DNA from: Sandaracinus sp.
Lineage (GTDB): Bacteria; Myxococcota_A; Polyangia; Polyangiales; Houyiibacteriaceae
Assembly (NCBI GenBank): GCA_002699025.1
Contig: PABA01000219.1
Location: 1 to 43,396 of the forward strand
DNA: 43,396 nucleotides
Direction: 5' to 3'
The position numbers and the translations under genes were made by a program. Positions within the stretch are counted from its first letter, which is position 1. Each line of letters starts with the position of its first letter. The notes beneath the pieces are model-generated. The model was not told the origin of the DNA and searched no databases. It saw nothing but the letters and a program-made list of their open reading frames with translations. Below are positions 1 through 43,396 of the stretch, one piece after another.

Positions 1-165
1 ACGGTGGTGTTCGGCTGCTGGTTCGACGGCCGGACGGTGGCCGACGGCCGGACGGTGGTGTTCGGCTGCTGGTTCGACGGCCGGACGGTGGCCGACGGCC
101 GGACGGTGGTGTTCGGCTGCTGGTTCGACGGCCGGACGGTGGTGGAGGGGCGGACGGTGGTGTTC
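1..165. repeat. 51-bp in-frame tandem repeat
   Basis: Units begin at 1, 52 and 103, with a diverged fourth at 154. Each unit is 51 bp (17 codons) and opens with ACGGTGGTGTTCGGCTGCTG. Units 1 and 2 are identical; unit 3 differs only in its second half. The array sits inside the lipoprotein gene and continues beyond the left edge. Near-identity of units suggests recent slippage or unequal exchange. Confidence 0.9.
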
Positions 166-842
166 GGCTGCTGATTCGCGGGCCGCACCGTCGTCGTGGG
201 CTGGTTCGGCCGCACGGTGACCGTGTCGCGGGGCTCGTTCGGCTGGCTCGGCCGCACGGTGACCGTCGCGTCGGCGCCCGGCCGCGTCGTGGTCGTGGTG
301 GTCGTCGTCACCGTCTGGCTCGGCCGCACGGTGACCGTCGCGCTCCGGCCCGTGTCCGCCGAGCCGCGCACGACGACCGTGCTCCGGCTCGCGTTCGCCG
401 GGCGCACGCGCACCACGGCCGGCTCCCGGTCCGGCGGGACGACGTGCACGCGGATCGTCCCGCGCGCCCGGTACACGGGCGGCGGCGTGTCGTTCCGCGC
501 GCGCCAGTAGCCCGGGTGGTACTGGTAGCCGCCGCCGGCCACGGAGACGCAGACGGGCGGCTCCCACTCGTAACCCGGGCGGGGCGTGCTCCAGTGGCCG
601 TCCACCCACACCCAGCGGCCGGCCTCGAGGCTCCAGTAGCCGCTGATCCACACGGCGTTCGCCTGCGGTTTGGTCGGGCGCACCTGGACGGCCTGGCGCA
701 GCGGCGGCGGCGGCGAGGAGACGGTCACGTAGGTGGGCGCGGCGTAGGCCTCCGTGCGCACCGTCGTGGTGCCGTGCGTGTGGATCACGCACCCGCTGGC
801 GGTCATCAGGAGCGCGGCGAGGAGGGGAAGGTGGCGGGCCAT
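1..842 (-). CDS. WxxGxW-repeat lipoprotein with Thr/Pro/Arg tandem repeats (partial, C-terminus beyond window)
   Basis: The gene starts at ATG 842 and runs off the left edge, so its end is unseen. The N-terminus MARHLPLLAALLMTASGC looks like a lipoprotein signal with the acylated Cys at residue 18. Three aromatic motifs follow: WISGYW (64-69), WVDGHW (78-83) and YHPGYW (107-112). This is the WxxGxW/YxW repeat pattern of small envelope proteins of unknown function. From about residue 150 the chain becomes low complexity, built on T-V-R-P-S/N with a run of seven Thr. It ends in tandem 17-residue units, RPSATVRPSNQQPNTTV, that continue past the edge. It is probably an envelope- or surface-anchored protein with an extended basic stalk. 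I know no specific function, and the binding partner cannot be inferred. Confidence 0.75.
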   Translation of the reverse strand, partial: MARHLPLLAALLMTASGCVIHTHGTTTVRTEAYAAPTYVTVSSPPPPLRQAVQVRPTKPQANAVWISGYWSLEAGRWVWVDGHWSTPRPGYEWEPPVCVSVAGGGYQYHPGYWRARNDTPPPVYRARGTIRVHVVPPDREPAVVRVRPANASRSTVVVRGSADTGRSATVTVRPSQTVTTTTTTTTRPGADATVTVRPSQPNEPRDTVTVRPNQPTTTVRPANQQPNTTVRPSTTVRPSNQQPNTTVRPSATVRPSNQQPNTTVRPSATVRPSNQQPNTT

Positions 843-946
843 GGGGGGAACCTAGTCGTTTCCGGCGACGCGAACCATCGCGGCGGAGCGCCGCGTCGCC
901 CAGGGGGAAAGGAAGGGTCGCCCGCTTGGACTGGTGGCCGCCCGGC

Positions 947-1765
947 CTATTCAGACCGGAGGGCCCGGCGCGGCAGCCGCCCGCGGCGCTCGAGGTCCGG
1001 CGTCGGCGCGACCGCCTCGAGGCGCGCGCGGGCCTTCTCGACGAGCGCCTGCACCGCCTCGCGCGCCTCGGCCGCCACCTCGCCGGCCCGCCCCTCCATC
1101 GCGAAGGGCGCGCCGATCTGCACGCAGACGGGCGTCTGGGGCCGCGCGGCGACCCCACGGACGTGGCTCACGAAGTCCGTGTCCACGTACTCGGTGCCGG
1201 GCGGGTAGGCGAGGCCGACGGGCACGACCTCCACGTCGAGCCCCCGCGCGGCCGCGAAGGCCCCCGCCAGGAAGGGGCGCACCTCGTCGCCCCGGTAGGT
1301 CGTGCCCTCCGGGAAGACGATCACCGTATGCCCTTCGCCGAGGCGCCGGCGGATCGCTCGGATGGCGCGCGCGCCGCTGTTCCGGTCGGCTCGGTCGACG
1401 AAGATGGTCTCGCCCTGCCGCGCCAGCGTCCCGATGATCGGCCAGCGCTCGAGGTCTGCGCGGCTCAGGAAGACGCCACCGAAGCGCGTCATCAGCACGC
1501 CGATGTCGAGGGCGGCCCGGTGGTTGGCGACGATGAGCCGCGGGCCCCTCTTCGGCGGGAGCGCCCCGGCCCAGTAGGGCGTGACGCCGAGGATGCGCAG
1601 GATACGGCGCGACACGCGGAGCTTCGCCGTGTGCTGGAGCGTGAGGAGGTCCGCGCCGAGGCGGAGCTGCAGACCGAAGCGGACGCGGGTCCACACCATG
1701 TAGAGCACGAAGCGGAGCGCGCGGCCGTAGGCCCGGAGACGGTCGCCGAGGGGCACGCGCCTCAC
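947..1765 (-). CDS. lysophospholipid acyltransferase family protein (PlsC/LPLAT-like)
   Basis: This 272-residue protein carries the acyltransferase signature motifs. NHRAALD (81-87) is the HX4D catalytic block, IFVDR (121-125) fits the second block, and FPEGTT (151-156) is the glycerophosphate-binding block. The family transfers an acyl chain from acyl-CoA or acyl-ACP to a lysophospholipid or related acceptor at the inner membrane. The N-terminal 30 residues (hydrophobic and aromatic with Arg) fit membrane association. The start is GTG 1765; the nearby ATG at 1767 is out of frame and runs into a stop. It is divergent from algH with a 68-bp gap. The acceptor cannot be told from sequence; 1-acylglycerol-3-phosphate is the default, and an ornithine-lipid-type acyltransferase is possible. 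Confidence 0.85.
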   Translation of the reverse strand: MRRVPLGDRLRAYGRALRFVLYMVWTRVRFGLQLRLGADLLTLQHTAKLRVSRRILRILGVTPYWAGALPPKRGPRLIVANHRAALDIGVLMTRFGGVFLSRADLERWPIIGTLARQGETIFVDRADRNSGARAIRAIRRRLGEGHTVIVFPEGTTYRGDEVRPFLAGAFAAARGLDVEVVPVGLAYPPGTEYVDTDFVSHVRGVAARPQTPVCVQIGAPFAMEGRAGEVAAEAREAVQALVEKARARLEAVAPTPDLERRGRLPRRALRSE

Positions 1766-1833
1766 ATACCACGGCCCGCTCTCCAGACGCCGGGCGTGTT
1801 GGTGGCGCCGGCGAGAAGTGGCACGCTTCGGGG

Positions 1834-2403
1834 GTGAGCGGCTCCCTCGCCCCCGGTTTCCTCGTCGCGTCGCCGACGCTGCGTTGCCCCTTCTTCCACC
1901 ACACGCTCGTGCTCCTCGTGGACCACGGCGACGAGGGCTCCTTCGGCTTCGTCGTGAACAAGCCCTCGCCCGTGGACTTCGGGCGCGTGGCCAGCGAGCT
2001 CGACCTGCCCATCGAGGAGCGCGTGCCGGACGTGCCCGTGCTCAAGGGCGGGCCCGTGTCGCCGGAGACGGGGTGGATCGTCTTCGACCCGCGCACGGTC
2101 GAGAGCGTCCCCGAGGACTGCATCCGCCTCGGCGAGGAGCTCGCCATCTCGGCGTCGCGCACCATGCTCGAGGAGCTGGCCCGGCGCGGGGAGACGCCTC
2201 CGCGGGCGCTCCTCACGCTCGGCTACAGCGGCTGGGCGAAGGAGCAGCTCGAGGACGAGATGCGCGAGGGGTCGTGGATCCCCGTGGACCTGGACCCGGC
2301 GCTGATCTTCGAGCGGCCCATCGAGGAGCGCTGGGAGAGCGCGCTGGCGAGCCTGGGCGTCGAGCCGGGCATGGTCATCGGCCGCAAAATCGCGCTCGCC
2401 TGA
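1834..2403 (+). CDS. algH: YqgE/AlgH family protein (UPF0301/DUF179)
   Basis: This 189-residue protein matches the AlgH/YqgE family over its whole length. It has the N-terminal pattern G-x-FLVASPTL...FFHHTLVLLVDH, then GSFGFVVNKP, a GGPV core and the C-terminal LGYSGWAKEQLEDE block. The family is cytoplasmic and of unsettled function; AlgH was first linked to alginate regulation in Pseudomonas. The start is GTG 1834, the first codon that gives the conserved N-terminus. It stands alone, divergent from the acyltransferase and convergent with the outer-membrane protein downstream. Confidence 0.93.
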   Translation: MSGSLAPGFLVASPTLRCPFFHHTLVLLVDHGDEGSFGFVVNKPSPVDFGRVASELDLPIEERVPDVPVLKGGPVSPETGWIVFDPRTVESVPEDCIRLGEELAISASRTMLEELARRGETPPRALLTLGYSGWAKEQLEDEMREGSWIPVDLDPALIFERPIEERWESALASLGVEPGMVIGRKIALA

Positions 2404-2414
2404 GCGACGCGCGG

Positions 2415-2435
2415 CCGGCTCGCGCTCCGAGCCGG
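2415..2435. terminator. hairpin between convergent genes
   Basis: Perfect 7-bp arms CCGGCTC and GAGCCGG surround a 7-nt loop in the 56-bp gap between two convergent genes. There is no T-tract on either side, so a bidirectional terminator is an inference from position. Confidence 0.4.
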
Positions 2436-2459
2436 TGCGCGGGGCCGACCTCGCGACCC

Positions 2460-3029
2460 TCAGAACATCAGGCTGATGCCGATGCTCGTGTAGGGCGTGC
2501 CGAGGCGCGCGACGAAGCTGCCGCGATCGCTGAAGCGCCAGCGCACGCCCGCCGCGCCGACCACCCAGGCGCCCGGCTCGTCGACGAAGTCGCCCTCGTC
2601 GCGGAACACACCGGGATGGAGGAAGACGTTGCCGCCGACCTCGCCGAAGAAGGAGAGCTTCTCCCAGAGGTAGAACTCCCAATGGGCGACGACGGGGAAG
2701 CCGACGCCGAAGCCGTACTCGTAGCGGCGGTCGGGGCCGCCCCAGTAGCGCACCCAGTAGCTGTCGACGCCGAGGCTCAGGTAGAAGGCGTCGTTGTGCC
2801 CGCGGAGGAAGCCCTTCTTCACGAGCGGGATGTTGAAGCGCACGCCGGCGGCGACGCCGCGGCCGAAGACCGCGAAGCCGGCGTGGAAGTCGATGTGGAA
2901 GTCGTGGTCGCTCGCGTCCTGGTTCCAGATCTTCGCGCCGGCGTCCGCGGCGGCCGGCGCCGGGCGGGCGAGGGTCGTGAAGAGGGCGAGGGCCGCGAGG
3001 AGCGCGGCGCGGGGGGAGAGACGTCGCAT
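2460..3029 (-). CDS. exported outer-membrane-barrel-like protein
   Basis: This 189-residue protein has a clear Sec signal peptide (MRRLSPRAALLAALALFTTL followed by ARPAPAAADA). The mature part alternates short aromatic/Gly strands such as FYLSLGVDSYWVRYWGG, YEYGFGVGFPV and GISLMF and ends in Phe. This fits a small eight-stranded outer-membrane barrel whose last residue is the BAM-type terminal aromatic. It is 'hypothetical protein' grade; I recognise no named family. The start is ATG 3029; the open frame upstream extends into the neighbouring gene and is not coding. A large perfect hairpin at 3061-3086 separates it from the upstream gene. Confidence 0.75.
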   Translation of the reverse strand: MRRLSPRAALLAALALFTTLARPAPAAADAGAKIWNQDASDHDFHIDFHAGFAVFGRGVAAGVRFNIPLVKKGFLRGHNDAFYLSLGVDSYWVRYWGGPDRRYEYGFGVGFPVVAHWEFYLWEKLSFFGEVGGNVFLHPGVFRDEGDFVDEPGAWVVGAAGVRWRFSDRGSFVARLGTPYTSIGISLMF

Positions 3030-3060
3030 CGAGAATCCTGGGGGAAGGAGATGTCGAAAC

Positions 3061-3086
3061 GCCCACCCGACGCGCGTCGGGTGGGC
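3061..3086 (-). terminator. perfect 26-bp palindrome downstream of Cys-rich lipoprotein gene
   Basis: The arms GCCCACCCGACGC and GCGTCGGGTGGGC are fully complementary. The element lies 36 bp past the stop of the 3122-4156 gene and 32 bp before the start of the next minus-strand gene. On the minus strand it is followed by GTTTCG, a weak T-run. A terminator is likely; a dyad operator for the downstream gene is the alternative. Confidence 0.55.
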
Positions 3087-3121
3087 GCTGGGGAGCCGGG
3101 CGGCGCGCCCGGCGCGCGGGC

Positions 3122-4156
3122 TCAGAAGAAGAGCGTGCAGCAGCCGGTCAGGCAGTAGTAGTCGGTCGGGCACTCGGGGAGGCCCGGGACACCGCAGGCC
3201 TGGCGGCCGTCGTCGCAGGTCGGGATCTCCGTGCCGGCGTCCGGCTCGGGGCCGGCGTCGGGGAAGCCGCCGTCCGGCTCGGGCCCGGCGTCGGGCATGC
3301 CCGCGTCCTCGGGGGGCGGCGGGAAGCAGTCGTCCGGCAGGTCCTCGGGCCCGCGGCCGAGGCAGAGCTCGCAGCGGCCGCACTCGTTGTAGCAGAAGCC
3401 GTCGACGGGCTCGCAGGGGTGGCAGCGCTCCGGGTCCTCGACGTCGTCCAGCGTGCACGTGGGGTTGCCATCCATGTCCTGCGTGCCGAGGAAGACGAAG
3501 TTGCCCGAGCGGGCCGGGAGCTCGCAGCAGCCGAAGCAGTCGCAGCCGTTCGGCGTGATCGAGGCGCAGGTCATCTCGCAGAGCTCGCCGTCGACCGGGT
3601 CGCAGGTCGCGGAGCCGGAGCCGCGGCAGTTGGTGACCTCGGCGAGCGTCGGGTCGCAGCGCTGGTCCCACTCGCAGCCGTCGTTGCCCGCGCCCTGGTT
3701 GGTGTCGTAGTAGCAGTCGCGATCGCAGCGGCCGACCTCGCCGCCGGGGATGCCGAGGTCGTAGCCGCCCTCGTTGTTGTCGCAGGCGCCGAGGCAGTCC
3801 GGATCCTCGGCGTCGACCTCTCCGTCTCCGTCGTTGTCGAGGCAGTCGCCGCAGGCGTAGTAGCGGCCCGCGCAGGAGGCGGGGACGCAGCCCATGGCGC
3901 CCCCGTCCGGCGGCTCGGTGGCCGCGTCGACGCCCGGCTCGCCGGCGTCTTCGCCGCCGCCGCCGCCGTCGAAGCCCTCACCGGCGTCCGGCGTGGGGAT
4001 GACGTTGCCGTCGGGGAGGAGCGTGCCGCCGTCGGGGAGCACGACGACCCCGCTGTCGATCCCATCGCCGCCGGCGTCTTCGCCGCCGCCGTCGTCGTCG
4101 CCGCCACAGGCCGCCACGGCCAGGGCCAGCACACAGGTCCATCCAAGCTTGCGCAT
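3122..4156 (-). CDS. Cys-rich lipoprotein with Asp/Gly-rich (MopE/EF-hand-like) segment
   Basis: This 344-residue protein starts MRKLGWTCVLALAVAACGG, a lipoprotein signal with the lipobox at AAC. The next 90 residues are Gly/Asp/Pro-rich and low complexity (DDDGGGEDAGG...). The body has many cysteines, around C-x(2-4)-C patterns, and the segment DCLDNDGDGEVDAEDPDC, which resembles Ca-binding thrombospondin type-3/dockerin loops. The C-terminus is another Pro/Asp/Gly spacer and then CDDGRQACG...CLTGCCTLFF. Proteins of this design are frequent on the myxobacterial cell surface; ligand and function are unknown. ATG 4156 is preferred over an in-frame ATG 36 bp upstream because it starts the signal peptide and has GGAGG 5 nt upstream. 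Confidence 0.75.
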   Translation of the reverse strand: MRKLGWTCVLALAVAACGGDDDGGGEDAGGDGIDSGVVVLPDGGTLLPDGNVIPTPDAGEGFDGGGGGEDAGEPGVDAATEPPDGGAMGCVPASCAGRYYACGDCLDNDGDGEVDAEDPDCLGACDNNEGGYDLGIPGGEVGRCDRDCYYDTNQGAGNDGCEWDQRCDPTLAEVTNCRGSGSATCDPVDGELCEMTCASITPNGCDCFGCCELPARSGNFVFLGTQDMDGNPTCTLDDVEDPERCHPCEPVDGFCYNECGRCELCLGRGPEDLPDDCFPPPPEDAGMPDAGPEPDGGFPDAGPEPDAGTEIPTCDDGRQACGVPGLPECPTDYYCLTGCCTLFF

Positions 4157-4244
4157 CGCGTGTCCTCCAGGCATCCGCTGACACCGTAGCACTACGATGA
4201 GAGTGTACGAAGTGGAACCTGTAGGGGTCTGCCGGACCGGAGGT

Positions 4245-6692
4245 CTACGCCAAACGGGTGAAGTCGGGGTCGAGCCAGAACGCGATCAGCGCCGACGCCC
4301 GGAGCGCGAGCCCGGGGAAGCGGAGCTCTCCGCCCTCGCCCCGCGCGCTCAGCGCGGCGCCGACGCCCTCGTTCATCGCGCGCTCGAGCGCGTCTCCGGG
4401 CGCCATCGCCAGCATCGCGCGGAGCGCCGGAGCGAGCGCGCCCGCGAGCACCAGGCCCACCCGGTCGGCGCGGAGCTGCATGAGCCGCTGGGCGGCGATC
4501 ACCTCGCTCGCGGCGAGCGACTCGTTGGCGCCTCCGCCGAGCGCGCCCTTCGCCTTGGCGACGAGCCCGTCCTTGAAGAAGCCGGTCACCGTGCCGAGGT
4601 GCTCGCCGAGCTTCCAGGAGCGCAGCACCGGCATGACCCCGAGGAGCAGGTCGAAGCTCGAGGCGCCCACTTCGAGGGCGCCGCGCCAGACCTCCGTGGC
4701 GCTGACGCGCGCGTGCCCGAAGCGGAGGTGCGCGAGCTCCGCCCCGAAGGCGAAGGCCAGCCCGCGTGGGCCGAGGCGACGCGGGGCGTCCGGCGCGAGG
4801 TGGTCCCCGCCGAGGAGCACGAAGGCGCCGCTTCGGTCGTCGTAGGCGCGGCAGCCGAAGGTCCGCTCGCCCCGCGAGACGTAGACCTCGGCCGTCACGT
4901 CGAGCGCGCGGGCGGCCGCCGCGAAGACCTCGCGGGCGTCGCCCGGCTCCAGGCGCGCGCAGTAGGCTCGGAGCGCGCTCGGGTCGGGCACGTCGGCGGC
5001 GGCGACGAGGGTCTGCACCGTGGCGAGGAAGGCGTCCGAGCGCCCAATCGGGTGGCGGAGGAGCCGGAGGGCGTCCTCGTCGAAGGGCGCGTGCGGCGGC
5101 GGGGGCCCCGCGGGGAGCGCTGCCGGGTCGAGGGCGCCGGGCGCGAGCGTGGCCGCGGCGGCGCTGGCCCGCGCGACCAGGCCGAGGGGAGCATCGTCCG
5201 GCGTGCGTTCGTCCGGCGTGCGTTCGTCCGGCGTGCGTTCGTCCGGCGTGCGTTCGTCCGGCGGGGCGCCGTCCGGGGAAGCGCCCTCCGGTGGTGGCTC
5301 CGCGCCGCCCTCCGCAGCATCGTCCGATGCGGCGCGACCCGCGTCGTCCGGGGGACGCTCGTCGGCCCCGCCCCGCGCGAGGGCCTCGAGGCGGTGGGCG
5401 TCGAGCGGCTGGAGCTGCGCCAGCGCGAGGCGAGCCTTCGCCGCCGCGGCGTCGGTCCGGTCGGCAGGCGGGCAGCCCTCGAGCGCCACCGTGGCCTCGA
5501 GGAGCTGCACCCGCGCGCGGACGCCTGGCTCCCGCTCTTCCCCGTCCGCCTCCGCGGCGTGGGGGACGAGATCGTAGGCGCCGGCCTCCGGGAGCTCACC
5601 CAGCCGGGCCTCGATCACGGCGAGCGCCTCGGCGCCGCGACCGGCTTCGCCGAGCCGCCGGGCCCAGCTCGCGTCCAGCGCGGCACGCGCCGCGGGCTCC
5701 TTCGCCGCGGCCAGCGCTTCGTCGCGCAGCCCCTCGTCGAGCGCCAGCCCCACGCGCCCCGCCGCGTCGCGCGCCCGGAGCGCCTCGGCGAGCCGCCGCC
5801 GCGTCCTCGCGTCCCAGCCCCAGCTCGTCGCCCAGGCTCGCGCCTGCTCCGGCGCCCGCGCCTCGAGCGCCGCGAGCCCGTCCTCGGGCAACGCCTCGGC
5901 CTGGTCGAGGAGCGCCCGCTCGAGCGCCGCCAGCGGCCCCTCGAGCGCCTCGAGCAGCCTCCGCGCGGCGTCCGGGTGGCTCCCCCGGACGCGCTCGAGC
6001 ACGAAGCGGAGCCGCGCCTGGGCCGCCGCGCCGACGTGCGGGCCGAGCGCGCGGAAGTCGTCCTCGTTGCCCAGCCGGCAGCGCCACCGCCAGGCGCCCG
6101 CCTCGACCTCGTCGCGCCCGCGTCGCGCGTGGTGGACGAGCGCCTTCGCGGGGAGGTCGTGGCGCGTCACGTCGCCGAGCCCGCTCACGGCCACGAGCGC
6201 CGCGCGCCGCGACGTCCAGACGAAGCTGGCGGTCGCCTCGCCGTCCTCGCCGATCGCGCTCGACACGGGCAGCTCGGTCGCCGTGCGCAGCCAGGCGAGG
6301 AGCACCTCGCCCTCCTCGCGCCAGCCCGCGAGCCAGGCGCGCTCGGCGTCGCTCCGCGCCTCGAGGAGCGGCCCCTCGGGCGCGGGCGGGAGCGGCTCGG
6401 CGCTGGGGCGGAGGCGGGCGAGGGCGATCATGCGCTGCGCCGCGCTCCCCTCGCCCCGCGGCACCTTCCAGCTCGCCCCCTCGAGCGCGAGCTCGTCCCG
6501 CAGCCGGCCCACGTGGTAGCGGAGCCCGGCGGCGAGCAGGTCGAGCGCCTTCGTCGGCGCCTCGCCGTCCACGAGGAAGAGCCCGCCCTCGCCGCGCACG
6601 AGCCAGGCCTCGCGTTCGCTCTCGGGGAACGGGCTCTTCAGCGCCAGCCGCTCGCGTACGGCGCCGACCCGCGCCGGCTCGACGAAGCGCAT
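4245..6692 (-). CDS. large cytoplasmic protein with degenerate M48-like C-terminal domain
   Basis: This 815-residue protein has no signal peptide. The N-terminal 450 residues are Ala/Leu/Arg/Glu-rich helices, possibly helical repeats. A Pro/Asp/Glu linker around residues 455-500 contains four DERTP repeats. The C-terminal 250 residues look like an M48-type peptidase fold: AFGAELAHLRFGH sits where LAHExxH is expected, and LMQLRADRVGL sits where ExxxAD is expected. Two of the three usual zinc ligands (first His to Ala, distal Glu to Gln) are therefore missing, so catalysis is doubtful. The ATG at 6692 overlaps the TGA of the upstream membrane-protein gene by one base, so the two are probably co-translated. 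The M48 assignment is an inference from two motifs. Confidence 0.7.
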   Translation of the reverse strand: MRFVEPARVGAVRERLALKSPFPESEREAWLVRGEGGLFLVDGEAPTKALDLLAAGLRYHVGRLRDELALEGASWKVPRGEGSAAQRMIALARLRPSAEPLPPAPEGPLLEARSDAERAWLAGWREEGEVLLAWLRTATELPVSSAIGEDGEATASFVWTSRRAALVAVSGLGDVTRHDLPAKALVHHARRGRDEVEAGAWRWRCRLGNEDDFRALGPHVGAAAQARLRFVLERVRGSHPDAARRLLEALEGPLAALERALLDQAEALPEDGLAALEARAPEQARAWATSWGWDARTRRRLAEALRARDAAGRVGLALDEGLRDEALAAAKEPAARAALDASWARRLGEAGRGAEALAVIEARLGELPEAGAYDLVPHAAEADGEEREPGVRARVQLLEATVALEGCPPADRTDAAAAKARLALAQLQPLDAHRLEALARGGADERPPDDAGRAASDDAAEGGAEPPPEGASPDGAPPDERTPDERTPDERTPDERTPDDAPLGLVARASAAAATLAPGALDPAALPAGPPPPHAPFDEDALRLLRHPIGRSDAFLATVQTLVAAADVPDPSALRAYCARLEPGDAREVFAAAARALDVTAEVYVSRGERTFGCRAYDDRSGAFVLLGGDHLAPDAPRRLGPRGLAFAFGAELAHLRFGHARVSATEVWRGALEVGASSFDLLLGVMPVLRSWKLGEHLGTVTGFFKDGLVAKAKGALGGGANESLAASEVIAAQRLMQLRADRVGLVLAGALAPALRAMLAMAPGDALERAMNEGVGAALSARGEGGELRFPGLALRASALIAFWLDPDFTRLA
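5196..5255. repeat. 15-bp tandem repeat, four copies, in-frame
   Basis: Four exact copies of GTCCGGCGTGCGTTC are followed by a degenerate fifth. On the minus strand they encode four DERTP pentapeptides in the linker of the 815-residue protein. Exact identity points to recent expansion. Confidence 0.95.
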
Positions 6693-7279
6693 CAGCGCTC
6701 GTCGTCGTCGTCGGCGTCCGCGTCGGCTTCGCGCCGGCGCGCGACGTGCGCGGCGAAGGAGCGCTGCTCCTCGGCCGCCTCCTCCTCGTCGTCGCCTTCG
6801 TCGTCCGGGACCGTGTCGAGCTCGTCGAGGAAGCGGGCCATCAGCCCCTCCATCATGAGGTCGCGCTGGTCGTCGTCGAAGTCGCCGGAGGCGTGCTGCT
6901 CCCGGAGCGCCTCGTAGCGCTCCTCGTACTCGTCCATGATGGCGCGGAAGCGGACGACCTTGCGCCAGATGGCCTCCTGGTTCCGCCCGTAGACGGCGAT
7001 CAGCGAGACGGCCGAGGCGCCCGCCAGGAGCAGCCCGAGCGGCCCGCCGAGGAAGACCCGGATGAGCACCGCCGCCGCCGCGACCCCGGCCGCGCCGCCG
7101 AGGGCCCGCTTGCCCGACTCGGCGCTGAAGGCGCCCTTCACGGCGACCCCCCAGGCCTGCCGCGTCGCGAACATCAGCGCGAGGAAGGTGACCTTGCTCG
7201 AGCCCTTCCGGTCCCAGTAGCGCTTCATCGAGGCGCGCAGGAAGCCCTGGTAGCTCTCGTAGGCGTCGTCGTCCGCCAT
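6692..7279 (-). CDS. membrane protein with acidic C-terminal tail, unknown function
   Basis: This 195-residue protein begins with a charged cytoplasmic segment (MADDDAYESYQGFLRASMKR). Two hydrophobic stretches follow at about residues 58-75 and 77-95 (GGAAGVAAAAVLIRVFL, GLLLAGASAVSLIAVYG), predicted as a transmembrane hairpin. A helical segment EEYRYEAL-like and a strongly acidic tail ending in DADADDDDER complete it. I do not recognise the family. It forms a unit with the M48-like gene downstream (TGATG overlap at 6692), so the membrane protein may anchor or partner the large soluble one. Confidence 0.75.
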   Translation of the reverse strand: MADDDAYESYQGFLRASMKRYWDRKGSSKVTFLALMFATRQAWGVAVKGAFSAESGKRALGGAAGVAAAAVLIRVFLGGPLGLLLAGASAVSLIAVYGRNQEAIWRKVVRFRAIMDEYEERYEALREQHASGDFDDDQRDLMMEGLMARFLDELDTVPDDEGDDEEEAAEEQRSFAAHVARRREADADADDDDER

Positions 7280-7324
7280 GATGGGCGCACGGTAGCAGGG
7301 GCGGGCGGGCGCCGAAACGGCGAA

Positions 7325-7349
7325 AGGCCGACCCGCGATGGGCCGGCCT
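7325..7349 (-). terminator. hairpin downstream of small acidic lipoprotein gene
   Basis: The arms AGGCCGACCC and GGGCCGGCCT pair with one mismatch around a 5-nt loop. The hairpin is 24 bp past the stop of the 7373-7654 gene. On the minus strand it is followed by TTCGCCGTTTC, a weak T-rich tail. Confidence 0.5.
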
Positions 7350-7372
7350 CGCGCCGCGTCCTCGGACCGCCC

Positions 7373-7654
7373 TCACTCCTCGGCGGCGTCCTCCAGCTCG
7401 GCCTCGATCGCGTCGAGCGCATCGCCGTAGTTCTCCGCGGTGATGCTCTCCTCGGCCTCCTCCTCGAAGTCCTCGGGGATGGGCACCTCCTCGGCCGTCG
7501 GCTCCGCGACCGGCTCCTCGGCCGGCTCTTCCTCCTCGGCCTCCGCCTCGGCGTTCTCGACCGTGTCCTCCGGCTCGCTCGCCTCTTCCTCCCCGCCGCA
7601 GGCGAGGCCGAAGAGGAGCGCACCGACGAGGCTCCAGCGCAGCAGGGACGTCAT
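7373..7654 (-). CDS. small, extremely acidic lipoprotein
   Basis: This 93-residue protein starts MTSLLRWSLVGALLFGLACGG, a lipoprotein signal with lipobox LAC. Almost the whole mature chain is Glu/Ala/Pro with a few Asp (EEEASEPEDTVENAEAEAEE). There is no aromatic core, so it is likely extended or disordered, with a short helix near the end (YGDALDAIEAELEDA). Its ATG overlaps the TGA of the upstream Arg/Glu-rich gene by 4 bases (ATGA), so the two are translationally coupled. Function unknown; it may bind its highly basic neighbour or cations. Confidence 0.8.
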   Translation of the reverse strand: MTSLLRWSLVGALLFGLACGGEEEASEPEDTVENAEAEAEEEEPAEEPVAEPTAEEVPIPEDFEEEAEESITAENYGDALDAIEAELEDAAEE

Positions 7655-8430
7655 TCGCTCACCTCCACCATCACCGCCGCGCCGCCGCCGACGTTCGCGT
7701 TCACCTCGACCATCGCCGTCGCCTCCTCGGCGGCCGCGCTCTCGTAGACCTCGACGCCCTCGGCGGTCTCGTCGCCCTCGTCACGACCGCCCATGGCGGT
7801 CGCCTCGCGTCGCCCCTCGCCGCGCGCGGCCAGCCGCGTCATGCGCCGCTGATGCCGCGCCTCTTCGCGCTCCATCAGCGCGCGCACCCGAGTCAGGGCG
7901 GCTTCGTCCTCGGCCTCGGCGGCGAGCCCCTCGACCCGCTTCAGGCGCGCCACCCGGCGCGCATGCTGGCGCAGCTCCGCCCGGATCGGCGGCGCGATCG
8001 CCCGCGGGCGCTCGGTTCCGGTCCGCTCGCGCAGTCGGCGCCAGGCCTCCTCGCGGCGCGTGCGGCGCCGCGCCTCCCGCGTCTCGCGCCGGGCCTCCCG
8101 GCCGGCCGCGCGGGCCTCCATCGTCGCCTCCCGGGCTTCGCCGCGGGCCTCGCGCGCCTCGCGCGCCTCCTCCCGGAGCTCCCGGGCCGCCTCGCGACGC
8201 TCGGCGCCCATGGTGCCCCGCAGCTCTCGACGGGCCTCGCGGGCCTCCATCGTCTCCGCGCGGGCCTCCATGCGCGCTCCGCGCGCCTCACGGCCCTCCA
8301 TCTGCGCCGCCATGCGCGCCTGCCGCGCCTGCATGCGGGCCGCCATGCCCATCTGCGCCTCGGCGCCCCCCGGGCCGGCGAAGAGCGCGCAGCTCAGCGC
8401 GCCGATCGCCACTCTCGATCCGACGTTCAT
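7651..8430 (-). CDS. exported Arg/Glu/Ala-rich long-helix protein
   Basis: This 259-residue protein has a Sec signal (MNVGSRVAIGALSCALFAGP then GGAEA). Residues 30-200 are almost only R, E, A and M, in repeats such as EARREAREAR and MEAREA. This is the composition of a single charged alpha-helix or a coiled coil; it has no cysteine and very few aromatics. The tail becomes Val/Ala/Glu-rich (EVNANVGGGAAVMVEVSE). The start is set by GGAGG 6 nt before ATG 8430; an upstream in-frame ATG would only add an untypical leader. It resembles DUF4175/'DUF3106-like' Arg-rich periplasmic proteins only in composition. It is coupled to the acidic lipoprotein downstream. Confidence 0.75.
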   Translation of the reverse strand: MNVGSRVAIGALSCALFAGPGGAEAQMGMAARMQARQARMAAQMEGREARGARMEARAETMEAREARRELRGTMGAERREAARELREEAREAREARGEAREATMEARAAGREARRETREARRRTRREEAWRRLRERTGTERPRAIAPPIRAELRQHARRVARLKRVEGLAAEAEDEAALTRVRALMEREEARHQRRMTRLAARGEGRREATAMGGRDEGDETAEGVEVYESAAAEEATAMVEVNANVGGGAAVMVEVSE

Positions 8431-8535
8431 CTCGATCCTCCGTTCCCCCACGGTTCGGTTCGGCTCGCGAGCTTACACCGACTCCGAGCCCGGGCGGGGA
8501 AGCCAACGCCCGCTCGCGGCCGTATGCTGCGAGTC

Positions 8536-11508
8536 ATGAGCCCCTTCCGCGCGACCACCCTCCTCGTCGCCCTCGCGTCCCTCTTCGTCGTCGGCGCCTC
8601 CTGCGGCGAGAACCGCCCCACCACGCCGGGCGGCGGCGAGAGCAGCGAGACCGGCGAGACCGGGGAGACCGGGGAGACCGGGGAGACCGGGGAGGCGACC
8701 GCCGGGCAGCCCGGGAGCGACACCGCCAGCGCCGACGCCGTGCCCCTGCCTGCGCTCCCCGAGGCCAGCGCGCCGGCGCCGGAGGAGCGGACGCCGCCCC
8801 GGATCGCGAGCCTGGACGACGCCGAGGGCGCGCTCCGGAGCGGCTTCTACGAGACGGTGGAGGAGGCCCTGCCGCGCCTCGGGGACACGCCCCGGGCGAA
8901 GCTGCTGAAGGCGCGCCTCCTCTTCGAGACCGGCCGCTACGCCGAGGCGGCGCGCCAGGCCAACGGCATCCAGGGGGACCGGCGCGTCGCGGCGCAGACG
9001 CTCCGCGGCGAAGCGCTCATGGCCACGGGCCAGCTCGACGAGGCCGAGCGCGTGCTCGACGCGCTGAAGGACGAGGCCTCGGCGCATCGCGCGCGCCTCA
9101 TGCTCGCGCGCCTCCACGCCCGTCGCGGGCGCATGGCCGAGGCCGAGCCGATGTTCATGCGGCTGATCGGCGCCTACAACGACGAGAGCATCCCGCGCGG
9201 GGACGCCGAGGGGCTCGCCTACGTGGCCATGGCCGCCTGGGGGCTCGGCTCGGCGCACGACGCGAACGACGCCTTCCGCGAGTCGGCCCAGGCCGACGGA
9301 GAGCGCGTCGAGACGCAGCTCGAGTGGGCGCGCCTCTTCCTCGCGAAGTACGACACGGGCCACGCCGAGGAGAGCGTCCGCGACGCGCTCCGGGTGAACC
9401 CCGAGCACCCGGTGGCCCACGCGCTCATGGCGCGCATCAAGATCGAGCAGAGCTTCGACTTCGCCGCCGCCGAGGAGCACGTCGACCGCGCCCTCGCCGT
9501 GAACCCGAACCTGGTCATGGCCCACGTCACGCGCGCCGGCATGGCGCTCCGCGACCTCGACATCGAGGGGGCCGACGCGCACCTCGATCGGGCGCTCGCC
9601 ATCGACGCGCACGACCTCGAGGCCCTGAGCGTGCGCGCCGCCGTGCGCTACCTCGCCGACGACGAGGAGGGCTTCGAGGCGGCCAAGCGGGAGGTACTCC
9701 GGCGCCACCGCACCTACAGCGAGCTCTACACGATCCTCGGCGAGTTCGCGGAGTGGGAGCATCGCTACCCGGACATCGTGGAGATGGCGCGCGAGGCGGT
9801 GACGCTGAACCCGGAGGACTACCGGGCCCACGCCATGCTCGGGCTGAACCTCCTGCGCATGGGCGACGAGGAGGCGGCCCTGCCGGCGCTCCAGTCGGCC
9901 TGGCGTCGCGACCGCTTCAACGTGCGCGTCTACAACACGCTGAACCTCTACGAGGAGGTCATCCCGCAGCACTACGAGGTCTTCGAGGCGGCGCCCTTCA
10001 CCTTCCGCATGCACGAGGAGGAGCGACCCATCCTCGAGCGCTACGTGCCGCGCACGCTGCAGACGGCCTACCGCGACATGGTGCGGCGCTACGGCTTCAC
10101 GCCGGAGGGCCCGCTCCGCATCGAGATGTTCGCGAGCACGCAGCACTTCAGCGTGCGCACGACGGGCCTGCCGAACCTCGGCGTGCAGGGCGTCTGCTTC
10201 GGCAAGGTCGTGACGGCCATCTCGCCGGAGGGTGGGCCCTTCAACTGGGGGCAGATCACCTGGCACGAGCTCGCCCACGTCTTCCACATCCAGCTCTCGC
10301 AGAACCGGGTGCCGCGCTGGTTCACGGAGGGGCTCGCCGAGTACGAGACGCTGATCACGCCGAACGAGTGGCGCCGGGAGATGGACCACCACCTCTGGGA
10401 GGCGCTCCAGGACGATCGGCTGCCGCCGCTGCGCCTGATGAACCGGGCCTTCACGCACGCGCGCTCGGCCATGGACATGATGGTCGCCTATTACGCGAGC
10501 ACGCGGATCGTGAAGTACATCGCCGACGAGTTCGGCTTCGAGAAGGTCGTGCGCATGCTCCGCGAGTGGGGCGCCGGGCGGCCGACCGTGGAGGTCGTGC
10601 AGCGGAGCCTCGGCATCAGCGTCGACCAGCTCGACGAGCGCTTCCGGGCGCACGCGCGGCGGCGCCTGAGCGGCCGGGGCGAGGACTTCAGCGTGGACTT
10701 CGCGGCCTTCCGCGAGCTCGAGCCGCTCCAGCAGGCGGCGCAGGCGGCGCCCCAGGACGCGGCGAAGCAGGCCTCGCTGGCGGCCGGGCTGCTCGTGAAC
10801 GGCGACCCGCAGGGGGCGCAGCAGGCGGCCGAGCGGGCCGTCGCGATCGAGGCCGGGCAGCCGGTGGCGCGCTACATCCTCGCGCGGCTCGCGCTCATGC
10901 AGCAGGACGGGCAGGGCGCGCAGGCGCACCTCGAGGCGCTCGTGAGCGGCGGGCACGACGGCTACGAGCTCCGCCTCCTGATGGCGCGGGCGGCGCTCGG
11001 GCAGGGCGACCAGGCGGCGGCGCGGACGGCGCTGGAGGCCGCGACGCAGCGGGACGGCGACCGGCCCGAGGCATGGCAGGGGCTCGCGGAGATCGCCGAG
11101 CAGGCGAACGACGCGGATCTCAGGCTGCGGGCGCTCGGGGCGCTGGCGCGCATCGACGAGCACGGGCGGGCCGTTCACGCGGAGTACCTCGACCTGCTCG
11201 TGCGGCGGGAGGCCTGGGACGACGCCGTGCGGGCCGGGGAGCTGGCGGTCTTCGCGGCGCCGGCGAACCCGGAGGTGCACGCGCACCTCGCGCGGGCGTA
11301 CCTGGCGAAGGGGCGGCATCGCGAGGCGCTCTACGAGGCGGACTCGGCGCTGATCGTGCAGCACCCGCAGCCGGGCTACGTGCACCTGCTGCGGGCGCGG
11401 GCCTTCCAGGGGCTCGGGCAGCGGCGGGAGGCGCGCGAGGCGGCGGAGGCGGCGCGGCAGGCGGATCCGGAGCTGGCGGAGCAGGCGGCGGAGATCACGG
11501 GGGGGTGA
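8536..11508 (+). CDS. TPR-repeat lipoprotein with gluzincin (peptidase MA-like) domain
   Basis: This 990-residue protein starts MSPFRATTLLVALASLFVV and has a lipobox ending at Cys23. A linker of GET repeats (residues 40-56) follows. Residues about 95-480 are TPR-type helical hairpins (for example LMLARLHARRGRMAEAEPMF, HPVAHALMARIKIEQ). The middle domain has WHELAHVFH with H577, E578, H581 and then WFTEGLAEYE with E598, the HExxH-x(16)-E zinc site of the M1/'peptidase MA' superfamily, with all ligands intact. The C-terminal 300 residues are again TPR-like. It is probably a periplasm-facing metalloprotease that recruits substrates by TPRs. ATG 8524 (four residues longer) is an alternative start; 8536 gives the better signal peptide. 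It has no obvious operon partner. Confidence 0.85.
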   Translation: MSPFRATTLLVALASLFVVGASCGENRPTTPGGGESSETGETGETGETGETGEATAGQPGSDTASADAVPLPALPEASAPAPEERTPPRIASLDDAEGALRSGFYETVEEALPRLGDTPRAKLLKARLLFETGRYAEAARQANGIQGDRRVAAQTLRGEALMATGQLDEAERVLDALKDEASAHRARLMLARLHARRGRMAEAEPMFMRLIGAYNDESIPRGDAEGLAYVAMAAWGLGSAHDANDAFRESAQADGERVETQLEWARLFLAKYDTGHAEESVRDALRVNPEHPVAHALMARIKIEQSFDFAAAEEHVDRALAVNPNLVMAHVTRAGMALRDLDIEGADAHLDRALAIDAHDLEALSVRAAVRYLADDEEGFEAAKREVLRRHRTYSELYTILGEFAEWEHRYPDIVEMAREAVTLNPEDYRAHAMLGLNLLRMGDEEAALPALQSAWRRDRFNVRVYNTLNLYEEVIPQHYEVFEAAPFTFRMHEEERPILERYVPRTLQTAYRDMVRRYGFTPEGPLRIEMFASTQHFSVRTTGLPNLGVQGVCFGKVVTAISPEGGPFNWGQITWHELAHVFHIQLSQNRVPRWFTEGLAEYETLITPNEWRREMDHHLWEALQDDRLPPLRLMNRAFTHARSAMDMMVAYYASTRIVKYIADEFGFEKVVRMLREWGAGRPTVEVVQRSLGISVDQLDERFRAHARRRLSGRGEDFSVDFAAFRELEPLQQAAQAAPQDAAKQASLAAGLLVNGDPQGAQQAAERAVAIEAGQPVARYILARLALMQQDGQGAQAHLEALVSGGHDGYELRLLMARAALGQGDQAAARTALEAATQRDGDRPEAWQGLAEIAEQANDADLRLRALGALARIDEHGRAVHAEYLDLLVRREAWDDAVRAGELAVFAAPANPEVHAHLARAYLAKGRHREALYEADSALIVQHPQPGYVHLLRARAFQGLGQRREAREAAEAARQADPELAEQAAEITGG

Positions 11509-11560
11509 CGCGGGGAGCCCGAGCGGGGAGCGGGAGCCCGAGCCCGTGCGGCGAGAGCGG

Positions 11561-11586
11561 CGCCTGACCCCTGCGCCTGACCCCTG
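11561..11586. repeat. 13-bp direct duplication in intergenic region
   Basis: CGCCTGACCCCTG occurs twice head to tail, about 28 bp before the start of the next gene. The surrounding 105-bp gap also has GAGCCCGAGCGGGGAGCGGG-like purine repeats and no clear promoter. Confidence 0.8.
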
Positions 11587-11613
11587 CGCGCGGTTCGCAC
11601 TAAGCTACGCGCC

Positions 11614-13065
11614 ATGCGGCGCACCCTCCTCGCGGCGACCTTCTCGCTTCTCGCCTGCGCGGGCTCCGGGTCGGCCACGCTCACCGTGGCGCTCGAGACG
11701 GACCTCCAGCCCTTCGTCGACTTCGACGAGGTCGACGTCCAGTGGATCCGCGGCGACGCCATCGTCGCCATGGAGCGGGTCGAGGTCGGCCCCGGCGACG
11801 ACGTCTCCCGCGGCTTCGACCTCGCGACCTTCGCCACGGGCAACGGGCGCGCGGAGATCGCCGTGCGCCTCTATGGGAGCGCAGGCGAGGTCGGCCGGCG
11901 CCGCGCCTTCGTGGACGTGCGCGGCGACACGCGCGCCGTGATCCTCGTCAGCGCCGAATGCGGTCTCGGGGAGGCCTGCCCAGGTGAAGGCGACTCCTTC
12001 GACGCCACCGAGTGCATCGCCGGCGCCTGCTTCCCGCCGACCTGCCTCGGTCGCGACTGCCTCGGCGGCGGCGGGAGCTGCGATGTCGACGCGGACTGCG
12101 ATCCGCGCGACGGCTGCTCGAGCGGGCGCTGCAGTCGCGGCCGCTGCGTGGTCACGCCGGACGACGGCGCCTGCGCGGCGGGCCAGCGCTGCGTCGTCGG
12201 CGTCGGCTGCACGAGCGGGGGGGGCTGCGACGACCCGGGCCCCGAGGTCTGCAACGGCGTCGACGACGACTGCGACGCCTCCACGCCGGACGGCGCCGAA
12301 GACCCGATGCTCGGCGAGAGCTGCGATGGCGACGACGCCGACCTCTGCACGCGCGGCAGCTTCGTGTGCGTCGGCGGCGCCCTCGTCTGCGAGGAGACCG
12401 GCCCGGAGGCGACGGAGACCTGCGACGGCACGGACGAGGACTGCGACGGGCTGATCGACGAGACGGGCGACGAGGCCTGGTACCCGGACGAGGACGGCGA
12501 CGGCTACGGCGACGAGGCGCGGGTCGAGCTGACCTGCGAGCGGCCGGGCCCCGAGTACGTCTCGCGCGGGGGCGACTGCGCGGACCGAGACGAGAACGTC
12601 TTCCCCGACTCGCCCGAGGGCTGCAACGCCGCCGACGACGACTGCGACGGCGCGATCGACGAGGGCGGCTGCGTCGGCTGCGAGAGCCATACGACGGCCG
12701 ACGCGGTCTTCCTGGTCTGCCGCACGAGCCGCCGCTGGACGGACGCCGTCGGGCTCTGCGAGGGGGGCGGCTACGAGCTGGCGCGCATCGACTCGGCCGC
12801 GCGCCAGGCCGAGCTCGAGGCGGCCTTCGCGGCGACCGGCATCAGCGGGAGCTTCTGGATCGGCTACAACGACCGGTCCACGGAGGGCATCTTCCGCTGG
12901 GCCGACGGCAGCGCGAGCGGGTACGACAACTGGGCCTCGGGGGAGCCGGACGATGGCGGCACCTTCGGCACGGAGAACTGCGCGCTGGTGTCTTCGAGCG
13001 ACGGGCTCTGGCGCGACGAGGGCTGCGGCAGCGAAGAGCGCTACGTCTGCACCGTGGAGCGCTGA
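11614..13065 (+). CDS. lipoprotein with MopE-type metal-binding repeats and C-terminal C-type lectin domain
   Basis: This 483-residue protein has a lipoprotein signal (MRRTLLAATFSLLAC, Cys15). Residues 20-115 form a beta-rich domain. A Cys-rich region contains at least three copies of the Put_metal_bind/MopE motif: EVCNGVDDDCD, ETCDGTDEDCDGLIDE and EGCNAADDDCDGAIDEGGC. A Ca-loop-like DEDGDGYGD lies between two of them. The last 125 residues are a C-type lectin-like domain: FWIGYNDRSTEGIFRWADGS, then W-x-GEPDD, ENCA, LWRDEGC and YVCTVE, with the paired cysteines in place. EPD and WRD stand where EPN and WND would be in classic Ca/sugar binders. It is likely a surface adhesin or glycan-binding protein. 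Confidence 0.85.
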   Translation: MRRTLLAATFSLLACAGSGSATLTVALETDLQPFVDFDEVDVQWIRGDAIVAMERVEVGPGDDVSRGFDLATFATGNGRAEIAVRLYGSAGEVGRRRAFVDVRGDTRAVILVSAECGLGEACPGEGDSFDATECIAGACFPPTCLGRDCLGGGGSCDVDADCDPRDGCSSGRCSRGRCVVTPDDGACAAGQRCVVGVGCTSGGGCDDPGPEVCNGVDDDCDASTPDGAEDPMLGESCDGDDADLCTRGSFVCVGGALVCEETGPEATETCDGTDEDCDGLIDETGDEAWYPDEDGDGYGDEARVELTCERPGPEYVSRGGDCADRDENVFPDSPEGCNAADDDCDGAIDEGGCVGCESHTTADAVFLVCRTSRRWTDAVGLCEGGGYELARIDSAARQAELEAAFAATGISGSFWIGYNDRSTEGIFRWADGSASGYDNWASGEPDDGGTFGTENCALVSSSDGLWRDEGCGSEERYVCTVER

Positions 13066-13117
13066 GCGAGACCGACCACGCCGACCGTCCTCTCCGCCCG
13101 GCGACTTCGCCCGGTGG

Positions 13118-13417
13118 CATCGCCCGTCCACATCGCCGGGCGGCATCGCGCGGCGGCATCGCCCGTCCACATGGCCCGTCCACATCGCCGGGTGGCATCG
13201 CGTGGCGGCATCGCCGGGTGGCATCGCCGGGTGGCATCGCCGGGTGGCATCGCCGGGTGGCATCGCGCGGCGGCATCGCCGGTCCACATGGCCCGTCCAC
13301 ATCGCCGGGTGGCATCGCGTGGCGGCATCGCCGGGTGGCATCGCGCGGCGGCATCGCCCGTCCACATCGCCGGGTGGCATCGCCCGGCGGCATCGCGCGC
13401 ACATCGCCCGGCGGCAC
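13118..13417. repeat. 13-bp satellite array, about 23 units
   Basis: CAT(C/G)G recurs every 13 bp from 13118 to 13391 without a single phase slip, then one 11-bp step, then one more unit at 13402. The main unit types are CATCGCCGGGTGG, CATCGCGCGGCGG, CATCGCCCGTCCA, CATGGCCCGTCCA and CATCGCGTGGCGG. A block of six units (13144-13221) is repeated almost exactly at 13261-13338, which shows a higher-order duplication with a 117-bp offset. The 419-bp gap between the lectin lipoprotein and the histidine kinase holds nothing else I can see. The frames are open on both strands only because the array has few stops; 13 bp is not a multiple of 3, so it is not a protein repeat. Confidence 0.95.
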
Positions 13418-13484
13418 GCTCTCTCCGCGCGTCGCGGGCCGTTTCCGTGCTTCGCCTCGCGGGACGCGATACTCCTGATCGCCG

Positions 13485-15455
13485 GTGCGTCCTCGCTTCA
13501 GCATCCCGACCCGCATCTTCCTGGCCTTCGCGCTGACCCTGGTCGCGTTCGGCGCCATCGCGCTGACCTCCGTCATCCAGCACGAGCGGACCAGCCGCCA
13601 GCTCCGCCTCCTCCACGACGGCTACCTCCCCCTCGCGCTCCGCCTCGGCGAGGCCCGCTCGCACCAGAACGTCTACCGCCGCCACGTCGAACGCCTCCTC
13701 GAGAGCCCGACCGAGCTCCGTTGGTTCAACGCCGCCCGCCAGCTCCGCCCCTCGACCATGCGGCGCCTCCGCCACTTCGTGGACCGGGCCGAGGAGCTCG
13801 CCACGAAGGCCGGCGATCGCTCCACGCTCCCGCCGATCCGCGACGCCCTCGACGAGGTCGCCGGCGCCTACGAGAGCACGGCGCCCCGCTACGAGGCCCT
13901 CGTCGACACGCTCGAGGCCGGCGACCCGGCCCGGGCGGCCGCCCTCCACGAGGAGCTCCAGGCGAGCGAGCTCGAGATCGAACGCCAGTACCGCGAGGCC
14001 TACAACCACATCGTCGATCGCATCGACTCCCTCGCCGCCGCTGCGAGCACGCGCGAGCGCCGCGCCGCGCTCCTCCTGGGCGTCTTCGCCATCCTCGCGC
14101 TCCTCCTCGGCCTCGGCGCCACGCTCTGGTCGCAGCGCATGCTCAAGCCCCTGCCCACGCTCCAGCGCCGCGTCGCCGCCGTCGCCGAGGGAGACCTGGC
14201 CGCCCAGCCCCTCACGGTGAAGGGCGACGACGAGCTCGCCCGCCTCGCCCAGGACTTCGAGCAGATGGTCGAGGCCCTCGCCGCCCGCGACGCCCGCCTG
14301 CGCGACCTTCGCCGCATGCAGGCGCAGATCGTCGCCGGCCTCCGCGCCGCCGTGGTCGTCGTCGACGCCGACGACGTCGTGCGCACGGTGAACCCGGCCG
14401 CCGCCGAGGTGCTCGGCCTGGACGAGGACTCCATCGGCCACGGGCTCGGCGCGCTCGGCCTCCGCGGCGCCCTCCCGGAGCTCGGCGAGGCCCTCGACGC
14501 CGTCCGCGAGGACGCCCGGGCGCGCACCCTCGAGGCCGAGCCCTGGCGCCGCCCCGGCGAGGAGGGCGAGCGCCGCGTCGACTTCCTCGTCACCCCCTTC
14601 GGCTCCGAGCCGGGGGCGCTCCTCCTGGTCGCCGACGACGTCACGGAGGCCGTCCGCACCAAGGCCCGGCTCATCCAGACCGAGCGCCTCGCCGCCATCG
14701 GCCGCATGGCCGCGCACGTGACCCACGAGGTGCGGAACCCGCTCTCGAGCATCGGCCTGAACGTCGAGATGCTCGGCGACGAGATCCCGGCCGGGGAGAG
14801 CGAGGCCCGGGCGCTCCTCGCGGCGATCCAGAAGGAGATCGACCGGCTCACGGGCATCACGGAGGAGTACCTCCGGCTGGCGCGCCTGCCCCAGCCGCGC
14901 CTGGAGGCCGACGACCTCGGTGACCTCGCGCGCACCGTCGCCGACTTCGTCCGCCCGGAGATGCGCGCGGCGGGCGTCGAGCTCGAGGTCGAGATCGACG
15001 AGGCGCTCCCGCTCGTGGCCTTCGACGAGGCGCAGCTCCGCCAGTCGCTCCTGAACCTCTTGCGGAACGCGCGCGAAGCCGTGGAGGGGGCCGAGCGCGA
15101 CGGCGTGGCGCTCCGCGTGCTGGCCGAGGACGGGGGCGTCAGCCTGCGCGTCGAGGACGAGGGCCCGGGCATCCCCGCGGCCATGCGCCACCGGGTCTTC
15201 GACCTCTTCTTCACGACCAAGGAGCGCGGCAGCGGCCTCGGCCTGCCCCTGACCCAGCAGATCGTCGCGGCCCACGGCGGGCGCATCCGCTGCACGCCCC
15301 GCGAGGGGGGCCCGGGGACGGTCTTCGCGCTCTGGTTCCCGGCCGCCGACGCCTTCGACGAGGCTCCGGCGCGCGAGGAGGAGCCCGCCCGGCGCGGCGA
15401 CGGGCCCCCCGCGGAGCTTGCGCCCGCCCCGGCCGATGGCATGACGGGGACATGA
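13485..15455 (+). CDS. membrane sensor histidine kinase (HAMP-PAS-HisKA-HATPase, NtrB-like)
   Basis: This 656-residue protein has a transmembrane segment near residues 9-30 and a helical periplasmic sensor of about 170 residues. A second transmembrane segment lies near 195-215 (LLLGVFAILALLLGLGATLW). A HAMP domain, a PAS-like domain (LRAAVVVVDADDVVRTVNPAA), the phospho-acceptor H-box AAHVTHEVRNPLSS with H414, the N-box LLNLLRNAREAVE (N528), G1 DEGPGIP, F-box LFFTTK and G2 GSGLGLPL follow. It autophosphorylates on His and passes phosphate to a response regulator. No regulator gene is visible in the window. The start is GTG 13485. Its stop overlaps the rph start by 4 bp (ATGA), so it is the first gene of an operon with rph and rdgB. 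Confidence 0.93.
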   Translation: MRPRFSIPTRIFLAFALTLVAFGAIALTSVIQHERTSRQLRLLHDGYLPLALRLGEARSHQNVYRRHVERLLESPTELRWFNAARQLRPSTMRRLRHFVDRAEELATKAGDRSTLPPIRDALDEVAGAYESTAPRYEALVDTLEAGDPARAAALHEELQASELEIERQYREAYNHIVDRIDSLAAAASTRERRAALLLGVFAILALLLGLGATLWSQRMLKPLPTLQRRVAAVAEGDLAAQPLTVKGDDELARLAQDFEQMVEALAARDARLRDLRRMQAQIVAGLRAAVVVVDADDVVRTVNPAAAEVLGLDEDSIGHGLGALGLRGALPELGEALDAVREDARARTLEAEPWRRPGEEGERRVDFLVTPFGSEPGALLLVADDVTEAVRTKARLIQTERLAAIGRMAAHVTHEVRNPLSSIGLNVEMLGDEIPAGESEARALLAAIQKEIDRLTGITEEYLRLARLPQPRLEADDLGDLARTVADFVRPEMRAAGVELEVEIDEALPLVAFDEAQLRQSLLNLLRNAREAVEGAERDGVALRVLAEDGGVSLRVEDEGPGIPAAMRHRVFDLFFTTKERGSGLGLPLTQQIVAAHGGRIRCTPREGGPGTVFALWFPAADAFDEAPAREEEPARRGDGPPAELAPAPADGMTGT

Positions 15456-16201
15456 CCCGAGAGGACGGCCGCGGCTACGACGCCCTGAGACCCGTCACCG
15501 TCGAGACGGCGGTGCAGCGCAACCCGGAGGGCTCCGTGCTCTACCGCTGCGGGGGGACGACCGTGCTCGTCTCCGCCTCGGTCGAGGAGAGCGCGCCGCC
15601 CTGGCTGAAGGAGGGGCACGGCTGGCTCACGGCCGAGTACGCGATGCATCCCCGCGCCAACGATCGGCGCCAGCGCCGCGAGGGCATGAAGGGGCGCGTC
15701 TCCGGGCGCACGGCCGAGATCCAGCGGCTCATCGGTCGCGCCCTCCGCGCCGCCGTGCACCTCGACCGGCTGGGCTCGCGGCAGATCGTCGTCGACTGCG
15801 ACGTGCTCGACGCGGACGGCGGCACGCGCACGGCCTCGGTCACGGGCGGCTTCATCGCGACGGCCATGGCGCTCCACGTGCTCCGCCAGCGCGGGCTGGT
15901 GCCGCGCGGCATCCTCCGCGAGCCGGTCGCGGCCATCAGCGTGGGCCTGGTGAACGACAAGCCCATGCTCGACCTCTGCTACGTCGAGGACCGGGACGCG
16001 TCCGTCGACCTCAACGTCGTCGGCACCACCGGCGGCGCCTTCGTGGAGGTCCAGGGGACGGCCGAGGGCGCGCCCGTGCCGCGGCCCCAGCTCGACGCCA
16101 TGCTCGACCTGGCCCTCGGTGCCATGCCGCGCCTCGTGGACGTGCAGAAGGAGGCGCTCGTGGAGGCGGGCGTCGACCTCGGCGCGCTCCTCGGGAAGTG
16201 A
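15452..16201 (+). CDS. rph: ribonuclease PH
   Basis: This 249-residue protein fits RNase PH throughout: R-x-Y-D-x-LRPV near the start, GTTVLVSASVEE, WLTAEYAMHPRA, the RxxR-rich loop R-Q-x-R-E-G, GRTAEIQRLIGRALRAAVHL, VDCDVLDADGGTRTASVTGG and DKPMLDLCYVED. It trims nucleotides from the 3' end of tRNA precursors and structured RNAs using phosphate, as a hexamer in the cytoplasm. It is of usual family length. Start ATG 15452 lies inside the last codons of the histidine kinase (ATGA overlap), and rdgB follows 7 bp downstream; the rph-rdgB pairing is common in bacteria. Confidence 0.97.
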   Translation: MTREDGRGYDALRPVTVETAVQRNPEGSVLYRCGGTTVLVSASVEESAPPWLKEGHGWLTAEYAMHPRANDRRQRREGMKGRVSGRTAEIQRLIGRALRAAVHLDRLGSRQIVVDCDVLDADGGTRTASVTGGFIATAMALHVLRQRGLVPRGILREPVAAISVGLVNDKPMLDLCYVEDRDASVDLNVVGTTGGAFVEVQGTAEGAPVPRPQLDAMLDLALGAMPRLVDVQKEALVEAGVDLGALLGK

Positions 16202-16208
16202 GCGCCGG

Positions 16209-16817
16209 ATGAGCACGCGCTTCTCGAAGCTGCTCCTCGCGACCGGCAACGCCGGCAAGGTGCGTGAGCTGAGCCGCCTCCTCGCCGACCTCGAGATCGA
16301 GGTGCTGGGCCTGAAGGAGGTCGCGCCCTCGCTGGAGGTCGTGGAGGACCGGGACAGCTTCCTCGGCAACGCGACCAAGAAGGCGCGCGAGTGGGCCCGC
16401 GCCACGGGTCTGGCGACGCTGGCCGACGACAGCGGCCTCGAGGTGGACGCGCTGGGCGGCGCGCCGGGCATCCACTCGGCGCGCTACGCGGGCCCGGACG
16501 CGACCGACGCGGAGAACAACGCGAAGCTCCTCGCGGCGCTCGCGGACGTGCCCGACGCCGAGCGGACGGCGCGCTTCCGCTGCGCGCTGGTGCTGGTCGA
16601 CGCCGAGGGCGAGGTGCTCCACCACACGGACGGGCGCTGCGAGGGGCGCATCCTGCGTGCGCCGCGCGGGGAGGGCGGCTTCGGCTACGACCCGCTCTTC
16701 TTGCCCGAGGGCGAGAGCCGCGCGATGGCCGAGCTCGCCCCCGAGGAGAAGAACGCGATCAGCCACCGGGCCCACGCCAGCGCGGCGATGAAGGCCTGGC
16801 TCGTCGCGCCCGAGTAG
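16209..16817 (+). CDS. rdgB: RdgB/HAM1 family XTP/dITP pyrophosphatase
   Basis: This 202-residue protein has the family signatures LLLATGNAGKVRELSRLL, SFLGNATKKAREWA, ADDSGLEVDALGG, PGIHSARYAG, GEGGFGYDPLFLPEG and KNAISHRAHA. It hydrolyses non-canonical purine triphosphates (XTP, ITP, dITP) to monophosphates and so keeps them out of DNA and RNA. Full length, with all substrate-binding motifs present. ATG 16209 is 7 bp after the rph stop. The operon ends at a strong hairpin (16886-16917). Confidence 0.97.
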   Translation: MSTRFSKLLLATGNAGKVRELSRLLADLEIEVLGLKEVAPSLEVVEDRDSFLGNATKKAREWARATGLATLADDSGLEVDALGGAPGIHSARYAGPDATDAENNAKLLAALADVPDAERTARFRCALVLVDAEGEVLHHTDGRCEGRILRAPRGEGGFGYDPLFLPEGESRAMAELAPEEKNAISHRAHASAAMKAWLVAPE

Positions 16818-16885
16818 CTGCGCGAGGTCGGCGCGGCGCTCTGGCGCGGCGGCGTCGCGGCGGCGGGCCGGAGCCGACCCGCGGG

Positions 16886-16920
16886 GCGGGGGAGGTCCGG
16901 GTCCGGACCTCCCCCGCTTC
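16886..16920 (+). terminator. strong terminator hairpin after rdgB
   Basis: Two 15-bp arms (GCGGGGGAGGTCCGG and its complement) are perfectly paired with almost no loop (16886-16900/16903-16917). The tail is TTCGCAACG, so it lacks a good T-run, but stem strength and position after the three-gene operon support termination. Confidence 0.7.
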
Positions 16921-16952
16921 GCAACGCTTCGGCGCCGGTCTACGGTCGGCAC

Positions 16953-18146
16953 ATGCTCCGTGTCGGCTCCCTCGCTTCCCTGCTCCTCGCGCTCGCCAGC
17001 CTGCTCTCGACCGCGCCCGCCGCCGCGCAGATCGAGCTCGGCCCGGGCGACGACGTGGAGGGCGCCCTGAACGCGCTCGCTCCGGGTGACGAGGTCGTCC
17101 TCGCCGACGGCACCTACACGCTCACGAGCCGCTTCAGCTTCTCCGCCGCGGGCACGGCCGCCGAGCCCATCCTCATCCGCGCCGCCGAGGGCGCCCGCCC
17201 GCACTTCGAGCGTCCGGCCGCCGACCAGAACATCTGGGACATCGAGGAGGCGCGCCACCTCACGCTCCGCGGCCTGACCTTCTCCGGCGGCTCGGCGGGC
17301 CTCCGCGTGAGCGCCGCGAGCGACTTCACGATCGAGGGCTGCGAGATCTTCGACACGGCCGACGTGGCGCTCCGCATGAACGACGGCGGCACCACCTACG
17401 AGCGCATCTCGATCCTCCGCAACCACATCCACGACACGGGCGGCACCGGCGAGGGCATGTACCTCGGCTGCAACCGTGACGGGTGCCGGATCGCCGGCGG
17501 CCTGATCGCCGAGAACCACGTCCACCACACGAACGCCGGCGACGTGAGCCAGGGCGACGGCATCGAGCTCAAGGAGGGGAGCCACGGAGTGACGATCCGC
17601 GACAACGTGATCCACGACACGAACTACCCCTGCCTGCTCGGCTACTCGACCGTCGGCAACGGCGAGCCGAACGTCGTCGATCCCTGGCCCCCGTTCCCCC
17701 AAGCCGAGCGAAGCGAGGCGCTCCCGCTAGCGCAGCGAGCCCGCTCGAAGAGCCGGACGGGCTACCCACACGCCCGACGCGCCCCCAGTTCCCTGGCCCC
17801 GGTCCCCCAAAGCCGAGCGAAGCGAGGCGCTCCCGCGAGCGCAGCGAGCCGAGCGCAGCGAGCCGTTCAGCCGCCGGCGGCCAGCACGCCCGTGCGGAGC
17901 CGCGCGAAGAGGTCGGCCACCTCCGGCCGCGGGCGCAGCGACTCGGTCAGCCCCTGGCTCAGCTCCACCAGCCGCGCCTCGAGCCGCCGCCGCTCCTCCG
18001 CGTTCTTCTGCAGCGTCTGCCCTTGCCGCTGCCGCTCCGCGCGCCCCTCCTCCTCGAGCTTCTCGATGCGGGTCCGGAGCGCGTCCAGCTGGTACTCCAC
18101 GTCCGCCGCGCCGCTCTTCTTCCGCTGCGCCAGCCACTCGCGATAG
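16953..18146 (+). CDS. exported right-handed beta-helix protein, 3' part lost (probable pseudogene)
   Basis: The protein starts with signal peptide MLRVGSLASLLLALASLLST plus APAAAQ. Residues about 27-242 form a parallel beta-helix like pectate lyases and 'right-handed parallel beta-helix repeat' proteins: LADGTYTL, PILIRAAEGARP, HLTLRGLTFSGG, FTIEGCEIFDT, ISILRNHIHDT, GGLIAENHVHHTN, HGVTIRDNVIHDTN. At about 17681 (after GEPNVVD) the beta-helix pattern stops. The frame continues through two copies of a 60-bp repeat and then antisense into the kinase gene until 18146. Those last 155 residues are Arg/Pro/Ala/Ser-rich and look non-coding. Family members normally have several more coils, so the gene is truncated. 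Only 16953-17681 should be trusted as coding. Confidence 0.6.
   Translation: MLRVGSLASLLLALASLLSTAPAAAQIELGPGDDVEGALNALAPGDEVVLADGTYTLTSRFSFSAAGTAAEPILIRAAEGARPHFERPAADQNIWDIEEARHLTLRGLTFSGGSAGLRVSAASDFTIEGCEIFDTADVALRMNDGGTTYERISILRNHIHDTGGTGEGMYLGCNRDGCRIAGGLIAENHVHHTNAGDVSQGDGIELKEGSHGVTIRDNVIHDTNYPCLLGYSTVGNGEPNVVDPWPPFPQAERSEALPLAQRARSKSRTGYPHARRAPSSLAPVPQSRAKRGAPASAASRAQRAVQPPAASTPVRSRAKRSATSGRGRSDSVSPWLSSTSRASSRRRSSAFFCSVCPCRCRSARPSSSSFSMRVRSASSWYSTSAAPLFFRCASHSR
17682..17850. repeat. two direct copies of a ~60-bp element at the broken end of the beta-helix gene
   Basis: Both copies (17682-17741 and 17791-17850) begin CCCTGGCCCC and contain AGCCGAGCGAAGCGAGGCGC and then AGCGCAGCGAGCC. 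The offset is 109 bp. The core GAGCG...CGCTC is self-complementary. A further CGAGCGCAGCGAGCC follows at 17850-17865, directly before the kinase stop codon. The same GCTCGCTGCGCTCGC core (reverse complement) recurs at 35038-35060, so it may be a dispersed REP-like element. Confidence 0.8.
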
Positions 18147-19558
18147 GCGTTCGTCGCCGTCTCCAGCGCCGCCAGCGCCTCCGCCTGCGGGTGCTCGGGG
18201 TCCTGCGCGTCCAGCTCGATCACCGTCCGCAGCGCCCCCCGGTAGGCGTCGGCCCAGCTGCTGTACGGGCCCGGCACGGTGCTGTGCCGCTGCCGCCGCT
18301 CCTCCGAGCGCGCCCGCGAGAGATCCTGCGCCAAGGAGTCCACCGCCTTGCCGAGCCGCTCCCGATCGGCCCCCCGCCGCTCCTCCGACGCCTCGAGCCG
18401 CTGCTCGACCTCCTGCGCCTGCTTCCGCAGCGCCTTCAGCCGCCCGATGGTCGCGTGCAGCTCCGCGAGCATCGCCTGCAGCGGCAGCGGCACGTCGTGT
18501 CCGGGCCAGACCCGGTCGAGCATCTCCTGGTAGGTTCGCGCCCGCGCCGTCCAGTGGTCGAGGCGCAGCGCCTCCCCCGGCGTCGCCATGCGCTGGCTCG
18601 CCGCCGAGACCCGCCGCACGCGCTTGGCGTTCTCGCTCGCCATGCTCGAGAGCGCCGAGACCACCGCATGCGCGTCCACGGGGCGATGCGCGGGCTGCTT
18701 CGCGAGGAGCTCCCCGATGAGCCGGTCGAGCGCCGGCGGGCAGCTCGGCACCCGCTCGCTCACGCGCGGCGCCGGCGTCTCGAGGTGGGCGAGGATGTAG
18801 CCCGCCATGGACTCGGAGTGGAAGGGCAGGTCGCCGGTGACCAGCTCGAAGAGCACGACGCCGAGCGAGTAGAGGTCCGACACGGCCATGACGCGGGCCC
18901 GGTCCTGGAAGCGCTCCGGCGCCATGTAGCGCGGGCTCCCGAGGAGCTGCCCGGTGCCCGTCAGCCGTGGGTCGTCCGGCGAGAGGGCGATGCCGAAGTC
19001 GACGAGCTTCACGACCGGCTGCCCGTCGTCCGAGCGGCAGACGAAGACGTTCTCGGGCTTCACGTCCCGGTGCACGACCCCGAAGTCGTGGGCGCGGGAG
19101 AGACCGCGCGCGATCTGCAGACCGAGGGCGACCACCTCCTTCGGCGGCAGGGCCCCGCGGCGCTTCAGCACCTGGTCGAGCGGGTCCCCCTCGAGCAGCT
19201 CCATGACCAGGAAGGGCAGGAGCTCGTCGGTCAGGCCGTAGTCGTAGATCTCGACGATGTTCGGGTGCGCGAGCTGCTTGGTCGCCTGCGCCTCGCGCTG
19301 CAGCCGCGTGCGCAGCCCCTCGTCCTCCACGAAGCGGTCGTGGAGCACCTTCACCGCCACGTGGCGCCGGGCGAGCGCGTGGTGCGCGCGGTAGACGGTC
19401 GCCATCCCGCCGCGCCCGAGCACGCCCTCGATCGTGTAGCGGCCCGCGAGCACGGCGCCGATGCGCGGGTCCTGGACCAGGTCGAGCGCGGCCCCATCCA
19501 CCAGACAGTGGGTGGTCGCGTCCTCGTAGCGCAGCCGACAGACGGGGCAGACCTTCAC
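17867..19558 (-). CDS. Ser/Thr protein kinase with N-terminal zinc ribbon and C-terminal coiled coils
   Basis: This 563-residue protein begins with a zinc-ribbon-like segment CPVC...HC-x(2)-DG (Cys4, Cys7, Cys18), common in myxobacterial kinases. The kinase domain spans about 41-310: GRGGMATVYRA P-loop, VAVK (K70), HRDVKPEN (D165), DFG (D187), APE and SDLYSLGVVLFEL. All catalytic residues are present. Residues 340-560 are helical with strong heptad character (LRKQAQEVEQRLEASEERR, LDALRTRIEKLEEEGRAERQ) and probably dimerise or bind partners. No transmembrane segment, so cytoplasmic. Start GTG 19558 gives the conserved MKVCPVC. The stop lies immediately beside the repeat element at 17682-17865. 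Confidence 0.93.
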   Translation of the reverse strand: MKVCPVCRLRYEDATTHCLVDGAALDLVQDPRIGAVLAGRYTIEGVLGRGGMATVYRAHHALARRHVAVKVLHDRFVEDEGLRTRLQREAQATKQLAHPNIVEIYDYGLTDELLPFLVMELLEGDPLDQVLKRRGALPPKEVVALGLQIARGLSRAHDFGVVHRDVKPENVFVCRSDDGQPVVKLVDFGIALSPDDPRLTGTGQLLGSPRYMAPERFQDRARVMAVSDLYSLGVVLFELVTGDLPFHSESMAGYILAHLETPAPRVSERVPSCPPALDRLIGELLAKQPAHRPVDAHAVVSALSSMASENAKRVRRVSAASQRMATPGEALRLDHWTARARTYQEMLDRVWPGHDVPLPLQAMLAELHATIGRLKALRKQAQEVEQRLEASEERRGADRERLGKAVDSLAQDLSRARSEERRQRHSTVPGPYSSWADAYRGALRTVIELDAQDPEHPQAEALAALETATNAYREWLAQRKKSGAADVEYQLDALRTRIEKLEEEGRAERQRQGQTLQKNAEERRRLEARLVELSQGLTESLRPRPEVADLFARLRTGVLAAGG

Positions 19559-19603
19559 GGCGCGTACATCCTATCGGAGGTTCCGTTCCGTCGAAAATCC
19601 GCT

Positions 19604-19773
19604 GCTGCTGAATCTTCTGCTGCTGAATCCCCTGCTGCTGAATCCCCTGCTGCTGAATCCCCTGCTCTGAAGTGGAGGCCGCTGAGGCAGGCCCCGGAAG
19701 TGACAGCCGCGGAAGTCACAGCTGCGGAAGTGACAGCAGCCGAGGAAGTCACAGCTACGGAAGCCGCTGCCGA
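19604..19773. repeat. two families of 15-bp tandem repeats upstream of the kinase
   Basis: Family A has four copies of GCTGCTGAATCCCCT (the first ends CTTCT) from 19604 to 19663. Family B has copies of GGAAGT(G/C)ACAGC(C/T/A)GC from 19696 to 19773, with one 3-bp insertion at 19741. Both have a period of 5 codons. The 244-bp gap between the DUF2378-like gene and the kinase is otherwise featureless. The minus frame through the repeats is open and its stop overlaps the kinase GTG (see findings). Confidence 0.9.
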
Positions 19774-19802
19774 ATACCGGGGCCGCGGACCGGCCCGCCG
19801 CC

Positions 19803-20348
19803 TCACCAGGTCCAGCTCGCCTCGATCCGCACCCCGTCCCGGGTCCGTGTCGGCCGCATCAGCACGTTCCGCCGCCCGGCCCGCTCGAGGACGCACTGGA
19901 TGCCGAGCATCAGCCCGCGCAGGTGGAAGTCGCTGATCTCCCGCCAGCCGCGCATGACGATCTCCGCGCGCCCCTCGTCCACCATGCGCGACTCGAGCTT
20001 CCCCGTGTCGAAGGCGCGCTTGTAGAAGAGCGGCGTGCGCGTGATGAGCGCGTTATCCGTCGTGAAGCGCAGGAGCAGCCGCCAGAGCGTCCCGAAGGTG
20101 CGGTCGACCCCCGCGCGCACCACGTGCCGCTGGAGCGCCTCGACGCTCATGCCGGCCTCCTCGGCGACCGCCTCGTAGACCTGCTCGACGCACTCGCAGC
20201 GGATCCAGCTCAGCGAGGTCGCGTTCTCGTACTCCCAGCGCTCGCTCTCCGGCACCTTCGCCATGGCGCGCTCGACCACGCTCGCTCCCACGTGCTCCAT
20301 CAGGATCGCGTGCGAGTCCTTCGTGGTCGCCCCCGACGTCTTTCCCAC
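19803..20348 (-). CDS. DUF2378/TIGR02265-like protein
   Basis: This 181-residue protein has no signal peptide. The pattern ERAMAKVP...YENATSLSWI, then a helical segment VYEAVAEEAG, RFTTDNALITRTPLFYKRAFD and finally HLRGLMLGIQCVLERAG resembles my memory of the Myxococcales paralogous family TIGR02265 (DUF2378). No biochemical function is known to me. Start GTG 20348 is chosen to include the in-frame upstream segment TTKDSHAIL; ATG 20300 (165 residues) is a good alternative, and neither has a clear ribosome site. It is divergent from the lipoprotein gene at 20439. Confidence 0.65.
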   Translation of the reverse strand: MGKTSGATTKDSHAILMEHVGASVVERAMAKVPESERWEYENATSLSWIRCECVEQVYEAVAEEAGMSVEALQRHVVRAGVDRTFGTLWRLLLRFTTDNALITRTPLFYKRAFDTGKLESRMVDEGRAEIVMRGWREISDFHLRGLMLGIQCVLERAGRRNVLMRPTRTRDGVRIEASWTW

Positions 20349-20438
20349 CACCGCGCGAGCATGCCGTCCCCCGCGCCGACCTCCAAGGCCCGCCCGATGT
20401 TCTGGCGCGTCGCCGCTCCGCCTACGTACACTGGGAGC

Positions 20439-21590
20439 GTGCGAACCCGCCTCGCTCTGGCCGTCCTCCTCGGTGGCTGCTCGGTCCTCGACCCGTCCCT
20501 CCTTCCGGAGGGGGACGCGGGCCCCGCCGTCGACGCCCCGCCTGCGGAGGACGCGCCGAGCGCCCCCGACAGCGGCGGCAGCGGGGCCGTGTGCATGGGC
20601 ACCCCCTCGCGGACGCCCCCCGCGCGGCCCGCGGGCGAGGACGCGGACGGCCCCGAGGTGGTCTTCGCGCTCAAGGAGGTGCTGCTCAACCAGCGCGCCG
20701 AGTGGCAGAACATCGGCTTCGACCTCGACGGCCTCTGCAGCGAGCCGCCCGTCCCCATGATCGAGTGCGAGCCGCCGAACGCGCCGGACGTCTCCCCGCT
20801 CCTCGACGGCAACGCCGGCATCGACAACGCCTTCGGGGGCGAGCTCTTCCCGACCATCGAGCTGGTCTTCCCCGAGCTCGACACGACCGCGGCCGAGAGC
20901 GCGGAGGTCGGCGTGGGCGCGGTCATCCTCTGGCTCCGCGGCTGGAATGGGACGGCCAACGACCCGCGCGTGGACGTGACGCTCAGCCAGAGCGTGACCG
21001 GCACGAGCGGGACGGCGGAGCAGACCGAGGCGCCCGAGGCGGAGATCGGCGAGGACTACCTGCCCTACGCGCCGGGCACCATGGACCAGCTCCCCGAGCC
21101 GGCCTGGGACGGGAACGACTGGCTCTGGCTCCGCGAGGAGACCTTCTTCATGGGCGCGCTCGACCGCCCGCGGGTGCGCGACGACAACGCCTACGTCGCG
21201 GACGGGCAGCTCGTCTTGCGGCTCCCGGACCGGGTCGAGATCGTCTTCGCCGGCGACGGCCGGGGCATCCGGGTGAAGCTCAGCGACGCGGTGGCCGTGG
21301 GCACCTTCAACGAGGACCTGACGCGGCTCGAGCCCGTGACCTTCGGCGGGCGCTGGTCGATCATCGACCTGCTCGACACGGCGAGCAGCATCGGCGTCTG
21401 CCCCGGTGATACGGAGTTCACGATCTTGCAGAACGCGCTGAACAACATCGCCGACATCCGCGCGACGCCGGGGACGGGTGGCGCGGGCGTGACCTGCGAC
21501 GCGCTGAGCGTGGGCGTGACCTTCCAGGGCTACCGGGCGCGCGTGGCGGGCCTGACGCCGGGCCAGCCGCTCCCGAACCAGTGCGAGTGA
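20439..21590 (+). CDS. lipoprotein of unknown function
   Basis: This 383-residue protein starts at GTG with MRTRLALAVLLGGCSVLDPS; the lipobox LGGC gives Cys14. A Pro/Ala/Asp linker of about 50 residues follows. The mature domain is acidic and beta-rich with a few cysteines (LCSEPP, IECEPP, GVCPGDTEF, VTCDALS, NQCE), probably two or three disulfides. The pattern resembles other myxobacterial lipoproteins with a lipocalin- or sandwich-type fold, but I recognise no named family. GGGAG sits just before the GTG start. Confidence 0.8.
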   Translation: MRTRLALAVLLGGCSVLDPSLLPEGDAGPAVDAPPAEDAPSAPDSGGSGAVCMGTPSRTPPARPAGEDADGPEVVFALKEVLLNQRAEWQNIGFDLDGLCSEPPVPMIECEPPNAPDVSPLLDGNAGIDNAFGGELFPTIELVFPELDTTAAESAEVGVGAVILWLRGWNGTANDPRVDVTLSQSVTGTSGTAEQTEAPEAEIGEDYLPYAPGTMDQLPEPAWDGNDWLWLREETFFMGALDRPRVRDDNAYVADGQLVLRLPDRVEIVFAGDGRGIRVKLSDAVAVGTFNEDLTRLEPVTFGGRWSIIDLLDTASSIGVCPGDTEFTILQNALNNIADIRATPGTGGAGVTCDALSVGVTFQGYRARVAGLTPGQPLPNQCE

Positions 21591-21701
21591 GGGCGCGTCG
21601 GGCTCGGCTGAAAAGGAGGCTGCCCGAAAGCCACACCCCTGCCTGGGCGAGGCGCGGGGGCGCGGGGGACGCCGGCGCTCGCCGGGGGAGCGCGCGGCCC
21701 C

Positions 21702-21730
21702 TTGAGGGCCCCCCGAAGGAGCACTAGCTT
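21702..21730 (+). promoter_or_regulatory. candidate sigma-70-type promoter of tRNA-Pro
   Basis: TTGAGG (21702-21707) and TAGCTT (21725-21730) are 17 bp apart, and the tRNA begins 9 bp after the -10 box. The -35 is good; the -10 matches the consensus only at T1, A2 and T6. The -35 lies within GGCCCCTTGAGGGCC, which could also be the terminator of the upstream lipoprotein gene. Confidence 0.5.
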
Positions 21731-21739
21731 TGCTCGAAC

Positions 21740-21813
21740 CGGGGTGTCGCACAGCCTGGTAGTGCACGAGCTTTGGGTGCTCGTTGTCGTCGGTTCAAAT
21801 CCGGCCACCCCGA
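21740..21813 (+). tRNA. tRNA-Pro (anticodon TGG)
   Basis: The acceptor stem CGGGGTG pairs with CACCCCG. The D-arm is GCAC-AGCCTGGTA-GTGC. The anticodon stem CGAGC/GCTCG encloses loop TTTGGGT with anticodon TGG. The T-arm GTCGG/CCGGC encloses TTCAAAT. The discriminator base is A. The genomic sequence continues CCG, so the 3' CCA is not encoded and must be added by CCA transferase. Confidence 0.96.
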
Positions 21814-21818
21814 CCGAT

Positions 21819-21850
21819 GGACCCCGCCCGCGTGGCGGGGTCCTTGCGTT
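21819..21850 (+). terminator. tRNA-Pro terminator
   Basis: A perfect 10-bp stem (GGACCCCGCC/GGCGGGGTCC) with a 5-nt loop is followed by TTGCGTT, only 5 nt after the tRNA. It also lies 24 bp from the end of the convergent plsX gene, so it may stop both. Confidence 0.85.
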
Positions 21851-21866
21851 ATGAGACCGGTTTCGC

Positions 21867-22892
21867 TCAGGGCGGGCAGCGCTCGAGGGTCTCCCGGATC
21901 CCGGCGACCAGCTCCGTGCGCACGCCCTTGTGCGCCACCTTCAGCGCGTTCCGGATCGCCCGCGCGCTGCTCCGCCCGTGCGCCTTGATGCAGAGGTGGT
22001 CGAAGCCGAGGATCGGCGCGCCCCCATACTGCTCCCAGTCGGTCGCCTGGCGGAGCGCCTTCATCGCCGGCGCCAGCAGCGCGAAGCCGGCCTTGTAGCG
22101 GAGCTTCTCCTCGACCGCGTACTTGCCGAGCCGCGTCACCGTCTCCGCCACGCCCTCGAGCATCTTCAGCACGACGTTCCCGAGGAACCCCCCGGTCACG
22201 ACCACGTCCGCCGTCCCCCGCGGGATGTCCACGCCCTCCACGTTCCCGAGGAAGTCGAGGTCGTCCCGCGCCGCCAGCCGCCGATGCGCCTCCACGATCG
22301 CCGGCGGCCCCTTGTGCGCCTCGCTCCCGTTCGAGAGCAGGGCGATGCGCGGCGAGGGGTTGCGCGAGATGCGCGCCGCGTAGGCCGAGCCCATCAGCGC
22401 GAAGGTCACGAGGTCGTCCGCCGTCGCCTCGAGCGTCAGCCCCACGTCGAGGATCAGGCTGAAGGGGTCGGCCTTCGCGCCCCGCCGCCGCTCGGTCGGA
22501 TAGACGCTCCCGAGCGCGCAGCGCCGCACGCCCGGGAGCCGCTCGAAGGCGCGGGCGCAGGCGAGGGTGACGGCGCCCGTGTTGCCGGCGCTCACCAGCG
22601 CGTCCGCCTCGCCGCTCCGCACCAGCTCCGCGGCCACGGCGACGGAGGCGCGGGGCTTGGCGGCGAGGGCGGCCGAGGGCGAGTCCTCCATGGTGATCAC
22701 CTGCGGCGCGTGCACGAGGTGGAGGCGGCGCGGGTCGTGCTCGAGCCCGGCGAGCTTCGGGCGGAGCACGGCGTCGTCGCCGACGAGGAGCAGCTCGGGC
22801 GCGCCCTCCTCGCGGCTGAGGGCGGCCGCCCCTTCGAGCGTCACCTCCGGGCCGCGGTCGCAGCCCATGGCGTCGAGGGCGATGGTCGGCAC
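21867..22892 (-). CDS. plsX: phosphate acyltransferase PlsX
   Basis: This 341-residue protein matches PlsX end to end: IALDAMGCDRGPEVTLEGA, VGDD, SAGNTGAVTLACARAF, LDVG, ALMGSAYAA, IALLSNGSEAHKG, FLGNVEGVDIPRG, DVVVTGGFLGNVVLKMLEG and GAPILGFDHLCIKAHGRS. It converts acyl-ACP plus phosphate to acyl-phosphate for PlsY at the inner membrane, the first step of glycerophospholipid synthesis. Start GTG 22892 gives the family N-terminus. The usual neighbours rpmF and fabH are absent; it is flanked by tRNA-Pro and a divergent SRPBCC gene. Confidence 0.97.
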   Translation of the reverse strand: MPTIALDAMGCDRGPEVTLEGAAALSREEGAPELLLVGDDAVLRPKLAGLEHDPRRLHLVHAPQVITMEDSPSAALAAKPRASVAVAAELVRSGEADALVSAGNTGAVTLACARAFERLPGVRRCALGSVYPTERRRGAKADPFSLILDVGLTLEATADDLVTFALMGSAYAARISRNPSPRIALLSNGSEAHKGPPAIVEAHRRLAARDDLDFLGNVEGVDIPRGTADVVVTGGFLGNVVLKMLEGVAETVTRLGKYAVEEKLRYKAGFALLAPAMKALRQATDWEQYGGAPILGFDHLCIKAHGRSSARAIRNALKVAHKGVRTELVAGIRETLERCPP

Positions 22893-22968
22893 GCGCCGAG
22901 GGTATCCCGAGCGCGCCTCCCCGTCGCGGGGCTGGTCCCGGGCGCGCGCTGCCCCCAGCGTGCCCCTC

Positions 22969-23469
22969 ATGCCGGTCTTCGCGCGCTCCTTCGAGGTCGA
23001 CGCCCCCATCGAGGTGGTGCGCCGCTTCCATGGCTCCTCGGACGCCCTCTACGAGCTCACCCCGCCGGGCGTCGTCGCTCGCCTCCACGAGGGCGGCCCC
23101 ATGCGCGAGGGCCTGGTCGTGCGCTTCACCATGTGGTTCGGGCCGCTCCCCATTCGCTGGGAGGCCCACCACGAGGACGTCGGCCCGGACGGCTTCACGG
23201 ACGTGCAGGTCCGCGGTCCGCACCGCTCCTGGCGGCATCGGCACCGCTTCGTCGCGCTCGGGCCCGGGCGCACGCGTGTCGAGGATCGCGTCGAGTACGA
23301 GCACCCGGCCGGCCTGAAGGGGGTCGGCACGCGGCTCCTCTTCGGCGCGCCGGCGCTCGCCGTCCTCTTCCGCTACCGCGCCTGGGCCACGCGCCGCGCC
23401 TGCGAAGGGGCGCCGCAGGTCGAGGCGGCGACCGCCGAGGAGGCGGGGGCGGCCCACCCGCTGAACTGA
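22969..23469 (+). CDS. SRPBCC (START-like) family protein
   Basis: This 166-residue protein fits the SRPBCC/polyketide-cyclase-like fold of COG4276 type: FARSFEVDAPIEVVRRFHGS at the N-terminus, LTPPGVVARLHEG, VVRFTMWFGPLPIRWEA, then FVALGPGRTRVEDRVEYEHP and a C-terminal helix LFRYRAWATRRAC. The fold binds hydrophobic ligands; the ligand is unknown. It is divergent from plsX (76-bp gap), so a shared control region or a lipid-related role is possible but only inferred. Confidence 0.85.
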   Translation: MPVFARSFEVDAPIEVVRRFHGSSDALYELTPPGVVARLHEGGPMREGLVVRFTMWFGPLPIRWEAHHEDVGPDGFTDVQVRGPHRSWRHRHRFVALGPGRTRVEDRVEYEHPAGLKGVGTRLLFGAPALAVLFRYRAWATRRACEGAPQVEAATAEEAGAAHPLN

Positions 23470-23551
23470 GCCCGCGACCGCTCCCCTCTTCGAGACGCGC
23501 GAGCGGGCCGGCCTCACGGCGGAGGTCCCTCCACGAGCCGGAGCTCCGGCC

Positions 23552-23962
23552 TCAGGCGTCCACGCCGCGTTTCCGGAGCTGCGCCCGCGCCCAGGCCTCG
23601 GCCTCCGGCACGGCGCCGAAGACCGCGTAGGGGTAGACGGGCGGGTTCACGAAGTAGGCGCTCTTCACGGCGCCCCGGGCGAGCAGCCCATGCGCCACGA
23701 TGGCGGCCCCCGCGCTGTGCTCGCGGTCGTGCGCCTCGGTCTTCTCGCCGTACGCGGCGAGCATCGCGCGCTGCGCCCGGTTCGCGCGGAGCAGCCCGCC
23801 CGTGTCCACGATCCAGGCGTAGGGCGTCGGCAGCGTCGGGACCTTCTCCTCGAGGAAGGCGAGGAAGCCCCGGATGTCCGCGTCCGTGAAGCGCTTCGGG
23901 TACTGCTGGTGCCAGAGGTGCGGCGTGATCGCCCAGCACCAGGGGTGCGTCGGCTCGCTCAT
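23552..23962 (-). CDS. STAS/SpoIIAA-like domain protein
   Basis: This 136-residue protein has no signal peptide. Elements such as YAWIVDTGGLLRANRAQRAMLAAY, HSAGAAIVAHGLLARGAVKSAYF and YPYAVFGAVPEAEAWARAQL match a group of stand-alone STAS-like proteins I recall from Myxococcota, in which a central strand-helix is followed by 'x-V-F-x-x-x-E-A-x-x-W'. These are thought to be regulatory or structural; the classic phospho-Ser is not evident. It lies 21 bp downstream of the acyl-CoA dehydrogenase and is probably co-transcribed with it. Confidence 0.7.
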   Translation of the reverse strand: MSEPTHPWCWAITPHLWHQQYPKRFTDADIRGFLAFLEEKVPTLPTPYAWIVDTGGLLRANRAQRAMLAAYGEKTEAHDREHSAGAAIVAHGLLARGAVKSAYFVNPPVYPYAVFGAVPEAEAWARAQLRKRGVDA

Positions 23963-23983
23963 CGCTTCGCTCGCCCCGCGACC

Positions 23984-25204
23984 TCAGCCGCCCTGGCTCT
24001 GGCTGCGCACCTCGAGCCCGTAGCTCTTCAGGATGCGCCGCGCGACCGAGTGCTTGTGCACCTCGTCGGGCCCATCGTAGATGCGCGCGCCGCGCTCGTG
24101 CCGCCAGATGTGGCTGAGCGGCGTGTCCTCGGTGATGCCCAGCGCGCCGTGCACCTGGATGGCCCGGTCGAGCACCTCCTGGAGCACGTTCGCCACGAAG
24201 AACTTGATGCAGCTGATCTCCGTGCGCGCCTCGTAGAGGCCCTTGGTGTCGATGGTCCAGGCGGCCTTCTGCACGTAGAGGCGCGCCGCGTCGATCTGCG
24301 CGCGGCTCTCGGCGATCCACTGCTGCACCATCTGCCGCGTCCCGAGCGGCTTGCCCGGCGCGATCTCCCGCTTCGCCGCCCGCTGGCACATGAGATCGAA
24401 GCCCCGCTCGCAGAGCCCGAGCCAGCGCATGCAGTGGTGGATGCGCCCGGGCCCGAGGCGCTGCTGCGCGATGAGGAAGCCCGCGCCCTCGGCGCCGAGC
24501 GTGTTCTCGACCGGCACGCGGCAGCCCTCGTAGACGATCTCCGAGTGGCTCATCCAGCCCTCGCCCTCGTCGCCCATGATCGGGATGCGCCGCGCGTGCA
24601 CGAAGCCCGGCGCGTCGGTCGGGACGATGATCATCGACGCGCGCCCGTGCACCGGGGCCTCGGCGTTCGTGACGGCCATGACGATGGCGAAGGCGGCGCC
24701 GTCGGCGGCGGTCGTGAACCACTTCTTGCCGTCGATGACCCACTCGTCACCGTCCCGCACGGCGGTCGTGTCCATCCAGGTCGGGTTCGAGCCGGCCTTG
24801 TCGGGCTCGGTCATGGAGAAGCAGCTGCGGATCTCGCCCCGGGCGAGCGGCTTCAGCCAGCGCTCCTTCTGCGCGTCCGTGCCGTGCTCGAGGAGGATCT
24901 CCATGTTCCCCGCGTCCGGCGCCGGGCAGCCGAAGACGTAGTGGCCGAGCATGCTCCGGCCGATCACCTCGCTCAGGTGCGCGTGGTCGAGGAAGGGCAG
25001 CTCCGCGCCGCCGTACTCCTTCGGCATCTGCGGCGCCCAGAGGCCGGCCTCCTTGCAGGCCTTCCGGGCGGCCTCGAGCTCATCGGTGGCGCCAAAGAAG
25101 CCCTTCTCGCCGACGATGGGCTCGAGCGGGTAGACGTGCTCCTCCATGAAGGCGGAGGCGCGGGCGAGGAGCTCCTGGAGCGAATCGGAGAGGGCGAAGT
25201 CCAT
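23984..25204 (-). CDS. acyl-CoA dehydrogenase (ACAD10/11-like)
   Basis: This 406-residue protein has the full ACAD architecture: N-terminal helical domain, middle beta domain with CFSMTEPDKAGSNPTWMDT and WVIDGKKWFTTAADGA (FAD/substrate loops), and C-terminal helical domain ending GITEDTPLSHIWRHERGARIYDGPDEVHKHSVARRIL. Family enzymes oxidise acyl-CoA at C2-C3 with FAD. The YDGPDEVHK ending and the neighbouring APH-type kinase resemble the human ACAD10/ACAD11 group. It is divergent from the kinase gene with an 82-bp gap. Residues such as the catalytic Glu cannot be assigned with certainty by eye. Confidence 0.93.
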   Translation of the reverse strand: MDFALSDSLQELLARASAFMEEHVYPLEPIVGEKGFFGATDELEAARKACKEAGLWAPQMPKEYGGAELPFLDHAHLSEVIGRSMLGHYVFGCPAPDAGNMEILLEHGTDAQKERWLKPLARGEIRSCFSMTEPDKAGSNPTWMDTTAVRDGDEWVIDGKKWFTTAADGAAFAIVMAVTNAEAPVHGRASMIIVPTDAPGFVHARRIPIMGDEGEGWMSHSEIVYEGCRVPVENTLGAEGAGFLIAQQRLGPGRIHHCMRWLGLCERGFDLMCQRAAKREIAPGKPLGTRQMVQQWIAESRAQIDAARLYVQKAAWTIDTKGLYEARTEISCIKFFVANVLQEVLDRAIQVHGALGITEDTPLSHIWRHERGARIYDGPDEVHKHSVARRILKSYGLEVRSQSQGG

Positions 25205-25286
25205 GCGGCGGGCAGCCTACCAGCCGCCGCCGGCGCGGCGTAGAGGCCGTGGCCGTCGGCCGCCCGAGCGCGTACCCTCGCGCGCC

Positions 25287-26348
25287 ATGAGCGCCCCCGA
25301 GCCTCCGCCCAGCACCCGCGAGGTGCGCGAGAACCATCGCTTCGACGAGGCGAAGCTCGAAGCCTGGTGGAAGGACGCCGTCGGCCCGACCGAGGGGCTG
25401 GTCGTGCGCCAGTTCGCGGGCGGCCAGTCCAACCCGACCTTCTGGATCGGCGACGGCGCGCGCGGCTACGTGCTCCGCAAGAAGCCGCCCGGGAAGCTCC
25501 TGCCGAAGGCGCACATGGTGGAGCGCGAGCACCGGGTGATGAAGGCGCTCGCCGAGACGGACGTGCCCGTGCCGGAGATGGTCGCCCTCTGCGAGGACGC
25601 GGAGGTGATCGGCACGCCCTTCTTCGTCATGGAGCAGCTCGAGGGGCGCATCTTCTGGAACGTGCAGCTCCCGAAGGTCGAGACGCCCGCCGAGCGCACC
25701 GCCCTCTACGAGGAGCTCGCGCGCGTGCTCGCGGCGATCCACCAGGTCGACGTGGAGGCCGTCGGGCTCGCCGACTTCGGGCGCCCGAGCGGCTACGTGG
25801 AGCGGCAGGTCGCGCGCTGGACCAAGCAGTACGCCGCCTCGAAGACCGACGAGGTGCGGACCATGGACGCGCTCATCGCGCACCTCGAGGCGAACGTGCC
25901 GGCGGACGACACGACCACGCTGACGCACGGCGACTACCGGCTCGACAACCTGGTCTTCCACCCGACGGAGCCGCGCTGCCTCGGCGTGCTCGACTGGGAG
26001 CTCTCGACGCTCGGCCACCCCTTCGCCGACCTCGCCTACACCTGCATGCTCTACCACGTGGCCCTGCCGAACGTCGGCGGCCTGCTCGGCGTCGACTTCG
26101 CGGCGACGGGCATCCCGACCGAGGCCGCCTTCATCGACCGCTACGTCGCCCACGGCGGGCCGCGGCCGAGCGAGGGCGACTGGGCCTACTTCAAGGCCTT
26201 CGGGCTCTTCCGCCTCGCGGCCATCGCGCAGGGCGTCTACGCGCGCTCGCTCCAGGGGAACGCCTCGAACGCGAACGCGGGCATGTTCGGCGCGGCCGTC
26301 GGGCACCTCTCGAAGATCGGCTGCCAGCTCCTGGAGCTCGAGGCGTGA
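25287..26348 (+). CDS. phosphotransferase (APH/choline-kinase-like), ACAD10/11 N-domain type
   Basis: This 353-residue protein has an aminoglycoside-phosphotransferase fold: FAGGQSNPTFWI, YVLRKKPPGKLLPKAHMVEREHRVMKAL, VMEQLEGRIFW, the catalytic loop LTHGDYRLDNLVF (D216) and VLDWELSTLGHPFADLAY. This variant with RKKPPGKLLPxAH is the one fused to acyl-CoA dehydrogenase in ACAD10 and ACAD11, not an antibiotic-resistance enzyme. The substrate is probably a hydroxyacyl-CoA or a small hydroxy compound. ATG 25287 has no strong ribosome site. Its stop overlaps the thioesterase start by 4 bp (GTGA). Confidence 0.92.
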   Translation: MSAPEPPPSTREVRENHRFDEAKLEAWWKDAVGPTEGLVVRQFAGGQSNPTFWIGDGARGYVLRKKPPGKLLPKAHMVEREHRVMKALAETDVPVPEMVALCEDAEVIGTPFFVMEQLEGRIFWNVQLPKVETPAERTALYEELARVLAAIHQVDVEAVGLADFGRPSGYVERQVARWTKQYAASKTDEVRTMDALIAHLEANVPADDTTTLTHGDYRLDNLVFHPTEPRCLGVLDWELSTLGHPFADLAYTCMLYHVALPNVGGLLGVDFAATGIPTEAAFIDRYVAHGGPRPSEGDWAYFKAFGLFRLAAIAQGVYARSLQGNASNANAGMFGAAVGHLSKIGCQLLELEA

Positions 26349-26863
26349 GCGACGCGACGAAGACGGGCGGCGACGACGCGGGCGAGTGGCTCGATGGCGG
26401 CGTCTTCGGGGAGCCCCAGCCCTGCTTCGGCTGCGGGCCCTCGCACCCCATCGGCTTCCAGCTGAAGTTCCGGGTGGAGGGCGACGCGACCGTGACGCGC
26501 TTCACGCCGGGCGAGCAGTACCAGGGGCCGCCGGGGATCCTCCACGGCGGCCTGGCGATGACGCTGGGCGACGAGATCGCGAGCTGGACGCTGATCACGC
26601 AGCTGCGGAAGTTCGGCTTCACCGGGCGCTTCGAGGGGTCGCTCCACCAGGCGCTCCGCGTCGGGGAGGAGATCGAGGGGCGTGGCGTGCTCGGCTCGGA
26701 TCGGCGGCGGATCGTGGACGTGGACGTGGAGCTGCGGCAGCGGGGCGAGAAGTGCTTCAGCGGGCGCTACCGCTTCGTGGTGCTCGACGAGAAGGGGGCC
26801 GAGCGGCTCCTCGGTCAGCCCCTCCCCGAGGGCTGGAAGCGCTACGCTCGCGGCGAGCGGTGA
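26345..26863 (+). CDS. PaaI-type hotdog thioesterase
   Basis: This 172-residue protein carries the hotdog core of the PaaI/YigI-like thioesterases: CFGCGPSHPIGFQLKF at the start (a Cys-rich 'CFVCG' variant), PPGILHGGLAMTLGDEIASW with the HGG motif, and C-terminal strands VDVDVELRQRGEKCFSGRYRFVV. It likely hydrolyses acyl-CoA esters or acts on acyl intermediates in the cytoplasm. GTG 26345 overlaps the stop of the kinase gene, giving translational coupling, so it belongs to the same pathway. Confidence 0.92.
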   Translation: MSDATKTGGDDAGEWLDGGVFGEPQPCFGCGPSHPIGFQLKFRVEGDATVTRFTPGEQYQGPPGILHGGLAMTLGDEIASWTLITQLRKFGFTGRFEGSLHQALRVGEEIEGRGVLGSDRRRIVDVDVELRQRGEKCFSGRYRFVVLDEKGAERLLGQPLPEGWKRYARGER

Positions 26864-26882
26864 GGTGATCGCGCCTCACGTT
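26860..26882 (+). terminator. weak hairpin at thioesterase stop codon
   Basis: GTGAGG and CCTCAC pair around an 8-nt loop, followed by GTTTCG. The stem is short, and the left arm includes the stop codon. Confidence 0.35.
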
Positions 26883-26962
26883 TCGAGCGTCGTTCGCGGG
26901 CTGTCGGGGCTTCCCCGCACGCGCCTTGCTCCGATCCGATCGCGGGTCAGGGTCGGCGCGTC

Positions 26963-27262
26963 ATGGGACGCATCCTGAGCCACGAGGTCGCCACGCTCCC
27001 GCTCGAGACCGACCTGCACACCTGGCGGGTCTGGCTCGACGCGGGCCCCATCGTGCGCGTCGCGCGCTACCGCTTCGGGCGGCGCTGGGACCGGGTCTGG
27101 CACCCGGCGGGCGCGTTCCGCGCCGAGGACGTCGCGCGCGCCGTGGCCCTGGTCGAGGAGAAGGAGCGCGGCCTGCTCTGGGAGACCCCGAACCGGACCT
27201 CCGCGCTGGAGCCCGCGACGCCGCCCCCGCTGCCTCGCCGCCCCGCCCGCGCGGTCGCCTGA
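26963..27262 (+). CDS. small protein of unknown function
   Basis: This 99-residue protein reads MGRILSHEVATLPLETDLHT, then WRVWLDAGPIVRVARYRFGRR, WDRVWHPAGAF and an Ala/Val/Glu helix, ending in a Pro/Arg-rich tail. There is no signal peptide or membrane segment. The amphipathic, aromatic-containing body argues for a real gene. Family not recognised. It has a 99-bp gap from the thioesterase and a 99-bp gap to the convergent gene downstream. Confidence 0.55.
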   Translation: MGRILSHEVATLPLETDLHTWRVWLDAGPIVRVARYRFGRRWDRVWHPAGAFRAEDVARAVALVEEKERGLLWETPNRTSALEPATPPPLPRRPARAVA

Positions 27263-27361
27263 CGAAGCGGGTTCGGAGCGAGCGTGGACCGCCCCCGCTC
27301 GGCGTCAGCCCGGCCAGCGAACGGCGAACGCGGAGAGCGTTCCCGAGCGCAGGGAGAGCTC

Positions 27362-28003
27362 CTATCTGTAGGGGTGCCCGCCGACGCCCAGGGCGGCCGC
27401 GCGCACCAGGTCGCCGGGGATGCGGCGCCGCACGAGGTCCGCGAGGCCCATGTGGGCCGCGGCGTAGGCTTCGTCGTAGCGCTCGCTCGCCTCGAGCATG
27501 TCGTCGAAGCGGCCCCAGCGCTGGGCCTCCTCCACCTTCTGCCGCGCTTCGCGCACGGGGCGCTGCGCGTCGACGATGGCGAAGCAGAGCGCCTCCGCCG
27601 CGACGCAGAAGCGCTCGAGCGCGTCCTCGGCGACGAGCGCCTTCGCGGCGGCTTCGCCCTCCGCCAGCGGACCGGGAGCCACGCCGCTCCGCTGCAGCGC
27701 GGGCTGGGCGCCCCACTCGCGCGGGTCGGCCGAGTGCGCGGCCAGGTCCGGCTCGCCGGCGGCCGCCACGAGGTCCGCGGTGGCGCGCGCGACCAGCGCC
27801 GTCTCCACGCCGAAGCGGGCCGCCATCTCGAGGCTCCAGGCGCCGCGCGGGCAGCGGCTCCAGGCCGTGATGACGTCGGCGCCGAAGGGCTCGGTGAAGC
27901 GCACCAGCTCGCGGGTGGCGCCTCGGCGCGCGAGCTCCGCGGCGACCCGCCCGCGGCGGCCGCTCCATCCGAGCACGGCCTTCACGCGGAAGAAGAATCC
28001 CAC
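27362..28003 (-). CDS. hypothetical protein, helical
   Basis: This 213-residue protein starts at GTG 28003 (MGFFFRVKAVLGWSGRRGRV). It is mostly helical with DLAAHSADPREW, EAEALCFAIVDAQRPVREAR and LGVGGHPYR at the end. There is no signal peptide or clear domain. The frame upstream of 28003 stays open to 28165, but composition and the missing start favour 28003. It is divergent from the Dabb gene over a 260-bp gap that contains a 12-bp duplication (ACGATCGGACCC at 28189-28212) and no other evident gene. Confidence 0.7.
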   Translation of the reverse strand: MGFFFRVKAVLGWSGRRGRVAAELARRGATRELVRFTEPFGADVITAWSRCPRGAWSLEMAARFGVETALVARATADLVAAAGEPDLAAHSADPREWGAQPALQRSGVAPGPLAEGEAAAKALVAEDALERFCVAAEALCFAIVDAQRPVREARQKVEEAQRWGRFDDMLEASERYDEAYAAAHMGLADLVRRRIPGDLVRAAALGVGGHPYR

Positions 28004-28263
28004 GGCCCGGAGGGTAGGACGACTCGCGCGCCTCGCCCACCTGCGGACCGGCCGGCACTCCCAGCTCGGGTACGCCACCCGTCGACGCGCCTCGCCCGAT
28101 CCTCCGGCCCGCAGCGGACTCTCGCTTCGCCGAAGCACGGCCTGGATTCCTCGCTCCGCGAGCATCCACGGCGAACCCGAAACCGTGCACGATCGGACCC
28201 ACGATCGGACCCTGCACGATCATCATGCCGCGGGGTGACTCATCTGCACTAGGCTCGCCCCCG

Positions 28264-28566
28264 ATGATCGACCGCATCGTGCTCTACAAGCTGACGGACG
28301 AGTACTGCACCGACGCGGCGCGCGCCGAGATCGCCGCGCACGCGCGCGAGGTCTTCGCGGCGCTGCCCCAGGTCCGCGACGCGCGCGTGGGCCTCCCGGC
28401 CGACGCCGAGGCGAAGCGCTCCTGGGACCTCTCGCTGGTGCTCCGCTTCGACGATCTGGCTGCCATCGAGGCGTACCTGCCGCACCCGGACCACCAGGCC
28501 TTCGTCCGGTACATGGAGGCGCGGACCGTCGTGAAGAAGGCCTGGAGCTTCGAGGCGGCCGGCTGA
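28264..28566 (+). CDS. Dabb-family (stress-responsive A/B barrel) protein
   Basis: This 100-residue protein matches the Dabb domain: MIDRIVLYKLTDEYC, then a helix of 20 residues, RVGLPADAEAKRSWDLSLVLRFDDLAAIEAYLPHPDHQAF and a final strand. Proteins of this alpha+beta barrel fold dimerise and often bind or cyclise small hydrophobic molecules. The substrate is unknown. Start ATG 28264 gives the conserved N-terminal strand; upstream in-frame ATG 28225 would add untypical residues. Confidence 0.88.
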   Translation: MIDRIVLYKLTDEYCTDAARAEIAAHAREVFAALPQVRDARVGLPADAEAKRSWDLSLVLRFDDLAAIEAYLPHPDHQAFVRYMEARTVVKKAWSFEAAG

Positions 28567-28625
28567 GAGGGCGGGCGGACGAATCCACCCTGGAAAGAAC
28601 GCGAATCCTGGTTACGCTAGGGCCC

Positions 28626-29657
28626 GTGCCGTTGCCGACCGCGGAGGAGCTCGAAGAGGCCGTGAGCCTCCTGGCGGCGGGCGAGTACCCCGAGATCGCG
28701 CGCTCCCTCGGTCGCCGCCCCAGCCGCCGCGACTTCCAGCGCCAGTTCCGCGTGCGGCGTTTCGCCGGGCCCTCCGCCCACGCCGAGACCCTCGATGGCC
28801 TGCGCATCGTCCACCTCACGGACATGCACGTCGGCCGGGTGACGCCCGTCGAGGCGCAGCTCGAGGCCGTGCGGATCACCAACGCCGCGGAGCCCGACGC
28901 GGTCGTCATCACCGGCGACTTCGTCTGCCACAGCCACGCCTTCCTCGACGAGCTCACCTTCGTCGTCTCCGCCATCGACGCGCCGGTCTTCGCCGTGCTC
29001 GGGAACCACGACTACTGGTCCGGCGACGCCGAGGTGCGCTGGGCGCTCCGGCGGGCGGACGCGGAGATCCTCGACAACGTCTGGACCACGATCACGCTGC
29101 GGCATCAGGAGCTGCAGGTGGTGGGCCTCGACGACGCCTACACCGGGCACGCGCGCTGGCGCGAGGCGACCAAGGGGCTCCGGCGCGACAAGACCTCGCT
29201 CGGCCTCTCGCACATCGCCGAGGAGGCCGACGCGCTCTGGAGCCGCGGCGTCCCGCTCGTGCTCAGCGGCCACACGCACGCCGGCCAGGTGACCGTGGCG
29301 AAGATCCACGAGCTCGCCGTCGGGCGCCTCGCCGGCCACAAGTACGTGCACGGGCTCTACGGGCGGCGCGCGCCCGACGGGGACGACGAGCCGCAGGGCG
29401 CCGTCTACGTCGGCGCGGGCGTGGGGGCCGCCGTGATGCCGCTCCGCATCGGCGAGCGCTCGCGCCGCGAGGTGACCATCTTCGAGCTCGGCCACGCGCC
29501 CGGCGCCTTCGAGGAGCCGCACGACGAGCAGGAGCCCGCGCCCGGCCGCAAGCCGTCCGAGAAGACGAAGCTCAAGCGCATCCAGCAGGTGGAGAAGAAG
29601 CGCCTCAAGCGCCAGCGCAAGCGCCGGAAGAACGGGAGCCACGACCCCCGAGAGTGA
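28626..29657 (+). CDS. metallophosphoesterase (YkuE-like)
   Basis: This 343-residue protein carries the binuclear metal site of calcineurin-like phosphoesterases: HLTDMHVG (D66, H68), ITGDF (D98), LGNHDY (N127, H128) and SGHTHAGQ (H216, H218). It resembles YkuE/UDP-2,3-diacylglucosamine-hydrolase-type proteins but has no N-terminal membrane anchor. The C-terminal 50 residues are a Lys/Arg-rich tail (RIQQVEKKRLKRQRKRRKNG) that might bind nucleic acid or acidic lipids. The substrate is uncertain: a phosphodiester in the cell envelope or a nucleotide. Start GTG 28626 was chosen by the family N-terminus. Confidence 0.9.
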   Translation: MPLPTAEELEEAVSLLAAGEYPEIARSLGRRPSRRDFQRQFRVRRFAGPSAHAETLDGLRIVHLTDMHVGRVTPVEAQLEAVRITNAAEPDAVVITGDFVCHSHAFLDELTFVVSAIDAPVFAVLGNHDYWSGDAEVRWALRRADAEILDNVWTTITLRHQELQVVGLDDAYTGHARWREATKGLRRDKTSLGLSHIAEEADALWSRGVPLVLSGHTHAGQVTVAKIHELAVGRLAGHKYVHGLYGRRAPDGDDEPQGAVYVGAGVGAAVMPLRIGERSRREVTIFELGHAPGAFEEPHDEQEPAPGRKPSEKTKLKRIQQVEKKRLKRQRKRRKNGSHDPRE

Positions 29658-29677
29658 GCGGGGCGAGCGGAAGATGC

Positions 29678-30622
29678 TCAGCCGTGTGCGAGGAGCTGCT
29701 CGGCCTGGAGGGCGGCCATGCAGCCCGTGCCCGCCGCCGTGATCGCCTGGCGCCAGCGCTTGTCCTGCACGTCGCCGCAGGCGAAGACGCCCTTCACGCT
29801 GGTCTCGGTCGTGCCCGGCTTGGTCACCACGTAGCCGTCCTCGTCGGTCTCGAGCTGCCCGTTCAGGAACTCCGTGTTCGGGATGTGCCCGATCGCGAAG
29901 AAGAGGCCGGCGACCTCGAGCTCCTTCGTCGAGTCGTCCTTCGTGCTCTTCACGACGATCGACCCGAGCAGGTCGTCGCCCTTCGCCTCGACCAGCTCGT
30001 GCGACCAGACGACCTCGATCTTCGGGTTCTCGAGGGCCCGGTGCTGCATGATCTTCGACGCCCGGAACTCGTCCCGGCGGTGCACGAGGTAGACCTTCGC
30101 GCCGTACTTCGTGAGGAACATCGCCTCTTCCATGGCCGAGTCGCCGCCGCCGATCACGGCCAGGGGCTTGTCGCGGAAGATCGGCAGCGCGCCATCGCAG
30201 ACCGCGCATGCGCTGATGCCGCGCATCCAGAGCTCGCCGTCGTTCGTGCCGGGCACGTAGAGCCGCTTGGCCGTCGCGCCGGTGGCGATGATCAGCGTCT
30301 CGGCCTCACCGCTCGAGCCGTCCGCCTCGAACTTGAACGGGCGCGAGGAGAGGTCCACGGAGTTCACGGTCTCCGTGATGATCTTCGTGCCGAAGCGCTC
30401 GCTCTGCTTGCGCATGCGGTCCATCAGGTCCGGGCCCATCACGCCCTCGGGGAAGCCCGGGAAGTTCTCCACGTCCGTCGTGGTCGTGAGCTGCCCGCCC
30501 GCGGCGACGCCGGCGGCCATGAAGCCCTCGTAGAGGACCGGCTCGAGCTCGGCGCGAGCGGCGTAGATGGCGGCGGTGTGGGCGGCGGGGCCCGATCCGA
30601 TGATGACGACCTTATGAGCCAT
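29678..30622 (-). CDS. trxB: thioredoxin reductase
   Basis: This 314-residue protein is a classic low-molecular-weight TrxR: FAD site [16 protein letters not shown] (9-24), [19 protein letters not shown], redox CAVC (C139/C142) within [20 protein letters not shown] site [13 protein letters not shown] (158-170) and C-terminal [21 protein letters not shown]. It reduces thioredoxin with NADPH in the cytoplasm. GGAGA lies 5 nt before ATG 30622. It is 74 bp downstream of the LhgO-type gene on the same strand; the gap contains a GC-rich inverted repeat but no clear promoter. Convergent with the phosphoesterase gene (20-bp gap). Confidence 0.97.
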
Positions 30623-30696
30623 GTTGTCTCCGAAAAGCAGCGCGAAGGGGCGCCGGCCCGCGGCGGGCGCCCGTGAACGTGGTCGGGGGTATCGCG

Positions 30697-31815
30697 TCAA
30701 TCGTGACGCGTTGCAAGACGCCGGACCCGCTCGGCCAGCGCGAGCGCGGCCGTGAGCCCCGGGCTCTCGATGCCGAGCAGGTGGACGAGCCCTTCGGGCG
30801 CCTCCTCGAGGACGAAGTCGGCGAAGGCCCCGTCGGCGCGACGCTTGGGGCGGATGCCGCGGTAGCCGGGCTCGAGGTGCGCCGGCTCGAGGCCGGGCAG
30901 GTAGCGCGAGACGGAGGCGGCGAAGGCCTCGCGGCGCGCCTCGTCCACGGCGTAGGCGCGGGACCCGTCGAGCGAGCCCTCGAGGGGCGCCGCGTCGGGC
31001 CCGGCCAGGAGCTGGCCGCCGAGGTCGGTCGTGAGGTGGATGCCGAGGCCGCCGCGCGCCGGCATGGGGTAGACGAGCGCCGCCTCGGGGCGGGGCGCGC
31101 CCGGGCCGAGCGCGAAGTAGTCGCCCTTCCACGGGTGGAGGCGCCAGCCCCGCGCGTCGACGTCCAGGCCGGCTCGCTCGGCCACCCGATCGGCCCGGAG
31201 CCCGGCCGCGTTCACGACCAGCTCGGCGCGCGCGCCCTGCCCATCCGCCGTGCGCACGGTCCAGCCGCGCGCGCCGCGCTCGAGGGCCTCGACCTCCGCC
31301 CCGAAGAGGAAGAGCGCCCCGTGCGCCCGCGCCTCCGCCTTCAGCGCGTCCATCAGGCCGTGGGCGTCGACCACGCCCGTCTCCGCCGAGTGCAGCGCCC
31401 CCACGCCCCGAAGCGCCGGCTCGCGCCGCGCGAGCTCGGCCGCGCTCCAGCGCGACAGCCCCTCGACGCCGTTCTCGAGCGCGTTCGCGTGCAGGGCGTC
31501 GAGCGCCGCCTCTTCCTCCGCGTCCGTTGCGACGATCAGCTTGCCGGTCTTCCGGTGCGGCACGCCGCGCTCCGCGCAGTAGGCGTAGAGCGCCCGCCGC
31601 CCCTCCACACAGGACGCCGCCTTCAGCGAGCCGGGCGGGTAGTAGAGGCCGCCATGGACGACGCCGCTGTTCCGGCTCGAGGTCTCCTGCCCCGGCGCCG
31701 TGTGCCGCTCGAGCACGAGCACCTCGCGCCCGGCCCGGGCGAGCGCGGCGGCGCAGGCCAGGCCCACGACGCCCGCGCCGATGACCACGACCACGACCTC
31801 GGGGCTCTCGTCCAT
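30697..31815 (-). CDS. lhgO: FAD-dependent oxidoreductase, L-2-hydroxyglutarate dehydrogenase (LhgO) family
   Basis: This 372-residue protein has an N-terminal FAD dinucleotide fold ([21 protein letters not shown], then [29 protein letters not shown]). The latter is the DAO-superfamily signature of LhgO/L2HGDH. Middle segments [16 protein letters not shown] and [13 protein letters not shown], and the late PWKGDYFAL and [17 protein letters not shown], also match. It oxidises L-2-hydroxyglutarate to 2-oxoglutarate and passes electrons to quinone or another acceptor. The family also includes glycerol-3-phosphate dehydrogenase-like and D-amino-acid oxidase-like members, so the exact substrate is not certain. 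Divergent from the SDR gene (51-bp gap). Confidence 0.85.
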
Positions 31816-31866
31816 GTGATAGAAACCGCCTTCCGGGGCGCGACGGGCGCCTCGAGAGGAGGGCGG

Positions 31867-32664
31867 ATGTCGGTATTTCGCGAAGACGTGCTCGAGGGCA
31901 AGGTCGCGTTCGTCACGGGCGGTGGCAGCGGCATCTGCAAGGGCATCACGAAGGCGCTGATGGCGCACGGCGCGAAGGCCGTGATCACGAGCCGCAAGCA
32001 GGAGCGCCTCGACGCGGCCGCGAAGGAGCTCGCGGAGGCGACCGAGAGCGAGTGCCTCGGCGTGGCCTGCGACGTGCGTCAGCCCGAGACCGTGGAGGCG
32101 GCCCTCGACCGCGCCCTCGAGCGCTTCGGGGGCGTCGACGTCGTCGTGAACGGCGCCGCCGGAAACTTCCTCGCGCCGGCCGCGCAGCTCTCCTACAACG
32201 CCTTCCGCACGGTCCTCGAGATCGACTCGATCGGCACGTACACGGTCTGCCGCGCCGCCTTCGACAAGCACCTCAAGGCGAACGGCGGCACCATCCTCAA
32301 CATCTCGGCGACCCTCCACTACGGGGCGACGCCGCTCCAGACCCACGCGGCGGCGGCGAAGGCGGCCGTGGACGCGGTCACGCGCTCGCTCGCCGTGGAG
32401 TGGGGGCGGCTCGGCATCCGCGTGAACGGCATCGCGCCGGGCCCCATCGACGGCACGGAGGGCATCTCGCGGCTCGCGCCCGGCAAGGCCCGCGACGCGA
32501 TGATCGCGGCGATCCCCATCGGGCGCATGGGCGAGATCGAGGAGATCGCGAACGTGGCGCTCTTCCTCTGCACGGACGCGGCGTCGCTGATTCACGGGGA
32601 GACCATCGTGGCGGACGGCGGGCACTGGCTCGGCGGGCCGGCCATGCAGCTGCTCGGCGGATGA
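31867..32664 (+). CDS. SDR-family 2,4-dienoyl-CoA reductase (DECR2-like)
   Basis: This 265-residue protein has the NADPH-binding start [15 protein letters not shown] (residues 14-28) and the later [51 protein letters not shown] and [19 protein letters not shown]. The last two are near-diagnostic for peroxisomal-type DECR2 and its bacterial relatives. These reduce 2,4-dienoyl-CoA with NADPH in unsaturated fatty-acid breakdown. The usual SDR Tyr of YxxxK is replaced, as in DECR2 (AAAAK). C24 stands where most SDRs have Gly. AGGAGG precedes the ATG. First gene of a three-gene unit; the stop overlaps the next start (ATGA). Confidence 0.92.
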
Positions 32665-33785
32665 GGCGGGCGACGCTCGGGGTGCTCCTGGCCGTCGCGT
32701 GCGGTGGGGGCGCGGTGATGGGGCCGGGCGGCGAGGGCGCTGGTGCCGAAGCCGCGGGGACCGAAGCGGCGGGGACCGAGGCCGCGGTGCGCGACGGGAG
32801 CGCGGAGGTCGCCGCGGAAGACGGCGACGCGGTCGCGAGCGGGGAGGGCGCCGAGTCGCCGACGGGTCCGGGGAGCGCGAGCGGGGAGAGCAGCCCGGAC
32901 GGTGCCCGCGCCGGCGTGGAGCGGGGCGAATCGGGCGGCGCGCCCACGAGCGGAGGGGGCACGGGCGCGGGTCCGGCCGACGCCTCGAACGACCCCGAGG
33001 CGAGCGCGATGGACGCGCGCCGCGCGCCGGCGGCATGCCCGGCCGAGGCGCCCGAAGGCATGGCCTGCGTGGGCGGCGGCTGGTTCCTCCGCGGCTCCGA
33101 GCGCGCGCCGAACGAGGGCCCGCCCGTCGAGGTCTTCGTGGAGACCTTCTTCATGGAGCGCCACGAGGTCACCAACGCGGCCTACGCCGAGTGCGTCGAG
33201 GCCGGCGTCTGCGAGCCGCCCTTTCCCTACCGCGCCTTCCGCCGCCCGCGGCAGCCCGTCGTCGCCATGCGCTGGGAAGACGCCGACGCCTATTGCCGCT
33301 GGCGCGGTCGTCGCCTCCCCACGGAGGTCGAGTGGGAGCGCGGCGCGCGCGGCCCCGAGAACACGACCTACCCCTGGGGCGACGATCCCGCCGGCTGCGA
33401 CCGGGTGCACGTGCGCGATCGGCGCGGCCACGGCTGCGGCACGGAGACGACGCGCGAGGTGGGCACGCTCCCGGCGGGCCACTGGGGCCTCTTCGACATG
33501 GCGGGCAACGTCGACGAGTGGGTGGCCGACTGGTACGCGCCCTGTTTCGAAGGGTGCCCCGGCGCCTGCGGCGAGGCCTGCGCCGGGGAGGAGCCGCGCG
33601 GCCCCTGCGACGGCGCCCCCGAGTGCCGGAACCGGCTCCGCGTGGTGCGCGGCGGCTCCTGGTGGTGGCCCCTCGACCACGCGACCGGCGCCTTCCGGCG
33701 CGGCAAGCCGCCCGCGAACGGCGTGCACCACCGCTACGGCTTCCGGTGCGCCCGGGACCTCGCGCCGCCCCGCCCGTCCGAGTGA
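32661..33785 (+). CDS. lipoprotein with FGE/SUMF1 domain
   Basis: This 374-residue protein starts [17 protein letters not shown] with lipobox VAC (Cys14). About 110 residues of Glu/Gly/Ala/Ser linker follow. The rest is a formylglycine-generating-enzyme-type domain: GWFLRGSERAPNEGPPVEVF, FFMERHEVTNAAYAECVEAG, PVVAMRWEDADAYCRWRGRRLPTE (split), VEWERGARGPENTTYPWGDD, FDMAGNVDEWVADWYAP, VVRGGSWWW and YGFRCAR. In bacteria this fold often works without sulfatase activation, for example as signalling or carbohydrate-related sensor domains. The ATG overlaps the SDR stop, so it is translationally coupled. Six or more Cys occur between 285 and 325, likely disulfides. Confidence 0.88.
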   Translation: MRRATLGVLLAVACGGGAVMGPGGEGAGAEAAGTEAAGTEAAVRDGSAEVAAEDGDAVASGEGAESPTGPGSASGESSPDGARAGVERGESGGAPTSGGGTGAGPADASNDPEASAMDARRAPAACPAEAPEGMACVGGGWFLRGSERAPNEGPPVEVFVETFFMERHEVTNAAYAECVEAGVCEPPFPYRAFRRPRQPVVAMRWEDADAYCRWRGRRLPTEVEWERGARGPENTTYPWGDDPAGCDRVHVRDRRGHGCGTETTREVGTLPAGHWGLFDMAGNVDEWVADWYAPCFEGCPGACGEACAGEEPRGPCDGAPECRNRLRVVRGGSWWWPLDHATGAFRRGKPPANGVHHRYGFRCARDLAPPRPSE

Positions 33786-33818
33786 CAGCGGGCCGGGGAG
33801 GGGGCATCCTCCGCGGCC

Positions 33819-35036
33819 ATGCGCGCTCGCCTGCCCCTGCTCGCTCTGCTCTTCGCCCTCGCCTGCGGTGGCTCGGCGCCCCAGCGGGAGGCGGCCGACG
33901 AGGTGCCCTCGACGGGCGGGGAGGAGCCCGCGGAGGCGGGGGACGACGTCGCGTCCGCGACGGAGCCCGAGCCGGCGACGACCGAGCCGGCGACGACCGA
34001 GGCGGCGGCGGACGAGCTCGCGGAGGGCGACCCCGAGCCCACGGAGAGCGCACCGACCGCCTCCGCCGAGCTCGTCCCGGCCGATCCCGCCGCGCCCCTC
34101 GCGGACGAGGCGCGGGCGGCCCTCGACGCCCTCCCCACCGAGCGCATCCCGACCCCCGGCGAGTTCTACTACCGCTCCAACGAGCGCCGTCACGACCTCC
34201 TCCAGCCGCGCCTCGAGGGGCTCGGCGGTGCCGTCGTCGGCGTCGGCTCCGACCAGCTCTACACCCTGGCCGCCATGAGCGGCGCCCGGCTGATCGTCCC
34301 CGTCGACTACGACTGCCGGATCCCCCTCGTGCATGCCTTCTACGCGGCTTTCGTCCCGCCGAGCGAGACCCCCGAGGCCCTGGTCGCCCGCTTCGCCCCC
34401 GAGAGCGAGGCCGAGTCGATCGCCCTCCTCGAGGCCGCCCACGAGGGGGCCGAGCGCGAGCGCCTGGTTCGCCTCTACCGGCGCCTCCGCGAGGAAATGC
34501 ACGAGTACCTCCAGCGCGTCATCCGCCGCGTCTACGGGGGTCGCCCGGCGAGCTGGCTCGCGGACGCCGGCTACTACGAGCACGTCCGGGCCCTCTTCCG
34601 CACCGGTCGCGTCGAGGCCCGCTGCGGCGACGTGACGGCCTCCACCACGCTCCGCGCCGTCGGCGAGACCCTCCAGCGCCTCGAGGTGCCGGTGCAGGTG
34701 CTCTACTTCAGCAACGCCGAGCAGTTCTTCCCCTACGGCGAGGCCTTCCGCGCCAACGTCGCGGCCCTCCCGAGCGCCGAGCGTGCCGTCGTCGTGCGCA
34801 CCTTCCGGCACGCCGAGCTCCCGAACGCCGAGCACGACCGCTGGCACTACATGCTCCAGGACATGGACGACTTCCGCGCCCGCCTCGAGACCGGCGCCTA
34901 CGGTCGCATGGCCCTCTTCCTCGAGGACCTCGCGCGCGCGGGCGCGCCCTGGGTGGGCGAGGGCCTGAGCACGATGACGCGCGAGACGCCGAGCGTCGTC
35001 CTCGAGTGGGCCCGCCGCCGCCGCGCTCGCGACTGA
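33819..35036 (+). CDS. lipoprotein, LIC_10091-like family
   Basis: This 405-residue protein starts MRARLPLLALLFALACGGS with lipobox ALAC. A Glu/Ala/Thr/Pro linker extends to about residue 105. The core has FYYRSNERRHDLL, GGAVVGVGSDQLYTLAAMSGARL, VDYDCRIPLVHAFYAAFV, VEARCGDVTASTTLRAVG, VQVLYFSNAEQFFPYGEAFR and HYMLQDMDDFRARL. This layout resembles LIC_10091-type lipoproteins of Leptospira, which have a methyltransferase-like fold with unknown role. The call is from memory of the pattern. It is 33 bp downstream of the FGE lipoprotein, probably one operon. Its last codons (CGCGACTGAGCG) resemble sequence inside the repeat that follows. Confidence 0.75.
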   Translation: MRARLPLLALLFALACGGSAPQREAADEVPSTGGEEPAEAGDDVASATEPEPATTEPATTEAAADELAEGDPEPTESAPTASAELVPADPAAPLADEARAALDALPTERIPTPGEFYYRSNERRHDLLQPRLEGLGGAVVGVGSDQLYTLAAMSGARLIVPVDYDCRIPLVHAFYAAFVPPSETPEALVARFAPESEAESIALLEAAHEGAERERLVRLYRRLREEMHEYLQRVIRRVYGGRPASWLADAGYYEHVRALFRTGRVEARCGDVTASTTLRAVGETLQRLEVPVQVLYFSNAEQFFPYGEAFRANVAALPSAERAVVVRTFRHAELPNAEHDRWHYMLQDMDDFRARLETGAYGRMALFLEDLARAGAPWVGEGLSTMTRETPSVVLEWARRRRARD

Positions 35037-35640
35037 GCGCTCGCTGCGCTCGCTGCGCTCGCGGCTGTCCGCTTTCCGCTCTCCGCTGTCCGTGGCGGGG
35101 GCATCGAGGCGGCAGGGGCGGCCGCGTTCGCGGAGGAGGCGGGGGCCCGCGGCGGGTCGCTCGCGGCGCTCGCGGCTGTCCGCTTTCCGCTCTCCGCTTT
35201 CCGTGGCGGGGGCATCGAGGCGGCGGGGGCGGCCGCGTTCGCGATTGAGCGCTCGCTGCGCTCGCGGCTGTCCGCTTTCCGCTCTCCGCTGTCCGTCGCG
35301 GGGGCATCGAGGCGGCGGGGGCGGCCGCGTTCGCGGAGGGAGGGGGGAGGCCCGCTCGCAGCGCTCGCGGCTGTCCGCTTTCCATGCCGGGGCATCGAGG
35401 CGGCGGGGGCGGCCGCGTTCGCGATTGAGCGCTCGCAGCGCTCGCGGCTGTTCGCTGTCCGCTTTCCGCTTTCCGTGGCGGGGGCATCGAGGCGGCGGGG
35501 GCGGCCGCGTTCGCGGAGGGAGGGGGGAGGCCCGCGGCGGGTCGCTCGCGGCGCTCGCGGCTGTCTGCTTTCCGTGCCGGGGCATCGAGGCGGGGGGGCG
35601 GCAGCGTTCGCGGAGGAGAGGAGGCCCGCGACGGACGGCT
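35037..35640. repeat. higher-order intergenic repeat, modules A-B-A-C
   Basis: A core module A (GCGGCTGTCCGCTTTCCGCT ... GGGGGCATCGAGGCGG ... GGCCGCGTTCGCG, about 70 bp) starts at 35061, 35172, 35264, 35367, 35444 and 35557. Between copies lie two linker types. B is purine-rich (GAGG-AGGCGGGGGCCCGCGG...). C is ATTGAGCGCTCGCTGCGCTC. The order is C-A-B-A-C-A-B-A-C-A-B-A-B, so the real unit is about 180-200 bp with two A modules. Reading frames are open because of composition, but codon pattern, mixed periods and lack of starts argue against a protein. Together with the stretch to 35973 this 937-bp gap holds no gene I can support. Confidence 0.93.
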
Positions 35641-35650
35641 CGCGGCGGCT

Positions 35651-35713
35651 GCGGACCCCGGCACGCGTCCTGCGGGCCCCGCCACGCGTCCTGCGGACCC
35701 CGGCACGCGTCCT
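35651..35713. repeat. 21-bp tandem repeat, three copies
   Basis: GCGGACCCCGGCACGCGTCC followed by T repeats at 35651, 35672 and 35693. Unit 2 differs at two positions, and a partial fourth unit follows. No coding signal. Confidence 0.95.
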
Positions 35714-35840
35714 GCGGACCCGGAGGAGGTCTTGGTCGCTCGGTCGACGGGGGGCGAGGGCTGGAGGATGGCGAAATGCGCCATGGTGACGGGCGTTTGC
35801 GGCTGGGCCCGCCGGGCGCCGTGCGAGGACGAACGCGCGA

Positions 35841-35868
35841 AAACTGAACTCGACGTCAAGTTCAGTTT
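35841..35868. terminator. bidirectional terminator between convergent genes
   Basis: Perfect 10-bp arms AAACTGAACT and AGTTCAGTTT enclose CGACGTCA. The arms are AT-rich unlike everything around them. T-runs follow on both strands (AGTTTCT on plus, AGTTTTCG on minus). It lies between the LIC_10091-like gene (plus) and the sirtuin gene (minus). Confidence 0.8.
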
Positions 35869-35973
35869 CTCCCGGGTCGAAGCGCAGCTCGGTTGCTCGA
35901 GCCCGGGCTCGCGCCTCCCTCCGCTGGTCCGTGGCGGGGACCCGCGTCTGCGGATGAGGTCCGCGTCTCCGTC

Positions 35974-36798
35974 TCAGAAGCGCTCGGCGACCAGGTCGGC
36001 GACGCGCGGCACCCACTCGCCCGCCGTGCCCGCGAGGTACACGCCCAGCCCCGTGCGCTCCACGATCTCCGCGAAGGGGTTCTTCTCCGGGTCGATCACG
36101 ATGCTCGGCGTCCCCTGCCGCGCGGCGAGCATGCCGATCTGCATCGGCAGGTTCGTCGCTCCCGCCGTCCCCACCACCACGAGTAGCGGCGTCTCGGCCG
36201 CCGCCCGGAGTGAGCTCTCGAAGCGGAAGGTCGCCTCGTCGTAGCACTCGTCGAACCAGAGCACGTGCGGCCGCGTCGGCTCCCCCTCGTGCGCGAGCAG
36301 CGCCAGCTCCTCCGCCCTCAGCTGGCGCCCGCGCGGCCAGTCCAGGTCGATCCCCTCCGGGATCGGGATCGGCGCGCCGCCTCGCACGGGGCGCATGAAG
36401 TCGATGTTCCCGTGGATCTGATAGGTGCGCCCGAGCGTGTTCCCGGCGCGCAGGTGCAGCCCGTCGACGTTCTGCGTCACGAGCAGGAACCGATCGCCGA
36501 GACTCTCCTCGAGGGACGCGAGCGCGTCGTGCGCGGCGTTCGGGGCTGCCCCGCGGCACACGCCCCGGCGGAAGAGGTACCAGGCCCAGACCTCCGCCGG
36601 CATCTCCTGGAACGCCGCGAAGGTCGCCAGCTCCTGCGGGTGGTAGTTCCGCGAGCCGACCTTCCAGTAGCCCTCCTCGCCGCGGAAGGTCGGGATGCCG
36701 CTCTCCGCCGAGATGCCCGCCCCCGTCAGCCAGACCACCGGCCCCGGCTTCGCCGCCGCCTCCTCCACGATCGCCCGCACGCGCTCCATCCCGCTCAT
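35974..36798 (-). CDS. SIR2-family NAD-dependent deacylase lacking the zinc cysteines
   Basis: This 274-residue protein has the NAD-binding sirtuin motifs WLTGAGISAESGIPTFRG (23-40), LLVTQNVDGLHLRAGN with TQNVD (108-112), and catalytic His129 in QIHGN. It lacks the CxxC-x(15-20)-CxxC zinc module that normally follows; the only cysteines are at 81 and 185. Instead the region is Pro/Gly-rich (GGAPIPIPEGIDLDWPRGRQ). The C-terminal Rossmann part has VVVGTAGATNLPMQ where GTSxxVxPA is usual and VLWFDECYDE where VVxFGE is usual. It may remove acyl groups from protein Lys or consume NAD in another way. ATG 36798 is preceded by GGGGG. Divergent from the barrel gene. Confidence 0.88.
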   Translation of the reverse strand: MSGMERVRAIVEEAAAKPGPVVWLTGAGISAESGIPTFRGEEGYWKVGSRNYHPQELATFAAFQEMPAEVWAWYLFRRGVCRGAAPNAAHDALASLEESLGDRFLLVTQNVDGLHLRAGNTLGRTYQIHGNIDFMRPVRGGAPIPIPEGIDLDWPRGRQLRAEELALLAHEGEPTRPHVLWFDECYDEATFRFESSLRAAAETPLLVVVGTAGATNLPMQIGMLAARQGTPSIVIDPEKNPFAEIVERTGLGVYLAGTAGEWVPRVADLVAERF

Positions 36799-36894
36799 CC
36801 CCCGAGCATACGACCCTTGCCCCTGCTCGGCCCCGACCGCAGCTCGCCACCCCGCTCGGCTCGCGCCCGGGCGCCGCACCGTTCAGGATCCACC

Positions 36895-37593
36895 ATGCGC
36901 TCCGCCACGCCGCTCGCGCTCGCCCTGGCCGTCCTCGCCACCGCGAGCCCCGCCGCCGCCCAGGACCTGCTCACGCCGGGCGACTTCCGCATCAGCCTCG
37001 AGAGCGAGCTCTTCCACGCCACGCGCGACACCGAAGAGGTCGACGAGGCCGGCGTCGAGGAGATCCAGACCGACGAGACCGAGCTCGGCTTCCTCACCCG
37101 CGGCCTCGGCGCCCGCCTCGCCATCGCCGCCACGCCCCGCTTCCTCGTCGGCGGCCAGCTCGCCCTCGTCCGCACCACGCTCTCCATCGGCGATCCCACC
37201 GCCGAGCGCGAGGAGATCACCACCCTCGGCTACCGCTTCGGCCCCTTCGCCGAGGTCTGGCTCACCCGCGCCGAGCGGGCGGTCTTCTTCCTCCAGGTCG
37301 GCTTCGAGGTCGTCGGCGACCGGGCCGACTTCGAGGACGACACCCTCGACGTGAAGAGCAACCTCTACGGGGCGCGCATCGGCCTCGGGCTCCACGCCTT
37401 CGCCGCCGACAACCTCTCCATCGACCCGAGCCTCGACTTCTCCTTCCTCGGCGGCCGCCGCGAGCATGGCGACGGCATCTCGGGCTACGAGGGCGACGTC
37501 CGCCAGTGGCGCGTCGGCCTGACCATCGCCCTCAGCGGCTGGATCTTCGACACGGCGGACCCTCCTCCTCCGGCGGCGACCGGCGCCGACTGA
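36895..37593 (+). CDS. exported outer-membrane beta-barrel-like protein
   Basis: This 232-residue protein has signal peptide MRSATPLALALAVLATASPA plus AAQD. The mature part is a set of amphipathic strands (RFLVGGQLALVRTTLSIG, FGPFAEVWLTRAERAVFFLQVGF split, LYGARIGLGLHAFAAD, WRVGLTIALSGWIF) and an acidic first loop (TRDTEEVDEAGVEEIQTDET). It fits an 8-10-stranded barrel of the OmpW/opacity type. AGGAT 5 nt upstream supports ATG 36895. It does not end in Phe; a Pro/Ala tail follows the last strand. Confidence 0.8.
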   Translation: MRSATPLALALAVLATASPAAAQDLLTPGDFRISLESELFHATRDTEEVDEAGVEEIQTDETELGFLTRGLGARLAIAATPRFLVGGQLALVRTTLSIGDPTAEREEITTLGYRFGPFAEVWLTRAERAVFFLQVGFEVVGDRADFEDDTLDVKSNLYGARIGLGLHAFAADNLSIDPSLDFSFLGGRREHGDGISGYEGDVRQWRVGLTIALSGWIFDTADPPPPAATGAD

Positions 37594-37647
37594 TCGGTGG
37601 CGTTGCTCGGAGTTGGGCGGCCGCGCGGCCGCGCGTAGGATCGGGGG

Positions 37648-38019
37648 ATGGTCCGTTTCGCCCTCGCCCTCGCCCTGGCGGTCTTCGTCCTCGGCCCCGC
37701 GCCCGCCGACGCCCAGCGCGACGCCCACGTCGACGCGGCCCGGCGGGCCCTCCAGCTCGTCCAGGCTCGTTTCGAGGCCGGCCAGGAGCCGGTCGAGGAG
37801 GTCTACACCTGGTCCATCCGCCTCGTCCGCGCACAGGTCGCCTACCAGCGCGCCCGCCGGAGGATCGTCCTCCGCGAGCACATCGAGCGGATGGAGGCGC
37901 TCGCGGAGGCGGTCCAGGAGCAGGTCGAGGGCGGCGTCCGCCCGGCCGTCGACACGGCCCGCTGCGCCTACTACCTGGTCGAGGCCCGCCACTGGCTCCG
38001 CGCCGGCGGCGGCCCCTGA
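37648..38019 (+). CDS. small exported helical protein (TolC-like helix pair)
   Basis: This 123-residue protein has signal peptide MVRFALALALAVFVLGPAPA. The remaining 100 residues form two long helices: ALQLVQARFEAGQEPVEEVY...RAQVAYQRAR, then REHIERMEALAEAVQEQVEGG...ARCAYYLVEARHWL. The pattern 'xVxARFEAGQ-x-V-x-x-V' repeats the style of TolC outer-membrane efflux helices. It is too short for an efflux channel. It starts 54 bp after the barrel gene, probably the same operon. A hairpin GATCGG/CCGATC overlaps its stop. Confidence 0.75.
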   Translation: MVRFALALALAVFVLGPAPADAQRDAHVDAARRALQLVQARFEAGQEPVEEVYTWSIRLVRAQVAYQRARRRIVLREHIERMEALAEAVQEQVEGGVRPAVDTARCAYYLVEARHWLRAGGGP

Positions 38020-38317
38020 TCGGACGCCGATCCCACACCGATCGGACGTCGTTCGGACGCCGAGCCGAGCCACGGCGGACGCTCGGAGCTCGGCCTGGAG
38101 CCGACGCGTGACGCCGCCCCCGGCGCTCGAAGTCGGAGCTGGAACCGACGCCGGAGCCACGCATCCAGCCAAATTGGCTCCGCGCGCCTCCGCGCACGCG
38201 GCGAGGTCCGCGACGCCGATCGGCGGCGGCGAAGAGCGCCGGAACGTACGCCGAGCGAAGGGGCGATCCCTCTCGACGCGTCCGACGAATGAATGTCACA
38301 CTGCTCTCGGGTCACCG
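38018..38317. other. intergenic region with short inverted repeats
   Basis: The 298-bp gap contains a hairpin GATCGG-ACG-CCGATC (38018-38032), further GATCGGACG and TTCGGACGCCG copies, and a diverged duplication around CGGAGCTCGGCCTGGAGCCG and CGGAGCTGGAACCGACGCC. I see no gene. The last 40 bp (GAATGAATGTCACACTG) are less GC-rich and may hold a promoter for the next gene. Confidence 0.5.
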
Positions 38318-38641
38318 ATGCGGGTGATGGAGTGGTTCAGCTGGCTGCGTGGCCGCAGGGGTGCGGCTCCCAGGCCTCAGTTTCCCGCGATGTTTCGCGT
38401 GCGGGACGCCACCGGTGCGCCCGTCCCCCAGGTCGAGATGGAGGGCACCTTCGAGCCCGGCGGCACGCCGCTGCGCAAACGGCAGGTGACCGCGAGCGGG
38501 CTCTGTCTCGTGCACTGGCCCAAGCGTGCCGAGCGCCTGGTGCTCACCCTCCGCGCCCGGGGCGGCTCGGCGCGCCTCGAGGTCTCGAGCCGTCGCGCGC
38601 AGCCCGACCGCGTCATCGAGGTCGCCCTCGAGAGCGCCTGA
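38318..38641 (+). CDS. small protein with carboxypeptidase-regulatory-like beta fold
   Basis: This 107-residue protein starts MRVMEWFSWLRGRRGAAPRP, then FRVRDATGAPVPQVEMEGTF, GGTPLRKRQVTASGLCLVHW and LVLTLRARGGSARLEVS. The pattern of a V-x-D-x-x-G-x-P-V strand with a later 'T-x-x-x-G-x-x' strand is typical of carboxypeptidase-regulatory-like (CarboxypepD_reg) domains. No signal peptide; the N-terminal Trp/Phe-rich segment could associate with a membrane. ATG 38318 or 38327 may be the start. It is 112 bp upstream of the HExxH gene. Confidence 0.65.
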   Translation: MRVMEWFSWLRGRRGAAPRPQFPAMFRVRDATGAPVPQVEMEGTFEPGGTPLRKRQVTASGLCLVHWPKRAERLVLTLRARGGSARLEVSSRRAQPDRVIEVALESA

Positions 38642-38753
38642 CGCCCCCCGAGCCGGCCCCGGACGGATCGCCGAGCCCGCCATCCCGTCGGCGCAGCCGC
38701 ACCGCGGCCCGGCTCGAATTCGCGGACATCGGTAGTACGTTGCCCCACCGCCG

Positions 38754-39932
38754 ATGACGCGCGCCGCCTTCCACCCGAGCCCGCCCCGGGACCTCACCAT
38801 CCCGGACCTCGACTCGACGACCGCGCGCGCCGTCTGGTCCATGGCGCTCCGCAAGCTCTTCGAGGACCTCAAGACCCTCCGCGCCCCGCGCGGCGCCTCC
38901 CCGGCGGCCATCGAGGACTGGCGCACCTTTCGCCGCGTCGTCTCGGGCTTCCTCCCGGGCCGCCCCGGTGCGGTCGCGAGCCTGCTCCGCCGTCCGGTCG
39001 TGTCGGCGCCTCTCCGCTGCCTCCGCGACGGCGCCACCCCCGCCGACGAGGCCATCGCCGAGGTCGTCGGTCAGGGCCTCTTCGAGCTCGCCCTCGCCGG
39101 CGCCCTCGACGCCGAGCACGTCCTCCGCGCGCCGCCGCCCTTCCTGAGCGCGCCCCATCGCGACGCCCACGTCGACCTCGCCGGCGCCCGCGAGGTCCGC
39201 CTCGGCCCGGCCGGCGTCCGCGTCGACGGCGCGCCGGCCACCCCCACCCGCGGCCGCTACCACGTGATCGCGGACGACGTCGTCCTCGCGACCGTCGACA
39301 ACAACCCGCTCCGGGATCGGGAGGCGCACCCCGACAAGCAGGGCAACGCCGTCGACCTCGGCGGCCGCGCCCCCGCCGAGTGGGTCGACGCCTTGCGGGA
39401 CGCCCTCGCGCGCCTCGGGGCCCAGCTCCCGACCTTCCGCGACGAGGTGCGCCTCGTGCTCCAGCAGGTCGTCCCCGTCGGCTTCGACGCGCGCGCGCAC
39501 CTCTCGGCGAGCTACCGGGAGGCCCTCGGCACCATCTACCTCTCGCTGCACCCGCGGCCCCTCACCATGGTCGAGGCGCTGATCCACGAGGTCAGCCACA
39601 ACAAGCTCAACGCCCTGCTCGAGCTCGACCCGCTCCTCCACAACGCCTTCGAGCCGCTCTACCCCTCGCCCGTCCGTCCCGACCCGCGGCCCCTCCTCGG
39701 CGTGCTCCTCGCCGTCCACGCCTTCCTCCCCGTCGCCCGCTTCTACGAGCGCCTCCTCGCCGGCCCGGACGAGGCCCTCCCGGGGCCGCGAGCTGCCGTC
39801 GAACGCCGCTTCGAGGCCATCCGCGCGCAGAACCGCGACGGCGCCGCCGTGCTCGCCGCCCACGCCGAGGCCACGCCGGTCGGCGACGGGGTGCTCGACG
39901 AGATCGCTCGCTGGACGGCGCACTTCGCCTGA
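38754..39932 (+). CDS. HExxH motif-containing putative peptide-modification protein (TIGR04267-like)
   Basis: This 392-residue protein has MVEALIHEVSHNKLNALLEL (H278-E279-x-x-H282) followed by YPSPVRPDPRPLLGVLLAVHAFLPVARFYE. The HExxHxKLxALL and WRxDPRPLxGLLxxxxAFLxVA order is the signature I know from TIGR04267 (mod_HExxH). Family members sit next to radical-SAM RiPP enzymes in actinobacteria, and some have been described as iron/2-oxoglutarate-type peptide hydroxylases. Here no radical-SAM enzyme, RiPP precursor or transporter is evident. The N-terminal 250 residues fit the same family (long, Ala/Arg-rich, with VDNNPLRDREAHPDKQGNAV). Start ATG 38754 has no strong ribosome site. Confidence 0.85.
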   Translation: MTRAAFHPSPPRDLTIPDLDSTTARAVWSMALRKLFEDLKTLRAPRGASPAAIEDWRTFRRVVSGFLPGRPGAVASLLRRPVVSAPLRCLRDGATPADEAIAEVVGQGLFELALAGALDAEHVLRAPPPFLSAPHRDAHVDLAGAREVRLGPAGVRVDGAPATPTRGRYHVIADDVVLATVDNNPLRDREAHPDKQGNAVDLGGRAPAEWVDALRDALARLGAQLPTFRDEVRLVLQQVVPVGFDARAHLSASYREALGTIYLSLHPRPLTMVEALIHEVSHNKLNALLELDPLLHNAFEPLYPSPVRPDPRPLLGVLLAVHAFLPVARFYERLLAGPDEALPGPRAAVERRFEAIRAQNRDGAAVLAAHAEATPVGDGVLDEIARWTAHFA

Positions 39933-40150
39933 GCCTCCCCGTCTCCTGGCCGGCCACGCGGCCTGCGGCTTCCCCGCGGCGCCCGCTCCGGCGTCATCGT
40001 CCGCGGCGCGGCGCCGCTCCGGGGACCCCTGGGCGCTCATCGAGGCCGGCGATCCCGGCCGCTCGCATCCGTCCCGCCCCCGAGGCGCCCTGCGCCGCGC
40101 ATGACACGAAGAGCTTCCTGAACCACTCCATCGGCGTCATCCTCCGCGGC

Positions 40151-40363
40151 ATGGACCAGGCCCAGAGGGACGCGCAGGCCGAGCGCGAGATCGAAGCCGC
40201 CGGCACCGGTGGCGAGGGCGACCACCTGGAGAACGAGCCGGGCCCACTCCCCGGGAGGCCCGGCGCGCTCCAGGTGCCGCACGATCGCATCCGGCGGGCG
40301 AAGGCCGATCCCGAGACGCTCCCCGTGCCCCCCGCGCCCTCGGGCGAAGCGGAGGCGTCGTGA
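40151..40363 (+). CDS. small acidic protein coupled to BtpA-family gene
   Basis: This 70-residue protein (MDQAQRDAQAEREIEAAGTG ... LPVPPAPSGEAEAS) is charged and Pro/Gly-rich with no signal or hydrophobic segment. The case for reality is positional: its TGA overlaps the GTG start of the BtpA-like gene by 4 bp (GTGA). No ribosome site is evident before ATG 40151, and an open frame continues upstream. The 218-bp gap before it (39933-40150) shows no gene I can support. Function unknown. Confidence 0.5.
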   Translation: MDQAQRDAQAEREIEAAGTGGEGDHLENEPGPLPGRPGALQVPHDRIRRAKADPETLPVPPAPSGEAEAS

Positions 40364-41205
40364 AGCCGCCGCGGGGTCTCGTCGGGGTGCTCCACCTGCC
40401 CGCGCTGCCGGGCGATCCCCGCCCGGCGGGCGACTTCCGCGCGGCCGAGGCGCACGCGCTCCGGGACGCCGAGCGGCTGGCGGAGGCGGGCTTCGATGCG
40501 CTGATCGTCGAGAACTTCGGCTCGGCTCCCTTCCCGAAGGGCACGGCTGGGCACCGGCTGCCGCCGCACCAGGTCGCGTTCATGGCGCTCGTCGTGCGCG
40601 CCGCCGCCGAGCGCACGGGGTTGCCCATCGGGGTGAACTGCCTGCGGAACGACGCGCTCGCGGCCCTGGGCATCGCCGCCGCGACCGGCGCCGCCTTCGT
40701 GCGCGTGAACGTGCACACCGGCGCCTACGTGACCGACCAGGGGCTCATCGAGGGGGAGGCGGACGTCTCCCTTCGCTACCGGGCTCAGCTCGGCGCCGAG
40801 GTCGCGCTCCTCGCCGATGTGCTCGTCAAGCATGCGAGCCCGCTCGCGCCCCTCGGGGCGGAGCAGGCGGCCGAGGAGGCGCTGGACCGCGGCGGCGCCG
40901 AGGGCATCGTCGTCACGGGGCGCGGTACGGGGCAGCCCGTCGACCCCGAGCTCCTCGCCGAGGCCCGCCGCGGAGCCGGCGAGCGCCCCGTGTGGATCGG
41001 CTCGGGGCTCGTCCCGGAGACGGCGTCGACGCTCGCGCCGCTCGCGGACGCCGCGATCGTGGGGACCTTCACGAAAGAAGGCGGGGACGTCCGGGCGCCG
41101 GTCGACCCGAGCCGGGCCCGGCACATCGTCGAGGCCGCGCGAGGTCGCTTCCGACCGGTCCCCGGTGGTCCTGACGACCCTCCCCGCGAGGGCGCCTCGA
41201 GTTAG
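40360..41205 (+). CDS. BtpA/SgcQ family TIM-barrel protein
   Basis: This 281-residue protein has the family pattern GVLHLPALPGDPR at the N-terminus, FDALIVENFGSAPF, IGVNCLRNDALAALGIAAATGAAFVRVNVHTGA (split), DVLVKHASPLAP, GIVVTGRGTGQPVD, VWIGSGLVPETA and DAAIVGTFTKEGG. BtpA is needed for photosystem I accumulation in cyanobacteria, and SgcQ belongs to an enterobacterial sugar locus; the reaction is unknown and the fold is a TIM barrel. Start GTG 40360 overlaps the small upstream ORF. It ends 351 bp before amt. Confidence 0.93.
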   Translation: MKPPRGLVGVLHLPALPGDPRPAGDFRAAEAHALRDAERLAEAGFDALIVENFGSAPFPKGTAGHRLPPHQVAFMALVVRAAAERTGLPIGVNCLRNDALAALGIAAATGAAFVRVNVHTGAYVTDQGLIEGEADVSLRYRAQLGAEVALLADVLVKHASPLAPLGAEQAAEEALDRGGAEGIVVTGRGTGQPVDPELLAEARRGAGERPVWIGSGLVPETASTLAPLADAAIVGTFTKEGGDVRAPVDPSRARHIVEAARGRFRPVPGGPDDPPREGASS

Positions 41206-41207
41206 GA

Positions 41208-41455
41208 GTGACTCTCTCATGAGTCACGTGCTTCCCTCGAAATGAGCGGCATTTCGGGGCCTCGACGCGACTCCCATGACGCGGACGCGTCACAGGTCGC
41301 GACGCGATGCGTCATCAATGAAGCGGGGGTCGCAGATGCCGTATACCTCTGGCGGTGCGATGCAGCGTGCGTGAAACCTAATAACGTTCGGCGACTGCTT
41401 CGTGTTCGACGCGTTCGCTCAGTCTATGACGCGCTGCGTTGACGATTTTGCGTCA
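41208..41455. promoter_or_regulatory. palindrome-rich control region upstream of the ammonium transporter
   Basis: GTGACTC and GAGTCAC form a perfect dyad at 41208-41227. TGACGCG-GA-CGCGTCA forms another at 41277-41292. GCGTCA recurs at 41309-41314 and 41450-41455, and TGACGC at 41427-41432. The region 41330-41480 is clearly less GC-rich than the genes. The 351-bp gap (41206-41556) has no gene I can support. Repeated TGACGC/GCGTCA half-sites suggest a dimeric regulator; its identity is unknown. Confidence 0.55.
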
Positions 41456-41556
41456 CACACATTCTAGGGAAATCACTTCGAAACAAACGCCCGTCAGTCT
41501 GCGTCGCGTCGGGTCGCCACCTCCTCCTCCCCTTCAGGCGACCAGAGAGGCTTTCG

Positions 41557-42834
41557 ATGGAACAGGGCGTAGCTCAAGGATTGCTGGACTCCGTGTGGGT
41601 GCTCCTCGCGGCGTTCCTCGTGTTCTTCATGCACGCGGGATTCGCGCTCGTGGAGAGCGGCTTCTGCCGCAAGAAGAACGCGGTCATGGTCCTGCTGAAG
41701 AACTTCGCGGTGGTCGCCATCGCGTCGATCGTCTTCTACGCGCTCGGCTACGGCATCATGTTCGGCGAGGGGAACTCCTTCGTCGGGCTCTCGATGTTCG
41801 TGCCCTCGGGCTCGGAGGCGGACGTGGGCACGCTGCCGGTCTACGTGTTCCTCTTCTTCCAGCTCGTCTTCGCGGCGACCGCCTGCACGATCGTCAGCGG
41901 CGCCGTCGCGGAGCGGGCCCGCCTCGGGACCTTCTTCGCCTTCACGGCCATCGCGACGGCCGCCATCTACCCGGTGGTCGGCCATTGGGTCTGGGGCGGA
42001 GGCTGGCTGAGTGAGATGGGCTTCATGGACTTCGCCGGCAGCACGGTCGTCCACGCCGTCGGCGGCGGCATGGCCCTGGCGGGCGTCATCGCCATCGGTC
42101 CGCGCATCGGCAAGTACGACGAGGAGGGCAACCCCCGGCCCATGCCGGCTCACAACTTCCCCCTCGCCGCGCTCGGCGTGATCATCCTCTGGCTCGGCTG
42201 GTTCGGCTTCAACGGTGGCAGCACGGTCTCGGCGGAGGATCCGGGCGCCATCGCCCGCATCGTCCTGGTCACGAACCTCGCGGCCTCGGCGGGCTTCCTC
42301 GTCGCGCTCGCGTGGGTCCGCTTCCGCACGGGCATGCTCGACCTCTCCATGGGCCTGAACGGCGCCCTCGCCGGTCTGGTCGGCATCACCGCCGGCTGCG
42401 ACGTGATCGGGCCGGGCTGGTCGCTCGTGGTCGGCGCCCTCGCCGGCGTGCTCTGCGTGGAGGGCGTCTTCTTCCTCGACAAGCGCAAGATCGACGACCC
42501 CGTCGGCGCCATCACCGTGCACGGCATCTGCGGCATCTTCGGTACCATCGCCATCGGCCTCTTCGGCGACGAGGTCGGCCTCTTCACGGGCGGCGGCGCG
42601 GCACAGCTCGGCGTGCAGGCCATGGGCACGCTCGCCGGCTTCGGCTTCGCCTTCGTGGCGGGCCTCGCCGTCTGGTTCGCCTTGAAGGCGCTCGTGCCCG
42701 GAGGCGTGCGCGTCTCCGAAGAGCACGAGCTCGAGGGGCTCGACACCGCCGAGTGCGGTGTCGAAGCCTACGCCGAGTCGCCCGTCGCCGGCGCGCCGGC
42801 GCACATGGAAGCCGCGCCGGTCGCGGCCGAGTGA
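41557..42834 (+). CDS. amt: ammonium transporter (Amt/MEP/Rh family)
   Basis: This 425-residue protein has about 11 transmembrane helices and no cleaved signal. Family marks are MHAGFALVESGFCRKKNAVMVLLKN, the pore twin His at H166 (STVVHAVGGG) and H322 (TVHGICGIFGT), WLGWFGFNGGS and the C-terminal cytoplasmic EHELEGLDTAECGVEAY, which binds PII in relatives. It conducts ammonium/ammonia across the inner membrane. AGAGAGG lies before ATG 41557. A UUCG terminator follows. No glnK is seen before the window ends; the partial gene downstream might continue the locus. Confidence 0.97.
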   Translation: MEQGVAQGLLDSVWVLLAAFLVFFMHAGFALVESGFCRKKNAVMVLLKNFAVVAIASIVFYALGYGIMFGEGNSFVGLSMFVPSGSEADVGTLPVYVFLFFQLVFAATACTIVSGAVAERARLGTFFAFTAIATAAIYPVVGHWVWGGGWLSEMGFMDFAGSTVVHAVGGGMALAGVIAIGPRIGKYDEEGNPRPMPAHNFPLAALGVIILWLGWFGFNGGSTVSAEDPGAIARIVLVTNLAASAGFLVALAWVRFRTGMLDLSMGLNGALAGLVGITAGCDVIGPGWSLVVGALAGVLCVEGVFFLDKRKIDDPVGAITVHGICGIFGTIAIGLFGDEVGLFTGGGAAQLGVQAMGTLAGFGFAFVAGLAVWFALKALVPGGVRVSEEHELEGLDTAECGVEAYAESPVAGAPAHMEAAPVAAE

Positions 42835-42837
42835 TGC

Positions 42838-42866
42838 GAAGGGCGGGGCTTCGGCCTCGCCCTTCT
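42838..42866 (+). terminator. UUCG-tetraloop terminator after amt
   Basis: A 12-bp stem (GAAGGGCGGGGC with GCCTCGCCCTTC, one G-U) closes a cTTCGg tetraloop, followed by TGCGTTTC. It begins 4 nt after the amt stop. Confidence 0.88.
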
Positions 42867-43116
42867 GCGTTTCGGGTACCGCGGAGCCCGGAGCGTCGAC
42901 TTCGCGCGCGGGGGCTCGCGCCTCCCAGGGGGGAGCTGCGCCCGCGCGCCGACTCCGCGATTCGAAGTGTGTGCGTGTGTGACGGGGCGGTGGTGGCCGC
43001 TCCGAGACCCGGCCGAGGCCGGACATGGGTGGGGGGTCGTGCGGCTCCGGTGGGAGCGGGAGCGAGGGCTCGCGCTCCCGCCGGAGGGCCGCCGCCCGAC
43101 ACCTGAACCAGGAACA

Positions 43117-43192
43117 CGCTGGAGGAGCTCGGGAGAGCCGTGGGACCGAGAGGTCGGTCCCCTCCAGCGCACCGCCCGACGCAGTTGGCGTC
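43117..43192 (+). ncRNA. candidate structured leader RNA (three-way junction plus hairpin)
   Basis: The outer stem CGCTGGAGG (43117-43125) pairs perfectly with CCTCCAGCG (43161-43169). Inside are hairpin GCTC-GGGA-GAGC (43127-43138, GNRA-type loop) and hairpin GGACCGA-GAGG-TCGGTCC (43143-43160). A further hairpin GACGC-AGTTG-GCGTC (43178-43192) stands 9 nt before the ribosome site of the last gene. Upstream, 43056-43081 is another stem (GCGGGAGCG/CGCTCCCGC). The 378-bp gap 42835-43212 has no other gene I can support. It fits no riboswitch class I can recall. Confidence 0.5.
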
Positions 43193-43212
43193 GAGCGGAA
43201 CAGGAGGCGTGT

Positions 43213-43396
43213 ATGTGGATGCTCGAACGAAGAATCGCCCACGAGGACGAGGACGGCTTCGTCCTCTCGGTGGCCCGGCGCGCCGCGCCGTGGTGCCTGG
43301 CCCTCGCGGCGCTCGGCATGGCCGGGCCGGCGATGGCGCAGGCGCCGACCGAGCCGGATGAATCGGAGACGGCGGCGACCGGGGCGGCCGAGGCCG
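43213..43396 (+). CDS. exported protein, N-terminal part only
   Basis: The gene starts at ATG 43213 behind a strong AGGAGG (43202-43207) and runs off the right edge. An N-terminal charged extension (MWMLERRIAHEDEDGFVLSV) precedes the signal core APWCLALAALGMAGPAMAQA, and the mature part begins PTEPDESETAATGAAEA. The rest is unseen. Because it follows amt and some Amt preproteins begin with a similar acidic/Ala linker, a second ammonium transporter or an outer-membrane channel is conceivable, but this is a guess. Confidence 0.6.
   Translation, partial: MWMLERRIAHEDEDGFVLSVARRAAPWCLALAALGMAGPAMAQAPTEPDESETAATGAAEA

Follow-up and report, generated by a model that had tools for sequence, protein, structure and literature searches.

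A 13-bp Intergenic Minisatellite, Most Likely Neutral, in a Sandaracinus sp. Genome with an Excess of 13- to 16-bp Tandem Units

We describe here an array of 13-bp tandem units from Sandaracinus sp. (GenBank assembly GCA_002699025.1), located in a 43,396-nucleotide stretch of contig PABA01000219.1 that was analyzed as a whole and is called the window below. The array occupies the noncoding gap between a gene for a lectin-domain protein and a gene for a membrane histidine kinase, the stop codon of which is overlapped by an rph-like gene (Table 1). The limits of the gap come from gene calling with a model trained on 1.56 Mb of this genome. The array begins approximately 30 bp after the lectin stop codon, and the kinase start codon, a GTG at 13485, lies 68 bp past its end, as expected from the original prediction, which put the repeats directly upstream of a membrane histidine kinase. 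TRF also detected a second 13-bp tandem repeat, GCGCCTGACCCCT, present in 2.3 perfect copies at 11560-11589, just before the lectin gene, and unrelated in sequence to the main array. Inside the lectin gene, at 12779-12827, Rfam gave a hit to mir-2518 whose 26.9 bits fall below the cut-off of 61; it was taken as chance.

Table 1. Coordinates of the array, its parts, and the neighboring genes in the window
Feature	Coordinates	Strand	Description	Basis
Flanking gene	11614..13065	+	MopE metal-binding motifs and C-type lectin domain, 483 aa	Pfam PF00059, PF11617
Noncoding gap	13066..13484	.	Holds the array	Gene calling trained on same genome; codon log-odds negative in six frames
13-bp tandem array	13095..13416	.	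About 25 units, consensus CATCGCCGGGTGG	TRF and unit table
Strict-register core	13118..13401	.	22 CAT[C/G]G cores 13 bp apart, the last opening an 11-bp unit	
Six-unit block, copy 1	13144..13221	.	First copy in the 117-bp duplication	TRF and unit table
Six-unit block, copy 2	13261..13338	.	One mismatch relative to copy 1	TRF and unit table
Flanking gene	13485..15455	+	Membrane histidine kinase (HAMP, PAS, HisKA, HATPase_c), 656 aa	Pfam
rph-like gene (RNase PH)	15452..16201	+	Overlaps the kinase stop codon	Pfam PF01138, PF03725

The array was reported by TRF with a period of 13, 24.9 copies, 76% matches, and 1% indels, and with a second period of 117 over 13107-13410 (2.6 copies; score, 474). 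The CAT[C/G]G cores stand at 13118, 13131, and so on to 13391, giving 21 successive intervals of exactly 13 bp and then one of 11 bp; the register is perfect for 273 bp before a single 2-bp deletion breaks it. The 11-bp unit starting at 13391 is followed by one further full unit, and 13095-13117 contains two additional degenerate units, so that a homogeneous core is bordered by degenerate edges. These counts agree with the approximately 23 units in register over 270 bp that had been predicted, in a slightly longer array. The first 21 units comprise eight distinct 13-mers, instead of the five unit types first proposed, and 5 of the 13 unit positions (1 to 3, 5, and 6), forming the CATCGC core, are nearly invariant across them. 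Counted by hand, the differences among the eight unit types amount to about ten substitutions and one 2-bp deletion.

Compared with itself at a shift of 117 bp, the array is 93% identical and contains an uninterrupted match of 63 bp (13165 = 13282), a higher-order duplication of nine units; the six-unit block said to be copied at this offset does recur there. The best lag identity of the gap was 0.65, at lag 13. Because the maximum over all lags from 2 to 59 in 2,000 first-order Markov shuffles was 0.44, chance is excluded. The units are directly adjacent and have no unique spacers between them, which distinguishes the array from a CRISPR array. No sigma-70 promoter or intrinsic terminator was found, and the Rfam families searched gave no match to the array. 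Neither strand folds more stably than shuffled sequences (z = 0.32 and 1.90 as RNA and 1.88 as DNA), and a stem-loop stable beyond composition, the mark of REP/BIME or structured RNA elements, was accordingly not found in the array.

Relatives of the kinase were found in 35 of the 38 related genomes searched, which represent one genome per species and all lie outside the genus, and also in metagenome-assembled genomes (MAGs) recorded as Polyangiaceae, Deltaproteobacteria, or Myxococcales (e.g., L122, L123, and L125). None of the 30 readable relative loci has a tandem array upstream of the kinase at a TRF score of 40; these include four MAG loci, one of which (L123) may be the same genome as G008, making the independent relatives slightly fewer. 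The corresponding gap ranges from −3 to 1,089 bp and is usually 20 to 200 bp long. In several relatives, the gene preceding the kinase is an orthologue of the gene at 8524-11508 in the window. The lectin gene and the array together therefore look like an addition between two conserved neighbors, as far as gene order can suggest.

The original prediction had proposed a search for the 13-mer family in the complete genome and in relatives and had held that a lack of copies and of conservation would mark a neutral slippage product; this is largely what was found. A DNA search of the whole genome returned only weak partial matches (77 to 80%), and a pattern search allowing two mismatches found no second array of the unit. 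The unit thus does not form arrays at several genome sites, as a transposed satellite family would. The core hexamer occurs in 9 of 259 noncoding arrays with units of up to 40 bp, ranking 162 of 1,019 hexamers, and is not enriched. GCGATG/CATCGC repeats do occur in many genomes of the order, at spacings of 12, 13, 14, 15, and 16 bp. Array units of equal length in this genome are about as alike as shuffled units and mostly unrelated; among 13-mers, close unit pairs slightly exceed expectation (4 against 0.6). Among the related genomes, a 3.8-copy 13-bp array with the unit GATGCGACCCGGC (G010, L177, 12933-12981) is identical to the window unit at 12 of 13 positions in reverse complement. It belongs to another genus and occupies a nonorthologous place, on a different contig from the kinase of that genome (L005/L177), and the likeness is taken to be a probable coincidence.

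Tandem arrays are abundant in this genome. In a 1.56-Mb sample (17% of the genome), TRF at a score of 60 found 314 noncoding arrays, or 202/Mb, covering 17.6% of noncoding bases, against 15 Markov-shuffled gaps with an array. The base period is 13 in 23 of the arrays. At the same score, the density is 200/Mb in G011 and 10 to 17/Mb in G008 and G015 (60 to 120 kb each). With a filter loosely like that of Subirana and Messeguer (2019), requiring at least four copies, a unit of 10 to 200 bp, and at least 80% match in TRF, the density of the Sandaracinus genome is approximately 75/Mb. Loss of MutS was considered as a cause of this load and rejected, as MutS-domain proteins are present in four copies, like in relatives with few arrays. 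Reverse transcriptases number four in this genome and zero to three in the relatives searched.

Unit lengths were also counted with a detector independent of TRF, requiring at least three copies and 45 bp; its recall stays level for unit lengths between 5 and 24 bp, and a Markov null gives no arrays. Units of 13 to 16 bp account for 64 of 116 noncoding arrays (13, 12, 27, and 12 arrays, respectively), units of 9 to 12 bp for 3, and units of 17 bp for 1; noncoding arrays with 7- to 12-bp units are nearly absent. The same floor applies to coding arrays, of which 37 have 15-bp units, 11 have 18-bp units, and 1 has 12-bp units. The band emerged post hoc, in a sample (G000) that was not random over contigs. 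It was not seen in approximately 0.9 Mb of relatives, which contain few arrays, nor clearly in 120 kb of array-rich G011. Divergent gene pairs enclose fewer noncoding arrays of 13- to 16-bp units than expected (3 of 57 against 25%; P about 0.0001).

A band of unit lengths combined with mostly unrelated unit sequences suggests a length-selective mutational process. Tentatively, and with the balance somewhat against it, we propose that such a process in this genome makes or spares tandem steps of about 13 to 16 bp, whatever their sequence. On this view, the 13-bp array and several hundred unrelated minisatellites would all be its products, sharing unit length and not sequence, and the coding excess at 15 bp would reflect the same pressure. 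The unit-length band of the genome, not the 13-bp array, is the interesting lead: a genome with approximately 200 noncoding arrays/Mb and such a band could help to reveal the repair or replication step that sets a size floor for minisatellite units. The closest parallel in print comes from dividing yeast, in which mismatch repair limits microsatellite rather than minisatellite changes, according to the account of Sia et al. (1997) given in PMC3618361. To apply this parallel to the band would be speculation; the genome does encode MutS-domain proteins.

The array itself is very probably a private noncoding minisatellite without sequence-specific function, and it is most likely neutral, having grown by slippage and unequal exchange. 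A chance duplication of approximately 13 bp between the lectin and kinase genes would have been multiplied by replication slippage, the unit types would have arisen through about ten point mutations, and blocks of nine units would have been copied by unequal exchange or larger slips. The register would be kept without selection on spacing if an existing 13-bp unit serves as the template for each one added. Its position past a stop codon, with 68 bp still clear before the kinase begins, may have allowed the array to survive, and the genome's excess of 13- to 16-bp units may reflect a mutational process favoring or tolerating steps of that size.

Most units duplicate others in the array, so that about ten substitutions and a single indel suffice to account for the strict register; with one register break in about ten events, the unit table indicates that selection on spacing is not needed. 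Similarly, 9 of the 54 divergent noncoding arrays of at least five copies in the genome sample have at most 1% indels. The original prediction had offered either selection on spacing or fast unequal exchange. Exchange is favored by the 117-bp copy, the homogenized core, and the decayed edges; spacing selection is disfavored by the lack of the array at this gap in all 30 readable relatives and by other arrays that are divergent yet have few indels. Some observations count against neutrality: no other array with period 13 is as long, and among all 314 it ranks 23rd in length, which is high for its class; its core is nearly invariant, as expected of a binding core; its indels are few relative to its divergence; and the GATGCGACCCGGC array in another genus resembles it closely.

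Functional readings of the array were also weighed. A protein binding each CATCG core at 13-bp spacing could make the array a multisite operator controlling the kinase or the lectin gene; the invariant core positions and the 68-bp distance to the kinase start are what such an element might look like. Thirty relatives nevertheless keep the kinase without the array, so that neither sites nor spacing are conserved; the core repeats occur at many spacings within the order; the hexamer is not enriched among arrays of this genome; and 13- to 16-bp arrays avoid divergent gaps, which contain promoters only. An operator is thus very unlikely from the sequence comparisons, and selection on spacing was rejected on the same grounds of conservation, enrichment, and spacing. 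The array could otherwise serve the 3′ end of the lectin gene, e.g., as a Rho-loading region of spaced pyrimidine-C motifs or as a structure stabilizing the mRNA. Its start close beyond the lectin stop codon would fit, as would the depletion of the genome's arrays in divergent gaps and the location of noncoding arrays, which lie closer to the stop codon upstream than to the start codon downstream (medians, 57.5 and 113 bp; P = 0.0008), but purifying selection against arrays in promoters also explains this placement. The sense strand of the array has almost no C excess (skew, −0.024), arrays and array-free gaps are not clearly different (mean skew, −0.03 and −0.02), the 13- to 16-bp class has a skew of −0.10 with 62% C>G, and the fold does not exceed that of shuffles. 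We give a 3′-end role only a slim chance.

That the array is an artifact of short-read assembly, in which a longer or simpler array was collapsed or scrambled, appears extremely improbable: the genome is in 238 contigs and some sampled contigs begin or finish in arrays, but this array is internal to a 43-kb contig, the mixture of its units follows a consistent nested pattern, and the genome has many arrays like it. The true copy number may differ from that of the assembly. A present or former coding repeat, in which 39 bp would encode 13 residues, is barely credible. The array is open in all six reading frames, which is common at 74% GC, but the codon log-odds are negative in every one (−0.15 to −0.39), against +0.49 and +0.58 per codon for the two flanking genes. 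The tested frames crossing the array gave no Pfam match, a 13-bp period is not divisible by 3, and the frame changes at the 11-bp unit. We retain the neutral minisatellite as the preferred explanation; the array is ordinary for its genome, and only an experiment would justify treating it as a regulatory element.

Eukaryotic minisatellites have interspersed variant units and duplications of multiunit blocks, as expected of unequal exchange, and the array shares this structure, although it is far shorter. Like iterons and spaced operator arrays, it consists of regularly spaced short direct repeats adjoining a gene; unlike them, it has no adjacent replication gene, no conservation, and no enrichment of its core. 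Bacterial intergenic minisatellites are lineage-restricted noncoding arrays of 10- to 200-bp units repeated head to tail in at least four copies, a description that the array fits. The bacterial satellites, or variable-number tandem repeats (VNTRs), surveyed by Subirana and Messeguer (PMC6749651) are comparable, being tandem noncoding units of 10 to 200 nucleotides in at least four copies, often unique and mutually unrelated. By its own criteria, that survey reports no more than 23 satellites/Mb for bacteria and 89/Mb for Methanosarcina; the density of approximately 75/Mb found here exceeds the bacterial maximum, in a rough comparison between different programs. The surveyed units are multiples of 3 or derivatives of 6- to 8-bp repeats, whereas those found here are mostly 13 to 16 bp. 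The survey text makes no mention of Myxococcales or Deltaproteobacteria, and a search of the literature on myxobacterial tandem repeats found nothing on such arrays. Burkholderia mallei and Burkholderia pseudomallei resemble this genome in being GC rich with many short-unit arrays (PMC6749651). Their units, of 12, 14, and 16 bp, derive from 6- to 8-bp microsatellites, whereas the present genome has hardly any 7- to 12-bp arrays and commonly uses 13- and 15-bp units.

Other repeats were encountered in the window and in the genome sample. A long higher-order array at 35158-35647 of the window contains GCTTTCC/GCTGTCC heptamers, and a related 13-mer, GTCCGCTTTCCGC, has 20 occurrences in 9 of the 80 sampled genome stretches, which suggests a dispersed intergenic repeat. 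A repeated CGTCCGCAGGACTCCC motif forms several 22- to 24-bp arrays in L057, L076, L047, L100, and other sampled stretches, and GTCCGCAGGACTC is present in 46 copies in 8 of the 80 stretches.
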